A stretch of DNA of 64,000 bases, taken from the NCBI RefSeq assembly GCF_026967985.1, contig NZ_JAPVBJ010000005.1, forward strand, positions 82,564 through 146,563. The letters are read 5' to 3'. The stretch's first letter is position 1; every line of letters starts with the position of its first letter. The translations under genes and the position numbers were made by a program. The stretch is from Modestobacter sp. VKM Ac-2984 (GTDB taxonomy: Bacteria > Actinomycetota > Actinomycetes > Mycobacteriales > Geodermatophilaceae). Positions 1 to 64,000 of this stretch are shown in pieces. The notes beneath the pieces are model-generated. The model had not been told where the DNA came from. It saw only the letters and a program-made list of their open reading frames with translations, and did not search any database.

Positions 1-27
1 GGCCCGGGCGCTGTGCGCGCCCGGGCC
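1..27. terminator. Strong hairpin downstream of phoU
   Basis: A perfect 10-bp inverted repeat (1-10 against 18-27) encloses a 7-nt loop. It lies 22 bp past the phoU stop codon on the minus strand, so it probably ends phoU transcription. No U-tract can be judged because the window edge cuts the flank. It could equally serve a convergent gene outside the window. Confidence 0.55.
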
Positions 28-49
28 CCGTCTCTCGTCCGGGTGGACC

Positions 50-718
50 TCAGACCGGGTCGGTCGCCGCCTGGAGCGGCTTCTCCCCGGTGACCAGGAA
101 GACCACCCGGCGGGCGACGCTGACCGCGTGGTCGGCGAAGCGCTCGTAGTAGCGGCCCAGCAGCGTGACGTCGATGGCCGACTCCATGCCGTGGCCCCAG
201 GTCGGGGCGAGCAGCTCACGGAAGAGCTGCTTGTGCAGCTTGTCCATCTGGTCGTCCTCGGCCTCGAGCTCGACGGCCGCCTCGATGTCCCGCTTGGCGA
301 TGACCGTGCCCGCCTTGGTCACCAGGCTCTCCGCGATGTGCCCGGCCTCCAGGAAGACCGGCCGCACCTCCTGCGGCACCGCGTGCTCCGGGAAGCGCAT
401 CCGGGCGACCTTGGCGATGTGCTCGGCGAGGTCGCCCATCCGCTCCAGGTCCCCGACGATCCGCATGGCGGTGGTGATCGCCCGCAGGTCGGTGGCGACC
501 GGCTGCTGGCGGGCCAGCAGGGTGAAGCAGCGCTCCTCGATGCTCTCCCGGACGGCGTCGATGCGATCGTCGCCGGCGATCACCAGGTCGGCGAGGGCGA
601 CGTCGGCGTCCAGCAGGGCGGTCGTCGCCGTGCTCATGGCCGAGCCCACCGAGTTCGCCATCTCCACCAGACAGGCGTTGATGTCGTCCAGTTCCTCGCG
701 GTAGCTCTCTCGCAACAC
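50..718 (-). CDS. phoU: PhoU-type phosphate signalling protein
   Basis: This 222-residue cytoplasmic protein is all-helical in character and contains the two PhoU repeats expected for the family (roughly residues 10-105 and 115-210). PhoU links the Pst phosphate transporter to the PhoR/SenX3 kinase and keeps the Pho response off when phosphate is plentiful. The GTG start at 718 is chosen because a GAGGAGG ribosome-binding site lies five bases upstream (723-729); the longer reading frame upstream to 934 has an unrelated, basic N-terminus. The gene is divergent from senX3-regX3, the arrangement seen in several actinobacteria, and shares a PHO-box-like site with it. No pst genes are in the window. 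Confidence 0.93.
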   Translation of the reverse strand: MLRESYREELDDINACLVEMANSVGSAMSTATTALLDADVALADLVIAGDDRIDAVRESIEERCFTLLARQQPVATDLRAITTAMRIVGDLERMGDLAEHIAKVARMRFPEHAVPQEVRPVFLEAGHIAESLVTKAGTVIAKRDIEAAVELEAEDDQMDKLHKQLFRELLAPTWGHGMESAIDVTLLGRYYERFADHAVSVARRVVFLVTGEKPLQAATDPV

Positions 719-877
719 GGTTCCTCCTCGTCCCGTCGCCGCGTCCAAGCGGCACCCGGGGGACGGCGACCCGGGACGACGCGGCCCCCCTGCGTGCGCG
801 CCGCCGGCGGATTCGTCGGTCGCGACACGTGTGTCATCGAGGGTAGAGACCCGCTTCCCGGCCCGAGGAAGCCGCCA

Positions 878-906
878 GGTGAACGGCCAGAGGCCCAGTG
901 GTGAAC
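878..906. promoter_or_regulatory. Candidate PHO box between phoU and senX3
   Basis: Two identical heptamers GGTGAAC (the complement of GTTCACC) start at 878 and 900. They are 22 bp apart, exactly two 11-bp PHO-box repeat units. GTTCACC-like direct repeats are the recognised half-sites of PhoP/RegX3-type regulators in actinobacteria. The intervening unit is poorly conserved. The location between divergent phoU and senX3 fits autoregulation by RegX3. This is predicted only by motif and position. Confidence 0.5.
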
Positions 907-939
907 TCCTCCGCCCCGACCGGGTGATCATCATCGTCG

Positions 940-2283
940 ATGCTGGTCCGGGCCGTGGCCGTGTCTAGCATCGACATCGTGGACCCGGTGGTCGCCCTGC
1001 TGGTGGGCCTGGTGCTCGGCCTGCTGCTGACGACGTCGGCGGCACTGGTCGTGCGGTCCTCGCGCGCCCGGCGGCGGCCCGCGGACGACCAGGACGGCGG
1101 GACCGCCGACCGCGCCGATCGGCGCACGGCCGCCGACGCCGCGCTGAGCCGGCGGCTGGTCGACCTGATGGACCCGGCCGTCGTCCTGCTCGGACCCGAC
1201 GAGGGGGTCCTGCTGGCCAACACCTCCGCCCGGGCGCTGGGCATCCTCCGCGGCAACCGGCTGCTGGTCCCCGGGCTGGTGGAGGTGGCTCGTGACGTAC
1301 AGGTCACCGGCAGCCAGCGGGCCGACGTCGCCCTGTCCAGCGACCTGGTGGGCGCGGGGCCGCGGATGGTCTCCGTGCACGGCATCCGGCTCGAGACCGG
1401 CCCCGCCGTCTCCGCCGGGCCGGTCGCGCTCGTGCTGCAGGACGTCACCGAGGCGCGCCGGGTCGAGGCGGTCCGCAAGGACTTCGTGGCCAACGTCGGG
1501 CACGAGCTGAAGACGCCCGTCGGCGCGCTCGCGTTGCTGGCGGAGGCGGTGCAGGGTGCGGCCGACGACCCCGAGACCGTCCAGCGCTTCGCCGCGCGGA
1601 TGAGCCACGAGGCCGATCGACTGGCCCGGCTGGTCCGCGAGCTCATCGACCTCTCGCGGTTGCAGGGTGCCGAACCGCTGCCCGAGCTGGTGCCGGTCGC
1701 CGTGGGCACGGTCGTCTCCGAGGCCGTGGACCGGACCCGCGCCGCCGCAGCCGCCAAGGACATCCAGCTGGCCGTCGCCGCCCAGCCCGGCCTCGTGGTC
1801 CGCGGGGTCGAGGCGCAACTGGCCACCGCGCTGACCAACCTGCTGGCCAACGCCGTCGCCTACAGTCCGGGCGGCACCACGATCGCGGTCGGCGCGCGGG
1901 CACGGTCGGGCTTCGCGGAGGTGGCGGTGACCGACTCGGGCATCGGCATCCCACGCTCGGACCGGTCACGGGTGTTCGAGCGCTTCTACCGGGTCGACCA
2001 GTCCCGGGCCAGTGCCACCGGCGGCACCGGGCTGGGGCTGGCGATCGTCAAGCACGTGGCCTCCAACCACGGTGGTTCGGTGACGGTCTGGAGCGAGGAG
2101 GGGCTCGGCTCGACCTTCACCCTGCGCATCCCGCTGGCGACCGACGCCGACGGCTCGATGGACGACGACGGTGCGCCCGAACGGCCACCGGTCCCACCGC
2201 TGTACAGCCGCCAGACATCCGATCAGGGCTCCTCAGGAGCCGACGAGGGACCCTCCGGGGCCCTGCAGAAGGGACGGTCATGA
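940..2283 (+). CDS. senX3: Sensor histidine kinase SenX3
   Basis: This 447-residue membrane kinase is the phosphate-responsive partner of RegX3. A hydrophobic segment lies at about residues 14-36, followed by a PAS-like region (about 70-170). The dimerisation/phosphoacceptor motif NVGHELKTP carries His188. The ATPase domain shows an N box (NLLANAVAYSPGG, about 300) and G boxes (DSGIGIP, GTGLGLAIVKHV). The ATG at 940 is used; an in-frame GTG at 961 is an alternative because no clear ribosome-binding site decides between them. The gene overlaps regX3 by 4 bp, so the pair is translationally coupled. It is divergent from phoU, as expected for a Pho-sensing kinase. Confidence 0.93.
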   Translation: MLVRAVAVSSIDIVDPVVALLVGLVLGLLLTTSAALVVRSSRARRRPADDQDGGTADRADRRTAADAALSRRLVDLMDPAVVLLGPDEGVLLANTSARALGILRGNRLLVPGLVEVARDVQVTGSQRADVALSSDLVGAGPRMVSVHGIRLETGPAVSAGPVALVLQDVTEARRVEAVRKDFVANVGHELKTPVGALALLAEAVQGAADDPETVQRFAARMSHEADRLARLVRELIDLSRLQGAEPLPELVPVAVGTVVSEAVDRTRAAAAAKDIQLAVAAQPGLVVRGVEAQLATALTNLLANAVAYSPGGTTIAVGARARSGFAEVAVTDSGIGIPRSDRSRVFERFYRVDQSRASATGGTGLGLAIVKHVASNHGGSVTVWSEEGLGSTFTLRIPLATDADGSMDDDGAPERPPVPPLYSRQTSDQGSSGADEGPSGALQKGRS

Positions 2284-2960
2284 CCCGAGTGCTCGTGGTG
2301 GAGGACGAGGAGTCCTTCTCCGACGCGCTGTCCTACATGTTGCGGCGGGAGGGCTACGACACCGTCGTGGCCTCCACCGGGACGGACGCGCTCGTCGAGT
2401 TCGACCGGGCCGGGGCCGACATCGTGCTGCTGGACCTCATGCTGCCCGGTCTGTCGGGCACGGAGGTCTGCCGGTCGCTGCGGGCCAAGAGCTCGGTGCC
2501 GATCATCATGCTCACCGCCAAGGACGCCGAGATCGACAAGGTCGTCGGACTCGAGCTCGGTGCCGACGACTACGTCACCAAGCCCTACTCGGCCCGCGAG
2601 CTCGTCGCCCGGATGCGGGCGGTGCTGCGCCGCGGCATCGAGACCGAGCAGACGGCCGAAGGCGCCCTCGTCGCGGGGCCGGTGCGGCTGGACGTCGACC
2701 GGCACGTCGTCGCCGTCGACGGCCAGACGGTGTCACTGCCGCTCAAGGAGTTCGACCTGCTGGAGCTGCTGCTGCGCAACGCCGGCCGGGTGCTCACCCG
2801 CGGCCAGCTCATCGACCGGGTCTGGGGCGCCGACTACGTCGGGGACACCAAGACCCTCGACGTCCACGTCAAGCGGCTGCGCGCCAAGCTGGAGCCCGAC
2901 CCGGCCAACCCGCGCTACCTGGTCACCGTCCGGGGGCTGGGGTACAAGTTCGAGGCTTGA
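2280..2960 (+). CDS. regX3: Response regulator RegX3
   Basis: This 226-residue OmpR/PhoB-family regulator has a receiver domain at residues 1-115, with the acidic pair near the N-terminus (VVEDEE), phosphoacceptor Asp52 in LLDLMLPG, and the conserved lysine in VTKPYS. The C-terminal winged helix (about 130-226) carries LKEFDLLELLLRN and TVRGLGYKFE, both typical of the family. It is expected to bind PHO boxes and activate phosphate-starvation genes after phosphorylation by SenX3. The start ATG overlaps the senX3 stop. A short hairpin and a duplicated hairpin element follow the gene. Confidence 0.95.
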   Translation: MTRVLVVEDEESFSDALSYMLRREGYDTVVASTGTDALVEFDRAGADIVLLDLMLPGLSGTEVCRSLRAKSSVPIIMLTAKDAEIDKVVGLELGADDYVTKPYSARELVARMRAVLRRGIETEQTAEGALVAGPVRLDVDRHVVAVDGQTVSLPLKEFDLLELLLRNAGRVLTRGQLIDRVWGADYVGDTKTLDVHVKRLRAKLEPDPANPRYLVTVRGLGYKFEA

Positions 2961-2965
2961 CACAT

Positions 2966-2984
2966 TGCGATCCTCCGGATCGCA
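2966..2984 (+). terminator. Short hairpin after regX3
   Basis: An 8-bp stem (TGCGATCC against GGATCGCA) with a 3-nt loop begins 5 bp after the regX3 stop. It probably acts as, or contributes to, the operon terminator. There is no U-tract, which is common in actinobacteria. Confidence 0.45.
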
Positions 2985-3014
2985 CCGCGGCCAGGAGCCG
3001 GGTCACCTCGTGCT

Positions 3015-3186
3015 GAGCCGTTTCCCGTCACGCCGGAGGTGGACCCTGCGGGCCCGCCGTCCGGCGTGACCGCCTCCGGCGTCGCGGACTCCGCGCCGGG
3101 TGCGGGCTCGCCCTGCGGTGAGCCGTTGCCCGTGACGTCGGAGGTGGACCCTGCGGGCCCGCCGTCCGACGTCACCGCCTCCGGCG
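3015..3186. repeat. Duplicated 67-bp hairpin element with compensatory stem changes
   Basis: Two 67-bp direct copies (3015-3081 and 3120-3186) differ at only a few positions. Each contains a long hairpin. Copy 1 has an outer stem of 3027-3037 against 3060-3070; copy 2 has 3132-3142 against 3165-3175. Both outer stems are perfect 11-bp pairings. The two bases that differ on the left arm are matched by complementary changes on the right arm. An inner stem of about 8 bp with one mismatch leads to a CTGCG-type loop. No convincing reading frame uses the region, so it reads as a structured intergenic repeat. Confidence 0.75.
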
Positions 3187-3229
3187 CACGTGCTGGTCCA
3201 GGCGCACCGGTCGGCTCGCCAGCCTGGAC

Positions 3230-3448
3230 CTACTGGCCGCGGCCGGTCTCTTCTTGGAGTTCGTCGATCTTCTTCGAGGCGTCGGCCTTGCTGACCTCGT
3301 CGGGGACGTCCTCGCCGGCCTCGCGGGCCAGGGTGTTCAGGTAGCTCTTCTGTGCGCCGGTGGCCGGTTCGCCGCCGGTCACCCAGTCGTCGGGGTCCTT
3401 CTCGGTGCTCTGCGGGCTGTCGGGACCGGTGGTGTTCGCTTCGCTCAT
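3230..3448 (-). CDS. DUF3072 small protein
   Basis: A 72-residue acidic, soluble protein that matches the DUF3072 pattern: a DWVTGGEPATGAQKSYL core, then LAREAGEDVPDEVSKADAS, ending in KKIDELQ. The family is widespread in actinobacteria and has no assigned biochemical function. The start ATG at 3448 is preferred because the DUF begins soon after it; the frame extends upstream only as low-complexity sequence. It lies tail-in to the duplicated hairpin region and is transcribed away from the neighbouring zinc-ribbon gene, 10 bp upstream of it on the same strand. Confidence 0.8.
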   Translation of the reverse strand: MSEANTTGPDSPQSTEKDPDDWVTGGEPATGAQKSYLNTLAREAGEDVPDEVSKADASKKIDELQEETGRGQ

Positions 3449-3458
3449 GTGTTCGAAG

Positions 3459-3683
3459 TTACGCGGGCTCCCGGACCCGTGCAGCCCGAGCCGTGGCGGC
3501 CCGGGCGGCACGCTCGGCGCGGTCGTCCTCCCACCGTCGGCCGGTCCGGAAGACGTGGCTGCCGCCGCAGGACGGGCAGTCGACCGCGACGGCGATGTGC
3601 GTGGGGTGATTGGCGACCGATCGGATCCGCCGGTCGGCGACCAGCTCGTCGGTCCGGGTCACGGGGCAGGTGATCAGCAACAT
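3459..3683 (-). CDS. Small CPSCGG-motif protein
   Basis: A 74-residue protein with a single CPSCGG knuckle at about residues 36-41, preceded by ADRRIRSVANHPTHIAV and followed by SHVFRTGRRW and an Ala/Arg-rich tail. A zinc- or nucleic-acid-binding role is plausible from the cysteine pair, but with only one CxxC a complete zinc ribbon would need a partner or dimer. I do not recognise a named family. The ATG at 3683 is used because the upstream extension is antisense to the GlxA-type gene. It sits just upstream of the DUF3072 gene on the same strand, and the two are probably co-transcribed. Confidence 0.6.
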   Translation of the reverse strand: MLLITCPVTRTDELVADRRIRSVANHPTHIAVAVDCPSCGGSHVFRTGRRWEDDRAERAARAATARAARVREPA

Positions 3684-3764
3684 GGGGCGAGCGTGCTCGG
3701 CGACGGGCACACGGACGAGTGGCAGGACTGACCACGGTCGCGCCGTTCCTGCCATGCTGTGCCC

Positions 3765-4850
3765 ATGAGCACATCGGACCGCCCGCTGGTCGTCAGCCTC
3801 GTGGTCACCGACGGAATGGTGGGCAGCTTCGGGATCGGCGTGGCCGCCGAGGTGTTCGGCTACGACCGCCGCGCGATGGGCCTGCCGCGGTTCGACTTCG
3901 CGCTCGTCTCGCAACGACCGGGCGTTCTCCGGACCGACACCGGGCTCGCGATGCTCATCGAGCACGGGCTGGACCGGCTGGCGGTCTCCGACATCGTGCT
4001 GATCACGGCCTGGGAGCAGCACGACCGGCAACCGCCGGCGGAGCTGCTCGACGGCATGCGCGCGGCCCACGCCCGCGGGGCGATGGTCGTCAGCCACTGC
4101 ACCGGGGCCTTCGTGCTGGCCTGGGCCGGGCTGCTCGACGGCCAGCGGGCGTCCACCCACTGGAAGTACGCCGGCGAGTTGGCCGCGCGGTTCCCGCGGG
4201 TCCGCGTCGACCCCGCCGTCCTGTACGTCGACAACGGCCAGGTGATCACCGGGGCGGGCACCGCCGCCGGGGTCGACACCCTGCTGCACCTCGTCCGCCG
4301 GGAGTGGGGCGCCGCCGCCGCCAACGCGCTGGCCCGGGAGATGGTCGTGCCCCCGCACCGGGACGGCGGGCAGGCGCAGTACATCGACACCCCGGTCGCC
4401 CGCTGCGAGGACGACCTGCTGGGCGTCGTCCTGGAGTGGGCCCGGGCGCACCTGGCGGAGGAGATCAGCGTCGAGCTGCTCGCCCGCCGCGCCCTGATGA
4501 GCCCGCGCAGCTTCGCCCGCCGCTTCAAGGCCACCACCGGGACGACGCCGCACGCCTGGCTGCTCGGTCAGCGGCTGGCCGCCGCCGAGGCGCTGCTGGA
4601 GGACAGCGACGCCCCGGTCGAGGAGATCGCCCGGCTGGTCGGCTTCGGCACCGCGGCCGGCCTGCGGGAGCAGTTCACCCGGCGGCGCGGGGTCTCCCCG
4701 CGGGCCTACCGGCAGACCTTCCGGGCCGGGGTCCGCTCGGGCTCCTCAGTCGGGACGGCGCCGGTGCAGCTCCACCGGGACCGGCCGGGGGCTGGCGGGG
4801 TGCGGGGCGACGAGCCCAGCGTCCAGGCGGGCCTCGGTCAGCCGGCGTAG
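3765..4850 (+). CDS. GlxA-family transcriptional regulator (DJ-1/PfpI plus AraC)
   Basis: A 361-residue regulator. Residues about 8-185 form a DJ-1/PfpI amidotransferase-like domain with the nucleophile-elbow cysteine in [12 protein letters not shown], and residues about 225-320 form a tandem AraC-type helix-turn-helix ([20 protein letters not shown] and [18 protein letters not shown]). Such proteins often control amine, arginine or glyoxal-related metabolism, but the effector cannot be read from sequence. The ATG at 3765 is chosen; a GTG two codons earlier is possible. The last about 35 codons run past the conserved domain and overlap the convergent gene by 105 bp. Confidence 0.85.
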
Positions 4851-5585
4851 CTCGGCGTACGCGGCCGGGCCGAGCAGCGCGGTGAGCTCCGGGCCGTAGG
4901 TCTCCACCAGCGATTCGGCGGCGACGTGCGCGGTCGGGGAGCCGGTGCACCACCAGTGCAGGTCGTGCCCACCGGGACCCCACCCGCGCCGGTCGAACTC
5001 GCCGATCGTGGAGACCAGCACCCGGCTGTCGTCGGGGCGGTCGACCCACTCCTGCTCCCGGCGCACCGGCAGCTGCCAGCAGACGTCGGGCTTGGTCTCC
5101 AGGGGGTGGCGGCCCTGCCGCAGCGCCAGGGCGTGCAGTGCGCACCCGGCTCCGGCGGGGTGCCCCGGCCGGTTGAGGAAGACGCAGGCCCCCTCGACCA
5201 CCCGGGTCCGCAGCGCCTCCTCGGCGGCCTCGCCCGGCGCTGGCTCGGTCAGGGTGTCCGGTTCGGTCCAGTCGTCCCGGCCAGGGGGCGTGCCGGGGTG
5301 CCGCTGCCAGTCCGCCGGCGTCAGCTCGCCGACGGACTCCTCGACCCGGGTGAGGTCGTCGGTGTCGGTGAAGAAGGCCCCGTGGTTGCAGCAGCCGTCC
5401 TCGGCGCGACCGGCCACCACACCGGCGCACCCGCGCCCGAACACGCAGGTCCAGGCACTGGTCAGCCAAGTCAGGTCGGCCCGCACGAGGTGCTCGGGAT
5501 CGGCCGGGTCCAGGAACTCGATCCACTCGCGCGGGAAGTCCAGGCCGACCTCGGGAGGGGCGTCGGCGGTTGTGCTCGGGTCCAC
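4746..5585 (-). CDS. Conserved cysteine-rich protein of unknown function
   Basis: A 279-residue soluble protein with a cysteine-rich N-terminal third ([11 protein letters not shown], then [12 protein letters not shown]) and further cysteines at [15 protein letters not shown] and CWQLPV. The clustering suggests a metal or iron-sulfur site, but I cannot assign a family. [19 protein letters not shown] near residue 210 looks like another conserved block. There is no signal peptide or membrane segment. Its 3' end overlaps the convergent GlxA-type regulator by 105 bp, and its start is 14 bp from a copy of the 65-bp hairpin repeat. Confidence 0.7.
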
Positions 5586-5599
5586 CGGCGCAGCCTAGT

Positions 5600-5664
5600 G
5601 AAAGGACCCCCTCCCCCTCACACCTCGCTCCGCTCGGTGCGAGCCTCTGGAGGGGGCCAGGCAC
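5600..5664 (+). repeat. 65-bp hairpin repeat, copy 1
   Basis: This is the first of four related elements (others at 9739, 22140 and 30187). The outer stem pairs CCCCCTCC with GGAGGGGG; the inner stem pairs CACC with GGTG around the core TCGCTCCGCTC. It lies between divergent genes, immediately upstream of ppx, so it cannot be a simple terminator for either neighbour. Confidence 0.75.
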
Positions 5665-5674
5665 ACTCTCGGGC

Positions 5675-6619
5675 ATGCGACTCGGGGTGCTGGACGTCGG
5701 CTCGAACACCGTTCACCTGCTGGTGGTCGACGCACACCGCGGTGCCCACCCCACCCCGATGCACGACGACCGCTCCGTCCTCCGGCTCGCCGAGCACGTC
5801 GGCCCGGACGGCAAGCTGTCCAAGGCGGGGGAGAAGGGCCTGCTGCACGCGGTGCAGAAGGCGAAGCAGCAGGCGGCCGAGCAGCGGTGCGACGAGCTGC
5901 TGGCCTTCGTCACCTCGGCGATCCGGGAGGCGGAGAACGGGGCGGCGGTGCTGCGCCGGGTCCGCGAGCAGACCGGCGTCGACCTGCAGGTCCTCACCGG
6001 TGAGGACGAGGCCCGGCTGACCTTCCTGGCCGTGCGGCGGTGGTTCGGCTGGAGCGCCGGCCGGCTGCTGGTGCTCGACATCGGCGGCGGCTCCCTCGAA
6101 CTGGCCACCGGTGTCGACGAGGACCCCGACGTCGCGCTCTCGGTCCCGCTGGGCGCGGGCCGGATGACCCGGCGGTTCCTGCCCGACTCCGAGACCGGGG
6201 GCCGACCCGACCTGTCGGCGCTGGCCGAGCTGGCGGAGCATGCCACCGACGTCCTCAGCCCGGTCGGCAGGAAGCTGCGCGGCGCGGGAACGCCCGACCT
6301 GGTGGCCGCCACGTCCAAGACCTTCCGGACACTGGCCCGGCTGGCCGGCGCGGCGCCGTCCGCCGCCGGGCTCCGCGCACCCCGAGAGCTGACCGCCACC
6401 GGGCTGTCCCAGGTGATCGGCTTCGTCTCCCGGATCGAGTGCACGGCGCTGGCCGAGCTGCAGGGCGTGTCCGCGCAACGCGCGCACCAGGTCCCGGCCG
6501 GCGCCGTCGTGGCGCAGGCCGCGATGCGGGCCGTGGACGTACCGTTCGTGCGGATCTGCCCGTGGGCGCTGCGTGAGGGCGTCATCCTGCGGCGCCTGGA
6601 CCAGCTGGAAGGAGCGTGA
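5675..6619 (+). CDS. ppx: Exopolyphosphatase, Ppx/GppA family
   Basis: A 314-residue cytoplasmic phosphatase of the ASKHA fold that hydrolyses polyphosphate or pppGpp. Visible motifs are the phosphate-1 loop near the start (LDVGSNTVHLLVVD), TSAIREAENG, and the phosphate-2 loop VLDIGGGSLELATG (about residue 130). The length of about 310 residues matches the short actinobacterial Ppx without the C-terminal HD domain. The ATG at 5675 begins directly with the conserved MRLGVLDVG. It sits downstream of senX3-regX3 as in mycobacteria, consistent with a role in phosphate and stringent physiology. The stop overlaps the next start by one base. Confidence 0.92.
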   Translation: MRLGVLDVGSNTVHLLVVDAHRGAHPTPMHDDRSVLRLAEHVGPDGKLSKAGEKGLLHAVQKAKQQAAEQRCDELLAFVTSAIREAENGAAVLRRVREQTGVDLQVLTGEDEARLTFLAVRRWFGWSAGRLLVLDIGGGSLELATGVDEDPDVALSVPLGAGRMTRRFLPDSETGGRPDLSALAELAEHATDVLSPVGRKLRGAGTPDLVAATSKTFRTLARLAGAAPSAAGLRAPRELTATGLSQVIGFVSRIECTALAELQGVSAQRAHQVPAGAVVAQAAMRAVDVPFVRICPWALREGVILRRLDQLEGA

Positions 6620-7623
6620 TGACGCAGCCCAACCCGTCGGGGGAGTACAGCGTCCGCTCGCTCGCGGAGATCCTGCGCGAGCACGGTCTGGAGAGCGAGC
6701 TCGGCACCCGCCCCGGCCGGCGACGCAAGTCCTCGGACGACACCGGGGCCACCGGCCGTTCGGCGCGGGTGGAGACCGGGTCCGGTCAGTCCCAGGCAGA
6801 GCCGCCGGGACGCTCACCCTCGGCCGCGTCGAACGGCCGGGCCGCCACCCCGCCGCGCTCCCCGGCGCGGGCCCCGGAGCGGGCCCCGGAGCGGGCTGCG
6901 TCGGTCCCGGTCTGGACGCCGGCGCCCGAACCGACGGCCCGGCCGGCAGCCGGCCTGCTGAGCCCGCAGCCACCGGCCGCCACCCCGGCACCGGCGGCCC
7001 GGCCGCCGGCCGGGCGCGCCGACGCGGCGGCGCCCCCGGGGGCACGTCCCGGCCGGCGGAAGTCCGACGCCACCCCGACCGGTCCCGGCGGCGAGCCGCT
7101 GTTCGGTACCGGGCCCTCGACCGCCGCCATCCCGGCGGCGAGCCCGACGACCTCGCACACCGCCGCGCACAGCACCGCCAAGCCGACGGGCTCCACGGGC
7201 GCGACGGCCCGTGGCGCCACCGGCGCGGCCCGGCGCGGCGCCGACCACCCGGTCACCGGCCCCATCCCGGTCGTCTCCCAGGCCCAGGCCGACGCGGCCA
7301 GGGGATCGGCGGCCCAGGCCGACGAGGAGCCGCTGACCGGCCGGGAGAGCGTGCTGGCCTGGGCGCGGTTCGCCGGCGAGATGGTGGTCGCGCTGGCCGC
7401 CGGCATCGGCGTCTACTTCGCCTTCACCGTGCTGTGGGAGCTGCTGCCCTACGTCGCCCTCGTCGCGGCGCCGGCGACGGTGACCGGCCTGGTCGCGGGG
7501 GTGGCGGCGTACCGGCAGCGCCGGGGTCAGGGGGCGCTGCCGGTCCGCCTGCTGGCGGTGCTGCTGCTGGCCGGGACGGTGCTGGTGATCGCCCCCGCCG
7601 CGGGGCTGCTCGCCAGCAGCTGA
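6619..7623 (+). CDS. Ala/Pro-rich membrane protein, conserved next to ppx
   Basis: A 334-residue protein with three parts. A short conserved N-terminus (SVRSLAEILREHGLESELG) is followed by a long disordered Ala/Pro/Thr/Gly linker to about residue 245. A C-terminal membrane domain has three hydrophobic segments (about 255-275, 280-300 and 315-333). A membrane protein of this layout follows ppx in mycobacteria (the Rv0497 position); its function is unknown. The ATG at 6619 is preferred over the GTG at 6616 because GGAG at 6611-6614 gives workable spacing. It is coupled to ppx and convergent with the PfpI-like gene 9 bp away. Confidence 0.8.
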   Translation: MTQPNPSGEYSVRSLAEILREHGLESELGTRPGRRRKSSDDTGATGRSARVETGSGQSQAEPPGRSPSAASNGRAATPPRSPARAPERAPERAASVPVWTPAPEPTARPAAGLLSPQPPAATPAPAARPPAGRADAAAPPGARPGRRKSDATPTGPGGEPLFGTGPSTAAIPAASPTTSHTAAHSTAKPTGSTGATARGATGAARRGADHPVTGPIPVVSQAQADAARGSAAQADEEPLTGRESVLAWARFAGEMVVALAAGIGVYFAFTVLWELLPYVALVAAPATVTGLVAGVAAYRQRRGQGALPVRLLAVLLLAGTVLVIAPAAGLLASS

Positions 7624-7632
7624 CCTGCCCGG

Positions 7633-8178
7633 TCAGCCCGCCGCGGCGAACTGCTCGACGAGCGTGCGACCGAAGGCCGGCAGGTCGTCGGGGTTGCGGC
7701 TGGTGGTCAGGTTTCCGTCGACGACGACCTCCTGGTCGACCCACTCCGCGCCGGCGTTGCGCAGGTCGGTCTGCAGCGAGGGCCACGAGGTCATCCGGCG
7801 GCCACGGACGACGTCGGCCTCGGCGAGCACCCAGGGGGCGTGGCAGATCGCAGCCACCGGCTTCCCGGCGTCGAAGAAGGCCTTCACGAAGGCGACGGCC
7901 CCCTGGTCGGCGCGCACGAAGTCGCCGTTGATCACGCCGCCGGGCAGCACGAGCGCGGCGTAGCTGCCCGGGTCGGCGTCGGCCACCGCGACGTCGACGT
8001 CCTTGGTGTCGCCCTTGTCGATGTGCTGGTAGGCGGTGATGGTGCCGGCCTCGAGTCCGACGAGCTCCGGTCGGGCACCGGCGTCCACCAGTGCCTGCCA
8101 GGGCTGGTCCAGCTCCACCTGCTCCACACCGTCGGTGGCGAGCACCGCCACCCGCTTGCCGTTCAGTTCTCCGGACAT
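7633..8178 (-). CDS. DJ-1/PfpI family protein (YhbO-like)
   Basis: A 181-residue single-domain protein of the class I glutamine amidotransferase-like fold. The nucleophile elbow is AAICHAPWVLAEA with Cys near residue 110, and the N-terminus RVAVLATDGVEQVEL carries the conserved acidic residue that polarises it. VLPGGVINGD is the typical PGG turn. Family members act as deglycases, glyoxalase III enzymes or chaperones protecting against carbonyl stress; which applies here is not determinable. It is monocistronic, convergent with the membrane protein gene and divergent from proC. Confidence 0.88.
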   Translation of the reverse strand: MSGELNGKRVAVLATDGVEQVELDQPWQALVDAGARPELVGLEAGTITAYQHIDKGDTKDVDVAVADADPGSYAALVLPGGVINGDFVRADQGAVAFVKAFFDAGKPVAAICHAPWVLAEADVVRGRRMTSWPSLQTDLRNAGAEWVDQEVVVDGNLTTSRNPDDLPAFGRTLVEQFAAAG

Positions 8179-8250
8179 GACAGGCCGCTACCCCGGCCCC
8201 TCCGGGCACACACGCCCGGGCGCGCCCGGCCGGGCGCTACGGTCGCGGAC

Positions 8251-9081
8251 ATGAGCGATGCAGGGCACGCAGGTCCCGACGCACGGCTGGCCGTCATCGG
8301 CGGCGGGAAGATCGGGGAGGCCCTGCTCGCCGGGCTGGTCCGTCAGGCCGGGGGCGGGCAGGAGCTCCTGGTCGTCGAGCGCAGCCCGGAGCGGGCCGCG
8401 GAGCTGACGACCCGGTACGGCGTCGGCACCACCGACCTCGCCGGGGCGGCCACCCGGGCCCGGGTGCTGCTGCTGGCCGTGAAGCCGCAGGACATCGACG
8501 TGCTGCTGGCGGCGCTGGGGCCGCACGTGACCCCCGAGCACCTGGTGGTCTCGGTGGCGGCGGGGGTGCCCACCAGCCGGATCGAGGCGGCGCTGCCGGC
8601 CGGCACCCCGGTCGTGCGGGTCATGCCCAACACGCCCGCCCTCGTCGACGCCGGGATGAGCGTGCTCTCGGCCGGGGCGCACGCGACCGAGGCGCACCTG
8701 GACGAGGCGGAGGCGCTGCTGCTGCCGGTGGGCCAGGTGCGCCGGGTGCCGGAGAACCAGCAGGACGCCGTGACGGCGCTGTCGGGCAGCGGGCCGGCGT
8801 ACTTCTTCTTCCTCGTCGAGGCGATGATCGACGCCGGCATCCTGCTCGGCCTGCCCCGCTCGGTCGCCGCCGACCTGATCGTGCAGACCGCCTACGGCGC
8901 GGCGGTCATGCTGCGCGACTCCGGGGAGCACCCGGTCCAGCTGCGCGAGGCGGTCACCAGCCCCGGTGGGACGACGATCGCCGCGATCCGCGAGCTGGAG
9001 CGGCACGGCGTGCGGGCTGCCCTGATCGCCGCGATCGAGGCGGCACACCTGCGTTCGGTGGAGCTCGGCCGCACCTCCTGA
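8251..9081 (+). CDS. proC: Pyrroline-5-carboxylate reductase
   Basis: A 276-residue enzyme catalysing the last step of proline synthesis, reduction of pyrroline-5-carboxylate with NAD(P)H. A Rossmann loop GGGKIGEALLAGL lies near residue 13, followed by LLAVKPQDID, VRVMPNTPALV and the C-terminal substrate-binding block TALSGSGPAYFFFLVEA and SPGGTTIAAI. The length and motif order are normal. The ATG at 8251 gives the usual short N-terminal extension. In mycobacteria proC is also followed by a BldC-like gene and bS22, matching the order here. Confidence 0.96.
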   Translation: MSDAGHAGPDARLAVIGGGKIGEALLAGLVRQAGGGQELLVVERSPERAAELTTRYGVGTTDLAGAATRARVLLLAVKPQDIDVLLAALGPHVTPEHLVVSVAAGVPTSRIEAALPAGTPVVRVMPNTPALVDAGMSVLSAGAHATEAHLDEAEALLLPVGQVRRVPENQQDAVTALSGSGPAYFFFLVEAMIDAGILLGLPRSVAADLIVQTAYGAAVMLRDSGEHPVQLREAVTSPGGTTIAAIRELERHGVRAALIAAIEAAHLRSVELGRTS

Positions 9082-9146
9082 CCCCCGGGACGCCGGCGGG
9101 AGCACCGTCCGTCCCATCCGCACTCGGCTGAATCACACGCATGTGG

Positions 9147-9170
9147 TTTTCCACAGGAATCTGTGGAGAA
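9147..9170. promoter_or_regulatory. Inverted pair of DnaA-box-like sequences upstream of the BldC-like gene
   Basis: TTTTCCACA (9147-9155) and TGTGGAGAA (9162-9170, complement TTCTCCACA) each match the DnaA box TTATCCACA at 8 of 9 positions and face each other across 6 bp. The pair lies within a 311-bp gene-free stretch (9082-9392) that presumably holds the promoter of the next gene. No cluster of boxes or AT-rich unwinding region is present, so this is not an origin. Otherwise I see no clear structure in the stretch. Confidence 0.35.
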
Positions 9171-9392
9171 CCTGCCTGGTGGAGCAAGTCGACTTGGGGA
9201 CAACACGCCGTGACCGGTGTGTCACGCGGTGTCTCTGTCCACTTGTGCCCAGGACGGACCGGTCCGCCTGTTCGTTTCACCCATCGCTTCTGTCACTCCG
9301 GTCCCCTTACGCTCTGTTCCAGCACATGAGCGTTCTGTTCATCGGTGGGGAAGCCGGTGGCCGCACATGGAGCGAGACCGGAGATGACCGAC

Positions 9393-9737
9393 ATGACCAT
9401 GCCCCAGCGCGCCGCCGTCCAGACCGTCCGTCCGGGCGTCCCGGCACCCCGCCAGATGGGCCGGCCGATCTCGGCCGCCTCCATGGCCCGCCCGGTCCCC
9501 GCGGCCCACCCGGCCGCCATGCCGATCGGCCGCCCGGCCGCCGTCCCCGCGCCCCGAGCCGCCGTCTCGTTCCTCACCGTCGCCGAGGTCGCCGCCCTCA
9601 TGCGGGTCTCCAAGATGACCGTCTACCGCCTCGTCCACGGCGGCGAGCTCGCCGCCGTCCGCGTCGGCCGGTCCTTCCGGGTGCCCGAGCGCGCCGTGCA
9701 CGAGTACCTGCGCGACGCCTACACCGACATCGCCTGA
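9393..9737 (+). CDS. BldC-like MerR-type DNA-binding protein
   Basis: A 114-residue protein. The first half is a flexible Pro/Ala/Met-rich segment. The second half (about residues 60-112) is a MerR/excisionase-like winged helix, SFLTVAEVAALMRVSKMTVYRLVHGGELAAVRVGR in outline, ending REYLRDAY-like (HEYLRDAYTDIA). BldC in Streptomyces is a 68-residue developmental regulator with this domain; here it carries an extra N-terminal arm. The ATG at 9393 has GGAG 9 bp upstream; the ATG at 9384 is also possible. The position between proC and bS22 matches the Rv0500A locus of mycobacteria. Confidence 0.82.
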   Translation: MTMPQRAAVQTVRPGVPAPRQMGRPISAASMARPVPAAHPAAMPIGRPAAVPAPRAAVSFLTVAEVAALMRVSKMTVYRLVHGGELAAVRVGRSFRVPERAVHEYLRDAYTDIA

Positions 9738-9738
9738 A

Positions 9739-9803
9739 GAAGGACCCCCTCGCCCCCCACCGCTCGCGAGCTCGCGGCGGGCCCCTGCGAGGCGGCCGCT
9801 CCA
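9739..9803 (+). repeat. 65-bp hairpin repeat, copy 2
   Basis: Starts 2 bp after the stop of the BldC-like gene. The outer stem pairs CCTCG with CGAGG, and the inner stem pairs CCGC with GCGG around the core TCGCGAGCTC. It is in the same orientation as copies 1 and 3. Confidence 0.75.
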
Positions 9804-9810
9804 GCACGTC

Positions 9811-9832
9811 ACGGGCGGGCGTCCCCGCCCGT
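9811..9832 (+). terminator. Hairpin after the BldC-like gene
   Basis: A perfect 9-bp stem (ACGGGCGGG against CCCGCCCGT) encloses a 4-nt loop, just downstream of repeat copy 2. It is a likely intrinsic terminator without a U-tract, separating the BldC-like gene from the bS22 operon. Confidence 0.5.
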
Positions 9833-9993
9833 CGTGTCGGGCCGGGTACTCTCGGGCGCTGAGCGGTACCGCCTCCCAGGAGGCGGGCTGCGCACGAGCT
9901 GATCACCTCGCCCGGCGCCCGGACCACGGATCCGCGTGACCACCCCGGTCACCACCCCCGGCCGCCGAGCGAAGACGACGTCGGGAGCGGGAC

Positions 9994-10092
9994 ATGGGTT
10001 CGGTCATCAAGAAGCGCCGCAAGCGGATGGCGAAGAAGAAGCACCGCAAGCTGCTCAAGAAGACCCGCGTCCAGCGGCGCAACAAGAAGTGA
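9994..10092 (+). CDS. Small-subunit ribosomal protein bS22
   Basis: A 32-residue, extremely basic peptide, [19 protein letters not shown] followed by [13 protein letters not shown]. It is nearly identical to the 33-residue bS22 protein described in the mycobacterial ribosome and related to the AURKAIP1/COX24 domain. It is expected to bind 16S rRNA near the decoding region. The ribosome-binding site is GGGAG at 9983-9987. It follows the BldC-like gene and precedes the SDR gene by 10 bp, the same order as Rv0500A, Rv0500B and Rv0501 in mycobacteria. A small hairpin at 9869-9886 lies in the leader. Confidence 0.9.
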
Positions 10093-10102
10093 GCTGACGC
10101 TC

Positions 10103-11233
10103 GTGCCGCCCGCGGTCGTCCTCGTCACCGGCGTCAGTCGGTGGCTGGGCGGCGCGCTGGCGGCCGAGCTCGCTTCTGACCCGGCGATCGTCCGGGTCAT
10201 CGGGGTGGACACCGTCCCCCCGCGTCCCGAGGTGCTGCGTCGCCTCGGGCGGGTCGAGTTCGTCCGCGCCGACATCCGCAGCCCGTTGATCGGGAAGGTG
10301 ATCGAGTCGGCGTCGGTGGACACCGTCGTCCACATGAACATCAGCGCCACGCCGGCCGGTGCCGGCGGGCGGGTGTCGATGAAGGAGCTCAACGTCATCG
10401 GCACCATGCAGCTGCTGGCCGCGTGCCAGCGGTCTCCTGCGGTGCGCCGACTGGTCCTCAAGAGCACCAGTGCGGTCTACGGCGCCAGTTCCCGGGACCC
10501 TGCGGTCTTCACCGAGACGATGCAGGCCCGCCGGGTGCCCGGGGGTGGCTTCGCCAAGGACAGCCTCGACATCGAGGGCTACGTCCGGGCCTTCGCCCGC
10601 CGCCGTCCCGACGTGGGCGTGGCCGTGCTGCGGTTCACCAACCTCATCGGCCCGCGGATCGACTCCCTGCTGTCCGGTTTCCTCCGGATGCCCGTCGTCC
10701 CGACCGCCCTGGGGTACGACGCCCGGCTGCAGCTCCTGCACGAGGACGACGCCGTGGCCGTGCTCACCCGCGCCGCCACCGGTGACTTCGTCGGCACCGT
10801 GAACGCCGGTGCCGACGGGACCGTGCTGCTCTCCCAGGCGATCCGTCGGCTGGGCCGTGTCCCGCTGCCCCTGCCGGAGCCCGCGATGGGCTCCCTGGGC
10901 CGGACGACCCGCTGGGCCCGGATGGTCGACTGGTCGCCGGAGCAGATGCGCTTCCTGAACTTCGGCCGGGTCATCGACACCCGGGTGCTCCGCGAGGAGT
11001 TCGGCTACGTGCCGCGCCACAGCACCGCCGAGGCCCTCGCCGACTACGGGCGCAGCCTCCCCCCGGTGGTGCGCCCCGAGCTCGTCGAGGAGGTCGCCGC
11101 CTCCGCCCGGACGGTCCTCAGCACCGTCGCCGGTGGCGCGCACGCCGTGCAGGGTGTCCTCGACAGCGTGACCGCCGGACGCCGCCGTGCTGCGCCGTCG
11201 GTGCCGGGCCTGCGGGCGGTGCGCGATGCCTGA
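10103..11233 (+). CDS. NAD-dependent epimerase/dehydratase family protein (Rv0501-like)
   Basis: A 376-residue extended SDR protein. The N-terminal VLVTGVSRWLGGALAAELA is a slightly modified TGxxGxxG dinucleotide-binding loop. VEFVRADIRSP and STSAVYGASS follow the SDR pattern. The canonical catalytic YxxxK is not obvious after the Ser/Tyr region (KDSLDIEGYVRAF follows), so catalytic competence is uncertain. The C-terminal 60 residues are an Ala-rich helical tail. The GTG at 10103 is 10 bp after bS22. The gene overlaps the acyltransferase by 8 bp, and the pair is conserved in mycobacteria, suggesting a shared envelope-lipid role. Confidence 0.82.
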   Translation: MPPAVVLVTGVSRWLGGALAAELASDPAIVRVIGVDTVPPRPEVLRRLGRVEFVRADIRSPLIGKVIESASVDTVVHMNISATPAGAGGRVSMKELNVIGTMQLLAACQRSPAVRRLVLKSTSAVYGASSRDPAVFTETMQARRVPGGGFAKDSLDIEGYVRAFARRRPDVGVAVLRFTNLIGPRIDSLLSGFLRMPVVPTALGYDARLQLLHEDDAVAVLTRAATGDFVGTVNAGADGTVLLSQAIRRLGRVPLPLPEPAMGSLGRTTRWARMVDWSPEQMRFLNFGRVIDTRVLREEFGYVPRHSTAEALADYGRSLPPVVRPELVEEVAASARTVLSTVAGGAHAVQGVLDSVTAGRRRAAPSVPGLRAVRDA

Positions 11234-12134
11234 GGCGCGGGTGATCCCGCTGCGCCCCGACGACGAGCAGCCCCCGCCGCCGCCGGCGGCGGAGCCGGGC
11301 TGGGACGAGCAGCTGGCCGGTGGCCTGGAGTTCCTGCGCCGCCGGCTGACCGGGGAGTACGACACCGACGAGTTCGGCTTCGACCCCGACCTCACCGACC
11401 ACGTCCTGCTGCCGGGCCTGCGGCCCTGGTTCCACCGCTGGTTCCGGGTGGAGACCCAGGGGCTGGAGAACGTGCCCGACGTCGGCGGCGCCCTGGTGGT
11501 GGCCAACCACTCGGGCACCGTGCCGGTCGACGCCCTGATGGCCACGGTGGCGCTGCACGACGAGCACCCGGCGGCCCGCCGGTTGCGGCTGCTCGGCGCC
11601 GACCTGGTGTTCCAGGTGCCCTTCATCGGGTCCCTGGCGCGCAAGCTCGGCGTCACGCTGGCCTGCAACGAGGACGCCGAGCGGCTGCTGTCCAGCGGGG
11701 AGCTGGTCGGGGTCTTCCCCGAGGGCTTCAAGGGCGTCGGCAAGCCGTTCCACGAGCGGTACACCCTGCAGCGGTTCGGTCGCGGGGGCTTCGTCAGCGC
11801 CGCGCTGCGCACCGGCACCCCGATCGTGCCGTGCGCGATCGTCGGGGCCGAGGAGATCTACCCGATGATCGGCAACGCCCGCATCGCCGCCCGACTGCTC
11901 GGGCTGCCCTACTTCCCGATCACCCCGACCTTCCCGCTGCTGGGCCCGCTCGGTGCGGTCCCGCTGCCGTCGAAGTGGTTCATCGCCTTCGGCGAGCCGA
12001 TCGAGACGGCGTCCTACGGCCCGGCCGCCGCCGACGACCCGATGGTCGTGTTCAACCTGACCGACCAGGTCCGCGAGACCATCCAGCACTCCCTCTACCG
12101 CCTCCTCCTCCAGCGCCGCAGCGTCTTCAGCTAG
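11226..12134 (+). CDS. 1-acylglycerol-3-phosphate-type acyltransferase (Rv0502-like)
   Basis: A 302-residue PlsC-like acyltransferase. It has a modified motif I, VVANHSGTVPVDALM, where the usual HxxxxD is HSGTVPVD (one residue longer), and an intact motif III VGVFPEGFKG, with a later PIVPCAIVGAEEIYP block. Such proteins transfer acyl groups from CoA or ACP onto a lipid acceptor; the acceptor is unknown. The N-terminus is Pro-rich and there is no strong membrane helix. The ATG at 11226 overlaps the SDR stop, indicating co-translation. Confidence 0.85.
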   Translation: MPEARVIPLRPDDEQPPPPPAAEPGWDEQLAGGLEFLRRRLTGEYDTDEFGFDPDLTDHVLLPGLRPWFHRWFRVETQGLENVPDVGGALVVANHSGTVPVDALMATVALHDEHPAARRLRLLGADLVFQVPFIGSLARKLGVTLACNEDAERLLSSGELVGVFPEGFKGVGKPFHERYTLQRFGRGGFVSAALRTGTPIVPCAIVGAEEIYPMIGNARIAARLLGLPYFPITPTFPLLGPLGAVPLPSKWFIAFGEPIETASYGPAAADDPMVVFNLTDQVRETIQHSLYRLLLQRRSVFS

Positions 12135-12149
12135 AGCAGAACTCGCAGT

Positions 12150-12323
12150 CCCGGCGCAGCCGGGAGCACGACGACGGGGGCCGGAGGCCCCCAGAGGAGT
12201 GCAGGCAGCGGCTCAAAGCAGCCCGGGCACGGCACCGACCGGCGGGGCAGGAGACGCGACGAAGTCGCGGGCACACCGAGCGGGGGCCCGCAGGGTCCCC
12301 CGAGGTGAGCCGGCAAGCGGCTC
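12150..12323. repeat. Run of five small hairpins between convergent genes
   Basis: Within the 239-bp gap between the acyltransferase and the HAD gene there are five consecutive stem-loops. They lie at 12150-12164 (6-bp stem), 12176-12192 (7-bp), 12255-12269 (6-bp), 12281-12302 (9 positions, one mismatch) and 12307-12323 (6-bp). All have 3- to 5-nt purine-rich loops. One or more probably serve as terminators for the convergent genes, but the number is more than termination needs. I see no coding frame. Confidence 0.6.
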
Positions 12324-12373
12324 AGCGGAGTGGGGCACGGCAATTGGCCGCGGTGTCATCCGGAGGATGACGA

Positions 12374-13285
12374 TCAGAACGGCCAGTGGTTGCGGCGGCG
12401 CAGGGAGATCAGGCCGCCGACGACGCCGCCGGAGAGCGCGGCCGCGCCGACCGTCGGCACGCCGATCTTGGCGGCCTTGCGACCGGTCCGGTAGTCCTTC
12501 ACCGTCCAGCCGCGGGAGCGTGCGACGGCGCGCAGTTCGGAGTCCGGGTTCACCGCGACCGCGCTGCCGACCAGGGTGAGCATGGGCAGGTCGTTGGTCG
12601 AGTCGCTGTAGGCGGTGCAGCGGGCCAGGTCGAGGCCCTCCCGCTCGGCGAGCGCCCGCACGGCCTGCGCCTTGGACTCGCCGTGCATCATCTCCCCGAC
12701 CAATCGGCCGGTGTAGCGGCCGTCGATGATCTCGGAGACGGTGCCCAGCGCGCCGGTGAGGCCCAGGCGGTGGGCGATGATCGACGCCAGCTCGACCGGG
12801 GTGGCGGTGACGAGCCAGACCCGCTGGCCGGCGTCGAGGTGCTGCTGCGCGAGGTTGCGGGTGCCCGACCAGATCCGGTCGGCCATCAGCTCGTCGTAGA
12901 TCTCCTCGCTCGCCGCCACGATCTCCTGCACCTCGCGACCGGCCACGAACGCCAGGGCGTTGTCGCGGACCGTGTGCATGTCGGTCGCGCTCTCGCTCCC
13001 GGCGACCCGGAACTTGGCCTGCTGCCAGACGAAGGAGGCGACGTCGCGGCTGGTGAAGTACTTGCGGGCGGCGAGGCCGCGGGCGAACCAGAAGAGCGAG
13101 GCGCCCATCATCATCGTGTTGTCGACGTCGAAGAACGCCGCCGCCGTGCGATCGGGTGTGGGGGCGGTGGCCTCGGTCTCCGCCGCGGCGGCCGAGGCGG
13201 CGCCCGCCACCAGCGCGCGGGCCTCGTCGTCCTCCAGCTCCACGGGGGTGCGGGCGTGACGGCCCCGGAAGGGGACTCGGACCAT
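12374..13285 (-). CDS. HAD-superfamily hydrolase, SerB1-like
   Basis: A 303-residue HAD phosphatase of subfamily IB. Motif I is FFDVDNTMM (about residue 50), where the two aspartates form the acyl-phosphate site; motif II is WLVTATP; motif III is around [11 protein letters not shown] and [13 protein letters not shown]-terminal hydrophobic Gly-rich segment (about 275-295) could anchor it to the membrane. The mycobacterial positional homologue is named serB1, although phosphoserine phosphatase activity is not proven for this branch. The ATG at 13285 has GGGAGG upstream, which decides it over the ATG at 13321. It is convergent with the acyltransferase gene. Confidence 0.87.
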
Positions 13286-13368
13286 CCCGCACCACCCTCC
13301 CGGTGTCGCTCCGACCGGCACGCCCTGGCCGCCGCCTCGCCGACCGTCACTGCGACCCTAGCGCCGGG

Positions 13369-14031
13369 TCACCCTCCGATGGCCGGTCCGTCGGGCAGCA
13401 GCGCGGCGAGCCGGCGCACCGCCCGGTGCTGCAGCGCCTTCACCGCGCCGTCCTTGCGGCCCATGACCGTGGCCGTCTCCGCCACCGACAGCCCCTGGAA
13501 GAACCGCAGGGTCACGCACTCGCGCTGATCGGCGGACAGCTGCCGGACGCCGGCCAGCAGCTGCACGTTCGCCAGCCGCTGCAGCACGGCGTCCTCGGGC
13601 CCGGCGGTGCCGCGGTCGGCGTCGCGCATGTCGGCGGTGAGCACCTCCAGCCGGTTCCGGCCGCTCTTCACGTGGTCCAGCGCGATGTTGCGGGCGATGC
13701 TGATCAGCCAGGCCCCGACGTCCCTGCCCTGGAAGGTCAGCGAGTCGATCCGGCGCAGGGCGCGGGTGAACGTCTCGCTGGTGAGGTCCTCTGCCGTGGC
13801 CGGGTCGGCGACCCGGTGGCGCAGGTAGCGGTGGACGACGTCGGCGTACCGGTCGTAGAGCTCCCCGAACCCGTCCGCGTCACCCGCCTGCGCCCGGCGC
13901 ACCAGCTCCCAGACCTCGGACTCGGCCGGGGTCGGCTCACCGCCCCGGCGCGGCTGCGGGACGAGCCGCGGCTGGGCCGGGGCTCCGACGGCGGGGGACG
14001 CGCAGGCCGGGACGGGCGGGAGGGTGGTCAT
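13369..14031 (-). CDS. ECF-type RNA polymerase sigma factor, BldN-like
   Basis: A 220-residue sigma factor. Region 2 lies at about residues 42-115 (FGELYDRYADVVHRYLRHR, then TSETFTRAL and GAWLISIARNIALDHVK). Region 4 lies at about 155-215 (LSADQRECVTLRFFQGLSVAE, then GRKDGAVKALQHRAVRRL). The GAVKALQHRA helix and the position close to rex-hemACDB resemble Streptomyces BldN. An N-terminal Pro-rich extension of about 40 residues precedes region 2. The ATG at 14031 is chosen because the longer frame runs antisense into the ligase gene. No anti-sigma factor gene is adjacent, unlike bldN-rsbN. Confidence 0.86.
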   Translation of the reverse strand: MTTLPPVPACASPAVGAPAQPRLVPQPRRGGEPTPAESEVWELVRRAQAGDADGFGELYDRYADVVHRYLRHRVADPATAEDLTSETFTRALRRIDSLTFQGRDVGAWLISIARNIALDHVKSGRNRLEVLTADMRDADRGTAGPEDAVLQRLANVQLLAGVRQLSADQRECVTLRFFQGLSVAETATVMGRKDGAVKALQHRAVRRLAALLPDGPAIGG

Positions 14032-14188
14032 GTCGCGGTCGGACCTCCTCCATCCCGGGACCGAGCCGGACGGCTCGGCCGCCACGCAGCCACGGACGGT
14101 GCGGTCCACGGCCCATGGTGACAACATCGTGCCGCTGCGTCCACGTCCCCGCCGTCCGAGACGGCGGCTGCCCCTGCGGAGGTCCGTC

Positions 14189-15907
14189 GTGCCGGTCGAC
14201 CCAGCACCGCACGAGCCGGACGGCGAGGTGCGCTCCCTCGACGCGCTCGTGCGCCGCGCGGCCGCGTCCCACGGCGACGCCCCGGCGCTGGTCCACGGCG
14301 AGCGCCGGCTGACCTGGTCGGAGGTCGACGCACTGGTCGACCGGGCGGCCGCGGGGTACGTCGAGCGCGGGCTGCACCCGGGCGACCGGGTCGCGGTGCA
14401 GCTGCGCAACGGGGTCGACTGGGTGGTCGCGGTGATGGGCGCGCTGCGGACCGGGCTGGTCGTCGTCCCGGTCAACACCGCCTACACCGATCCGGAGGTC
14501 ACGCACCTGCTCACCGACTCCGGCGCCCGGCTGCTCGTCGTGGCGGGGAAGCGGTCGGAGCTGGCCGGCGTCCCGGTGTGCGTCGGGCCCCCGTCGGCCG
14601 ACGGACCGCCGCCGGCCGAGGCGGACGACCCGGGCGCGCTGGCCCTGCTGGCCTACACCAGCGGCACCACCGGCCGCCCGCGCGGCGCGATGCTGACCCA
14701 CGCGGCGCTGCTGGCCAACCAGCGGCAGTGCCTGGCGCTGGAGCCGCCGCCGGTGCGCGCCGGTGACCGGGTGCTGCTGGCCCTCCCGCTGTTCCACGTC
14801 TACGGCTTCAACAGCGGCTGGGGGCTGGTGGCCGCCACCGGTGCCTGCGCGGTGCTGCTGGACGAGTTCGACCCCGCGGGCTCGCTGGCGCTGATGGCCG
14901 CCGAGGAGGTGTCGGCGGTGCCGGGTGCCCCGCCGATGTACGCCGCCTGGCTGGCGGTGGCCGACGCGGCCGGCAGTGACGCCGTGCTCCGCCGCGGGTT
15001 CGCCGCCGTCCGCACGGCCAGCTGCGGCGCCGCCCCGATGCCCGGCGCGCTGTTCGAGGCGATGCGCACCCGCGCCGCGGTCACCGTCTGGGAGGGGTAC
15101 GGGCTGACCGAGGCCGCCCCGGTGCTGGCCAGCACGCTGGCGACCGGGCGCCCCAAGCCGGAGTGCATCGGCGGTCCGCTGCCCGGCGTGGAGCTCGTGC
15201 TGCGCGACACCGCCGGCGGGCCGACCGCGGGCCCGGACCCGGGCAGCCGGGTGCGGGCCGACGTGTTCGGTGACCCGTTCGGCGACGAGGACGCCGACGG
15301 GGAGACCGGGGAGATCTGCGTCCGCGGCCCCAACCTCTTCGGTGGCTACTGGCCCGACGGGGCCGATGGCCCGGACGCCGACGGCTGGCTGCTCACCGGC
15401 GACATCGCCTACCGCGACGTCCAGGGCGACCTCAAGCTGGTCGACCGGCGCCGGGACCTGGTGCTGGTCAGCGGGTTCAACGTCTACCCGGGTGAGGTGG
15501 AGCGGGTGCTGTGCGAGCACCCGGAGGTGGCCGAGAGCGCGGTGATCGGCGTGCCCGACCAGCGCCGCGGCGAGGCCGTGCACGCCGTCGTCGTCCGCAC
15601 CCCGGGCGCGGAGGTGACCGAGCAGCAGCTGCGCGAGCACGCCGGCCGCTCGCTGGCCCGGTTCAAGGTCCCGGTGGCCGTGCACTTCGTCCCCGAGCTG
15701 CCGCACTCCCTGGCCGGCAAGGTCAGCCGGGCCCGGCTGCGCGAACTCGGGCTCGAGCGGGCCGCGGCAGCGGCGGACGCCGAGCCGTCGGCCGCGGCAG
15801 CGGCGGACGCCGAGCCGTCGGCCGCGGCAGCGCCGGACGCGGAGCCGTCGGCCGCGGCGGCGCCGGACGCCGAGCCGTCGGCCGCGGCGGGGGCGTCCGA
15901 TGACTGA
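14189..15907 (+). CDS. AMP-binding acyl-CoA ligase
   Basis: A 572-residue adenylate-forming enzyme activating a carboxylic acid through an acyl-AMP to a CoA thioester. The P-loop-like motif is LLAYTSGTTGRPRGAML, followed by YGLTEAAPVL and the hinge WLLTGDIAYRD; DRRRDLVLVSGFNVYPGEVE and the catalytic lysine in SLAGKVSRARL are intact. The substrate is probably a medium- or long-chain fatty acid. The GTG at 14189 is chosen because GGAGG lies 6 bp upstream and this start avoids overlap with the divergent sigma gene. The C-terminal about 45 residues are an added low-complexity tail from a 30-bp tandem repeat. The stop overlaps the glutaredoxin start. Confidence 0.88.
   Translation: MPVDPAPHEPDGEVRSLDALVRRAAASHGDAPALVHGERRLTWSEVDALVDRAAAGYVERGLHPGDRVAVQLRNGVDWVVAVMGALRTGLVVVPVNTAYTDPEVTHLLTDSGARLLVVAGKRSELAGVPVCVGPPSADGPPPAEADDPGALALLAYTSGTTGRPRGAMLTHAALLANQRQCLALEPPPVRAGDRVLLALPLFHVYGFNSGWGLVAATGACAVLLDEFDPAGSLALMAAEEVSAVPGAPPMYAAWLAVADAAGSDAVLRRGFAAVRTASCGAAPMPGALFEAMRTRAAVTVWEGYGLTEAAPVLASTLATGRPKPECIGGPLPGVELVLRDTAGGPTAGPDPGSRVRADVFGDPFGDEDADGETGEICVRGPNLFGGYWPDGADGPDADGWLLTGDIAYRDVQGDLKLVDRRRDLVLVSGFNVYPGEVERVLCEHPEVAESAVIGVPDQRRGEAVHAVVVRTPGAEVTEQQLREHAGRSLARFKVPVAVHFVPELPHSLAGKVSRARLRELGLERAAAAADAEPSAAAAADAEPSAAAAPDAEPSAAAAPDAEPSAAAGASDD
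15761..15893 (+). repeat. 30-bp in-frame tandem repeat in ligase 3' end
   Basis: Four full 30-bp units (15761, 15791, 15821 and 15851) and a partial fifth encode repeated A-A-A-A-x-D-A-E-P-S decapeptides at the C-terminus of the acyl-CoA ligase. Units differ at only one to three positions. Because the period is a multiple of three, copy-number change keeps the frame. The repeat lies beyond the catalytic domain. Confidence 0.9.
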
Positions 15908-16160
15908 GCCGGCGCCCCGGCTGCAGCTGCTGACCCGCGAGGGCTGCCACCTGTGCGTCATCGCCGCGGAGACGCTCACCCGGATCGGCGGGGAGGCGGG
16001 CCTGGGCGTCACGCTGGTCGACGTCGACACCGACCCGGAGCTGCGGATCGAGTACGGCGACCGGGTGCCGGTGGTGCTGCTGGACGGCCGGGAGCACAGC
16101 CACTTCACCGTCGACGTCCCCCGGCTGCGCCGCGACCTGGGGATCCCCGCGCCCAGCTGA
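15900..16160 (+). CDS. Glutaredoxin-family thiol protein
   Basis: An 86-residue thioredoxin-fold protein. The redox motif is CHLC in LLTREGCHLCVIAAETL (about residues 16-19), and RVPVVLLDGRE contains the cis-proline. This is the short glutaredoxin-like type (DUF836 style) that precedes hemA in mycobacteria (the Rv0508 position). The ATG at 15900 overlaps the ligase stop by 8 bp, so it is probably translated from the same message. Its protein partner is unknown. Confidence 0.88.
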   Translation: MTEPAPRLQLLTREGCHLCVIAAETLTRIGGEAGLGVTLVDVDTDPELRIEYGDRVPVVLLDGREHSHFTVDVPRLRRDLGIPAPS

Positions 16161-16290
16161 TCCGGGGGGTCCCACGACCGGGTGGGACGTCGCCCGCAGC
16201 CGGCCGGCGGCGGGCACCCGTCCGGGTGTGCGCGGGCGTGGTCCTCGCCACAGCAGGGGGCCACCACCTGCGGGGATGCTCCCGACGACT

Positions 16291-16308
16291 TTGTTCAGGC
16301 GTTCACAA
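16291..16308. promoter_or_regulatory. Predicted Rex operator upstream of rex
   Basis: An 18-bp site TTGTTCAGGCGTTCACAA fits the Rex consensus TTGTGAAnnnnTTCACAA, with a perfect right half and 5 of 7 matches on the left. It lies 118 bp upstream of the rex start in a 265-bp promoter region. Streptomyces Rex autoregulates its rex-hem operon through such a site, so this is probably the autoregulatory operator of the rex-hemACDB operon. Confidence 0.75.
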
Positions 16309-16425
16309 GCGGTTACCGTGGCGTTTGCCGGGTGCCGATGCGCCCGTCTGCCCTGAAGTGTCTGAGTCCCCCGATCGTCCCCCGGCCCGGCCGGGAGTGC
16401 GTTCGGATCGCTGTGGAGTCTGCCC

Positions 16426-17115
16426 GTGCCCCAGTCGCGGCCCCGGATCATCCCGGAGGCCACCGTTGCCCGGCTGGCCGTGTACCTGAGGGTGCTGGCC
16501 GGTCTCGCCGACGGCGGTCGCAGTCACGTCTCCTCCGGGGAGCTGGCCTCGGCGGCCGGGGTGAACCCCGCCGGTCTGCGCAAGGACCTGTCCTACCTGG
16601 GTCCCTGCGGTGTCCGTGGGGTCGGCTACTCGGTCGCGGGCCTGCGGGACCGGCTCACCGACGCCCTGGGCGGGGAGCGTTCCCGGCCCTGCGTGCTGAT
16701 CGGGATCGGCCGGCTGGGGTCGGCGCTGGCCGACTACGCCGGGTTCGCCAGCCGGGGCTTCGAGTTCGTCGGCCTGCTGGACACCGACCCCGCGGCCGTC
16801 GGGCGCCGGGTCGGGGGTCTCCCGGTCCGCCCGGTCGCGGAGTTGGAGGCCGTCGTCGCCGAGACCCAGGCGACCATCGGGGTCATCACGACACCGGCCG
16901 AGGTGGCCCAGTCGGTCTGCGACCGACTGGTCTCGGTCGGGGTGAGGAGCATCTTGAACTTCGCGCCGGTGGCGTTGACGGTGCCTGCGGGTGTCGACGT
17001 CCGCAAGGTCGACCTGTCCGTGGAGCTGCAGGTGCTGGCCTTCCTGGACCAGCAGCGCCACGGCACGCCGCCGCTGGTGGCCCCGCTGCGGGCGGCCCAG
17101 GGGAGTGCCCGATGA
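16426..17115 (+). CDS. rex: Redox-sensing transcriptional repressor Rex
   Basis: A 229-residue repressor that binds its operator when NAD+ is high and is released by NADH. Residues about 1-80 form the winged helix (ATVARLAVYLRVLAGLAD and SGELASAAGVNPAGLRKDLS, the latter being the recognition region). A Rossmann fold follows with the loop IGIGRLGSALADYAGF (about residue 90) and VGLLDTDPAAVG. The C-terminal helix for domain swapping, KVDLSVELQVLAFLDQQ, is present. It starts at GTG 16426 and overlaps hemA by 4 bp. The operon arrangement equals rex-hemACD of Streptomyces. Confidence 0.96.
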   Translation: MPQSRPRIIPEATVARLAVYLRVLAGLADGGRSHVSSGELASAAGVNPAGLRKDLSYLGPCGVRGVGYSVAGLRDRLTDALGGERSRPCVLIGIGRLGSALADYAGFASRGFEFVGLLDTDPAAVGRRVGGLPVRPVAELEAVVAETQATIGVITTPAEVAQSVCDRLVSVGVRSILNFAPVALTVPAGVDVRKVDLSVELQVLAFLDQQRHGTPPLVAPLRAAQGSAR

Positions 17116-18530
17116 GCCTGCTCGCCGTCGGCATCAGCCACCAGACCGCGCCGGTCGCCCTGCTCGAGCAGGTGAGCATGACCGGCGACGACAAGGTCAA
17201 GACGCTCCACGAGCTGGTCGAGAGCGACCACGTGTCCGAGGCCATCGTGCTGGCCACCTGCAACCGGATCGAGGTGTTCGCCGAGGTCGACCGCTTCCAC
17301 GGCGGGATCACCGACGTCAGCCGGGTGCTCGCCCGGCACGCCGGCGCGACGGTGGAGGAGCTCTCCCCGTACGTCACCGTCTACTACGAGGACCAGGCGA
17401 TCGGGCACCTGTGCACCGTCGCCGCGGGCCTGGACTCGATGGTGGTCGGGGAGACCCAGGTGCTCGGGCAGCTGCGCGCCGCCTACGCCCTGGCCCAGGA
17501 GGAGGGCACGGTCGGGCGCGAGCTCCACCCGATCGCCCAGCGGGCGCTGCGCGTGGGCAAGCGCGTGCACGCCGAGACCGGTATCGACCGGGCCGGCGCC
17601 TCCCTGGTCTCGGTCGCCCTGGACCGGGTCTCCGAGGCCCTCGGTGAGCTCAGCGGCCGGCCGGCGCTGGTGGTCGGTGCCGGGTCGATGGGCGCCCTGG
17701 CGGCGACCACCCTGGCCCGGCGGGGCGCGGCGGTCACGGTCAGCAGCCGGACGCCGGCCAGCGCTGCCCGGCTGGCCGACACGATCGGCGGCCGGCAGGC
17801 CGACCTGGCGCGGCTGCCCGACGAGCTGGCCGCGGCCGACGTCCTGGTCACCTGCACGGGCGCGACCGGCACCGTCATCGGGACCGACCTGGTGGAGGAG
17901 GCGCTCACCGGCCGGCACGGCCGGCCGCTGGTGATCGTCGACCTCGCCCTCCCGCGCGACGTCGACGCCGCGGTCGCCGCCCTGCCCGGCGTGCACGTGG
18001 TGGACCTGGCGATGCTGCAGGGCGAGCGCGCTGCGCACCCCGGCCAGCCGGTGGCCGGTTCCGTCGCCGCCGACGACATCGCCGCCGCGCACGCCCTGGT
18101 GGAGCTGGAGACCTCGCTGCTGCGCGCCGAGCGGCAGGCTGCCGCGGTGGCCCCGACCGTCTCCGCGCTGCGCAGCCAGGCCGCCGAGGTGGTCGACGCC
18201 GAGCTGCTCCGCCTCTCCACCCGCCTGCCGGACCTGGACGCCAAGGCGCGCAGCGAGATCGCCCGCACCGTGCGCCGGGTGGTCGACAAGCTGCTGCACG
18301 AGCCCACCGTGCGGGTGAAGGAGCTGGCCGGCGCCCCCGGCGGCACCGACTACGCCGACGCCCTGCGCGCGCTGTTCGGCCTGGGGCTGTCCGGCGCGAC
18401 CGACGGGGAGCGCACCAGCCTCTCCGATGCGGTCACCGTCGACCCGGAGCTGCCGGCCGGCACCCCGCTGTCCGCGCTGGACCCGCGGATCGACGTCACC
18501 AGCGACGGTCGCCCCGGCGGTGCCGCATGA
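17112..18530 (+). CDS. hemA: Glutamyl-tRNA reductase
   Basis: A 472-residue enzyme converting glutamyl-tRNA(Glu) to glutamate-1-semialdehyde, the first committed step of the C5 haem pathway. The catalytic Cys50 is in [20 protein letters not shown], the substrate block [15 protein letters not shown] (about 105), and the NADPH loop [12 protein letters not shown] (about 195) are all present. The C-terminal dimerisation helices are followed by an about 40-residue flexible tail that is longer than usual. It is coupled to rex and hemC by 4-bp overlaps and is probably under Rex control. Confidence 0.97.
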
Positions 18531-19465
18531 CCGCCGCGGAGCAGCCGCTGCGGTTGGGAACCCGGGCGAGCCAGCTCGCGCTCACCCAGTCCCAGCACGT
18601 CGCCGACGCGCTCACCGCCGCGACCGGCGTGCCGGTGGAGCTGGTGCACGTGAGCACCTACGGCGACCGGTCGACCGAGGCGATCACCCTGCTCGGCGGC
18701 ACCGGCGTGTTCGTCACCGCACTGCGGGACGCCCTGCTGCAGCGCACCGTCGACCTCGCGGTGCACAGCTTCAAGGACCTGCCGACCGCGCCGGCCCCGG
18801 GCCTGACCGTGGCCGCCGTCCCGCCGCGCGAGGACCCGCGCGACGTGCTGGTCGCCCGCGACGACCTCACCCTCGGCGAGCTGCCCGCCGGCTCCCGCGT
18901 CGGCACCGGTGCGCCCCGGCGGATGGCCCAGCTGCGCGCCCTCGGCCTCGGCCTGGAGGTCGTGCCGATCCGTGGGAACGTCGACACCCGGATGGGCCGG
19001 GTCACCTCCGGGGACCTGGACGCCGTCGTCCTGGCCCGGGCCGGGCTGGCCCGGCTGGACCGGCTGTCGGCGGTCACCGAGGTGCTCGACCCCATCCAGG
19101 TGCTCTCCGCCCCGGCGCAGGGCGCCCTCGCCGTGGAGTGCCGCAGTGACGACACCCGGGTCCGGGAGCTGCTCGCCGTGCTCGACGACCCCGCGACCCG
19201 GGACTGCGTGGCCGCCGAGCGCGCGGTGCTCGCCGCCCTCGAGGCCGGCTGCAGCGCGCCGGTGGCCGCGCACGCCGAGCTCGCCGAGGGCGAGGACGGC
19301 GCCGCGGAGCTCTACCTGCGTGCGTCGGTCACCGCGCTCGACGGCAGCGACGGCGTCCGCGGCTCGATCACCGGCCCGGCCGCCGCGGCCGAGTCCCTCG
19401 GGCGCGAGCTGGCCGCCGAGCTGTTGGACCGCGGCGCGGCTGCCCTGATGGCAGCCAGCCGGTGA
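18527..19465 (+). CDS. hemC: Porphobilinogen deaminase (hydroxymethylbilane synthase)
   Basis: A 312-residue enzyme that polymerises four porphobilinogens into hydroxymethylbilane. It shows [14 protein letters not shown] at the start, VHSFKDLPT with the catalytic Asp environment, RRMAQLRAL and IRGNVDTRM for substrate binding, and Cys at about residue 242 in [13 protein letters not shown], the attachment site of the dipyrromethane cofactor. The length is normal. The start overlaps hemA by 4 bp. The downstream 88-bp gap contains two small C/G hairpins before hemD. Confidence 0.97.
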
Positions 19466-19553
19466 CCTCCCCCCGCGGGGGCCACGCCCCCCGCCCCATC
19501 CGTCCCGTACCACCCGCAGCGACCCCCTCCGGGGGCAGGAACAGGAGCACGCG

Positions 19554-21113
19554 ATGACGCGCTCACGCAAGCAGAACGGCAACGGCAAGGGCACGGTGGT
19601 CTTCGTGGGCGCCGGGCCCGGTGACCCGGAGCTGCTGACCGTCCGGGCCAGCGCCGCGATCGCCGGCGCCGACACGGTGCTGGCCGACCCCGAGGTCTCC
19701 GCCGCCGTCCGTGAGGCGCTGCTGGAGGCGCACCCGGACCTCGAGCTGACCACGGTCAGCGGCGAGCCGGCCGAGGTGGCCAAGTCCGCGGTGGCCGCGG
19801 CCAAGAACGGCAGCGTCGTCGTCCGGCTGATCGCCGGTGACCCGTTCACCAGCGACGCCGTCGTCAAGGAGGCGCTGGCGGTCACCCGCACCAGCGTCGC
19901 GTTCGACGTCGTCCCCGGCGTCGCGGTGGGCACCGCCGTGCCCGCCTACGCCGGCGTCCCGCTGGGTGCCAGCTCGGTGCAGGCCGACCTCCGCTCCGTC
20001 GACGCCCCGGTCGACCTGGCGGCGCTCGCCGCCGCCGCGATCGGCACCGGCAGCCCGCTGGTGCTGCAGGCCAGCGCCGACCAGGTGGCCACCGCGGCGG
20101 CCGGCCTGGTCGAGGGCGGCCTGTCCGGCAACACGCCGGTCGTCGTCACCACCCAGGGCACCGGGACGGCGCAGAAGAGCATCGCCGCCAAGCTGTCCGC
20201 CGTCGCCGAGAAGTCCGCCGGGCTGGACAGCCTGGCCGGCCCGGTCGTCGTCACCGTCGGCTCCGTGGTCGACAAGCGCGCCAAGCTCTCCTGGTGGGAG
20301 AGCCGCCCGCTGTTCGGCTGGCGGGTGCTGGTGCCCCGCACCAAGGAGCAGGCCGGCGACATGAGCGAGCGGCTGCGCGCCTACGGGGCCGTGCCGGTGG
20401 AGGTGCCGACGATCGCCGTCGAGCCGCCCCGCAGCCCCGCGCAGATGGACCGTGCGGTCAAGGGCCTGGTCACCGGCCGCTACGGCTGGATCGTCTTCAC
20501 CTCGACCAACGCGGTCCGCGCGGTGCGCGAGAAGTTCACCGAGCTGGGCCTGGACGCCCGAGCCTTCGCCGGGGTCAAGGTCGCCTGCGTCGGGCAGCAG
20601 ACCGCCGACGCGGTGCGCGAGTTCGGCATCGTCCCGGAGCTGGTGCCCAGCGGCGAGCAGTCCAGCGAGGGCCTGCTGGCCGACTTCCCGCCCTACGACG
20701 ACGTCTTCGACCCGATCGACCGGGTGCTGCTGCCCCGGGCCGACATCGCCACCGAGACCCTGGCGGCCGGGCTCAAGGAGCGCGGCTGGGAGATCGACGA
20801 CGTCACCGCCTACCGCACCGTGCGGGCGGCGCCGCCGCCGGCCGCGGTGCGTGAGGCGATCAAGGGCGGCGGGTTCGACGCGGTCTGCTTCACCTCCTCC
20901 TCGACCGTGCGCAACCTGGTCGGCATCGCCGGCAAGCCGCACGCCCGCACCGTCGTCTCGGTGATCGGCCCGGCCACCGCGGCCAGCGCCACCGAGTTCG
21001 GCCTGCGGGTGGACGTGCAGCCGGAGACCGCGGCCGTCGGTCCGCTCGTCGACGCGCTCGCCGCGTTCGCCGAGGCCCGCCGGGCCGAGGCGGAGGCCGG
21101 GGAGACCCCGTGA
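19554..21113 (+). CDS. hemD: Fused uroporphyrinogen-III methyltransferase-like/uroporphyrinogen-III synthase
   Basis: A 519-residue two-domain protein. Residues about 15-245 resemble the SUMT (CobA) tetrapyrrole methylase fold (VVFVGAGPGDPELLTVRA, VRLIAGDPFT, VVPGVAVGTAVPAYAGVPL). Residues about 260-505 form HemD, the synthase that cyclises hydroxymethylbilane to uroporphyrinogen III (WRVLVPRTKEQAG, FTSTNAVRA, DAVCFTSSSTVRNLVG). Such fusions are the usual actinobacterial HemD. The methylase half looks drifted relative to active CobA, so it may be structural only. It overlaps hemB by 4 bp. Confidence 0.93.
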   Translation: MTRSRKQNGNGKGTVVFVGAGPGDPELLTVRASAAIAGADTVLADPEVSAAVREALLEAHPDLELTTVSGEPAEVAKSAVAAAKNGSVVVRLIAGDPFTSDAVVKEALAVTRTSVAFDVVPGVAVGTAVPAYAGVPLGASSVQADLRSVDAPVDLAALAAAAIGTGSPLVLQASADQVATAAAGLVEGGLSGNTPVVVTTQGTGTAQKSIAAKLSAVAEKSAGLDSLAGPVVVTVGSVVDKRAKLSWWESRPLFGWRVLVPRTKEQAGDMSERLRAYGAVPVEVPTIAVEPPRSPAQMDRAVKGLVTGRYGWIVFTSTNAVRAVREKFTELGLDARAFAGVKVACVGQQTADAVREFGIVPELVPSGEQSSEGLLADFPPYDDVFDPIDRVLLPRADIATETLAAGLKERGWEIDDVTAYRTVRAAPPPAAVREAIKGGGFDAVCFTSSSTVRNLVGIAGKPHARTVVSVIGPATAASATEFGLRVDVQPETAAVGPLVDALAAFAEARRAEAEAGETP

Positions 21114-22141
21114 CCTCCGGCCAGGGCGGCACGAACCCCGGGTTCGCCCGGGGACGTCGGCTGCGCTCGACCCCGGCGATGCGCCGGTGGACGGCGCAGA
21201 CCAGGCTGGCCCCGGCCGACCTGGTGCTGCCGGTGTTCGTCAAGGAGGGCATCAGCGAGCCGGTGCCGATCAGCTCCATGCCGGGCGTCGTCCAGCACAC
21301 CCCCGAGTCGCTGCGGAAGGCCGCCGCGGAGGCGGCCGAGGTCGGGATCAGCGGGCTGATGCTGTTCGGCATCCCCGCGGACAAGGACCCGGTGGGCTCC
21401 CAGGCCGACGCGGCCGACGGCGTGGTCAACGCGGCGCTGCAGCAGCTGCGGGCCGACCTCGGTGACGAGCTGGTGCTGATGGCCGACCTGTGCCTGTGCG
21501 AGTACACCGACCACGGGCACTGCGGTGTGGTGACCCCGGCGCGGGGTGGGCTCCGGGGGCAGGGCGGGGCGATGGTCGTGGACAACGACCCCACGCTGGA
21601 CCGGTACGCCGCCGTGGCGATCGCCCAGGCCCAGGCCGGGGCGCACGTGATCGCCCCCAGCGGGATGATGGACGGCCAGGTCGCGGCGATCCGGGCCGGG
21701 CTGGACAGCGCCGCGTTCACCGAGACGCCGATCCTGGCCTACGCCGCCAAGTACGCCTCGGGCTTCTACGGGCCCTTCCGCGAGGCAGCCGAGGGTGCAC
21801 CGCAGTTCGGCGACCGCTCGACGTACCAGATGGACCCGCCGAACACCGACGAGGCGCTGCGCGAGGTGGCGCAGGACATCGCCGAGGGCGCCGACGCGGT
21901 CATGGTCAAGCCGGCCGGGCCCTACCTGGACATCGTCGCCCGGGTGGCCGACGCCGTCGACGTGCCGGTCAGCGCCTACCAGGTGAGTGGTGAGTACGCG
22001 ATGGTCGAGGCGGCTGCGGCGAACGGCTGGATCGACCGCGAGCGGGCGGTCCTGGAGACGCTCACCGCGATCCGACGGGCCGGCGCGGGCTCGGTGCTCA
22101 CCTACTGGGCGGTCGAGGCCGCCCGCTGGTTGCGCTGCTGA
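21110..22141 (+). CDS. hemB: Delta-aminolevulinic acid dehydratase (porphobilinogen synthase)
   Basis: A 343-residue enzyme condensing two 5-aminolevulinate molecules to porphobilinogen. The zinc-binding cysteine set is visible in [15 protein letters not shown], marking a Zn-type rather than an Asp/Mg-type enzyme. The two Schiff-base lysine regions are [13 protein letters not shown] and [13 protein letters not shown], with the PSGMMDGQ loop between them. The GTG start at 21110 overlaps the hemD stop. The stop codon overlaps the start of hairpin-repeat copy 3. Confidence 0.96.
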
Positions 22142-22204
22142 AGGACCACCCTTCCCCCCACGCCTCGCAAGCTCGGCGCGGGCCCCTGAAGGGCGGCCGT
22201 TCCA
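22140..22204 (+). repeat. 65-bp hairpin repeat, copy 3
   Basis: Begins inside the hemB stop codon and fills most of the hemB-hemL gap. The outer stem pairs CCCTTC with GAAGGG; the inner stem pairs CGCC with GGCG around the core TCGCAAGCTC. Compared with copy 2, both stems have changed on both arms while keeping pairing. Confidence 0.75.
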
Positions 22205-22247
22205 TCACCGGATCCGTGCACACAGACGAACCTGGGAGAGTGGGACC

Positions 22248-23612
22248 GTGACTGAGCCCTACCCGTACGAGGCCCCGGTGTCGGCAGAGCTGTTCGAGCG
22301 GGCCGGCCGGGTGACGCCCGGTGGCGTCAACTCGCCGGTGCGTGCGTTCCGGGCCGTCGGGGGCACCCCGCGGTTCATGGCCTCGGGCTCGGGTCCGTGG
22401 CTGACCGACGTCGACGGCCGCCGCTACGTGGACCTGGTGGCCTCCTGGGGCCCGATGATCCTGGGGCACGCACACCCCGAGGTGGTCGCCGCCGTCACGG
22501 CCGCGGCCCGCAACGGGTTCACCTTCGGCACCCCCACCGCCGCCGAGGCGGAGCTGGCCGAGGAGATCGTCTCCCGGGTGGCCCCGGTCGAGCGGGTGCG
22601 GCTGGTGAACTCCGGCACGGAGGCGGTCCTCTCCGCGGTGCGGCTGGCCCGCGGGTACACCGGCCGGCCGCTGGTCGTGAAGTTCGCCGGCTGCTACCAC
22701 GGGCACGTCGACGCACTGCTGGCCTCGGCCGGTTCCGGCGTCGCCACCCTCGGCCTGCCGGACACCCCGGGCGTCACCACCGGCGCGGCGGCCGACACGA
22801 TCGTGCTGCCCTACAACGACGTCGCCGCGGTGGAGGCGGTCTTCGCCGAGCGTGGCGACCAGATCGCCTGTGTGGTCACCGAGGCGGCCGCCGGGAACAT
22901 GGGCGTCGTCCCGCCGCTGGACGGCTTCAACGGCCACCTCCGCCGGATCACCGCGGCCTCGGGGGCGCTGCTGCTGGTCGACGAGGTGATGACCGGGTTC
23001 CGCGTCTCGGGTGCCGGCTGGTACGGCCTGGACCCGGTGGACGCCGACCTGTTCACCTTCGGCAAGGTCATGGGCGGCGGCATGCCGGCCGCGGCGTTCG
23101 GTGGCCGCGCCGACGTGATGGAGCAGCTGGCCCCGTCCGGGCCGGTGTACCAGGCAGGCACGCTGGCCGGGAACCCCGTCGCGGTGGCGGCCGGGCTGAC
23201 CACCCTGCGGCTGTGCACCGACGAGGTCTACGAGCGGTGCGACTCCGTCGCCGCCCTGCTGCGGGGTGCCGCCAGCGCGGCGCTCTTCGCCGCCGGGGTG
23301 CACCACCGGGTGCAGCAGGCCGGCTCGATGTTCTCGGTCTTCTTCGTGCCCGACGAGCGCCAGGTGCGCGACTACGACGACGCCCGCAGCCAGGACGTCG
23401 CCGCGCACACCGCCTTCTTCCACGCGATGCTCGCCCGCGGGGTCTACCTGCCGCCCTCGGCGTTCGAGGCGTGGTTCGTCAGCGCCGCCCTGGACGACGA
23501 AGCACTGGAGCACGTGCTGGCCGCGCTGCCCGCCGCCGCCTCGGCCGCCGCGGCCGCCGCTGGCGGCGCCGCCTCGCCCGAGGCCAAGGACACCCTGGAG
23601 CTGCAGCCGTGA
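22248..23612 (+). CDS. hemL: Glutamate-1-semialdehyde 2,1-aminomutase
   Basis: A 454-residue PLP enzyme of aminotransferase class III that converts glutamate-1-semialdehyde into 5-aminolevulinate, completing the C5 route started by HemA. Motifs are [14 protein letters not shown] at the start, [16 protein letters not shown] for phosphate binding, [12 protein letters not shown], and the PLP lysine in [16 protein letters not shown]. An Ala-rich C-terminal extension of about 35 residues is atypical. The GTG at 22248 is used, with GGGAG upstream. It is separated from hemB by repeat copy 3, so it may be partly uncoupled from the rex operon. Confidence 0.96.
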
Positions 23613-23694
23613 GCGAGCGTGCGAGCGAACCAATGTGCACAGCAGCGGCGCGAACGCGCACGACGAGCGCCAGCGAGGAGAGCTCGTGAGCGAG
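23609..23694 (+). repeat. 77-bp MIRU-like linker bounded by GTGAGCGAG direct repeats
   Basis: The nonamer GTGAGCGAG occurs at 23609-23617, containing the hemL stop, and again at 23686-23694, containing the next gene's start. The unit is thus 77 bp. The inner part carries GACGAGCGCCAGCGAGGAG, which supplies the GAGGAG ribosome-binding site. Mycobacterial MIRU elements have similar size, similar GAGCG-rich sequence and similar stop/start placement. Only one copy is seen here. Confidence 0.5.
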
Positions 23695-24321
23695 ACGACC
23701 GTCGTCCACCTGATGCGGCACGGCGAGGTGCACAACCCGGCCGGCGTGCTCTACGGCCGGCTCCCGGGCTACCTGCTGAGCGAGGTCGGCGAGGGCATGG
23801 CCCGCACCGCGGCCGCCTGGTTCGCCGACCGCGACGTCACGCACCTGGTGGCCAGCCCGCTGGAGCGCGCGCAGCAGACCGCGCGCCCGATCGCCGACAC
23901 GCTGGGGCTGGAGATCGCCACGGACGAGCGGCTGATCGAGGCCGGCAACTCGTTCGAGGGCAAGACGTTCGGCGTCGGTGACGGGGCGATGCGACACCCG
24001 GGCAACTGGTGGCGACTGCGCAACCCGTGGACCCCGTCGTGGGGCGAGCCGTACCAGGAGATCGCCGCGCGGATGCTCGGCGCGGTCGACTCCGCCCGGG
24101 AGGCCGCCCGCGGGCACGCCGCCGTCTGCGTGAGCCACCAGCTGCCGGTCTGGACGGTGCGGCTGCACCTGGAGGGCCGCCGCTACCTGCACGACCCGCG
24201 GCGGCGGGAGTGCGGGCTGGCCAGCGTCACCTCGCTCACCTACGACGGCGACCGGCTGGTCCGGCTGGAGTACGCCGAGCCGGCCGGGCCCACCGACCCG
24301 GATGAGGTGCCCGGTGCGTAG
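23686..24321 (+). CDS. Histidine phosphatase (phosphoglycerate mutase-like)
   Basis: A 211-residue enzyme of the histidine phosphatase superfamily. The catalytic LMRHGEVHNP lies at about residue 10, SPLERAQQTARPIA at about 63, the second-half acid in DERLIEAGNSFEG, and the second His in VCVSHQLPVWTVR at about 150. A role as glycolytic mutase is unlikely; the family includes many small-molecule phosphatases. The same gene sits between hemL and the cytochrome c maturation genes in mycobacteria (the Rv0525 position). The GTG at 23686 has GAGGAG upstream. It overlaps the thioredoxin gene by 8 bp. Confidence 0.88.
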   Translation: MSETTVVHLMRHGEVHNPAGVLYGRLPGYLLSEVGEGMARTAAAWFADRDVTHLVASPLERAQQTARPIADTLGLEIATDERLIEAGNSFEGKTFGVGDGAMRHPGNWWRLRNPWTPSWGEPYQEIAARMLGAVDSAREAARGHAAVCVSHQLPVWTVRLHLEGRRYLHDPRRRECGLASVTSLTYDGDRLVRLEYAEPAGPTDPDEVPGA

Positions 24322-24889
24322 CCGACTGGCCGCCGCGCTGGCGGTGGCCGCCGTGCTCACCGCGGGCTGCAGCGCCGGGGGCGAGGCGGTCGACGTGACC
24401 AACGGCGGTGAGTTCCGCTTCGAGGCGGCCACGCCGGACGCCGAGGTCATCCCCGAGGCCGAGCGGGCCAGCGCCCCGGAGTTCTCCGGCACGCTGCTCG
24501 AGGGTGGGGAGTTCGACTCCGCGGAGCTGGCCGGCGACGTCGCGGTGCTCAACTTCTGGGGTTCGTGGTGTGCGCCCTGCCGGGTGGAGAGCCCCGAGTT
24601 CCAGGAGGTCTACACCGAGGTCCGGGACGACGGCGTCCAGTTCCTGGGCCTCAACGTCAAGGACGAGGAGCAGCTGGCCACCGCCTTCGTGGAGAGCAAG
24701 GGGATCACCTTCCCCTCGCTGCACGACCCGCGCGGTGAGGTGGCGCTGGCCTTCCGCGACTACCCGGCCAGCGCCATCCCCTCGACGATCGTGCTGGACC
24801 GTGCCGGTCGCGTCGCAGCGGTGTACACCGGTGCCGTGCGCCAGGACGACCTGCGCACCGTGATCGCCCAGCTGACCGGGGAGGCCTGA
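24314..24889 (+). CDS. TlpA/ResA-type thioredoxin lipoprotein
   Basis: A 191-residue lipoprotein. It has an N-terminal signal with lipobox LTAGC, and a thioredoxin fold with WCAPC in NFWGSWCAPCRVESPEF at about residue 85, followed by the ResA-like insertion region and the cis-proline in YPASAIPSTIVLD. It probably reduces apocytochrome c haem-binding cysteines outside the membrane, receiving electrons from CcdA encoded next. The GTG at 24314 with GAGG 6 bp upstream is preferred; ATG 24302 is the alternative. It is the first gene of a four-gene system II cluster. Confidence 0.92.
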   Translation: MRSRLAAALAVAAVLTAGCSAGGEAVDVTNGGEFRFEAATPDAEVIPEAERASAPEFSGTLLEGGEFDSAELAGDVAVLNFWGSWCAPCRVESPEFQEVYTEVRDDGVQFLGLNVKDEEQLATAFVESKGITFPSLHDPRGEVALAFRDYPASAIPSTIVLDRAGRVAAVYTGAVRQDDLRTVIAQLTGEA

Positions 24890-24892
24890 CCC

Positions 24893-25777
24893 ATGGTGGA
24901 GGCCATCAGGGAGCTGATCGGTGACGGGCCGCTGCTGGTCGCCGCCGCGGTGGCGGCGCTGGCCGGGCTGATCAGCTTCGCCTCGCCGTGCGTGCTGCCG
25001 CTGGTCCCCGGCTACCTCTCCTACGTCACCGGCCTGGTGGGCAGCGCCCAGCGGACGGCGGCTCCGGCCGGCGCACCCCCGGTGGGCGGACCGGCGGCGG
25101 GCGGGGCCTCGGTGGACGGGACCTCGGCGGGCGTGGCCTCCGGGGCCTCGGTGGCCACCGCCGTCCGGCCGGTCGACGAGCGGGCCTCGCGCGGCCGGAT
25201 GGTGCTCGGCTCGGTGCTGTTCGTGCTCGGCTTCACGGTGGTCTTCGTGGCGATCAGCAGCGCCTTCGGCGGGCTCGGCCGGCTGCTGTTGGAGTACAAC
25301 GACGTGATCACCCGGGTGATGGGCCTGGTCACGATCGTGGTGGGGCTCGGCTTCCTGGGGTGGCTGCCGTTCCTGCAGCGCACCGCCCGGATCAACACCC
25401 GCCCCGCGGTGGGCCTGGCCGGCGCACCGCTGCTCGGTGTGGTCTTCGGCCTGGGCTGGACCCCGTGCCTGGGCCCGACCCTCCAGGCGGTGCAGAGCCT
25501 GGCCTTCACCGAGGCGACCGTGGGGCGCGGTGCGTTCCTGGGGCTCGCCTACTGCCTGGGGCTCGGCGTGCCCTTCGTGCTGGTGGCGCTGGGTGCCCGC
25601 TGGGCCGTGGGCGCGATGTCGTTCCTGCGCCGCAACGCGCGCACGGTCACCCGGGTCGGCGGGATCGTGCTGATCGGGGTCGGCCTGATGCTGGTCACCG
25701 GGGCCTGGACCGAGCTGATGATCTGGCTGCGCGGCTGGCTCGCCGCCACCGGGCTGGCTGAGTCGGCCCCGCTGTGA
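24893..25777 (+). CDS. ccdA: Cytochrome c biogenesis protein CcdA
   Basis: A 294-residue membrane protein with about six helices that moves reducing power across the membrane. The paired cysteines are in FASPCVLPLVPGY (helix 1) and GWTPCLGPTL (helix 4). Between helices 1 and 2 there is an inserted low-complexity Gly/Ala/Ser loop of about 50 residues (about 50-100) that typical CcdA proteins lack. It starts 3 bp after the thioredoxin stop and overlaps resB by 4 bp. Confidence 0.94.
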   Translation: MVEAIRELIGDGPLLVAAAVAALAGLISFASPCVLPLVPGYLSYVTGLVGSAQRTAAPAGAPPVGGPAAGGASVDGTSAGVASGASVATAVRPVDERASRGRMVLGSVLFVLGFTVVFVAISSAFGGLGRLLLEYNDVITRVMGLVTIVVGLGFLGWLPFLQRTARINTRPAVGLAGAPLLGVVFGLGWTPCLGPTLQAVQSLAFTEATVGRGAFLGLAYCLGLGVPFVLVALGARWAVGAMSFLRRNARTVTRVGGIVLIGVGLMLVTGAWTELMIWLRGWLAATGLAESAPL

Positions 25778-27426
25778 CGACGACCGCCCCGCCGCGTCCG
25801 GCCGCGCCGGCCAGCCAGCCGTCCCCGCCCTCGCCCGGCCGCCGGGTGCTGGGCCGGCTGCTGCGCTGGTGGCGGCAGCTGACCGCCATGCGCACCGCGC
25901 TGATGCTGCTGTTCCTGCTCGCGCTGGCGGCGATCCCGGGTTCGCTGCTGCCACAGCGCTCCCTCTCCCGGAGCGACGTGGCCGGCTACCTCGCCGAGTA
26001 CCCCACGATCGGACCCTGGCTGGACCGGCTCTACCTCTTCGACGTCTTCAGCTCGCCCTGGTTCGCCGCGATCTACCTGCTGCTGTTCATCTCGTTGATC
26101 GGCTGCGTCGTCCCGCGGGCGATCGAGCACGGCCGCTCCCTGTTCACCCCGCCGCCGACGGCGCCCCGGCACCTCCAGCGGCTGCCGGAGTCGGCCGAGC
26201 TGAGCACGCCGCTGGCCGGCCCGGTCGCGCTGGACGTGGTGGAGGAGGAGCTCCGGGTCCGCCGGTTCCGCGTCATCCGCCGGGAGGGCCGGTCCGGTCC
26301 GGAGGTGTCGGCGGAGAAGGGCTACCTCCGGGAGACCGGCAACGTGCTGTTCCACCTCTCGCTGCTGGCGCTGCTGCTCGGCCTGGCCGGCGGCAAGCTG
26401 TGGGGCTACGAGGGCAGCATCCTGGTGACCGAGGGCCAGGGCTTCTGCAACGCGTTCCAGCAGTACGACACCCACCGGTCCGGGCCGCTGGTCGACGGTG
26501 AGGACCTCTCGCGGCTGTGCGTGGACCTGGACGACTTCGAGGCCCAGTACGAGGAGAACCTCACCGCGGCCTCCTACACCGCCGACATCAGCTGGGAGCT
26601 GGACGGCGCCGACGCGGTGAGCACCACCATCGGGGTCAACGACCCGCTGCGGGTGGGCGGGGACCGGGTCTACGTCACCGGGCACGGTTTCAGCCCCGTC
26701 TTCAGCATCACCCGGCCCGACGGTCAGACGTTCACCGACCTGTCCGCGCCGTTCCTCCCCGCCGACCTGGGCACGATGCTCAGCCAGGGCGTGCTGAAGG
26801 TGCCCGACCTGGGCGCCGGCTCGACCGAGCAGCTGGCGATCGAGGGGTTCCTCGCCCCCACCGGTCGGCTGGAGGCCGGCTTCCTCACCTCGGTCGACCC
26901 GCGGCCGCTGGACCCGAAGGTCGGCATCGACGTCTACACCGGCTACCTGGGGCTGGACTCCGGCGTGCCCCAGTCGGTCTACGCGCTGGACCGTGACCAG
27001 ATCGACCGCGGTCTGCTGACCAGGGAGGCCCGGACGAACCTCGCCGTGGGGGAGTCGACGACCCTGCCCGACGGCACCGTGGTCACCTTCAGCGGCCTGA
27101 AGGAGTTCGCGGCCATCCAGGTCTCGCACGACCCCGGCCAGGTGTGGGTGCTGGGGGCGTCGATCGCCGTCCTGGTCGGCCTGCTCGGCATGCTGCTGGT
27201 GCGCCGGGAGCGCGTGTTCGCCCGCTCCGGCCCCGCGCCGGACGGCGGGGGTACCGTGCTGTCGATCGGCTCGCTGACCCGGGGCAGCGCTGACACCGGT
27301 CCCCGCTTCACCGCGTTCACCGAGGACGTGCAGGAGGCTCTGACCGACCGCACCGACGCCCCGGCGAACACCCCACCGGCCCGTGGACACGGGCCGGTAC
27401 CCGATGAGGAGGCACCGCCGTCGTGA
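25774..27426 (+). CDS. resB: System II cytochrome c biogenesis protein ResB
   Basis: A 550-residue membrane protein that with CcsB forms the cytochrome c synthetase. An N-terminal Pro-rich stretch precedes four membrane segments (about 45-65, 95-115, 190-210 and 465-485). A large extracytoplasmic domain lies between the third and fourth (about 215-460), with the family-typical LFDVFSSPWFAAIYLLLF and LFHLSLLALLLGL. A cytoplasmic tail of about 65 residues ends the protein. It is coupled to ccdA and ccsB by 4-bp overlaps. Confidence 0.94.
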   Translation: MTTTAPPRPAAPASQPSPPSPGRRVLGRLLRWWRQLTAMRTALMLLFLLALAAIPGSLLPQRSLSRSDVAGYLAEYPTIGPWLDRLYLFDVFSSPWFAAIYLLLFISLIGCVVPRAIEHGRSLFTPPPTAPRHLQRLPESAELSTPLAGPVALDVVEEELRVRRFRVIRREGRSGPEVSAEKGYLRETGNVLFHLSLLALLLGLAGGKLWGYEGSILVTEGQGFCNAFQQYDTHRSGPLVDGEDLSRLCVDLDDFEAQYEENLTAASYTADISWELDGADAVSTTIGVNDPLRVGGDRVYVTGHGFSPVFSITRPDGQTFTDLSAPFLPADLGTMLSQGVLKVPDLGAGSTEQLAIEGFLAPTGRLEAGFLTSVDPRPLDPKVGIDVYTGYLGLDSGVPQSVYALDRDQIDRGLLTREARTNLAVGESTTLPDGTVVTFSGLKEFAAIQVSHDPGQVWVLGASIAVLVGLLGMLLVRRERVFARSGPAPDGGGTVLSIGSLTRGSADTGPRFTAFTEDVQEALTDRTDAPANTPPARGHGPVPDEEAPPS

Positions 27427-28397
27427 TCGACGAGTCGCTGGCCGCACTGTCCGACACCCTGTTCTCCGTCAGCGTCGGGCTGTACTCCCTGGCCGTGGTC
27501 GCGTTCTGCGCCGAGCTGGCCTTCGGCCGGTCGCGGCAGTCCCGGGAGCTCGTGGCCGCCGGCGGTCCTGCGGTGCCGCCGGTCGGGGCGTCGGCCGCGA
27601 CCCCGGCCGCGGAGCCGGAGCGGGCCCGCCGGCTGGGCCTGGTCGCGATGGTGCTGACCGGGCTGGGCGCGGTCACCCACGCCGGTGTCCTCGTCGCCCG
27701 CGGCATGGCCACCGACCGGTTGCCCTGGGGCAACATGTACGAGTTCGCCACCGCGGTCGTGCTGGTGGCCGTGGTGGCCTACCTGGTGCTCGCCGTGCGG
27801 GCGCCGTCCCTGCGGCACATCGGCGTCTTCCTGCTGGCGCCGGTGGTGCTGTCGATGGTGCTGATCGGGCTGTTCCTCTACGCCGAGGCCGGCCCGCTGG
27901 TCGCCGCCCTGCGGTCGAGCTGGCTGGCGATCCACGTCAGCACGGCCACCATCGGCTTCGGCATCTTCTTCGTCAGCGGCATCGCCAGCGTGCTCTACCT
28001 GGTGCGCACCCGGCGGGACGCCACGGTCGCGGCCGGCGCCGGCACGGCCGCCCCCGCCGCACCGTCCCTGCTGGACCGGCTGCCCACGGCGGCGGCGCTG
28101 GACCGCACCGCCCACCGCACCGCCGTCTTCGGCTTCCCGATCTGGACCTTCGCGGTCATCGCCGGGGCGATCTGGGCGGAGAGCGCCTGGGGCCGGTTCT
28201 GGGGCTGGGACCCGAAGGAGACCTGGGCGTTCATCGCCTGGATCGTCTACGCGGCCTACCTGCACGCGCGCACCACGGCCGGTTGGCGGGGGCGCCCCTC
28301 GGCGTGGATCAACATCGTCGGCCTCGTGGTGATGATCTTCAACCTGCTCTTCGTCAACCTGGTGTCGACCGGCCTGCACAGCTACGGCGGCGTCTGA
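27423..28397 (+). CDS. ccsB: System II cytochrome c synthetase subunit CcsB/CcsA (ResC)
   Basis: A 324-residue integral membrane protein with about eight helices. It holds the haem-handling tryptophan-rich motif WGRFWGWDPKETWAFIAW (about 258-275) and conserved histidines, including that in WLAIHVSTATIGFG. It exports haem and attaches it to apocytochrome c together with ResB. The GTG at 27423 overlaps resB. It is the last gene of the maturation operon, in the same order as Rv0526-Rv0529 in mycobacteria. Confidence 0.94.
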   Translation: MIDESLAALSDTLFSVSVGLYSLAVVAFCAELAFGRSRQSRELVAAGGPAVPPVGASAATPAAEPERARRLGLVAMVLTGLGAVTHAGVLVARGMATDRLPWGNMYEFATAVVLVAVVAYLVLAVRAPSLRHIGVFLLAPVVLSMVLIGLFLYAEAGPLVAALRSSWLAIHVSTATIGFGIFFVSGIASVLYLVRTRRDATVAAGAGTAAPAAPSLLDRLPTAAALDRTAHRTAVFGFPIWTFAVIAGAIWAESAWGRFWGWDPKETWAFIAWIVYAAYLHARTTAGWRGRPSAWINIVGLVVMIFNLLFVNLVSTGLHSYGGV

Positions 28398-28546
28398 CCC
28401 TGTTCCTGGGGGGCCGCTGCTGAGCCGCTGGCCGATCACCCACCGTCACCTTCGAGTGAGACTAGGTGGGCTGCGCGGGCGATGACGCGCCCTGCGGTGC
28501 GGGCCGTGGCATCCTGACCGCATGACTGAGAGCGGTGGAGCTCACC

Positions 28547-28933
28547 GTGGGTAGGCACTCGGCCGGGAGTCGTGCGCCCGTCGACCCGATCGTCGCGGCC
28601 GCGCTGTCGCAGCGGACGGCGCCGGTGGCGCCGCCCCAGCCGCGCCCCGCGCTCGACCTGGCCGAGAGCCGGCAGGACGGCGGCCTGGGATGGCCCGGTG
28701 AGCCCGGCGAGGGCTCCGGTCTCGGGTGGCCGGACGACACCACGGCAGATGACACTGCGGCGAGCGACGTCACGGCTGCCGGCACCACGGCGACCGACAC
28801 GACGGTGGCGGCGCTGCCCGTGGCCCCGGCGGCCCGGCACGGACGGCTGGCACGGCGGCGGTTGAGCTGGCGTCGGTGGTTCGGTGGCGGCCCTGCAGTG
28901 CCACCCACGCCGTCGGGCAGCAACGCCGCCTGA
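28547..28933 (+). CDS. Hypothetical Ala/Thr-rich basic-tailed protein
   Basis: A 128-residue protein with no recognised domain. The N-terminal RHSAGSRAPVDPIVAAAL is followed by a Gly/Pro/Asp stretch with a repeated GLGWP motif, an Ala/Thr/Asp low-complexity region, and a basic end (RHGRLARRRLSWRRWFGGG). The GTG at 28547 is chosen because GGTGGAG lies 6 bp upstream; GTG 28535 is also in frame. It is followed by a strong terminator. No membrane helix or signal peptide is clear. Function unknown. Confidence 0.55.
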   Translation: MGRHSAGSRAPVDPIVAAALSQRTAPVAPPQPRPALDLAESRQDGGLGWPGEPGEGSGLGWPDDTTADDTAASDVTAAGTTATDTTVAALPVAPAARHGRLARRRLSWRRWFGGGPAVPPTPSGSNAA

Positions 28934-28978
28934 GCCGCTTCTCCTGAGTCGCGCTGCCTGAGCAGGACGCCCCTGGAG

Positions 28979-29016
28979 CAACGAGTCGCCGGCCCTGGAC
29001 GGCCGGCGACTCGTTG
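28979..29016. terminator. Strong bidirectional hairpin
   Basis: A perfect 16-bp stem (28979-28994 against 29001-29016) has a 6-nt loop, CTGGAC. It lies between the plus-strand hypothetical gene and the convergent minus-strand small membrane protein gene, 46 and 38 bp from their stops. It probably terminates both. Confidence 0.8.
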
Positions 29017-29053
29017 TCTGTCCGGGTGCGGGCCAGGCGACCCGCGGGTCAGG

Positions 29054-29308
29054 TCAGGCGGCCGTCGTCCCGTCGTCCCGCTGGGCCCGCTGGGCGCGCC
29101 GCTCGAGCTCGCGCAGGAACTCCGGGTCGTCGTCGGGGGCCACCGGCCGGGTGGGCCGCTGTGCCTTGGGCGGGCGCGGCCCGCGGGTCGGACGCTCCGG
29201 ACGACCGATGCCGCCGGACCCTCCTCGGCCACCGTCCTGCGCCGACGCAGCGCGCATCACCAGTACGACCACGGCCACCGCGATCACCAACATCACCAGG
29301 AAGACCAT
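29054..29308 (-). CDS. Small single-pass membrane protein
   Basis: An 84-residue protein with one N-terminal membrane helix (VFLVMLVIAVAVVVLVMRA) followed by a basic, Pro/Arg-rich cytoplasmic tail ending in a charged helix (DDDPEFLRELERRAQRAQRDD). Similar short membrane proteins sit beside the menA/ccs region in other actinobacteria; no function is known. The ATG at 29308 begins directly at the helix. Divergent from the Lrp-type gene by 54 bp. Confidence 0.65.
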   Translation of the reverse strand: MVFLVMLVIAVAVVVLVMRAASAQDGGRGGSGGIGRPERPTRGPRPPKAQRPTRPVAPDDDPEFLRELERRAQRAQRDDGTTAA

Positions 29309-29362
29309 CGGGCCACCCCCCTCATCACCACCAATGTACGACCGCGGCGATACTCGGACCCG

Positions 29363-29875
29363 GTGATCTCCTGCCCGACCGGGGCGGGCCCTGCGCCAGC
29401 GCCCTGCGGGCGTGCACCTGAGGAGCCGGAGGGCGACATCGACGCAGTCGACGAGCAGCTGATCAGCCTGCTGCGTGCCAACGGCCGCGCCAGCTACGCC
29501 GAGCTCGCCCGGCAGGTGGGGCTCTCGGCCCCCTCGGTGCACGAGCGGGTCGGCAAGCTGGAGGCCGCCGGCGTCATCACCGGCTACCAGGCCGTGGTCG
29601 ACCCGGCCTCGGTGGGGCTCGGCGTCACGGCCCTGGTCGGGGTGATCGAGAGCGACCAGGTCGACGACACGGGCCTGGAAGAGGCGATGGCGGAGCTGGC
29701 GTCGGTGGAGGACTGCTGGCGGGTGGCCGGCAGCGAGGGGTACGTCCTCAAGGTGCGGGTTCCCGACATCCGGGCACTCGAGGACACCATCAGTGCGTTG
29801 AACAGGATCCGGGGCGTCGCACGCACCCGGACGACCGTGGTGCTGTCGACCAAGTGGGAGGGCCGTCGTGGCTGA
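29363..29875 (+). CDS. Lrp/AsnC family transcriptional regulator
   Basis: A 170-residue regulator. A helix-turn-helix at about residues 28-75 (DAVDEQLISLLRANGRASYAE, then LSAPSVHERVGKLEAAGVI) is followed by the ligand-sensing RAM domain at about 85-165 (GVTALVGVIES, then VAGSEGYVLKVRVPDIRALE). Such proteins sense amino acids or related metabolites; the effector is not inferable. The GTG start at 29363 yields an about 20-residue Pro/Cys extension; no better start precedes the HTH. It overlaps the DUF4229 gene by 8 bp. Confidence 0.88.
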   Translation: MISCPTGAGPAPAPCGRAPEEPEGDIDAVDEQLISLLRANGRASYAELARQVGLSAPSVHERVGKLEAAGVITGYQAVVDPASVGLGVTALVGVIESDQVDDTGLEEAMAELASVEDCWRVAGSEGYVLKVRVPDIRALEDTISALNRIRGVARTRTTVVLSTKWEGRRG

Positions 29876-30191
29876 ACAGACGAGGACCGGCGGGGCGTCG
29901 GTGCCCGGCGGCACCGATGAGGGGGTGCCGAGCCAGGGCGGGGTCGCCCGGTGGCTGGCGATCTACACCCTCGGGCGGCTGGCGATCGCCGCCGCGCTGA
30001 TCGGGTTGCTGTGGGTGCTCGGGCTGCCCGGCACGCCGGGCTTCCTGTTCGGGGTGCTGCTGGCGATGCCGGTGTCCTACCTGGTGCTCGGTGGGGTGCG
30101 TCAGCAGCTCACCAGCGCCCTGGTGGCCCGCAACGCCCGCAAGGAGCAGCTGCGGGCCGACCTCCGCGGCTCCGCCGCCGACGACGGCTGA
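29868..30191 (+). CDS. DUF4229 membrane protein
   Basis: A 107-residue protein with two membrane helices (WLAIYTLGRLAIAAALIGLLW and FLFGVLLAMPVSYLVLG) and a basic C-terminal region (RQQLTSALVARNARKEQLR). The pattern matches DUF4229, an actinobacterial family of unknown function commonly next to menaquinone genes. The GTG at 29868 overlaps the Lrp-type gene. Its stop abuts repeat copy 4, beyond which menA converges. Confidence 0.82.
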   Translation: MAEQTRTGGASVPGGTDEGVPSQGGVARWLAIYTLGRLAIAAALIGLLWVLGLPGTPGFLFGVLLAMPVSYLVLGGVRQQLTSALVARNARKEQLRADLRGSAADDG

Positions 30192-30251
30192 CGGCCCTGC
30201 TGCAGGGGCCCGCCGCGAGCCTGCGAGTGGTGGGGGGCAGCAGGGCCCTTC
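30187..30251 (-). repeat. 65-bp hairpin repeat, copy 4 (inverted)
   Basis: Read on the minus strand, the outer stem is a perfect 11-bp pairing (GGCCCTGCTGC with GCAGCAGGGCC). The inner stem CCAC/GCGG has one mismatch around the core TCGCAGGCTC. It fills the whole gap between the convergent stops of the DUF4229 gene and menA, where it may also terminate both. Confidence 0.75.
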
Positions 30252-30252
30252 G

Positions 30253-31122
30253 TCAGCTGAGGGCGAGGCCGAGGCCGAGCAGGACGCCGGTGACCAGGGT
30301 GAGCTGCCCGGTGGCCTTCAGCGCGCCGATCAGCGCCGGTCCGCGGCCGCCGCCCAGCACCAGGCGCACCGGCGGGACCGCCAGCGGGGCGGCCAACAGG
30401 CCCAGCAGCGCCCACGGCCGGACGACGCCGATGCCGGCGATGACGAGGAAGGCGCCGCCCAGCAGGCCGGCGTAGAACACCCGGGTGCGGGCCTCGCCGA
30501 GCAGCACCGCGAGGGTCCGCTTGCCGACGGCGGCGTCCCCGTGCACGTCCCGCAGGTTGTTGACCACCAGCAGCGCGACCGAGAGCAGGCCGATCGGCAC
30601 CGCGGCGGCGAACGCCAGGCCGTCCAGCGACTCGGTCTGGGCGAAGGTCGTCCCCACCACGGCGACCAGGCCGAAGAAGACGAAGACGAAGACCTCGCCC
30701 AGCGCCCGGTAGCCGTAGGGGATCGGGCCGCCGGTGTAGGTCCAGGCAGCGAGGATGCTCACCGCGCCGACGGCGACCAGCCACCAGCTGGACACCGCCG
30801 CGAGCGCCAGGCCGGCCACCGCCGCGACCGCGAAGGACGCCATCGCGGCGGTCAGCACCTGGCGCGGGGTGGCCGCGCCGGAGCCGACCAGGCGCATCGG
30901 GCCGACCCGGTCGGCGTCGGTGCCGCGCTTGCCGTCGGAGTAGTCGTTGGCGTAGTTGACCGCCACCTGCAGGGCGAGCGCGACGACCAGGGCCAGCAGC
31001 GCCGGCACCAGCCGGAACCCGTCGAGCGCGGCCGCGGCGCCGGAGCCGACCAGCACCGGGGCGAGGGCGGCGGGCAGGGTGCGGGGGCGGGCGCCCTCCA
31101 GCCACTGGGCGGGGGTCGCCAT
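30253..31122 (-). CDS. menA: 1,4-dihydroxy-2-naphthoate polyprenyltransferase
   Basis: A 289-residue UbiA-superfamily membrane enzyme with about nine helices that attaches the prenyl tail to dihydroxynaphthoate, giving demethylmenaquinone. The two Asp-rich prenyl-diphosphate/Mg motifs are visible: NYANDYSDGKRGTD (about 65) and NNLRDVHGDAAVGKRT (about 190). The ATG at 31122 matches the conserved MATPAQWLEGARPRTLP start and overlaps the menE stop by one base. It is the second gene of a menE-menA pair. Confidence 0.95.
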   Translation of the reverse strand: MATPAQWLEGARPRTLPAALAPVLVGSGAAAALDGFRLVPALLALVVALALQVAVNYANDYSDGKRGTDADRVGPMRLVGSGAATPRQVLTAAMASFAVAAVAGLALAAVSSWWLVAVGAVSILAAWTYTGGPIPYGYRALGEVFVFVFFGLVAVVGTTFAQTESLDGLAFAAAVPIGLLSVALLVVNNLRDVHGDAAVGKRTLAVLLGEARTRVFYAGLLGGAFLVIAGIGVVRPWALLGLLAAPLAVPPVRLVLGGGRGPALIGALKATGQLTLVTGVLLGLGLALS

Positions 31123-32282
31123 CAGTCGGTTCCTCTCGGCGTGCGTGTGATCAGCGTGCGTGCGACGGCCCGGCGGTCGGGCTTGCCGGTGTGCAGGGTG
31201 GGCACGGCGTCGACGACCCTCAGCTCGCGGGGGGCGGCGGCCGCGCCCAGCCGGGCGGCGACCCAGGACCGCAGCTCGGCCAGGTCGGGGGTGGCGCCGG
31301 GTGCGGCGACGACGGCGGCGACCACCCGCTGCCCCCACTCCGGGTCCGGCAGCCCGGTGACGACGGCGTCGGTGACCGACGGGTGCTCGCGCAGCGCCGC
31401 CTCGACCCCCTGGGGGGCGACGTTGACCCCGCCGCTGATCACGACGTCGTCCAGTCGGCCGTGCACGGTGAGCCGCCCGGCGCCGTCCAGCGAGCCGGCG
31501 TCCCGGGTGCGGAACCAGCCGTCGCGGAAGGCGGCCGCCGTGCCCGCCGGGTCGAGCCGGTAGCCCGACGCCAACACCGGGCCGGCGAGCTCGATCCCGT
31601 CGGTGACCCGCACGGACACCCCGGCCAGCGGCACCCCGTCGTAGACGCAGCCGCTGGCCGTCTCGCTCATGCCGTAGGCGGTGCGCACCTGGACGCCGGC
31701 GGCGCGGGCGGCGGCGAGCAGGGCGGGGTCGGTGGCGGCGCCGCCGATCAGCACGCCGTCGAAGGAGGCCAGGGCGGCCGGCTCCTCGGCCAGGTACCGG
31801 CGCAGCTGGGTGGGCACCAGCGCGACGTAGCGGCGGTCACCGGCCGGCAGCCGGGTCGTGGCTGCCGCGAGTGACTCGCCCCGGCTGAGGACGACGGGCT
31901 CCCGGCCGGCCAGCGCGGTGCGGACGAGCACCTGCAGCCCGCCGATGGCCGAGGTCGGCAGCGCCAGCAGCCAGCTGCCGGGGCCGCCGAGCCGGTCGGC
32001 GGTGGCGGCCGCAGAGGCCCGCAGCGCTGCCGCGGAGAGGAGCACGCCCTTGCCGCCGCCGGTCGACCCGGACGTGACGACCACCAGGTCGGTGCCGGGC
32101 TCCAGCGGCTCGTCGGGTCGGAGCACGGCACGCGCGGCGTCGGCCGGGCCGGTGCCGGCGGGCAGCACGGCCAGCGGCCGGTCGCCGTCCAGGCTGGACC
32201 GCACCGCCGGCCAGACGGTGTCGAGCACCGCCGCGGCCGCCTCGGGCGGCGGTGCGGCCACGAGGGTCAGCTGCCGGTGCAC
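31122..32282 (-). CDS. menE: o-Succinylbenzoate-CoA ligase
   Basis: A 386-residue AMP-forming ligase, shorter than typical MenE (about 450-490) because the N-terminal region is trimmed, as is common in actinobacteria. It shows VVVTSGSTGGGKGVLLS, AYGMSETASGCVYDG, WFRTRDAGSLD, GRLDDVVISGGVNVAPQGVE and the catalytic lysine in LHTGKPDRRA. It activates o-succinylbenzoate before ring closure by MenB, which is not in this window. The start at 32282 is a GTG. Coupled to menA. Confidence 0.92.
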   Translation of the reverse strand: MHRQLTLVAAPPPEAAAAVLDTVWPAVRSSLDGDRPLAVLPAGTGPADAARAVLRPDEPLEPGTDLVVVTSGSTGGGKGVLLSAAALRASAAATADRLGGPGSWLLALPTSAIGGLQVLVRTALAGREPVVLSRGESLAAATTRLPAGDRRYVALVPTQLRRYLAEEPAALASFDGVLIGGAATDPALLAAARAAGVQVRTAYGMSETASGCVYDGVPLAGVSVRVTDGIELAGPVLASGYRLDPAGTAAAFRDGWFRTRDAGSLDGAGRLTVHGRLDDVVISGGVNVAPQGVEAALREHPSVTDAVVTGLPDPEWGQRVVAAVVAAPGATPDLAELRSWVAARLGAAAAPRELRVVDAVPTLHTGKPDRRAVARTLITRTPRGTD

Positions 32283-32309
32283 GAGGAGTCAGGCTACGGC
32301 GGTCCGCGC

Positions 32310-32867
32310 TCAGAACAGGTCGGGCACCAGCGCCAGGACGACGAACCGGATCGCGCGGCCGACCAGGCAGGTGACCACGAAGGCCCGCAGGCTCATCTTC
32401 GACGTCCCGGCGTAGAAGGCGATCGCCAGCAGTGGCGGGACGCCCACCGAACCGCTGAGCAGCACCACCCCCGGCCCCCAGCGGCCGGACAGCAGCGCGA
32501 CGCCGCGGGCGTTGACCCGCTTCAGCCAGCGGCCCACCGGCCGCAGCGCCTGCTTCACCGGCCCGCCGGGCGGTGGCTCCCCGGCCTGTTCGGCGGCGGC
32601 GATCTCCGCCGCCTCCTCCGCCCCGCGCTCGCGGAGCCGCTCCAGCCAGCGGGAGCTGGTCGCGCCGCGGGCCGCGGAGAAGAGCAGCACCTTGCCCACG
32701 GTCTGGCCGAGCGCTGCGGCCACCGCACCGGCGACGGCCACGGTGGGGGAGTGGGTCACCGCCAGGCCGATCACGTAGGCTTCGACCGGCAGGAACGGCG
32801 TGACGGCCGAGACCGCACCGACCACCAGGCCGAGCGCGATCAGCCCGATCGTGCCGGCGTCAAGCAC
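32310..32867 (-). CDS. VTT/DedA-like small membrane protein
   Basis: A 185-residue membrane protein with hydrophobic stretches at about residues 8-30, 38-60, 125-150 and 155-180. SAVTPFLPVEAYVIGLA near the start and the re-entrant-type GSVGVPPLLAIAFYAG fit the VTT/SNARE-associated fold of lipid scramblases. An about 45-residue charged insert separates the two halves. It overlaps the upstream CDP-alcohol phosphatidyltransferase gene by 8 bp; the pairing suggests a phospholipid-related function, but substrates are unknown. Confidence 0.75.
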   Translation of the reverse strand: MLDAGTIGLIALGLVVGAVSAVTPFLPVEAYVIGLAVTHSPTVAVAGAVAAALGQTVGKVLLFSAARGATSSRWLERLRERGAEEAAEIAAAEQAGEPPPGGPVKQALRPVGRWLKRVNARGVALLSGRWGPGVVLLSGSVGVPPLLAIAFYAGTSKMSLRAFVVTCLVGRAIRFVVLALVPDLF

Positions 32868-33561
32868 GGGCGGCGGCGCCCGAGGTCGGCTGCGCGACGT
32901 GCACCAGGTCGGTCGGCCGGGGCAGCCGCAGCACCCGGCCCAGCGACCAGACCTTGATCACCAGCACCACCGAGGCGGCGACGAGGGCCACCCGCTGGTC
33001 GGGCACGAACACCAGCAGCAGCACCAGCAGGGTCGTGTTGGTGACCTTGGCGACCACGTGCCAGTTCAACGTCCAGGCCAGCCGGTCGACGAGGAAGAAG
33101 TAGTTCGGCGAGAGCACCGGCCAGCGCATCGGCAGCAGGGTGAGCGGCAGGTCGACCACGACGAACTGGAAGAGGAAGACGGCCACCGGCCACGGTGCGT
33201 CGATGAACATCAGCAGCACGAGGGCGCAGCTGATGCAGTTGACCCGGTCGCAGACCACGTCGAACACCGCACCGAAGCGGGTCTCCTGGTCCCGCCACCG
33301 GGCGACGTTGCCGTCGGCGGAGTCACCGATCCAGTAGGTCAGGTAGGCGGCCAGCAGCCACGGCCAGGACTCCTGGACGGCGGCGGTGGTCACCATGGCC
33401 AGGGAGGCCAGCGTGCGGACGACGGTGACCAGGTTCGCGGCGTTGAGCAGCTGGCGCGGGTCCTCGCAGGCACAGCCGCGCACGCCGCACCGCACCGGCA
33501 GTCCGGGGCCGCGGGGGCTGCGGTCGGCGGGGACGGTCCGTGCAGCCGTCGAGTGGGCCAC
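32860..33561 (-). CDS. CDP-alcohol phosphatidyltransferase
   Basis: A 233-residue membrane enzyme. It contains the complete signature DxxDGxxAR(8)GxxxDxxxD (DSADGNVARWRD, then GAVFDVVCD) at about residues 80-105, so it should be catalytically active. About six hydrophobic helices follow. It moves a phosphatidyl group from a CDP-lipid to an alcohol acceptor that cannot be named. The N-terminus carries a Cys-rich stretch (CGVRGCACED) before helix 1. The GTG at 33561 has GGAGG upstream, which decides it over longer frames. It is operonic with the VTT-like gene. Confidence 0.87.
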   Translation of the reverse strand: MAHSTAARTVPADRSPRGPGLPVRCGVRGCACEDPRQLLNAANLVTVVRTLASLAMVTTAAVQESWPWLLAAYLTYWIGDSADGNVARWRDQETRFGAVFDVVCDRVNCISCALVLLMFIDAPWPVAVFLFQFVVVDLPLTLLPMRWPVLSPNYFFLVDRLAWTLNWHVVAKVTNTTLLVLLLVFVPDQRVALVAASVVLVIKVWSLGRVLRLPRPTDLVHVAQPTSGAAARA

Positions 33562-33696
33562 GAGGGGACCTCCGGGTCTCGGGTGCGCCGGCTCTCCGGT
33601 CGGCAGGGCGGCGCTGCGACTGCACGCTAGGGGTCGGTTGGCCCGCGCACCAGGACCGCCCCCGGGTGTCCCGCCCGCCCGCCTACGCTGTCGGCC

Positions 33697-34659
33697 GTGG
33701 TCACCGCCCCTCCCGACGCCGCAGCGACGGCGCTGGAGGTGCACGTCTGGTCGGTGCCGATGCGCACCCGCTTCCGCGGCATCGACGTCCGCGACGGGGT
33801 GCTGGTGCGCGGCCCGGCCGGCTGGGGGGAGTTCTCCCCGTTCTGGGACTACGACGTCGCCGAGAGCCGCCGCTGGTGGGCCGCGGCGCACGAGGCCGCC
33901 GTCCTCGGCTGGCCCGAGCCGCTGCGCGCCAGCGTGCCGGTCAACGTCACGGTGCCGGCGGTGGGGCCGGAGCGGGCGCACGCCATCGTGACGGCGTCGG
34001 GGTGCGCCACCGCCAAGGTGAAGGTCGCCGAGCCCGGCCAGTCCGCCGCCGACGACCTTGCCCGGGTGGAGGCGGTGCGCGACGCGCTCGGCCCGGCCGG
34101 GGCGATCCGGGTGGACGCCAACGCCGCCTGGGACGTCGACACCGCGGTGGCCCGGCTGCGCGAGCTGGACCGGGTCGGCTTGGAGTACGCCGAGCAGCCC
34201 TGCGCCACGATCGCCGAGCTGGCCGCCGTGCGCCGGCGGGTCGACGTCCGGGTCGCCGCCGACGAGGTGGTCCGCCGCGCCGCCGACCCGCGGGCGGTCG
34301 ACCTGCGCGAGGCGGCCGACGTCGTGGTGCTGAAGGTGCAGCCGCTGGGCGGGGTGCGGGCGGCCCTGGCGGTCGCCGAGGCGCACGGCCTGCCGTGCGT
34401 GGTCTCCTCGGCGCTGGAGAGCTCGGTCGGGATCGCCGCCGGGGTCGCGCTGGCCGCCGCGCTGCCGGAGCTGCCCTTCGCGTGCGGGCTGGCCACCGTC
34501 GCGCTGTTCACCGCCGACGTCACCGGCGAGCCGCTCCTCCCGGTCGACGGGGCGCTGCCGGTGCGCCGTCCGGAGCCCGACCGGCTGGCCGAGACCGCGG
34601 CCGACCCGGCGGTCGAGCAGCGCTGGCGCGCCCGGCTGGCTGCGGTGACGGCGCCGTGA
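33697..34659 (+). CDS. menC: o-Succinylbenzoate synthase
   Basis: A 320-residue enolase-superfamily enzyme dehydrating SHCHC to o-succinylbenzoate. The catalytic KxK is in TAKVKVAEPG (about 107-111), metal ligands in RVDANAAWDVD, YAEQPC and VAADEVVRRAADP, and the second catalytic lysine in VVVLKVQPLGG. SSALESSVGIAAG completes the barrel. The GTG at 33697 gives a normal capping domain. It overlaps menD by 4 bp. Confidence 0.93.
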   Translation: MVTAPPDAAATALEVHVWSVPMRTRFRGIDVRDGVLVRGPAGWGEFSPFWDYDVAESRRWWAAAHEAAVLGWPEPLRASVPVNVTVPAVGPERAHAIVTASGCATAKVKVAEPGQSAADDLARVEAVRDALGPAGAIRVDANAAWDVDTAVARLRELDRVGLEYAEQPCATIAELAAVRRRVDVRVAADEVVRRAADPRAVDLREAADVVVLKVQPLGGVRAALAVAEAHGLPCVVSSALESSVGIAAGVALAAALPELPFACGLATVALFTADVTGEPLLPVDGALPVRRPEPDRLAETAADPAVEQRWRARLAAVTAP

Positions 34660-36398
34660 ACCCGGCCACCGCCTTCGCCCGGGTGCTCGTCGACGAGCTG
34701 GTCCGGGGCGGGGTCACCGACGCGGTGCTCGCCCCCGGGTCCCGCTCCGCGCCGGTGGCGCTCGCGCTGGCCGACGCCGAGACCGCGGGCCGGCTGCGGC
34801 TGCACGTGCGGATCGACGAGCGGACGGCGGCCTTCCTCGCCCTCGGGCTGGCCAAGGCCAGCGGCCGGCCGGTGCCGGTGCTCACCACCTCGGGGACGGC
34901 GACCGCGCACCTGCACGCGGCGGTGCTGGAGGCGCACGAGAGCGGGGTGCCGCTGCTGGCGCTGACCGCGGACCGCCCGCCGGAGCTGCGGGCCACCGGC
35001 GCGAACCAGACGATCGACCAGGTCGGCCTCTACGGCGGCGCGGTGCGCTGGGCACTGGACGTCGGGGTGCCCGAACCGGGGCGGGAGGCGGCGCAGAACC
35101 GGTACTGGCGGTCGGTCGTCGCCAAGGCGCTGCTCGTGGCCCGGGGCTCGCTGTCCGACGACCCCGGCCCCGTGCACCTGAACCTGGCGCTGCGCGAGCC
35201 GCTCATGCCCGACGACAGCGGCACCGGCCAGCAGCCGGCGCTGCCCTCGGGTGACCTCGCCGGGCGCCCGGACGGTGCGCCCTGGGCGGTCTCGGCCGAG
35301 GACGGGGTGCGGACCGCGACGCTGACTGGCGGCGCGCCGGCCGGTCGCACCCTGCTGGTCGCCGGGGACGCCCCGTCCGCGATCGGGCGGGCCGCCGCCG
35401 TCGTCGCCGACCAGCGGGGCTGGCCGGTGCTGGCCGAGCCCAGCAGCGGTGCCTGGGGGGCGAGCGGGGCGCTGCGCGGGTCGGCGTTGCTGCTGGGGGC
35501 CGCGGACTGGCTGGCCGCGCACCGGCCCGACCGGGTGGTCGTCGTCGGCCGGCCCACGCTCTCCCGACCGGTCAACGCGCTGCTGGGCGACCCGGCGGTC
35601 ACCGTGGAGACCTACGGGCCCACGCCGCGCTGGGCCGACCCGGGCCGGGGCAGCACCGTCGTCGGCAGCGCCCGGCTGGACCCGGGCCTGGCGCTGCGCG
35701 ACCCCGGACCGCAGGCCGGCGGGGAGTGGTCGGCGCAGTGGGCGCAGGCCGCTCGGCAGGTCGGGGCTGCGGTCGACGCCGAGTTGGACGCCCCCACGGG
35801 CGGGCTGACCGCGGCCCGGCTCGCCCGGGACCTGGTGGCGGCGCTGCCGGCCGGTGCGCTGCTGGTGCTCGGTTCCTCCACGCCGGTGCGGGACGTCGAC
35901 CGGGTCGCCGTCCCGCGCCTGGGGCTGACCGTGCTGGCCAACCGCGGGGTCGCCGGCATCGACGGCACCATCTCCACCGCGGTCGGGGCCGCGCTCGCGC
36001 ACCAGGGCGCCGGCGGCGGGCCGGCGTTCGCGCTGATGGGGGACCTGACGTTCCTGCACGACCTGACCGGGCTGCTGCCCGGGGCGGGGGAGCCCCGGCC
36101 GGACCTGACCGTCGTCGTCCCGGACAACGACGGAGGCGGCATCTTCGCCCAGCTGGAACCCGGGCGGCCGCAGTACGCCGCCAGCTACCGGCGGGTGTTC
36201 GGCACCCCGCACGGCCGGGACCTGGTGGCGGTGGCGCGCTCGCTCGGCTGGGCGGCGACCCCGGTCAGCGACCCGGCGCAGCTGGTCGCCGCGCTCGGCG
36301 CGGGCGGGCCGCGGGTGGTCGTCGTCCGCACCGACGCCGCGGCCGAGGCGGCCCTGGCCACCCGGGTGCGCGCGGCCGCGGTCACCGCGCTCGGCTAG
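34656..36398 (+). CDS. menD: SEPHCHC synthase MenD
   Basis: A 580-residue thiamin-diphosphate enzyme joining isochorismate and 2-oxoglutarate. The N-terminal PYR domain has the family mark APGSRSAPVALAL and the catalytic glutamate in HVRIDERTAAFLALGLA; LTADRPPELRATGANQTIDQ is typical of MenD. The C-terminal PP domain carries MGDLTFLHDLTGLL and PDNDGGGIF for Mg-ThDP binding. The GTG at 34656 overlaps the menC stop. The 3' end overlaps the convergent small gene by 4 bp. Confidence 0.96.
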   Translation: MNPATAFARVLVDELVRGGVTDAVLAPGSRSAPVALALADAETAGRLRLHVRIDERTAAFLALGLAKASGRPVPVLTTSGTATAHLHAAVLEAHESGVPLLALTADRPPELRATGANQTIDQVGLYGGAVRWALDVGVPEPGREAAQNRYWRSVVAKALLVARGSLSDDPGPVHLNLALREPLMPDDSGTGQQPALPSGDLAGRPDGAPWAVSAEDGVRTATLTGGAPAGRTLLVAGDAPSAIGRAAAVVADQRGWPVLAEPSSGAWGASGALRGSALLLGAADWLAAHRPDRVVVVGRPTLSRPVNALLGDPAVTVETYGPTPRWADPGRGSTVVGSARLDPGLALRDPGPQAGGEWSAQWAQAARQVGAAVDAELDAPTGGLTAARLARDLVAALPAGALLVLGSSTPVRDVDRVAVPRLGLTVLANRGVAGIDGTISTAVGAALAHQGAGGGPAFALMGDLTFLHDLTGLLPGAGEPRPDLTVVVPDNDGGGIFAQLEPGRPQYAASYRRVFGTPHGRDLVAVARSLGWAATPVSDPAQLVAALGAGGPRVVVVRTDAAAEAALATRVRAAAVTALG

Positions 36399-36700
36399 GA
36401 CTCCTGGGCATCGGTGACCTGTGCGAGGTGCTCGGCTCCTTCGCGCTCCCAGGCGGCACCGAGCCGCGTGCCGACGTCGGTCAGCGCGGCGATGAGTGCG
36501 GGCAGCTGGTCGAGGTGGACGACGAGGCTGGCGGCTGGACCGCCGAGCTGCGGGATCCCGTGCAGTGCGACGTGTGGACCGGGTTCCGGGGCAGTGCCGC
36601 TGTGGCTGTCGAACCAGCCCCAGACGGTCAGCCGGCGGTCAGCGACCCCGGACATCAGGCGGGTGTCCATGCCCTCGCTCTGCTCCGGCCACTCGGTCAT
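36395..36700 (-). CDS. Hypothetical protein, 101 residues
   Basis: A soluble 101-residue protein with no recognised family. WPEQSEGMDTRLMSGVADRRL and TVWGWFDSHSG suggest a beta-rich N-terminal half, and VVHLDQLPALIAALTDVGTRLGAAWEREG forms a helical C-terminal half. It has no membrane or signal region. It overlaps menD tail-to-tail by 4 bp and lies 15 bp downstream of the GGDEF-EAL gene on the same strand, so it may be translated from that message. Coding is supported by the tight spacing and good codon character. Confidence 0.6.
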   Translation of the reverse strand: MTEWPEQSEGMDTRLMSGVADRRLTVWGWFDSHSGTAPEPGPHVALHGIPQLGGPAASLVVHLDQLPALIAALTDVGTRLGAAWEREGAEHLAQVTDAQES

Positions 36701-36715
36701 GCCTCACGGTAGTGG

Positions 36716-39430
36716 TCAGGCCTGGGCGACGGGCAGCTCGCCGGCGGTGGTCGCGGGCCGCGGTCGGGGGAGCGCCGGTGCGGCCGAGGCCTGGGCGAGG
36801 AGCAACAGCTCCGCCTCCTCGGCCTCCAGCGGCTTGGCGAACAGCCAGCCCTGGGCCAGGTCGCAGCGCTCGGCCCGCAGCCGGTCGCGCTGGGCCTCGG
36901 TCTCCACGCCCTCGGCGACGACCTCCAGCCGCAGCGTGCGGCCCAGCTGGACCAACCCGTGCACGATCGCCGCGTCGTCGGCGGAGCCGTCGAGCAGGCT
37001 GACGAACGAGCGGTCGATCTTGAGCACGTCGACGTCGAACTGGCGCAGGTAGCTCAGGGACGAGTAGCCGGTGCCGAAGTCGTCCAGGGCCAGCCGGGTG
37101 CCGAGCGCGCGCAGCTCGCAGAGCCGCTCGGCGACGGCGTCCGGGTCGGTGACCAGCGCGGTCTCGGTGACCTCCAGGACCAGGGACGACGGCGTGATGC
37201 CACTGGAGGTCAGCGCCTCGGCGACGTGCTCGACCAGGGTGCCGCCGGCCAGCTGCCGCGCGGAGACGTTGACCGCCATCGACAGCGGCGTGGACCGGGG
37301 GTGGGCGCGCTGCCAGCGGGCGGCGGTGGCGGTGGCCTCGGCCAGCACCCAGCGGCCGATCGGCAGGATGTGCCCGGAGTCCTCCGCGATCGGGACGAAC
37401 CGGTCCGGCCCGATCGCGCCGAGGGTGGGGTGCTGCCAGCGGAGCAGCGCCTCGAAGCCGACCACCTGCTCGGTCTGCAGGTCGACGACCGGCTGGTAGA
37501 CCAGTCGCAGCTGGCCGGCGGCCAGGGCCCCGCCCAGCTCCCGCTCGAGCTCGATCCGCTCCAGCGCCGCGGCGCGCATCGACGGGTCGAACACCACCCA
37601 CTGGGCGCGGCCGGCGGCCTTGGCCCGGTACATCGCGATGTCGGCGTCGCGGAACAGCGACAGCGGGGTCGCGTCGGGCTCGGCGGCGACGATCCCGATG
37701 CTGGCGGCCACGGTCACCCGGTGGCCGTGCAGCAGCACCGGCTCGCCGAGGACCTGCAGCAGCCGCTCGGCCAGCGAGGCGGCGACCGGCAGGCCACCCC
37801 GGGTGTCGTCGAGGAGGACGGCGAACTCGTCGCCACCCAGCCGGGCCACGGTGTCCGCCGCCCGGACGACCCCCTGCAGCCGCGTGGCCACCGTGCGCAG
37901 CAGGTCGTCGCCGGCCAGGTGGCCGAGGCTGTCGTTGACGTCCTTGAAGCCGTCCAGGTCCAGGCACAGCACGATCGGCGGGCTGCCGGTGCGGCCGGCC
38001 CGGCGCAGCGCCTGCTCGGTGTGGTCGAGGAAGAGCGAACGGTTGGCCAGCCCGGTCAGCCCGTCGTGGAAGGCCTGGTGGGCCAGCTCCTGCTCGGCGA
38101 GCTTGCGCGGGGTGATGTCGTAGACGCTGACGGCGATGCCGCCGACGTCCGGGTCGTGCCGCAGGTCGACGGCGCGACCGCCCAGCCACACCGTGCCGCC
38201 GGTGGGGTGGGCGCCGAGCAGGTCCAGCTCGACCGGTTCACCCGGTGTGAGCCGGGCCCGGTCGAGGGCGGTCATGACGTCGGCGGGGTCGATGCCGATG
38301 CCACCGAGCAGCTGGGGCAGCGAGCGCCCGGTGCAGCCGGGGCGCCCGAGCAGCTCGGCCAGCGACCGGGAGTCCGAGGTCAGCCGCCCGTCTCGGTCGA
38401 CGACGGCGACCGCGTCGGAGGAGGTCACCGCCAGCGCCTCGTACCGCCGGGCCAGGGAGTGGACCTCGGCCCGGGCGCGGTCCTGGTCGGTGAGCAGCCG
38501 CTGGGCGCGCACGATGATCAGCACGGTCAGCGTGGCGGTGGCCAGCAGGCCGGGCAGCGGGTCGATGTTCTCGCCGGCCAGCCAGGCCCGGAGCTCGAAG
38601 CCACCGGGCACCAGCAGCGGCAGGAAGGCCAGGGTCATCCGCCAGCGTCCGGTCCCGGCCGTGGCGGGTGTGACCGTCGGGCCGGCTGGGAGGTCCGAGC
38701 GGTCCCTCCAGGGCAGTGTGGCGAACGCGGCCGCACCGATCAGCCAGCCGGCGTCCAGCCAGCCGCTGACCGTGTCCGGGGCGGCCAGCAACAGCCAGGC
38801 CAGGTCGGAGGCGAGCCAGGCGGTGGCGCCGAGTCCGAGCAGCAGTGCCGGCACCCCGACCCGTGACTGCACGACCATGCCGCGCACGACCAGGCCGAGG
38901 ACCACCGCGTCCAGCAGCGGGTAGGCCGCCCAGATGACCCGGGTGCCCAGCGGCAGGCTGGCGTCGGTCAGCGTCGAGTGCACCGAGCTCTGCCAGACCA
39001 CCAGCAGGGCGACCACCAGCACGGCCGCGCCGTCGAGCAGGGCGTGGAACCGGGCCCGCGGGTGGGGGTCGCCGTCCCCGGCGTAGACCACCAGGGCGGC
39101 CCCGAGGGCGCAGTAGGAGGCCAGGTAGGCGGCGTCGGCGACGGAGACGTCCGGTGGGGAGTCGGCCAGCCACGCGTGCAGCTGCCAGAGCAGGTCACCG
39201 AGGGCGTTGAGCGAGACGGCGACCGCGACCCACCGGGCCGCCGGGCCCGGGCGGCACCGCTGGACGCCCAGCCAGGCGGCGACCGCGGCGGTGATGCTGA
39301 CGACCAGGGAGACGGCCGAGGACACGGTCTCGCCGCCGGTGGCGCCCACCAGGACGACCAGGGCAGCGGCCAGCGACAGCCACGCGGCCGCCGCCGTGCG
39401 GCCGCCACCGTTCGCCGTCGTGCTGTCCAT
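36716..39430 (-). CDS. Membrane GGDEF-EAL cyclic-di-GMP enzyme
   Basis: A 904-residue protein. About nine to ten membrane helices cover residues 1-310, followed by a PAS-like domain (about 325-430), GGDEF (about 445-605) and EAL (about 620-865). The cyclase motif ARLGGDEFAVLL is intact and preceded five residues earlier by RAAD, an RxxD inhibitory site. The phosphodiesterase half keeps EALLRW, NVSARQL, EVTETAL, LDDFGTGYSS, LKIDRSFV and AEGVETE, so both activities look possible. It is probably a bifunctional regulator of c-di-GMP responding to a membrane signal. The ATG at 39430 begins just before the first helix. Confidence 0.92.
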   Translation of the reverse strand: MDSTTANGGGRTAAAAWLSLAAALVVLVGATGGETVSSAVSLVVSITAAVAAWLGVQRCRPGPAARWVAVAVSLNALGDLLWQLHAWLADSPPDVSVADAAYLASYCALGAALVVYAGDGDPHPRARFHALLDGAAVLVVALLVVWQSSVHSTLTDASLPLGTRVIWAAYPLLDAVVLGLVVRGMVVQSRVGVPALLLGLGATAWLASDLAWLLLAAPDTVSGWLDAGWLIGAAAFATLPWRDRSDLPAGPTVTPATAGTGRWRMTLAFLPLLVPGGFELRAWLAGENIDPLPGLLATATLTVLIIVRAQRLLTDQDRARAEVHSLARRYEALAVTSSDAVAVVDRDGRLTSDSRSLAELLGRPGCTGRSLPQLLGGIGIDPADVMTALDRARLTPGEPVELDLLGAHPTGGTVWLGGRAVDLRHDPDVGGIAVSVYDITPRKLAEQELAHQAFHDGLTGLANRSLFLDHTEQALRRAGRTGSPPIVLCLDLDGFKDVNDSLGHLAGDDLLRTVATRLQGVVRAADTVARLGGDEFAVLLDDTRGGLPVAASLAERLLQVLGEPVLLHGHRVTVAASIGIVAAEPDATPLSLFRDADIAMYRAKAAGRAQWVVFDPSMRAAALERIELERELGGALAAGQLRLVYQPVVDLQTEQVVGFEALLRWQHPTLGAIGPDRFVPIAEDSGHILPIGRWVLAEATATAARWQRAHPRSTPLSMAVNVSARQLAGGTLVEHVAEALTSSGITPSSLVLEVTETALVTDPDAVAERLCELRALGTRLALDDFGTGYSSLSYLRQFDVDVLKIDRSFVSLLDGSADDAAIVHGLVQLGRTLRLEVVAEGVETEAQRDRLRAERCDLAQGWLFAKPLEAEEAELLLLAQASAAPALPRPRPATTAGELPVAQA

Positions 39431-39543
39431 GTCCCGTCGTCCCCCTGTCGGTGTCCCGTTCTGGACACTGTCGGGCCGCAGGCGGGACGTCTTGACCCCA
39501 GAGCGGCACCCGGCCGGGGGTGCTGCCTCCTCCGGGGGAGACC

Positions 39544-40818
39544 TCAGTCCTCGAGCGCGGCCTGGAAGGCGGCCAACTTCGCCTGGGTCTCGGCCAGCTC
39601 GGCGATCGGGTCGGAGTCGGCGACGATGCCGCAGCCGGCGAACAGCCGGGCCTGCCGTCCGCCGTCGGCACCGGTCAGCTCCGCGCAGCGCAGGGCCAGC
39701 CCGAACTCGCCGTCGCCGCGGGCGTCCAGCCAGCCGACGGGCCCGGCGTAGCGGCCCCGGTCCATCCCCTCGAGCTCGGCGATCACCCGGGCGGCGGTGT
39801 CGGTCGGGCTGCCACAGACCGCGGCGGTGGGGTGCACGGCGCCCACCAGCTCCAGCAGCCCGGTCGCGTCGTCATCGCGCTGGCGACCGCGGACGTCGCT
39901 GGCCAGGTGCCGGACGTTGGGGAGGGTCAGCACGATCGGCTGCTCGGGGACGACGAGCTCGTCGACGAACGGCCGGAGCGCGTCGGCGAGGGAGTCGACG
40001 GCGTAGGCGTGCTCGGCGTGGTCCTTGACCGAGGTCTCCAGGCCCGCCGCCAGCCGGTCGTCCTCCGCCCCGGCGCCCCGCGGGGCCGTGCCGGCCAGCA
40101 CGCGGGCGTCCAGCTCCCGGCCGGTCCGGCGCAGCAGCAGCTCGGGGGTGGCGCCCAGCAGGCCGTCGACGGCGAAGGTCCAGGTGTCCGGGAACCGCTC
40201 GGCCAGGCGCAGCAGCAGGCGGCGGGGGTCCAGCGGGCGGTCGGCGGTGACCAGCAGGTCACGGGCCAGCACCACCTTGTCCAGCTCACCGGCGTCGATC
40301 CGGGCGACCGCGGCGGCGACGGCGCCGCACCAGGCCATCGGGTCCAGGGCCCCGTCGGCGTAGGCGAGCCGGCCGATCGAGGTGGCCGCGTGCTGCGTCG
40401 AGGTCTCGACGACCGTGAGCTCCTCGTCGTCCGCGTCGCCGGTGACGGTCACCCAGGTGCACCCGTCGCGCCGGCCCACGACGACCTCGGGGACGACGAA
40501 CACCGACGTCCCCACCGTCGGGTCGAAGGCGACGGAGGCGAACAGGACCGGCCCGGAGCCGGGGACGCCGACCGGGTCGTGGACCTCGGTGTCCGCGCAG
40601 CGCCGGGCCCACCAGTCGGCGGCCTCGGTGAGCGCACCGGGGCCGGAGACCTCCAACCGGTCGGCTTCGCCCCAGCCGACCAGGCCCTCGCCGCGGCGCA
40701 CCCAGGCCAGCGCACCGTCGCGGGGGAGCAGGGTCAGCAGCGGCGTGCGCCGGGTGCCCAGCGGGGTGGTGGTGACCGCCGCCGCGCTGGTCGCGGTGCG
40801 TGCGGCTGCCGTGGTCAC
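39544..40818 (-). CDS. menF: Isochorismate synthase
   Basis: A 424-residue chorismate-using enzyme. The C-terminal half holds the conserved core: [60 protein letters not shown] and the Mg-binding [10 protein letters not shown] and [14 protein letters not shown]. It provides isochorismate for MenD. The distinction from anthranilate or salicylate synthases rests on the men-gene context and the [13 protein letters not shown] patterns. The GTG at 40818 is 38 bp from the divergent menG start, a compact bidirectional promoter region. Confidence 0.9.
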
Positions 40819-40856
40819 CGCTCCAGGGTAGGAGGCGCGCAGGTAGCGTCGCCGCC

Positions 40857-41573
40857 GTGGCGACCGGGGAACGGGCTGGGGCAGCAGGGACGCGAGCCGG
40901 GCTGGACAAGCGGCCGGCGGAGGTCGCGGCGATGTTCGACCGGGTCGCCGGCCGGTACGACCTGACCAACACGGTGCTCTCCGCCGGGCTGGACGCCGGC
41001 TGGCGTCGGGCCACCCGCGAGGCGCTGGGTGCGCGACCGGGCGCCACCGTGCTCGATGTCGCAGCAGGGACAGGGGTCTCCACCGTCGAGCTCGCCGCCG
41101 GGGGCGTGCGCGCGATCGCCTGCGACTTCTCCCAGGGCATGCTGCGCGCCGGGGCGTCCCGGCCGGTGCCGAAGGTGGCCGGGGACGCGATGGCGCTGCC
41201 GCTGGCCGACGAGAGCGTCGACGGCGTCGTCATCTCCTTCGGCCTGCGCAACGTCGCCGACCCGCAGGCCGCGCTGCGCGAGTTCTCCCGGGTGACCAGG
41301 CCCGGCGGCACGCTGGTGGTCTGCGAGTTCTCCAGCCCCACGTTCGCCCCGTTCCGCACCGTCTACACCGAGTACCTGATGCGGGCCCTGCCGGCGATCG
41401 CCCGGGCGGTGAGCAGCAACCCGGAGGCCTACGTCTACCTGGCCGAGTCGATCCGCGCCTGGCCCCCGCAGCCGGAACTGGCCCGGTGGCTGCAGGGCGC
41501 CGGCTGGGCCGACGTCGCGTGGCGCGACCTGACCGGCGGCGTCGTCGCCCTGCACCGCGGCACCCGGGTCTAG
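40857..41573 (+). CDS. menG: Demethylmenaquinone methyltransferase
   Basis: A 238-residue class I methyltransferase of the UbiE/MenG family, the last step of menaquinone synthesis. [19 protein letters not shown] marks the family; the SAM loop is [40 protein letters not shown] and CEFSSPTF are also typical. The GTG at 40857 is used. The last 50 bp, encoding [15 protein letters not shown] and the stop, are present again with a 6-bp insertion at 43044-43099, marking an insertion after the gene. Confidence 0.94.
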
Positions 41574-41585
41574 GGACGGCTGCTC

Positions 41586-41945
41586 ATGGGCGCTCCCTCG
41601 CGTGGCGCCCAGGTGCTGATCGTCGTCTCGCTCCTGGGCATGTTCGGCCTCGCAGCCTGGCAGGGGCGGCTGGTGTGGGAGATCAGCGGTCCGTCCGTCT
41701 TCGTCCTCGTCTTCTGCCCACCTGCGGCCTGCGCGGCTCTCGCCCTGCGGGTCGAGAGCGTTCGCGGGACGGTGCTGGCCCCTGCGGCGGTCGCTGGGCT
41801 CGGAGTGGTGTCCGTCGCCTGGGCGTTGTTCACGGGCTTGGCCGGCGGGCTGCACCTCCTGGCGCCGGCGCTCCTCCTGCTGGTCGCTGCGGTGGTCTCG
41901 TGGATCGCCAGGCAGCCGAGACCCGTCACCCGGTCACGGGACTGA
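41586..41945 (+). CDS. Small four-helix membrane protein, paralogue of 52163-52525
   Basis: A 119-residue integral membrane protein with about four hydrophobic segments (VLIVVSLLGMFGLAAW, VFVLVFCPPAACAALAL, VLAPAAVAGLGVVSVAWALF, LHLLAPALLLLVAAVVSW). It is clearly paralogous to the gene at 52163-52525, sharing VWEISG, PPAACAALALRVE and RVRGTVLAPA-type blocks at protein and DNA level. It lies 12 bp after menG inside the insert bounded by the duplicated menG end. No known function. Confidence 0.7.
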   Translation: MGAPSRGAQVLIVVSLLGMFGLAAWQGRLVWEISGPSVFVLVFCPPAACAALALRVESVRGTVLAPAAVAGLGVVSVAWALFTGLAGGLHLLAPALLLLVAAVVSWIARQPRPVTRSRD

Positions 41946-41968
41946 TCGAGGGCGCGCCCTTCACCGGC

Positions 41969-42017
41969 CGGACCTCGACCTCCGCCTGTCATCTGACGAG
42001 GCGGAGGTCGAGGTCCG
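41969..42017. terminator. 18-bp inverted repeat after the small membrane protein gene
   Basis: A perfect 18-bp stem (41969-41986 against 42000-42017) with a 13-nt loop. It is probably a terminator, though the unusual stem length would also suit an element end. The remaining gene-free stretch to 42249 contains no clear frame; it presumably holds the promoter of the lipoprotein gene. Confidence 0.55.
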
Positions 42018-42249
42018 CGGAGGTCGAGCGCTTGCGCCGGCAGCACGGGTGGGGGATGAGCACGGACGGTGGTGGAGAACCCGACGTCCTGGTGCATCCG
42101 GAAGCCGACCGTCCCTGGAGGTGACGATCCCGTAACGAGGCGACGGCCCCAGGCTCCCTGCGCCGGTCCGCGGGTACGTCGGAAGTCGCGGTGGACGTGA
42201 AGAGTCCGCCGACATCCGTCAGAACACACCCTCCTTGAGGAGAACGACG

Positions 42250-42852
42250 ATGCGCACCTTCACCCATGGCCGTACCGCGCGCCTGACCACCGCGATCGCC
42301 GCTGCCTCGGCGATCGCGCTGACCGGCTGCAGCGATGACTCGGCCGGCCCCGAGGCTGGGGCCGTCACGACCGACGACCTGACGGGCATCGAGGACCAGC
42401 TGGGAGAGTTCGAGGAGCGGCTCGGGGCGCTGGAGGACAGCGTCGGGGCCGGGGCCGGGGCCGGGGCCGGGGCCGGAGCCGGAGCCGGAGCCGGGGCCGG
42501 TGCCGGTGCTGGCGAAGAGGCAGGCATCGTCGGTCAGCAGGTCACCGTCAGCGCCGAGGTCTCCGAGTTGTTCACGACCACCGATGTCGGCAGCGCATTC
42601 CGGATCGCCGGTGAGAGCGGGCCGTCGATCGCCGTGCTCGCCGCCCAGCCGCCGGAGGGGCTGGACGTGAACGACGTCGTGCAGATCAGCGGGACGGTCG
42701 CGATGATCGACCGGGCCACCTTCGAGCAGGACTTCGGCATCGCTGAGGACGAGCTCTTCGAGGACCCGGACGCCTTCTTCGGCACCGCGGAGGGCCAGCC
42801 GGCCATCGTGGCGAGCGAGGTCGAGGTGCTCCAGGAGCAGGCCGAGGAGTGA
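42250..42852 (+). CDS. Lipoprotein with Gly-Ala repeat linker
   Basis: A 200-residue secreted lipoprotein. It has a twin-basic N-terminus, a hydrophobic signal and lipobox ALTGCS, then an acidic coiled region (IEDQLGEFEERLGALED), a (GA)n linker of about 22 residues from a hexanucleotide repeat, and a C-terminal beta-rich domain of about 100 residues (QQVTVSAEVSELF, then VVQISGTVAMIDR), plausibly OB-like. The ATG at 42250 has GAGGAG 7 bp upstream. It sits in the insert after menG. No function is assigned. Confidence 0.78.
   Translation: MRTFTHGRTARLTTAIAAASAIALTGCSDDSAGPEAGAVTTDDLTGIEDQLGEFEERLGALEDSVGAGAGAGAGAGAGAGAGAGAGAGEEAGIVGQQVTVSAEVSELFTTTDVGSAFRIAGESGPSIAVLAAQPPEGLDVNDVVQISGTVAMIDRATFEQDFGIAEDELFEDPDAFFGTAEGQPAIVASEVEVLQEQAEE
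42445..42510 (+). repeat. GGGGCC hexanucleotide repeat
   Basis: Eleven tandem hexamers: five GGGGCC, three GGAGCC, one GGGGCC, then GGTGCC and GGTGCT. They encode the Gly-Ala linker of the lipoprotein. Length change by slippage would keep the reading frame. The G-tracts could form a G-quadruplex on the coding strand. Confidence 0.92.
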
Positions 42853-43043
42853 CCTGACAGGTCTCGACGACCGTCCGTCCGTGCCGAGGCGCGGACCGAT
42901 CGACGCGGGCCGGGGGCGGTGCCAACGGGCGCGCCGCCACCGGCTCAGCGTGTCTTCGCGGGCAGGTGACGGGTCCCGGGATCGGTGGATGTACCGGCGA
43001 CCGGAGGAGCCGCCTCGCCTGAGTGCCACCGTCCACGGGGCCA

Positions 43044-43099
43044 GCGACCTGACCGGCGGTGGCGGTGTCGTCGCGCTGCACCGCTGCACCCGGGTCTAG
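43044..43099 (+). pseudogene. Remnant copy of the menG 3' end
   Basis: These 56 bp repeat the last 50 bp of menG (41524-41573) with a 6-bp insertion and three substitutions after the first 16 identical bases. The frame is kept: [17 protein letters not shown] and the stop. The TAG stop is shared back-to-back with the phosphotransferase stop on the other strand through the palindrome CTAG, which suggests this is the original menG end, now separated from the gene by 1.5 kb. Confidence 0.85.
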
Positions 43100-43974
43100 C
43101 CGTCGGCCAGCACGGCCGCCAGCACGTCGCCGGCGCGCTGCCGTTCGACCGCGTTGGTCTCTGCTGCACCGGCGTACACGATCACCGCCTTCCACAGCGC
43201 CCAGGCGCGGCCGCGGGCCCAGGTGCCCTCGTCCAGGTCAAGGCCGGCCCGGAAGGCGGCCCGGCTCCGGTCGGAGAAGAGCGTCCAGGCGACGACGAGG
43301 TCGCACGCCGGGTCGCCCACCCCGCAGGTGCCGAAGTCCAGCACCGCGGCCAGCTGGCCGTCCCGCACGAGCAGGTTGCCGGCCGCGACGTCGCCGTGGA
43401 ACCAGCGTGGCGGCCGGTCCCAGGAGGTCGCGGTCGCAGCCGCCCAGACGGCGGTGGCCACCCGGCCGTCGATCGCGTCGCCGAGCGCCTCGATCGCCGC
43501 GTGCGTCTCGGTCGCGTAGTGGCTGAGCGGGGCGCCGCGGAACCAGCTGTGCGACCCGGCCGGTGGCCCGTCGGTCGGGTCCACCTGCTGGAGGGCGGCG
43601 AGGAAGCCGGCCAGGTCGGTGGCGAACGTGCTGAGGTCAGCGACCGGCGCAGCGGATGCGTCGGTCCCCTCCAGCCAGCGGTACACCGACCACGGCCACG
43701 GGAAGCCCGCCCCGGGAACCCCCTGGCCGAGCGGCACGGGGATCGGCAGCGGCAGCCGCGGCGCCAGGCGAGGGAGCCAGGTCTGTTCCTTGTCCACCTG
43801 GCCGGCGTAGGCCGCCGCGCTCGGCAGCCGGACGAGCATCTCCGCACCGAGCCGGAACGCGCGGTTGTCCCAGCCGCCCGGCCGCACCGGGACGACCGGG
43901 AGGTGCGCCCACTCCGGGAACTGGCTCTCGACCAGCCGGCGCACCAGCGGGACGTCGATGCGCGGAGTGCTCAT
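43096..43974 (-). CDS. Aminoglycoside phosphotransferase-family kinase
   Basis: A 292-residue protein-kinase-like phosphotransferase. It has a catalytic loop RWFHGDVAAGNLLV (about 203-216) and a metal-binding AVLDFGTCGVGDPACDL (about 222-238). The N-lobe contains RLGAEMLVRLPS with the ATP lysine replaced by the family-typical arrangement. Members include antibiotic kinases and many metabolite kinases; a resistance role cannot be claimed. The ATG at 43974 is 52 bp downstream of ugd, on the same strand. The stop overlaps the menG remnant. Confidence 0.85.
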   Translation of the reverse strand: MSTPRIDVPLVRRLVESQFPEWAHLPVVPVRPGGWDNRAFRLGAEMLVRLPSAAAYAGQVDKEQTWLPRLAPRLPLPIPVPLGQGVPGAGFPWPWSVYRWLEGTDASAAPVADLSTFATDLAGFLAALQQVDPTDGPPAGSHSWFRGAPLSHYATETHAAIEALGDAIDGRVATAVWAAATATSWDRPPRWFHGDVAAGNLLVRDGQLAAVLDFGTCGVGDPACDLVVAWTLFSDRSRAAFRAGLDLDEGTWARGRAWALWKAVIVYAGAAETNAVERQRAGDVLAAVLADG

Positions 43975-44026
43975 CGGATCACCGTGCCTGTCCCGGCCTG
44001 CCCGGGCCGTCGACTCCCCGGCCCGG

Positions 44027-45346
44027 TCAGCCGGCGCGGCGGCCCAGCGCGCGGTAGGTCCAGCCCGCGGCGACCCAGCGGTCACGGTCGAGTGCGTTGC
44101 GGCCGTCCAGCATCCGCTTCTGCCCGACGATCTTCCCGAAGGACACCGGGTCCAGGTCCCGGTACTGCTGCCACTCGGTGAGCACGAGGACCGCGTCGGC
44201 GCGGTCGGCGGCCTCCTCGGGGGTGTCCACGGCATCCAGCTGGGGCCAGCTGCGGCGGATGTTGTCCCCGGCCGCCGGGTCGGTCACGCGCACCGCGGCA
44301 CCCTGCAGCTGCAGCTGCGCGGCGACATTCAGTGCCGGGGAGTCGCGGATGTCGTCGCTGTTGGGCTTGAACGCCGCTCCCAGCACCGCCACCCGCTTGC
44401 CGACCAGCGACCCGTCGCAGACCTCACGGGCCAGGTCCACCATCCGGATCCGGCGGCGCATGTTGATGTTGTCGACCTCGCGCAGGAACGTCAGCGCCTG
44501 GTCGGCACCGAGCTCACCGGCGCGGGCCATGAACGCCCGGATGTCCTTGGGCAGACAGCCACCGCCGAAGCCGAGGCCGGCGTTGAGGAACTTGCGGCCG
44601 ATCCGGTCGTCGTGCCCGATCGCATCCGCCAACTGCTTCACATCGGCGCCGGTGGCCTCGCACAGCTCGGCCATCGCGTTGATGAAGGAGATCTTCGTGG
44701 CCAGGAACGAGTTCGCCGCCGTCTTCACCATCTCCGCCGTCGCGTAGTCGGTGACCACCTGCGGAGTACCGGCCGCCACGATCGAGGCATAGACCTCGTC
44801 CAGCATCGCCCGCGCCGTCTCACCGTCGGCGCCGGCCGGCAGGCCGTAGACCAGCCGGTCCGGGTGCAGCGTGTCCTGCACCGCGAAGCCCTCCCGCAGG
44901 AACTCCGGGTTCCAGGCCAGCATCGCCCCCGGCACCTTGCCCTCGACCATCTCGGCCAGCCTCGTTGCGGTGCCCACCGGGACCGTGGACTTCCCGGCGA
45001 CCAGCTCCCCCGGCTCCAGCACGTCCAGCAGCGACTCGACCGCGGCCTCCACGAAGCGCATGTCCGCGGCGTACTCCCCGCGCCGCTGCGGCGTCCCGAC
45101 GCAGACGAAGTACACCGCCGACCCGGCGGCGTCGGCCATGTCGGAGCTGAAGCGCAGCCGCCCGGACTCCAGCGAGCTGCTCAGCAGCTCCTCGAACCCC
45201 GGCTCGTAGAACGGCGCCTTCGCCCGCTGCAGTGCGTGGACCTTGGACTGGTCGACGTCGACGCCGACGACGTCGTGCCCGAGCTCGGCCATCGACGCCG
45301 CGTGCACGGCGCCCAAGTAGCCACAACCGATGACGGCGATCTTCAT
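44027..45346 (-). CDS. ugd: UDP-glucose 6-dehydrogenase
   Basis: A 439-residue enzyme oxidising UDP-glucose to UDP-glucuronate. N-terminal NAD loop VIGCGYLGAVHAASMAELGH, conserved FVCVGTPQ and NPEFLREGFAV, catalytic cysteine in GLGFGGGCLPKDIRAF (about residue 265), and C-terminal LGAAFKPNSDDIRDSPAL. GDP-mannose dehydrogenases are close relatives, but the motif wording favours the UDP-glucose type. It is divergent from the GT2 polysaccharide synthase gene, for which it can supply the sugar donor. Confidence 0.93.
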   Translation of the reverse strand: MKIAVIGCGYLGAVHAASMAELGHDVVGVDVDQSKVHALQRAKAPFYEPGFEELLSSSLESGRLRFSSDMADAAGSAVYFVCVGTPQRRGEYAADMRFVEAAVESLLDVLEPGELVAGKSTVPVGTATRLAEMVEGKVPGAMLAWNPEFLREGFAVQDTLHPDRLVYGLPAGADGETARAMLDEVYASIVAAGTPQVVTDYATAEMVKTAANSFLATKISFINAMAELCEATGADVKQLADAIGHDDRIGRKFLNAGLGFGGGCLPKDIRAFMARAGELGADQALTFLREVDNINMRRRIRMVDLAREVCDGSLVGKRVAVLGAAFKPNSDDIRDSPALNVAAQLQLQGAAVRVTDPAAGDNIRRSWPQLDAVDTPEEAADRADAVLVLTEWQQYRDLDPVSFGKIVGQKRMLDGRNALDRDRWVAAGWTYRALGRRAG

Positions 45347-45689
45347 GGGTCTCCTGGTGTCGAGGGGGCGTCGGATGCCGGCACACGTGTCCTGCCGCTG
45401 GGCGGCACGGACGCTGCGGCCGCCGGCTCCGAACGCACGCTAGGGCTACCCAGCGTGACTGCGCCACTTGGGCGATCATGGGCATCCTCACCCAGACGCG
45501 CTGCTGATCACCCCTTGCAAGTGAAAAGCGACGGTCTGCGACGTCACCGAGAGTTAACACACTCTTCTGCATGACCTCCGGCGGAGTGGGCACCCGACCG
45601 CCCGACATGCGCCCTGATCGGCACTGCTGGAGTGGACTGCCGGCTGGTCGGGAGTGCTCCACAGTCCTGAGCACAGGGAGCTGCCGAGA
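45347..45689. other. Divergent promoter region of the exopolysaccharide locus
   Basis: A 343-bp gap without a gene between divergent ugd and the GT2 gene. It contains an unusually A/T-rich patch around 45518-45570 (including AAGTGAAAAGCG and GAGAGTTAACACACTC) that stands out in this genome and is a likely promoter or regulator-binding zone. I cannot assign specific -10 and -35 elements or an operator. Confidence 0.4.
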
Positions 45690-46949
45690 GTGGTCGACGT
45701 CCTGACCTTCCTCACCGAGAACTGGTACGCCGCGCTACCGATCGGAGTCGTCGGCGTCCTGTCCTGGTCGATCTGGCTGATCCGCAAGATCATGTCCGCC
45801 GGCTACCGGTCGTTGGTGAACGACTTCCGAACCACGACCTCCGTGGTCGTCCCGTCGTTCCGGGAGGACCCGGACGTGCTCGACCGGTGCCTGGACACCT
45901 GGCTCGGGCAGGACCCGACGGAGGTCATCGTCGTCCTGGACGTCGAGGACGCGGAGGCGTTCGCCCGCCTCACCGCCCGCGAGGACCCGCGGCTGACGGT
46001 GATCTCGTTCGCGCACGAGGGCAAGCGGTCGGCGCTCGGCGTCGGCATCCGAGCAGCCACCAGTGAGGTCGTGGTCCTCTGCGACTCGGACACGAACTGG
46101 CAGTCGGGCCTGCTCGAGGCCGTCCAGATGCCGTTCGTCGACCCCGAGGTCGGCGCGGTGGGCACCCGGCAGAACGTGCACCTGCCCACCTCGAACATCT
46201 GGCGTCGCGTCGCGGACTGGATCATCGACCTCCGCTACCTGGACTACGTGCCGGCCACCTCGCGGGCCGGCGCGGTCGTGTGCGTCTCGGGCCGGACGGC
46301 GGCCTACCGGCGCGCCGCCGTGCTCCCGGTCCTGGAGAACCTCGAACACGAGTTCTTCCTGGGGCGGCGGTGCATCGCCGGTGACGACGGCCGGCTCACC
46401 TGGCTGGTGCTGGCCAGCGGCTACAAGACGGTGCACCAGGACAGCGCCCGTGCGCTGTCCATGTTCCCCAGCACGTTCCGTGCCTTCTGCAAGCAGCGGA
46501 TCCGCTGGAGCCGCAACTCCTACCGCTGCTACCTGACCGCGGCGTGGAAGGGCTGGCTGTGGCGGGTGCCGCTGGTCAGTCAGATCACCGTCCTGCAGAT
46601 CCTGTTCACGCCGGTGACGATGTTCGCGGCCGTCTTCTACGTCGTCGCCTCGAGCTTCAGCGACCGCGGCTGGATCGCCCTGGCGCTGTCGCTGACCTGG
46701 GTGTTCGTCGGCCGTGCGATCCGCAGCATCAGCCACCTGCGGCGTCGGCCGAGCGACATCGCGATCCTGCCGCTCGTCGCCCTGGTCATCGTCCTGGTGG
46801 CCCTGCCGATCAAGACCTACGCCCTGCTCACCATGAACAAGCAGGGCTGGCTCACCCGGCATGCAGGCCTCACCGGCGGCGAGGGCCAGGACGAGGCCAG
46901 CCTCGTCAGCACCTCCTCGGCCGCCCCGGTCGCGGCGGTGACCGCGTGA
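45690..46949 (+). CDS. Family 2 processive glycosyltransferase, hyaluronan-synthase-like
   Basis: A 419-residue membrane glycosyltransferase. An N-terminal helix (about 13-33) is followed by the catalytic domain with SVVVPSFREDP, VVLCDSDTNW (DxD), the acceptor block AGDDGRLTWLVLASGYKTV, and the processive QxxRW motif in CKQRIRWSRNSYR (about 275), then four C-terminal helices. The GDDxxLT and QRIRW wording is close to hyaluronan, chitin and NodC-type synthases that make and export the polymer. The GTG at 45690 has GGGAG upstream. It is coupled to the beta-helix gene by a 4-bp overlap. Confidence 0.88.
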   Translation: MVDVLTFLTENWYAALPIGVVGVLSWSIWLIRKIMSAGYRSLVNDFRTTTSVVVPSFREDPDVLDRCLDTWLGQDPTEVIVVLDVEDAEAFARLTAREDPRLTVISFAHEGKRSALGVGIRAATSEVVVLCDSDTNWQSGLLEAVQMPFVDPEVGAVGTRQNVHLPTSNIWRRVADWIIDLRYLDYVPATSRAGAVVCVSGRTAAYRRAAVLPVLENLEHEFFLGRRCIAGDDGRLTWLVLASGYKTVHQDSARALSMFPSTFRAFCKQRIRWSRNSYRCYLTAAWKGWLWRVPLVSQITVLQILFTPVTMFAAVFYVVASSFSDRGWIALALSLTWVFVGRAIRSISHLRRRPSDIAILPLVALVIVLVALPIKTYALLTMNKQGWLTRHAGLTGGEGQDEASLVSTSSAAPVAAVTA

Positions 46950-48661
46950 GCGGGCGGGAGGTGGGCACGGTGACCCGGCTGCTCACCGTCAGCGCAGCGG
47001 TCGCCGCCGTGCTGGGCGTGGCCGTCGTCTGGGGCCCGCTGGAGGGCACCGACCCGTCGGCACAGGCCGGGACGACCGTGGCGCCGGCCGCCGCCGCGGC
47101 CCCGGTGTCCAGCGTCGCGGCCGAGCGGCAGAGCGCCATCCTCACCGCCGAGGACGAGCGGTTGCTGACGATCGTCGGCTCCATCCGGCCGGGTTCGCCG
47201 CCCTACGTGCAGGAGCACGACGGCACCCGGACGCTCGTGCTGACCGCCGGTGGCCTGGCGTACGGGCTGTCGGACCTCATCGAGCTGGGCGCCGCCGAGG
47301 TCCAGCCGGACGGGGTCGTGTTGCTGACCGAGCACGTGTTCGTGGCCCCCGGCGCGCGGCTGATCATCGATGCCCCGGGAACGACCCTCCGGCTGCGCAG
47401 CGGGATCTCGGGCTTCGTCTCCCTGGTCGCCTGGAAGGCCGACATGACCCTCGCCGGTGCTGACGGGCAGCCGCTCACGGTGACCAGCTGGAGCAGCAGG
47501 AAGCGCGGCCCGGACCCCAGCCCCGTCGACGGCCGCGCCTACGTGCGCGACGCGAGCGGTGCGATGGAGCTGCGCCACGTGACCGTCAGCGACCTGGGCT
47601 TCTGGTCCGGCCGCACCAGCGGGGTCGCGTGGACGGGCAGCTCCAGCACGGAGGCGACCGGCGCCATCATGGGCTCGACGTTCCGTGACAACCACTACGG
47701 CGCCTTCGCCTCCAAGGCCGAGGAGCTGACCGTGATCGGCTCGGACTTCTCCGACAACGCCGTCGACGGGCTGTCCCTGCACCGCAGCACCGCGCAGACG
47801 GTGATCGAGGACTCGACGGCGCGCGGCAACGGGCGGCACGGCTTCTCCGCCGACCAGGGCTCGGAGTCGGTGACCTACACGGACGTGACAGCGGAGAAGA
47901 ACGCCGCCTACGGCATCTTCTTCAGCGGCACCCCGCTGTCGGACGGCCGGTCCGCCGGCGGCGCCTCGCTGCGCGCCTACGGCGAGGTCCACGTCGACGG
48001 CGGGGTCTTCCGGGAGAACGGCAAGGCCGGGCTGCGCGTGGTCGACGGCGACGACGTGACCATCACCGGCACCCGGGTCGCCGACAACACCGACGGCATC
48101 GTGCTGGTGGGGACGGCGGCGCCCACGGCGGTGCAGGGCAGCACCGTCTCCGGCAACGACCGGTTCGGGATCACCGTGAGCGGGGGAGAGGCCGCCGTGA
48201 CCGGCAACAAGGTGTCCGGCTCCGAGACCGCCATCCGCGTGCGGGACGCAGCCGTGGACGTCGTCGACAACAACGTCCGTGAGGCGACCTCGCACGCCAT
48301 CTCGGTGGTCGGTGCCTCGGCCGGCTCCACCGTCGAGGAGAACACCATCGGCGGCCGGGGGCCCAGCGGGCTGGACGTCTACCGGGTGGCCGAGGGCGTG
48401 TCGATCGACCTCGCCACCAACGACGTCGGGGGCTGGACCCGGGACCGGGACAACTGGACGTACTGGTCCACGTTCATCCCCAACCACCCGATGCTGCTCC
48501 TCTGGGTCCTGGTCCTGGGCGTGCCCGTGCTGCTCGGCATCCGGGCCCGGCGCTCAGCGGTCGCGCCCGGCACCAAGCCGTACGGGGACGACATCCGCCG
48601 GGAGTGGCAGCCGCCGGCCCGGGTCGAGGTCGGCCGCCGCACCGCCGGGGGCCGGTCCTGA
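46946..48661 (+). CDS. Membrane-anchored right-handed beta-helix protein
   Basis: A 571-residue extracytoplasmic protein: an N-terminal signal/anchor (about 8-30), an Ala-rich linker, a parallel beta-helix domain (about 140-500) with repeated N/D-G-turn rungs (GSTFRDNHYGAFA, GSDFSDNAVDGLSL, GGVFRENGKAGLRV, GSTVSGNDRFGITV), and a C-terminal helix HPMLLLWVLVLGVPVLLGI with a basic cytoplasmic tail. The fold is shared with NosD, polysaccharide lyases and mannuronan epimerases. Coupling to the GT2 gene suggests it acts on the nascent polymer. The GTG at 46946 is used; GTG 46961 or 46970 are possible. Confidence 0.85.
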   Translation: MSGREVGTVTRLLTVSAAVAAVLGVAVVWGPLEGTDPSAQAGTTVAPAAAAAPVSSVAAERQSAILTAEDERLLTIVGSIRPGSPPYVQEHDGTRTLVLTAGGLAYGLSDLIELGAAEVQPDGVVLLTEHVFVAPGARLIIDAPGTTLRLRSGISGFVSLVAWKADMTLAGADGQPLTVTSWSSRKRGPDPSPVDGRAYVRDASGAMELRHVTVSDLGFWSGRTSGVAWTGSSSTEATGAIMGSTFRDNHYGAFASKAEELTVIGSDFSDNAVDGLSLHRSTAQTVIEDSTARGNGRHGFSADQGSESVTYTDVTAEKNAAYGIFFSGTPLSDGRSAGGASLRAYGEVHVDGGVFRENGKAGLRVVDGDDVTITGTRVADNTDGIVLVGTAAPTAVQGSTVSGNDRFGITVSGGEAAVTGNKVSGSETAIRVRDAAVDVVDNNVREATSHAISVVGASAGSTVEENTIGGRGPSGLDVYRVAEGVSIDLATNDVGGWTRDRDNWTYWSTFIPNHPMLLLWVLVLGVPVLLGIRARRSAVAPGTKPYGDDIRREWQPPARVEVGRRTAGGRS

Positions 48662-48714
48662 CCCGGCGGCGGGCGCCGGGGGGTGGCGGCGTGGCGACGG
48701 CCTACGGTGGCCGG

Positions 48715-49779
48715 ATGCGCCGACTCGTCCCGCTGCTCGGGGCCCTGGTCCTGCTCGGCGCCTGCTCCTCCGCCGACCGCGACGACCCGGAGGCGGCGCC
48801 GGCGCCCGCCGACACCGCCGCGCCCGCTCCGTCGGGGGCGTCCACGCCGGCCACGCCCCCTCCAGCAGCGGTCGCCGGGTGCGAGGGCGCCCAGGTCGTC
48901 GACGTCAGCACCGGGGCGCAGCTGCAGCGCGCGCTGGACGACGCCACGGCCGGGCAGGTCATCCGGCTGGCCGACGGCCGGTACGAGGGGAACTTCGTGG
49001 CGACCGCGGAGGCCACGGTGGACGCCCCGATCCACCTGTGCGGCAGCCGGGGCGCCGTCCTCGACGGCGGTGAGATCGACGGCAACTACACCCTGCACCT
49101 CAGCGGTGCGGACCACTGGCGGGTCACGGGGCTGACGGTGACCGGTGGGCAGAAGGGCGTGATGGTCGACGCGGGGGTCGGCAACCGGATCGAGGGCCTC
49201 CTGGTGACCTCGATGGGCGACGAGGCGATCCACCTGCGCACCCACAGCACCGACAACGTCGTCGTGGGCAACACCATCCGGGACACCGGGCTCCGCAAAC
49301 CCCAGTTCGGCGAGGGCATCTACGTGGGCACGGCCGAGAGCAACTGGTGTCAGATCAGTGACTGCGAGCCGGACCGCAGCGATCGCAACGTCGTCGATGG
49401 CAACGACATCGCCGGGACGACCGCAGAGGCGGTGGACATCAAGGAGGGCACGACCGGCGGCATGCTCCGCGGCAACAGCTTCGACGGCTCGGACATGGTC
49501 GAGGCCGACTCCTGGGTCGACGTCAAGGGCAACGACTGGACGGTCGCGGACAACACCGGCACCGCGGCGCCGGTGGACGGCTTCCAGGTGCACGAGGTGG
49601 TCGACGGCTGGGGCCGGGGCAACGTCTTCACCGGCAACACCGGGTCGGTCGACGGGGACGGCTACATGATCAACGTCGCCGGTCCCCGGACGATCCGGGA
49701 GAACAACCGGGTCAGCTGCGACAACGACGCCGGTGGCGCCGACCAGGGGATCAGCAACATCGACTGCGGCAGGGCCTGA
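48715..49779 (+). CDS. Beta-helix lipoprotein, polysaccharide lyase-like
   Basis: A 354-residue lipoprotein with lipobox LLGACS, a Pro/Ala linker to about residue 55, and a right-handed beta-helix from about 65 to the end. Rungs include ADGRYEGNFVAT, LCGSRGAVLDGGEIDG, NRIEGLLVTSMGDEAIHLRTH, NVVDGNDIAGTTAEAVDIKEG and NVFTGNTGSVDGDGYMI. Four cysteines may form disulfides. The layout resembles secreted pectate-lyase-fold proteins (DUF1565/NosD-like). It is third in the GT2 operon, 53 bp after the anchored beta-helix gene and before a strong terminator. Substrate unknown. Confidence 0.83.
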   Translation: MRRLVPLLGALVLLGACSSADRDDPEAAPAPADTAAPAPSGASTPATPPPAAVAGCEGAQVVDVSTGAQLQRALDDATAGQVIRLADGRYEGNFVATAEATVDAPIHLCGSRGAVLDGGEIDGNYTLHLSGADHWRVTGLTVTGGQKGVMVDAGVGNRIEGLLVTSMGDEAIHLRTHSTDNVVVGNTIRDTGLRKPQFGEGIYVGTAESNWCQISDCEPDRSDRNVVDGNDIAGTTAEAVDIKEGTTGGMLRGNSFDGSDMVEADSWVDVKGNDWTVADNTGTAAPVDGFQVHEVVDGWGRGNVFTGNTGSVDGDGYMINVAGPRTIRENNRVSCDNDAGGADQGISNIDCGRA

Positions 49780-49784
49780 CCGCG

Positions 49785-49815
49785 CCGGGCGGGGTCGGTG
49801 GCCGACCCCGCCCGG
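49785..49815 (+). terminator. Terminator of the exopolysaccharide operon
   Basis: A perfect 14-bp stem (49785-49798 against 49802-49815) with a 3-nt loop TGG starts 5 bp after the beta-helix lipoprotein stop. This is one of the strongest hairpins in the window. Confidence 0.8.
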
Positions 49816-49980
49816 ACGGCGCCTCCGGGAGCCCGCTGCCCGGCTCGCGCGCCCCACCAGGAACACCCCACCCACCTGGGTGGACACGGGTGCAGGGTCG
49901 TTGACCCAGCCGGGTCCGATCACGATGCTGAGCCGCCGGACGACGGTCGTCGTCCCCTCCCGGGAAGGCGTGCTGCATCG

Positions 49981-50901
49981 ATGAGCCACCTCTGGGGGGC
50001 AGGTGGATCTGCCCCCGTCGCCTGGCCCGCAGCCGCCATGGGGGAGCCGCGGGGCCAGGCACCGGCGCGTCGCCGTCCCGGAGCTGCGCTGACGGCCGCA
50101 GTCCTGGCCCTCGTCTCCGCCGGGCTGCTCCTGCTGTCACTGGTGACCGTGCTGGCCGAGGCGGCCACCGGGCTGGGGACCGCCTCCGCCGAGCGGTCGT
50201 CGACGATCGTCGGCGTCGTCCTGACCGCGGCGCTGACCGCGCTGCTCCTGCTGGGCGCCGTCTGCCTGCTGCGGGGCGCCGGGCGCACGCTCCTGCTGGC
50301 GGGCAGCTGGCTGGAGGTGGGCGTCACCCTGGTCACCATCGCCTGGTGGTCGGGCGAGGGCCGCTGGACGGAGGAGTCCTCGCCCCTGGTCGCCGGAGCA
50401 GGCCTCCTGCTCGCCCTTCTACTGGCGCTGGTGCAGACGGGGTCGGCGCACCACCGGTCGGTCGGCCGGTGGCTGGCGGGCTCCGCCGAGGCGCCACGGG
50501 TCTTCCCCGCCGGTCGCACCGGCGGCCGGCTGCTCATCGCCGTGCTCGCCCCGGTCGCCACGCTCGCCCTGGCCACGGTCGTCGTGGTCGCGGTCGCCGG
50601 GGACCCGGGCGCCGCGGCGCTCGCTGACCGGCTCCACGCGACCGGTGTCGACGTGCGTTCCTCGGGTGAGCTCCTCCGCCTGCCGACCGAGCCACCGGAG
50701 CCCGGCTGGCCGGGCTGGGCGGTGGATCTCGCCCCGGGCGCGGAGGCCTGCTTCGCCGGGTCGATGGCTGCCTGCGACGACCTGTACTGGGAGAGCGTCG
50801 TGGGGGGCGTCCACGAGCAGTACGGCTCGACCTGCGGTGGCCGGCTCACCGAGGAGGTCGAGGGCGGCTGTGTGACGTTGTCGGGTCGCCGGATCAACTG
50901 A
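49981..50901 (+). CDS. Membrane protein with secreted cysteine domain, paralogue A
   Basis: A 306-residue protein with about five hydrophobic segments (about 33-55, 70-90, 100-120, 125-145 and 180-205) and a C-terminal extracytoplasmic domain. That domain holds the pattern CFAGSMAACDDLYWES, YGSTCGGRL and GGCVTL: four cysteines that could form two disulfides. The same domain ends the next gene's product. Such C-terminal cysteine domains are frequent in Geodermatophilaceae-like genomes, but I know no function. The ATG at 49981 is used; the upstream ribosome-binding site is weak. Confidence 0.68.
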   Translation: MSHLWGAGGSAPVAWPAAAMGEPRGQAPARRRPGAALTAAVLALVSAGLLLLSLVTVLAEAATGLGTASAERSSTIVGVVLTAALTALLLLGAVCLLRGAGRTLLLAGSWLEVGVTLVTIAWWSGEGRWTEESSPLVAGAGLLLALLLALVQTGSAHHRSVGRWLAGSAEAPRVFPAGRTGGRLLIAVLAPVATLALATVVVVAVAGDPGAAALADRLHATGVDVRSSGELLRLPTEPPEPGWPGWAVDLAPGAEACFAGSMAACDDLYWESVVGGVHEQYGSTCGGRLTEEVEGGCVTLSGRRIN

Positions 50902-51007
50902 TCGGGTGACCTCGGGCCCCACCGGTTTGACCCGCAGATGATCACTGACCACCCTGATCAGCCGGACGGCGGTGGCGCCGTCGACGAGGAACGGGGTTCG
51001 CACGCCG

Positions 51008-52102
51008 ATGAGTCACGCGTACCGCCCAGCAGGTGACGGTGGAGCGGGCGACCAGCCTTCGCGGGACCGGTCGGGTGACCAGGCCCCGGGGACCGGGACG
51101 CCGGCGTCCGGTGCAGCGCCGATCGGAGGGTCGCCGTCCGGGCCGCCTCCGGTGGCACCGCCGCCCAGGATCCCCGTGCGGCGTCCGGCGGCGGCGGTGG
51201 CGGCTGCGGTGTTCGGGTTCCAGGCAGCTGCAGCAGCTCTGTCGGTGGTGCTCCTCGCCGACTCCGTGGCCGTGGTGCTGGGCGTGCCCGAGGGCGGTGA
51301 CCGGGCCTGGTGGCTCGCCGGGCAGCTGCTGAGCTGTGCGCTCGCCGCCCTCCTGCTCTTCGGCGGCGTGCAGCTGATCCGTGGGGTCGGGCGGCTCTTC
51401 GTGCTGGTGGGCACCCTGTCGGAGCTGGTGTTGGTCCTGGGTGGGCTCGTCTGGGCCCTGGTCCGGTGGCCGGAGGCCGAGGACGTCGAGACCGGTCTGC
51501 CCGGCGTCGCCGGCGACCTCGTCGACCTGGTCAGCGGGTGGCTGATCGCCTCCGTAGCGCTGTACCTCGGGTGGTTGGTCCTGCGGGTGTGGCTGGTCCT
51601 GGCGCCGTCGGTGGGCCGCTGGCTGCACGCTGAGCGCATCACTGGCCAGCGGCCGGACTGGTCGCCGGAGCAGGGAGGACGGACCAGCCCGCCCGTCCGG
51701 AGCACCGGACGGGCCGGCTGGGCGGTGTTCCTGCCGATCGGCGCGCTCGCCGCGGTGACGGTGCTGCTGGGCCTGTTGGGCCGGTCGCTGCCCCCCGGGC
51801 TGCTGGGCGACGCCGAGGTCGACGCAGGCGCCAGCTACCAGGGCGACAGCCCGTGGGGGCTGGAGTTCTACCGGGGCGGCGAGCCGTTGGCCCCGCCGTC
51901 CGCCGGTGACGAGCCGTACCTCCGCGCGGCGGACGCCGATGCACGCAGCTGCTACGCCGGCGACATGGCGGCCTGCGACGCCCTCTACTTCGCCTCCCCG
52001 GTCGGGGACGTCTACGAGTGGTACGGGTCCTCCTGCGCCGGTCGGCTGGACCACGGGAGCGCTGGCGGCTGCGTCGACGAGCTGGGCCTCATGGTCGACT
52101 GA
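51008..52102 (+). CDS. Membrane protein with secreted cysteine domain, paralogue B
   Basis: A 364-residue relative of the preceding gene: a longer Pro/Gly-rich cytoplasmic N-terminus (to about 75), about five membrane segments, and a C-terminal domain with CYAGDMAACDALYFAS, YGSSCAGRL and GGCVDEL. Spacing of the four cysteines equals that in paralogue A, so the two arose by duplication. It starts 106 bp after paralogue A. Function unknown; the conserved secreted domain suggests recognition or protection outside the membrane, which is inference. Confidence 0.7.
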   Translation: MSHAYRPAGDGGAGDQPSRDRSGDQAPGTGTPASGAAPIGGSPSGPPPVAPPPRIPVRRPAAAVAAAVFGFQAAAAALSVVLLADSVAVVLGVPEGGDRAWWLAGQLLSCALAALLLFGGVQLIRGVGRLFVLVGTLSELVLVLGGLVWALVRWPEAEDVETGLPGVAGDLVDLVSGWLIASVALYLGWLVLRVWLVLAPSVGRWLHAERITGQRPDWSPEQGGRTSPPVRSTGRAGWAVFLPIGALAAVTVLLGLLGRSLPPGLLGDAEVDAGASYQGDSPWGLEFYRGGEPLAPPSAGDEPYLRAADADARSCYAGDMAACDALYFASPVGDVYEWYGSSCAGRLDHGSAGGCVDELGLMVD

Positions 52103-52162
52103 CCTGCGACGTCGTCGTCTGGACGCGACCTCGCCGCGGACCGAGAACGAGGAGGTGGTGAT

Positions 52163-52525
52163 GTGGTTCGCCAAGCCGTCCCGTCTCCGGGAGCCCGGGC
52201 GCTGATCGTCGTCTCACTCCTGGGCGTCCTCGGCCTCGCGGTCTGGCTGGGTCCCCGGGTGTGGGAGATCAGCGGGTCGGCCGTCTTCTTCCTCGTCTTC
52301 GGCCCACCTGCGGCCTGCGCGGCGCTCGCCCTGCGGGTCGAGCGCGTCCGCGGGACGGTGCTGGCCCCTGCGGTCGTCGCTGCGCTCGGGCTGGTGTCCG
52401 CCGCGTGGGGGCTGGTCACGTTGCTGAGTGGTGGGCTGTACCTCCTGGTACCTGCGCTCCTGCTGGTGTCCGCCGCCGTGGTCTCGTGGGTCGACAGACG
52501 GCCGGACGCCTCGTGGACGCGCTGA
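52163..52525 (+). CDS. Small four-helix membrane protein, paralogue of 41586-41945
   Basis: A 120-residue membrane protein with the same four hydrophobic segments and shared blocks (ALIVVSLLGVLGLAVW, VWEISGSAVFFLVFGPPAA, GTVLAPAVVAALGLVSAAW) as the gene in the menG insert, with high DNA identity over about 250 bp. The GTG at 52163 has GGAGG at 52151-52155. A 14-codon frame (52161-52205) overlaps its start and might couple translation. It follows paralogue B in the same direction. Function unknown. Confidence 0.68.
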   Translation: MVRQAVPSPGARALIVVSLLGVLGLAVWLGPRVWEISGSAVFFLVFGPPAACAALALRVERVRGTVLAPAVVAALGLVSAAWGLVTLLSGGLYLLVPALLLVSAAVVSWVDRRPDASWTR

Positions 52526-52680
52526 CCCGGACGCCGAGTGTCGAGATGTCGACGCCTGGTGCCCGGACCAGACGTGCACAGCTCGTCACCCGGTGAGCGC
52601 CGCCCGGGCCGGCCGGCGAGGTGTTGCGCCCGGAGCGGACGGCGTTCCCTGTCCGCCTCGGGAGGAGCAGGCTCCGGGGC

Positions 52681-52833
52681 ATGACGATCCCGCCCACCCC
52701 CGAGCCCCAGCCGCCCTCGCCGTCCCCGTCGCCGACCGACCCGATCTCCCCGCCGGCCCCGGCGCCCGTCCCGGGCCCGGACCCGACCGACCCCACCGCG
52801 CCGCCGCCCGCCCCGGCCCCCGGGCCGCTGTGA
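52681..52833 (+). CDS. Possible 50-residue proline-rich peptide
   Basis: An ATG at 52681 opens a 50-residue frame consisting almost only of Pro with Ser, Ala, Asp and Thr (PPTPEPQPPSPSPSPTDP and onward). A GGGAGG lies about 15 bp upstream, too far for a strong site. It could be a small surface or linker peptide, or a chance C-rich frame. It sits in the 562-bp stretch between the small membrane protein gene and nuoA. Confidence 0.35.
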   Translation: MTIPPTPEPQPPSPSPSPTDPISPPAPAPVPGPDPTDPTAPPPAPAPGPL

Positions 52834-52861
52834 GCCGCTGACCTGCGCTCTCACGGCCTGT

Positions 52862-52899
52862 CAGGACCCCCGGTGTGAACTCGATCACCGGGGGTCCTG
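52862..52899 (+). terminator. Hairpin upstream of the nuo promoter
   Basis: A perfect 14-bp stem (52862-52875 against 52886-52899) with a 10-nt loop, followed by a T/G-rich run. It insulates nuoA from the accessory genes upstream. Confidence 0.7.
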
Positions 52900-52941
52900 G
52901 TGTTCCGACACCCCTTCGGCATAGGCTTCGGCCACTCGACC

Positions 52942-52959
52942 TTGTGAACCAGTTCACAA
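52942..52959. promoter_or_regulatory. Predicted Rex operator 1 upstream of nuoA
   Basis: TTGTGAACCAGTTCACAA is a perfect match to the Rex consensus TTGTGAAnnnnTTCACAA. It lies 129 bp before the nuoA start. Streptomyces Rex is known to control nuoA-N, so Rex encoded at 16426 probably represses this operon when NADH is low. Confidence 0.88.
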
Positions 52960-52964
52960 GCACA

Positions 52965-52982
52965 GGGTGAAGCAGTTCACAA
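52965..52982. promoter_or_regulatory. Predicted Rex operator 2 upstream of nuoA
   Basis: GGGTGAAGCAGTTCACAA has a perfect right half-site and 5 of 7 matches on the left. It is 23 bp downstream of operator 1, about two helical turns, so two Rex dimers could bind the same face cooperatively. Confidence 0.7.
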
Positions 52983-53087
52983 GGGGTCGCCCGGTCGTCG
53001 GATGTGAGCGGAGGTCGTCGCAGTGGTCCGCCCGAGGTCGTGCACGCCCCCCACCGTCCCGCGGAACGCCTGTCACGGGGGCTGCTG

Positions 53088-53450
53088 ATGCTGTCGAACT
53101 ACGTGCCCCTGGTCGGGCTCTTCGTGCTCGCCGCGGGCTTCGCGCTCTTCTCGGTCACCGCAGCACCGTTCATCGGCCCGCGCCGCTACAACAGCGCGAA
53201 GGTGCAGGCCTACGAGTGCGGGATCGAACCGGTCGACCAGCCGCTCACCGGCGGACGGATCCCGGTCAAGTACTTCCTCACCGCGATGCTCTTCATCGTC
53301 TTCGACATCGAGATCGTCTTCCTCTACCCGTGGGCCGTCGCCAACGACGCGCTGGGCCTGTGGGGCCTCGGCGCGATGGCGGTCTTCATCGGCACCGTCT
53401 TCATCGCCTTCGTCTACGAGTGGCGCCGCGGGGGGCTGGAGTGGGACTGA
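53088..53450 (+). CDS. nuoA: NADH-quinone oxidoreductase subunit A
   Basis: A 120-residue membrane subunit of complex I with three helices. The conserved loop KVQAYECGIEPVDQPL and KYFLTAMLFIVFDIEIVFLYPWA are diagnostic. The ATG at 53088 gives the normal family length; an in-frame GTG at 53004 would add an unconserved basic extension. First gene of the nuo operon, downstream of two Rex operators. Confidence 0.94.
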   Translation: MLSNYVPLVGLFVLAAGFALFSVTAAPFIGPRRYNSAKVQAYECGIEPVDQPLTGGRIPVKYFLTAMLFIVFDIEIVFLYPWAVANDALGLWGLGAMAVFIGTVFIAFVYEWRRGGLEWD

Positions 53451-53452
53451 TC

Positions 53453-53497
53453 GACACAGGACCGACCGACACAGGACCGACGGACACGAGACCGACG
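53453..53497 (+). repeat. Three 15-bp tandem repeats between nuoA and nuoB
   Basis: Units at 53453, 53468 and 53483 follow GACACAGGACCGACS; the third differs at two or three positions. They fill most of the 66-bp nuoA-nuoB spacer, in an operon otherwise spaced by overlaps. They carry no ribosome-binding site themselves; nuoB's lies after them. Confidence 0.85.
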
Positions 53498-53516
53498 ACG
53501 GACGGGGGGCGCTGAG

Positions 53517-54185
53517 ATGGGCCTGGAGGAGAAGCTCCCGAGCGGCGTCCTGCTGACCAGCGTCGAGAAGCTCGTCAACTGGACCCGCAAGTCCTCGCTC
53601 TGGCCGGCCACGTTCGGCCTGGCCTGCTGTGCGATCGAGATGATGGCGTCCGGCGCCGGCCGCTACGACCTGGCCCGCTTCGGCATGGAGGTCTTCCGCG
53701 CCTCCCCGCGCCAGGCCGACCTGATGATCGTGGCGGGGCGGGTCAGCCAGAAGATGGCCCCGGTCCTCCGGCAGATCTACGACCAGATGCCCGAGCCGCG
53801 GTACGTGCTCGCCATGGGCGTCTGCGCCAGCTCCGGCGGCATGTTCAACAACTACGCGATCGTGCAGGGCGTCGACCACATCGTCCCGGTGGACATGTAC
53901 CTGCCCGGCTGCCCGCCGCGGCCGGAGATGCTCACCGACGCCATCCTCAAGCTGCACCACAAGATCCAGCACCAGCCGCTGGGCGCCAAGCGCGCCCGGG
54001 AGCAGGCCGCCGCCCGCGCCAACGGCACGGCACCGGAGCTGCACCTGGCGATGCCCTCCAGCGTCCGGGCGGACCCGGCGGCGAAGCGCGCCTACGAGCA
54101 GGCCGCCGCCGAGGGCCGCACCGGCCAGTTCGCCATCGAGCAGCGCGGAGGCAACGCCGTCGCCCTGCCCGGAGCGGACCGATGA
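53517..54185 (+). CDS. nuoB: NADH-quinone oxidoreductase subunit B
   Basis: A 222-residue peripheral subunit that carries cluster N2, the last iron-sulfur centre before quinone. The ligands are in [11 protein letters not shown] (two adjacent cysteines), [12 protein letters not shown] and [13 protein letters not shown]-terminal Ala/Arg-rich extension of about 50 residues is beyond the usual fold and typical of actinobacterial NuoB. It overlaps nuoC by 4 bp. Confidence 0.96.
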
Positions 54186-54901
54186 GCGACGAGGCCGGCT
54201 TCGGGGCCGCGACCGAGCCCGGCGGGGGCTTCCGCAAGGGCGCCTTCGGCGTCACCGGCAGCGGCGACACCTCCGGCTTCGGCGGCCTCGTCCGGGTCGA
54301 GCCCGGCGGCGCCGTCGCGCTGCACACCACCGACCGGCCCTACGGCGGCTGGTTCGACGAGGTCACCGACGCGCTGATCGACGCCGTCGGCGCGGCCACG
54401 TACGCCGCCGCCGTCCACCGGGTCCTGGTCGACCGGGGCGAGATCACGTACTTCGTCGCCCGCGAGCACCTGCTCACCCTGGTCCAGGCGCTGCGGGACG
54501 ACGAGTCGCTGCGCTTCGAGCTGTGCAGCAGCGTCTCCGGCGTCGACTACGCCGACAGCGGCGGCCCGGCCGCGACGCCCGAGCGGCCCCGGCTGCACGT
54601 CGTCTACCACCTGACCTCGATGACCTACCGCCGCCGGGTCCGGCTCGAGGTGGCCGTCACCGCCGAGGACCCGCACGTCCCGTCGGTCAGCTCCGTCTAC
54701 CCCACGGCGGACTGGCACGAGCGGGAGGCCTGGGACATGTTCGGCATCGTCTTCGACGGCCACCCGGCGCTGACCCGGATCCTCATGCCCGACGACTGGG
54801 AGGGCCACCCCCAGCGCAAGGACTACCCGCTCGGCGGCGTCCCGGTCGAGTACAAGGGCGCCCAGATCCCCCCGCCCGACGAGCGCCGGAGCTACCGATG
54901 A
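54182..54901 (+). CDS. nuoC: NADH-quinone oxidoreductase subunit C
   Basis: A 239-residue subunit of the connecting module. The signature is in [20 protein letters not shown] (about 180-199), followed by [20 protein letters not shown] Gly-rich N-terminal stretch of about 40 residues precedes the conserved fold. Overlaps nuoB and nuoD by 4 bp each. Confidence 0.96.
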
Positions 54902-56220
54902 CGACGACGAGCGACCCGTACGCCGGCTCCCGGGAGACCACCGAGGGCCGGGTCTACACGGTCACCGGCGGCGACTGGGACCAGACCTTCGGCGCCGACA
55001 CCCACGACGACGAGCGGCTCGTGGTCAACATGGGCCCGCAGCACCCCTCGACCCACGGGGTGCTCCGGCTGGTGCTCGACCTCGAGGGCGAGACCGTCAC
55101 CCAGGCCCGCGTCGTCATCGGCTACCTGCACACCGGCATCGAGAAGACGACGGAGTACCGCACCTGGACCCAGGGCACGACCCTGGTCACGCGGATGGAC
55201 TACCTGGCCCCGCTGTTCAACGAGACCGCCTACTGCCTGGCCGTGGAGAAGCTGCTCGGCATCGAGGCGCCGCCCCGGGCGCAGACCATCCGGGTGCTGG
55301 TCATGGAGCTCAACCGGATCGCCTCGCACCTGGTCGCGCTGGCCACCTTCGGCATGGAGATGGGCGCGCTCACCGGCATGACCAACGGCTTCCGGGAGCG
55401 GGAGCTGGTCCTCGACGTGCTCGAGGAGATCACCGGGCTGCGGATGAACCACGCCTACGTCCGCCCCGGCGGGCTGGCGCAGGACCTCCCCGAGGGCGCC
55501 GTCGAGTCCGTGCGGGAGCTGCTCGCCGTCCTCCCCGAGCGGGTCGCGGGCACCCACCGGCTGCTCACCGGTCAGCCGATCTGGCAGCGCCGGCTCAAGG
55601 ACGTCGGCTACCTGGACCTCACCGGCTGCGTGGCCCTCGGCGTCACGGGGCCCGTGCTCCGCGCGGCCGGGCTGCCCTGGGACATGCGCAAGGTCGAGCC
55701 GTACCTGGGCTACGAGACCTACGACTTCGAGGTGCCGACGGCCGACACCTGCGACGCGTGGGGCCGCTACCTGGTGCGGATGGGCGAGATCACCGAGTCC
55801 ATCAAGATCATCGGTCAGGCGCTGGACCGGCTGGAGCCCGGGCCGGTGATGGTCGAGGACAAGAAGATCGCCTGGCCGGCGCAGCTGTCCCTCGGCGCCG
55901 ACGGGATGGGCAACTCCCTGGACCACGTCCGGCACATCATGGGCCAGTCGATGGAGGCCCTGATCCACCACTTCAAGCTGGTCACCGAGGGCTTCCGGGT
56001 GCCGGCCGGCCAGGTCTACACGGCCATCGAGTCCCCCCGCGGGGAGCTCGGCTACCACGTGGTCAGCGACGGCGGGACCCGCCCGTTCCGGGTGCACGTC
56101 CGTGACCCCAGCTTCGTCAACCTGCAGGCCACCGCGGCGATGAGCGAGGGCGGCATGATCGCCGACGTCATCGCCGCGATCGCCTCCATCGACCCCGTGA
56201 TGGGGGGCGTCGACAGATGA
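54898..56220 (+). CDS. nuoD: NADH-quinone oxidoreductase subunit D
   Basis: A 440-residue subunit homologous to the large subunit of [NiFe] hydrogenases, forming the quinone site with NuoB. It has [14 protein letters not shown] (about 43) with the quinone-contacting histidine, [25 protein letters not shown] with the conserved tyrosine, and [16 protein letters not shown]. Separate nuoC and nuoD genes, not fused. Overlaps nuoE by 4 bp. Confidence 0.97.
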
Positions 56221-57221
56221 GCGCACTGCCGGGGTCGGAGGAGGGGACGGCGGTCACCGGGCTGGACTCCAGCCCGGTCGAGCCGGCCGCCCCGGACCTG
56301 CCGCCGCTGACCGAGCAGACCGAGGCCGAGGCCCGCGAGCTGATGGCCCGCTACCCGCAGGAGCGGTCGGCGCTGCTGCCGATGCTGCACCTGGTCCAGT
56401 CGGTGCAGGGCTACGTCTCGCCCGAGGGCGTCGGCTTCTGCGCCCGGCTGCTCGGGCTGACCAAGGCCGAGGTGGGCGCGGTCGCGACCTTCTACACGAT
56501 GTACAAGCGGCATCCGACCGGCCGGCACCTGGTCAGCGTCTGCACCAACACGCTCTGCGCCGTCCTGGGCGGGCAGCGGATCTACGACGCCGTCTCCGCC
56601 GACCTCGGCGTCGGCCACGACCAGACCGCGCCCGACGGCTCGGTCACCCTCGAGCACGCCGAGTGTCTGGCCGCCTGCGACTACGCGCCGGTGGTCACCG
56701 TCGACTACGAGTTCTACGACCAGCAGGACGTCGAGTCGGCCCGGGCGCTGGTCACCGCACTACGGATGGGGGAGAAGCCGCCGCCCACCCGCGGGGCGCC
56801 GCTGACCGACTTCCGCGGTGTCTCCCGCCAGCTGGCCGGCTTCTCCCAGCACGCCGACCTCGAGGCCGAGCGGGCGGCGATCGACGGCCCGTCGGCCGGT
56901 GGACCGACGCTGGTCGGGGTGCGGCTGGCCGCCGAGCGCGGTGAGTCCGCGCCGCCGATGGGCGACGCCCAGCCCGAGCAGGCACCCGAGCCGGACGTCG
57001 AACCCGCCGGAGCGCCGGGCGAGACGCCGTCCGAGCAGGCCGCCGACACCGCCGTCGCCTCCGCCGACACCCCGGCCGAGCGGGCCGGCGCGGCGCAGCA
57101 CCACCCGGACACCCCCGAGCCCGCCGGCCGACAGCCGGCCGAGCGCGGCCGCGAGGGCACCGACACCCCGCCCACCCGCTCCGGCGCCGGGCAGAACAGC
57201 TCGATCGAACGGGAGGCCTGA
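56217..57221 (+). CDS. nuoE: NADH-quinone oxidoreductase subunit E with long disordered tail
   Basis: A 334-residue protein. Residues about 30-195 form the thioredoxin-like NuoE fold with [2Fe-2S] cysteines in [10 protein letters not shown] and [11 protein letters not shown] (cluster N1a). Residues about 230-334 are an Ala/Pro/Glu/Thr-rich extension absent from ordinary NuoE (about 160-240 residues). The start overlaps nuoD; nuoF begins one base after the stop. Confidence 0.95.
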
Positions 57222-57222
57222 G

Positions 57223-58548
57223 ATGCCCCTGACCCCCGTCCTCACCGCGCGTTTCGACGCGCCCCGCTCCTGGACGCTGGAGACCTACGAACGCCTGGAC
57301 GGCTACCGCGCCCTCCGCTCGGCCCTGGAGATGGCGCCGGACGACGTCGTCGCGCTGGTCAAGGACTCCGGACTGCGCGGCCGCGGCGGCGCCGGCTTCC
57401 CCACCGGGATGAAGTGGAGCTTCATCCCGCAGCCCAAGCCGGGGGAGACCCCGACCGGCCCGGCGGCGGCGCCGAAGTACCTGGTGGTCAACGCCGACGA
57501 GGGCGAGCCGGGCACCTGCAAGGACCTGCCGCTGATGATGGCCGACCCGCACTCGCTGGTGGAGGGCGTGATCATCACCGCCTACGCCATCCGCTCGCGC
57601 TTCGCCGTCATCTACGTCCGCGGTGAGGCGGTGCACGCCCACCGCCGGCTGATGGCCGCCGTGCAGGAGGCGTACGCCGCCGGCTACCTCGGCACCGACG
57701 TGCTGGGGTCGGGCTACGACCTCGAGCTGGTGGTGCACGCCGGCGCCGGCGCCTACATCTGTGGCGAGGAGACGGCGCTGCTGGACTCCCTGGAGGGCTA
57801 CCGCGGGCAGCCCCGGCTCAAGCCGCCGTTCCCCGCCGTCGCCGGCCTCTACGGCTCCCCGACGGTGATCAACAACGTGGAGACGCTGGCCAGCGTGCCG
57901 TACGTGGTCCGCGGTGGCGCCGAGTGGTTCAAGAGCATGGGCCCGGAGAAGTCGCCGGGCCCGAAGATCTACTCGCTGTCGGGGCGGGTGGTGCACCCCG
58001 GCCAGTACGAGGCCCCGATGGGGACGACGATGCGCGAGCTGCTGGCCATGGCCGGCGGCGTCCGGCCCGGTCACGAGCTGAAGTTCTGGACGCCGGGCGG
58101 CTCCTCGACCCCGTACTTCACCGCGGAGCACCTCGACGTCCCGCTGGACTTCGACTCGGTGGCCAAGGCCGGCTCGATGCTGGGCACCACCGCGCTGATG
58201 GTCTTCGACGAGACCGACTCGATCGTCGAGGCGACCCTGCGGTTCACCGAGTTCTACGCGCACGAGAGCTGCGGCAAGTGCACCCCCTGCCGGGAGGGCA
58301 CCTACTGGCTGGTCCAGATCCTGGAGCGGCTGGTGCACGGGCAGGGCCGGGCCGCCGACCTCGACCTGCTCACCGACACCTGCGACAACATCCTGGGCCG
58401 CTCGTTCTGCGCCCTCGGCGACGGTGCGACCAGCTGCATCGCCAGCTCGCTGAAGTACTTCAAGGACGACTACGTCGCGCTGCTGCCGGCCGAGGAGCAG
58501 GCCCGCCTCGGTCGTTCGCTGCGGCTCGAGCCGGTTGGAGCAGCCTGA
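57223..58548 (+). CDS. nuoF: NADH-quinone oxidoreductase subunit F
   Basis: A 441-residue subunit that binds NADH, FMN and cluster N3. The motifs are [13 protein letters not shown] (NADH), [13 protein letters not shown] (FMN), [19 protein letters not shown], and the 4Fe-4S ligands in [13 protein letters not shown] (about 350) plus the later cysteine in [12 protein letters not shown] complete and normal NuoF. TGATG overlap with nuoG. Confidence 0.97.
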
Positions 58549-61067
58549 TGACCCTCACCCCAGCCACCCCCGAGCCCGCGCCGGCGCTGCCGCCGGGCGC
58601 GCCCGGTCCGCACACCCCACCCGACGCCGTGCACTGCACCATCGACGGTTTCCCGGTCGCCGTGCCGAAGGGCACGCTGATCATCCGGGCCGCCGAGCAG
58701 ATCGGCGTGCAGATCCCGCGGTTCTGCGACCACCCGCTGCTCGACCCGATCGGCGCCTGCCGGCAGTGCCTGGTGGAGGTGGAGGGGCAGCGCAAGCCGG
58801 TGGCCTCCTGCACCACCCCGGTGACCCCGGACATGGTGGTGCAGACCCAGCTCACCAGCCCGGTCGCGGACAAGGCCCAGCAGGGCACGATGGAGCTGCT
58901 GCTGGTCAACCACCCGCTGGACTGCCCGGTCTGCGACAAGGGCGGGGAGTGCCCGCTGCAGAACCAGGCGATGAGCAACGGGCGCAGCGAGTCCCGGTTC
59001 GTCGAGACGAAGCGCACCTACCCCAAGCCGCTGCCGATCAGCTCCCAGGTGCTGCTGGACCGCGAGCGCTGCGTGCTCTGCGCGCGCTGCACCCGGTTCA
59101 GCCAGCAGGTGGCCGGCGACCCGTTCATCGAGCTGTTCGAGCGCGGCGCGCTGGAGCAGGTGGCGATCTACGAGGACGAGCCGTTCGAGTCCTACTTCTC
59201 CGGCAACACCACCCAGATCTGCCCGGTCGGCGCGCTGACCAGCGCCACCTACCGGTTCCGCGCCCGCCCGTTCGACCTGCGCAGCGAGCCCAGCGTCTGC
59301 GAGCACTGCGCCAGCGGCTGTGCCCAGCGCACCGACTACCGGCGCGGCACGGTGACCCGGCGGTTGGCCGGGGAGGACCCGGCGGTCAACCAGGAGTGGA
59401 ACTGCGACAAGGGCCGCTACGCCTTCCGCTACGCCAGCAGCAACGAGCGGCTGATGACGCCGCTGGTCCGCCGGGACGGTGAGCTGCAGCCGGCCTCGTG
59501 GCCGGAGGCCTGGGCCGCCGCGGCCGAGGGGCTGCGGGCCGCGCGCGCGGCCGGCGGGGTCGGGGTGCTGCCCGGTGGCCGGCTGACCGTCGAGGACGCC
59601 TACGCCTACGCCGCCTTCGCCCGCGTGGCGCTGGGCACCAACGACGTCGACGCCCGGGCCCGTGCGCACTCCGCCGAGGAGCTGGACTTCCTGGCCGCGC
59701 ACGTCGCCGGCACCGCGCCCGGGGCCGGTGCGGTCAGCTACGACGACCTGACCGCCGCCCCCGCCGTGCTGCTGGTCGGCTTCGAGCCGGAGGAGGAGTC
59801 GCCGATCGTCTTCCTGCGGCTGCGCCGGGCCGTGCGGACGGCGGGCATGCAGGTGTTCGACGTCGCCCCCTTCGGCACCCGGGCCGCGGAGAAGCTGCAG
59901 GCCACCGTGCTGACCACCGTCCCGGGCCAGGAGGCCCAGCTGCTCCGCGACCTGGCCGCCAACCCGGTGGACGGCGTGCTGGCCGACGCGGCCGTCGCGC
60001 TGTTCCGCCCGGGCGCCGTCATCCTGGCCGGCGAGCGGCTGGCCGAGCTGCCCGGCGGGTTCTCCGCGGTCAGCGCCCTCGCCGCCGAGACCGGCGCCCG
60101 GATCGGCTGGGTGCCCCGCCGGGCAGGGGAGCGAGGCGCGGTCGAGGCCGGCGCGCTGCCCACCCTGCTCCCCGGCGGCCGCACCGTCGCCAACGCCGCC
60201 GACCGGGCCGCCGTCGCCCAGCGCTGGGGCGCCGACGTCCCGGCGACCCCGGGGCGCGACCTCACCGGCATCCTCACCGCCGTGCGCAACGGCGCCCTCG
60301 CCGGGCTGCTGGTCGGGGGCGTCGACCCCGCCGACCTGCCCGACCCGCTGCTCGCCGAGCAGGCGCTGCAGAGCGCCCGGTTCGTGGTCAGCCTGGAGCT
60401 GTTCCCGACCGCGGTCACCGCGCACGCCGACGTCGTCCTCCCGGTCGCCGCCGCCCCGGAGAAGGCCGGCAGCTACCTGGACTGGGAGGGCCGGGTCCGC
60501 CCGTTCGACGCGACCCTGCACGGCACCGGGCAGCTCACCGACGGCCGGGTGCTCCAAGGCCTGGCCGAGCACCTCGGCATCGACCTGCGGGTGGGCTCGG
60601 TGACCGAGGTCCGCGCCCAGCTGACCGCCCTCGGCGGCGCCGCGCAGGCACCCGCCGGCACCGGCGCCGACGTCGCCCCGGCACCGCTGCCGGAGCTCGC
60701 CGACGACGAGGCGGTGCTCGCCTCCTGGCGACAGCTGGTCGACACCGGGACGCTGCAGCGGGAGGAGCCGGCACTGGCCGGCACCGCCCGGCCCCCGGTC
60801 GCCCGGCTGGGCAAGGACGCCGCCCGCCGGCTCGGCCTCGCCGACGGCGACCCGCTCACCGTCACCGGTCCGGCCGGGGCGGTCACCCTGCCGGTGCGGC
60901 TGGTCGAGATGCCCGACGGGGTGGTCTGGTTGCCGATGCGCTCCCCGGGCAGCGAGGTCCGCGCCCAGCTCGGCGCCGGCCCCGGTGCCGTCGTCCGGCT
61001 CGCCGGGCCGCCGCCGACCCCGGCCGGCGCGACGTCCCTCTCGAGCCTGCGGGGAGCCCAGGAGTGA
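58548..61067 (+). CDS. nuoG: NADH-quinone oxidoreductase subunit G
   Basis: An 839-residue subunit. The N-terminal ferredoxin domain (about 25-250) binds N1b ([15 protein letters not shown] and CTTP), N5 (the His/Cys set around [13 protein letters not shown]) and N4 ([18 protein letters not shown]). A molybdopterin-oxidoreductase-like domain follows, opening with [13 protein letters not shown], a possible N7-type cysteine cluster. The C-terminal half is degenerate and carries no Mo site, as usual. Overlaps nuoH by 4 bp. Confidence 0.96.
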
Positions 61068-62503
61068 CCGTCTTCGCCGCCGCCGACCAGCCGACGCTGG
61101 AGGACTTCGGGAACGACGTCTGGTGGATCGTGCTCATCAAGATCGTCGGCATCTTCGGGGTGCTGGTCCTGATGACGCTGTTCGCCATCGTCTTCGAACG
61201 GAAGGTCGTCGCCCGGATGCAGCAGCGGATCGGCCCCAACCGGGTCGGGCCGCGCGGCTACCTGCAGAGCCTCGCCGACGGCCTGAAGCTGGCGTTCAAG
61301 GAGGACATCATGCCGGCGCTGGCCGACAAGCCGGTGTACTTCCTGGCGCCGGTCATCGCCACCGTCCCGGCCTTCCTGGCCTTCTCCGTCATCCCGCTCG
61401 GCCCGACGGTCAGCATCTTCGGCGAACGCACACCCCTGCAGCTCGTCGACTCCCCGATCGGGGTGCTCATCGTGCTGGCCGCCTCCGCGATGGGCGTCTA
61501 CGGCATCGTGCTCGGTGGCTGGGCGTCCGGGTCGACCTACCCGCTGCTCGGCTCGCTGCGCAGCGCGGCGCAGATGATCAGCTACGAGATCGCGATGGGC
61601 CTGTCGATCGTCGCGGTCTTCCTCTACGCCGGCTCGATGTCGACCTCGGAGATCGTGGCCGCCCAGGCCGACGGCACCGAGCTGTCCTTCTTCGGGCTGG
61701 AGTTCACCGGGCCCAGCTGGTTCGCCGTCCTGCTGCCGGTCTCCTTCGTCATCTACGTCATCGCCGTGGTGGGCGAGACCAACCGGGCGCCCTTCGACCT
61801 CCCCGAGGCCGAGAGCGAGCTGGTCGGCGGGTTCCACACCGAGTACTCGTCGCTGAAGTTCGCGCTGTTCTTCCTGGCCGAGTACATCAACATCGTCACC
61901 GTCTCCGCGCTGGCCGCCACGCTGTTCCTCGGCGGCTGGCGGGCGCCCTGGCCGATCTCGATCTGGGACGGCGCCAACACCGGCTGGTGGCCGCTGCTGT
62001 GGTTCTTCGCCAAGGTCGTCGTCGCGCTGTTCTTCTTCGTCTGGCTCCGCGGCACGCTGCCCCGGCTCCGCTACGACCAGTTCATGCGCTTCGGCTGGAA
62101 GGTGCTGGTCCCGGTCGGGCTGGTCTGGATCCTCGTCGTGGCGACGCTGCGCGCCGTCGCCCGGGAGTCCGACCTGGACGCCGGTCAGGTCGCCGTCTTC
62201 GTCGGGGTGCCGATCGCGCTGGTGCTGCTGGGCGGGCTGCTGCTGGCCTCCCGGATGCGCAACCGGGACACCCGGGTCGCCGCACGCGAGGCCGCCGCCG
62301 GCGGGCCGGCGCCGGCCGAGCCGCAGGTGTTGGACCCCCGGGACCGGGACCGGGCCTCCGGCGGGTTCCCGGTGCCCCCGATGGACCTGGTCGTCCCGCC
62401 CTCCCCGCGGCTGCGCCGCCGGGAGGCCGTCGGCGCCGGGACCGTGGTCGGCACCGGCCGGCGCAGCAGCTCGACCACGCCTGAGGAGACCGACGATGTC
62501 TGA
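61064..62503 (+). CDS. nuoH: NADH-quinone oxidoreductase subunit H
   Basis: A 479-residue membrane subunit at the junction with the hydrophilic arm. About eight helices; quinone-chamber loops are [19 protein letters not shown] and [19 protein letters not shown], both complete. A cytoplasmic C-terminal tail of about 75 residues (after about 405) is Pro/Arg-rich and longer than in enterobacterial NuoH. GTG start overlaps nuoG; 8-bp overlap with nuoI. Confidence 0.96.
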
Positions 62504-63164
62504 GCCCACCCCGCCGCCCCCCACCGAGCCGACGTCAGGCGCCAGCCCGGCCCGGCGGGAGGGCACGGCCATCGCCCGGCAGTCCTCCGAGGGGCAGTCC
62601 AACACGGCCCCCGGCAAGCGGTCCAGCTGGCTGCCCGGGCCCGCCCAGGGGTTCGGCGTCACCTTCGCCACCATGTTCAAGAAGGTGACCACCGAGGAGT
62701 ACCCGGAGGTCCCGAAGCAGACCAAGCCGCGCTACCACGGCCGGCACGTGCTCAACCGGCACCCCGACGGCCTGGAGAAGTGCGTGGGCTGCGAGCTCTG
62801 CGCCTGGGCCTGCCCGGCCGACGCCATCTACGTCGAGGGCGGGGACAACACCGAGGACGCCCGCTTCTCCCCGGGTGAGCGCTACGGCGCCGTCTACCAG
62901 ATCAACTACCTGCGCTGCATCTTCTGCGGGCTGTGCATCGAGGCCTGCCCCACCCGGTCGCTGACGATGAGCAACGACTTCGAGCTCGCCGACGACGACC
63001 GCCAGGCGCTTATCTACACCAAGGAACAGCTGATGGCCCCGCTGCTGCCCGGGATGGAGCAGCCCCCGCACCCGATGCGGCTGGGCGAGAACGAGCAGGA
63101 CTACTACGTGCGGGCGCCGCAGCCCGGATCGGACGCCGAGCCGGTGATCGGGGAGCGGGCATGA
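62496..63164 (+). CDS. nuoI: NADH-quinone oxidoreductase subunit I
   Basis: A 222-residue ferredoxin-like subunit with two 4Fe-4S motifs: [16 protein letters not shown] (about 90) and [16 protein letters not shown] (about 142), clusters N6a and N6b. An N-terminal extension of about 45 residues is Pro/Ser-rich. Overlaps nuoJ by 4 bp. Confidence 0.97.
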
Positions 63165-64000
63165 GTGTGCTGGCCATGGAGGTCGCGGCCTTGGAGATCG
63201 GGGCCGCCGCAGCGGACACCGGGGTGGTCATCGGCACCGGGGAGACCATCGTCTTCTGGGTGCTGGCCCCGGTCGCCCTGGCCGGGGCGCTCGGCATGGT
63301 GCTGTCCCGCAACGCCGTGCACTCCGCGCTGTGGCTGGTCGCCACGATGCTCAGCCTGGGCGTCTTCTACGTCGTCCAGGAGGCGCCGTTCCTGGGTGCG
63401 GCGCAGATCATCGTCTACACCGGCGCGATCATGATCCTCTTCCTCTTCGTGCTGATGCTGGTCGGCCGGGAGACGTCGGACTCGGTGGTCGAGACGCTGC
63501 GCGGGCAGCGGGTGGCCGCGATCCTGTTGGGCATCGGCTTCGCCGGGCTGGTCGGCGCCGGCGTCGCGCGGGCCACCGAGGACCTGCCCGTGGTCGGGCT
63601 CACGGCGGTGCAGGGCACCGTGGGCGGGCCGGCCGCCGGCAACGTCGAGGCGATCGCGGCCGTGCTCTACGGCCGGTTCGTGCTGGCCTTCGAGGTCACC
63701 GGCGCGCTGCTCATCGTGGCCGCCGTCGGGGCGTTGCTGCTCACCCACGCCGAACGGGAGCCCGGCACTGCGCGCAGCCAGAAGGAGCGCTCCCGGGCCA
63801 GGTTCCTCACCGACCGGCCGCAGACGCTGCCCGGGCCCGGCGTCTACGCGCGGGCCAACTCCATCGCCGCGCCCGGCCGGCTCCCCGACGGCAGCCCCGC
63901 GCCGAGCAGCTTCGCCACCGGGGTCGAGCCCGTGCAGGTCGACGAGCTGCCGCGCACCGGCAGCGTCGGCGCCGAGCGAGAGGGGCTGCCACACGCCGGG
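63161..64000 (+). CDS. nuoJ: NADH-quinone oxidoreductase subunit J, truncated by the window edge
   Basis: The ATG at 63161 overlaps the nuoI stop, and 280 codons run to the window end without a stop. Five hydrophobic segments are visible. [31 protein letters not shown] in outline and [16 protein letters not shown] are conserved NuoJ helices; the second contains the pi-bulge region. The C-terminal part beyond about residue 205 is a long Pro/Arg-rich soluble tail, so most of the membrane domain is already complete. nuoK would be expected next. Confidence 0.95.

Follow-up and report, generated by a model that had tools for sequence, protein, structure and literature searches.

The window analysed here is a stretch of 64,000 nucleotides from the soil actinobacterium Modestobacter sp. 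VKM Ac-2984, and lies in contig 17 of a genome of 4,557,465 bases in 21 contigs. It holds menG, a convergent phosphotransferase gene (aph), a gene cluster, two genes for related membrane proteins (mem1 and mem2) and the nuo genes (table 1). The last 50 nucleotides of menG (41524-41573) are present again at 43044-43099, as the preliminary description had indicated. Between the two copies, 47 of the 50 aligned bases are identical; the distal copy has 3 substitutions and 6 extra bases. A self-comparison of the window scored the pair at 83.9% over 56 columns (E = 1.2e-10). Both copies close with an in-frame TAG, and the distal one, also as described, overlaps the minus-strand TAG of aph within a CTAG (43096-43099).

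Table 1. Features between menG and the nuo genes, with positions in the window. The alpha and beta layouts are defined in the text.
Feature	Position	Strand	Description	Evidence
menG	40857..41573	+	demethylmenaquinone methyltransferase; conserved left flank	Pfam Ubie_methyltran, E 2.1e-52
Proximal repeat	41524-41573	+	menG tail	sequence comparison
menG-mem linker	41574..41585	+	12 nt; alpha junction	G018 differs at 1 base, G002 has 2 differences
mem1	41586..41945	+	membrane protein of 119 aa; both ends of alpha type, central tract in common with mem2	
Inverted repeat	41969..42017	.	19-nt perfect arms; putative two-way terminator hairpin	fold z -5.0
Lipoprotein gene	42250..42852	+	lipobox-like LTGC (by eye), Gly-Ala linker, predicted OB-fold C-terminal domain	
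Insert tail	42857..43043	+		22 genomes of the same genus, none with a match at E 1e-8
Distal menG 3'-end copy	43044..43099	+	probable remnant of the beta layout	sequence comparison
aph	43096..43974	-	phosphotransferase of the APH family, which in the beta layout converges with menG	Pfam APH, E 1.3e-43
Beta-layout cluster	44027..52102		ugd (-), GT2 (+), two beta-helix proteins (+), two proteins without Pfam hit (+)	
mem2	52163..52525	+	beta-type paralogue of mem1	site patterns
Conserved right flank	52532..54901	+	start of nuo-side homology, then nuoA, nuoB, nuoC	alignments with G017, G002 and G006 resume at 52532-52535

In 53 distinct relatives, the DNA behind menG gave no second copy of its tail above 23 nt; the stretches searched extend 0.9-10 kb, and a more distant copy would therefore escape detection. 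The 53 comprise 21 same-genus genomes and 39 named loci of the family, with 7 genomes common to both sets. One of the 22 same-genus relatives (G014) was left out, its contig ending inside menG, and for a few others the search used the final aligned stretch in place of the exact end of the gene. We also looked for the same duplication at other genes, as had been suggested: at E up to 1e-3, none of 14 other gene ends of the window pairs with a stretch of more than 22 nt.

It had been proposed that menG and aph once met tail-to-tail, and an empty site was predicted in relatives. Both the layout and the empty site exist. The aph gene adjoins menG in 6 of the 22 same-genus relatives (G017, G019, G022, G007, G016 and G015), and the first five share the CTAG exactly. 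The sixth, a draft metagenome assembly, was left out of the CTAG count because its aph, as read, has a broken frame and the match stops 7 nt past the menG stop. We call this tail-to-tail arrangement beta; in G019 it continues with a ugd/glycosyltransferase cluster, a mem gene and nuoA. G019 thus keeps the rest of the region, in the order menG, aph, ugd, cluster, mem2, nuoA, with 88% nucleotide identity over 6.9 kb of the cluster (window 45258-52117). The link across ugd is presumed, because a contig break falls in the middle of this gene (contigs C10 and C11 both end inside it) and ugd is multicopy, with a second copy in the window's own genome at C19. Given this link, G019 would have the layout of the window minus 1.5 kb. 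In G017, aph is followed by a short gap and then by the nuo-side flank. The product of menG is 96-99% identical in amino acids in G017, G018, G002, G006 and G019, and that of aph 89% in G017 and 81% in G019 over residues 1-280. The cluster itself looks in part like a polysaccharide-type one (44027-49779), with ugd, a NodC-like GT2 and two beta-helix proteins, one weakly like AlgG; its 45.7-49.8 kb part also matches G011, G012, G014 and G015 at 73-78%. The products of 49798-50901 and 50972-52102 have C-terminal ends that are alike by eye, and look like tandem paralogues.

A second arrangement, which we call alpha, has the order menG-mem-nuoA. G018 has a single mem gene behind menG, and the nuo flank comes next; G002 keeps the linker plus a 47-nt remnant of the 3' part of mem. 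Neither mem nor aph lies between menG and the nuo side in G006, and mem- and aph-type genes are absent at E 1e-3 behind menG in the other same-genus relatives. Because G018 has menG-mem with nearly the same linker, and G002 a remnant of it, the left third of the 1.5 kb is this alternative layout of the locus and not a free-standing piece. The preliminary description had read the 1.5 kb as a single accessory insert. It is not a single element: the left third belongs to alpha and the lipoprotein gene is a separate component. The mem1 paralogue at 52163, outside the 1.5 kb, belongs to beta. The window accordingly has alpha (menG-mem) in front of beta (menG tail and aph, cluster, mem), with an OB-fold lipoprotein as third component. 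Relatives carry alpha or beta one at a time; the window has one behind the other, and the 50-base leftover of menG is the seam.

Two conserved core genes thus bound a variable spot. Of the 39 named family loci, 37 yielded a nuoA, which lies about 0.9 to 7.2 kb from menG, versus 11.5 kb in the window, and the content differs among G002, G006, G017, G018 and G019. On the right side, the TCGA-rich start of the nuo-side homology was considered as a dispersed recombination repeat and rejected, the best other match to 52525-52660 in the own genome being 33 nt (E = 0.002). Upstream of nuoA there is a small proline-rich open reading frame (52681-52833), also seen by eye in G018, and two inverted sites of the TTGTGAA/TTCACAA type (52942-52984) that resemble Rex operators.

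The direct repeats and the empty site could also be the marks of a site-specific or transposable element that targets and duplicates the menG 3' end. Such an element would have its recombinase inside, and insert ORFs of 60 aa or more match no recombinase family, in agreement with the integrase and transposase reported as missing; 9 further ORFs overlapping the insert have no Pfam match at E up to 0.01, and the scanned cluster genes belong to other families or none. We found no plasmid or phage DNA match to the insert and no full-length second copy of it in 23 genomes, where the many partial matches mostly concern the Gly-Ala repeat. In addition, its left part occurs in G018 without a second tail. 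An integrative element at the menG end was rejected as a candidate for want of a recombinase and of plasmid or phage matches, and we regard any site-specific or transposable element at this place as highly improbable. Site-specific integration, one of two mechanisms offered by the preliminary description, is supported by nothing beyond the repeat. The suggested contrast in composition, which we ran on GC3, does not single out the insert either: mem1 (0.875), the lipoprotein gene (0.900) and mem2 (0.868) are slightly below menF, menG and nuoA-C (0.946-0.992), but two genes of the beta cluster are equally low (p49 0.872, p50 0.897).

The inverted repeat had been given as 18 bp. It is present and longer, with 19-nt perfect arms (41969-41987 and 41999-42017), and starts 23 nt past the mem1 stop. 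The region folds far better than its shuffles, and the repeat is most likely a terminator. A known RNA family was rejected, since the two miRNA matches are far below the gathering score.

The lipoprotein gene does carry the GGGGCC repeat described earlier, which encodes the Gly-Ala linker. No Pfam or NCBIfam family matches the product, and the one match to a solved structure by sequence is not convincing (E = 0.41). An AlphaFold2 model (mean pLDDT 80.3, pTM 0.65) matches OB-fold domains of aspartyl-tRNA synthetases, RPA and OBodies, with query TM of about 0.5-0.6 and a best E of 1.5e-4, so that the C-terminal domain is predicted to be an OB-fold. This domain has matches in 28 of 112 family genomes, the own genome included. 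Identities reach 57-66% (amino acids) at 13 loci of other genera and 41-51% within the own genus, where the best relative has 51% and relatives are found in 8 of 22 genomes; the other lipoprotein of the own genome has about 50%. In several genomes of genus g2 (L200, L202, L203, L205, L206) the domain has two homologues on opposite strands, separated by about 1.7-1.9 kb; one is 63-66% identical to that of the window and the other 41-53%. Neither the membrane protein nor the lipoprotein matches a named family of known function.

The preliminary description had noted that mem1 has a paralogue at 52163, and the two are 83% identical over 315 nt. mem1 has no Pfam match above the cut-off, and a scan of genome contigs with it found no relative; the other mem copies of the own genome have 83% and 72% DNA identity to it. 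We aligned mem1, mem2, the mem gene of G018 and the mem2 of G019, dropped the gap columns, and classified the informative sites. The pairing of mem1 with G018 and of mem2 with G019 is supported by 17 sites (O), that of mem1 with mem2 by 18 (P) and the third pairing by 2 (X). Along the alignment, columns 1-38 have 4 O and 1 P, columns 98-230 have 17 P, 1 O and 1 X, and columns 243-362 have 12 O and 1 X. The O and P sites form 7 runs (permutation p = 6e-5; the two X sites were omitted from the runs test). Identity between mem1 and mem2 reaches 88.2% in the central part (columns 81-232), against 76.1% at one end and 71.0% at the other. The genes are thus mosaic. By the site patterns mem1 is of alpha type and mem2 of beta type, and the middle is most simply read as a gene-conversion tract between alleles of different origin. 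The approximate coordinates of the tract are 41674-41806 and 52260-52392.

The tree of menF and menG is (G006,((G002,G019),(G018,(window,G017)))). Support is 1.0 for the six together, 0.879 for the five without G006, 0.995 for G002 with G019, 1.0 for G018, the window and G017, and 0.107 for the window with G017. Alpha and beta each occur in both sister clades, and this distribution fits either exchange between strains or an old stacked locus followed by several losses. According to the latter, the ancestor of G002, G019, G018, G017 and the window had menG, mem, the lipoprotein gene, the menG tail meeting aph, the cluster, mem and nuoA, and its descendants lost parts, between the menG tails in G019 and G017 and around the mem copies in G018 and G002. 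Deletion between direct repeats is simple, yet about four separate losses are required, and among the 22 relatives there is neither a lipoprotein of the window type (best 51%, in 8 of 22) nor the insert tail. A simple deletion product of mem1 and mem2 is moreover ruled out for the mem of G018: its 3' end is of alpha type, with extra 3' flank, and it is not a hybrid of the two. The age of the tail bears on the same question. The four-fold divergence between the window and G017 is 0.095 (menFG) and 0.043 (nuoABC); for G018 the values are 0.084 and 0.078, and for G002 and G019 they lie at 0.148-0.181. By a rough calculation, 3 or fewer substitutions in the 50 bases have a probability of 0.58-0.72 for the younger split and 0.27 at a divergence of 0.15, so that the tail seems to fit the younger split slightly better and is compatible with the older one. 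Overall, we consider an ancestral stack with repeated losses rather unlikely, though by no means negligible.

We favour, as moderately probable, recombination of alpha-type donor DNA with a resident beta locus, the left join being homologous and lying in menG, and the right re-entry illegitimate, as in homology-facilitated illegitimate recombination (HFIR), where one end is homologous and the other illegitimate (PMC3240628), or in an equivalent process. The incoming DNA would have carried an alpha-type menG end and mem, with the lipoprotein segment behind. Having joined by homology in menG, it would have re-entered the resident menG, without long homology, 50 nt before the stop, which would leave a complete menG on the left and a 50-nt old stump beside aph. 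The middle tract would afterwards have been exchanged between the mem copies by gene conversion. A one-step join of this type accounts for the alpha junction and for a menG that is complete, with its stump beside an intact aph. It is also the other mechanism offered earlier, recombination with a donor menG, and is favoured because G018 has menG-mem as its layout, with an almost identical linker, and G002 keeps a remnant of it. We infer the order of events, the donor, the chemistry of the joins and the arrival of the lipoprotein gene in the same step.

Several observations bear on the two joins. The menG-mem junction of the left join occurs in relatives, and the identity profile has no clear import tract inside menG; between 41250 and 41499 identity is higher with G017 (97.2%) than with G018 (95.6%), which counts against the reading. 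At the right join, the DNA left of 43044 is unlike menG (judged partly by eye) and unmatched in the 22 relatives. In none of the genomes searched did we see mem and the same lipoprotein together, or 42857-43043, and this counts against the reading, whose donor is thus hypothetical. The genera holding the 57-66% lipoprotein loci also have homologues of 40-53%, another point against it. G018 is ruled out as the direct donor: mem1 and its mem are 74.4% identical, while for mem3 the presumed orthologues in the same three strains share 89.9-92.5%. For the same reason the alpha of G018 and that of the window are not simply the same recent copy. The lipoprotein gene may have come separately, in which case more than one event is needed. 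The own genome encodes two Ku genes and one Competence (ComEC-type) domain, which permit, but do not demonstrate, an HFIR-type mechanism. A short terminal duplication at the seam is also what template switching at the replication fork would produce, if it copied menG-mem, the lipoprotein locus and the menG tail again, with no incoming linear DNA. Since the own genome has no second source of the segment (mem copies of 83% and 72% in DNA, a lipoprotein of about 50% in amino acids), switching would still need a foreign template, and we find it improbable.

Imprecise recombination, of a type described before from bacteria, is the most likely cause of the stacking. As in HFIR as described in PMC3240628, one end would be homologous and the other illegitimate, which is deduced here from the sequence only. 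A process akin to HFIR, which is rare relative to ordinary homologous recombination, has been proposed for the type VI effector-immunity arrays of Vibrio cholerae, where a new module enters beside an upstream anchor that is conserved, pushes older genes downstream and can leave an old 3' end behind, as we propose for the window (PMC5361080). The anchor there lies in a secretion cluster, with effector-immunity genes as cargo; at our locus it is menG, a housekeeping gene, and a membrane protein and a lipoprotein form the cargo. Integrases are missing from many hotspots, whose flanking core genes recombine more often (PMC5635113). The locus resembles those described there in its variable content between core genes, the lack of a recombinase in the insert and its alternative layouts, but two layouts are here stacked and not replaced, and our case is one locus in one genus. 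Short direct repeats also bound small variable segments, 10-18% of which are so flanked in the species covered by PMC2884548; those repeats are mostly below 30 bp, whereas here the repeat is 50 bp and a gene end. In the literature on transfer and recombination in the genus we judged nothing to be related, and we found none on gene-end duplication of this kind.

What distinguishes the locus is that its seam can be read. The parental layouts, the empty site and the stump are all visible among close relatives, and the direction and kind of the event can therefore be argued from sequence. It is conceivable, if doubtful, that in these Ku-bearing actinobacteria end joining regularly completes a one-sided strand invasion at a core gene. 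Alternative layouts would then pile up behind menG and not replace one another, and short stumps would record each addition. Should such stumps prove common in the Geodermatophilaceae, of which only the menG locus was examined here, they would let stacking be counted against replacement.
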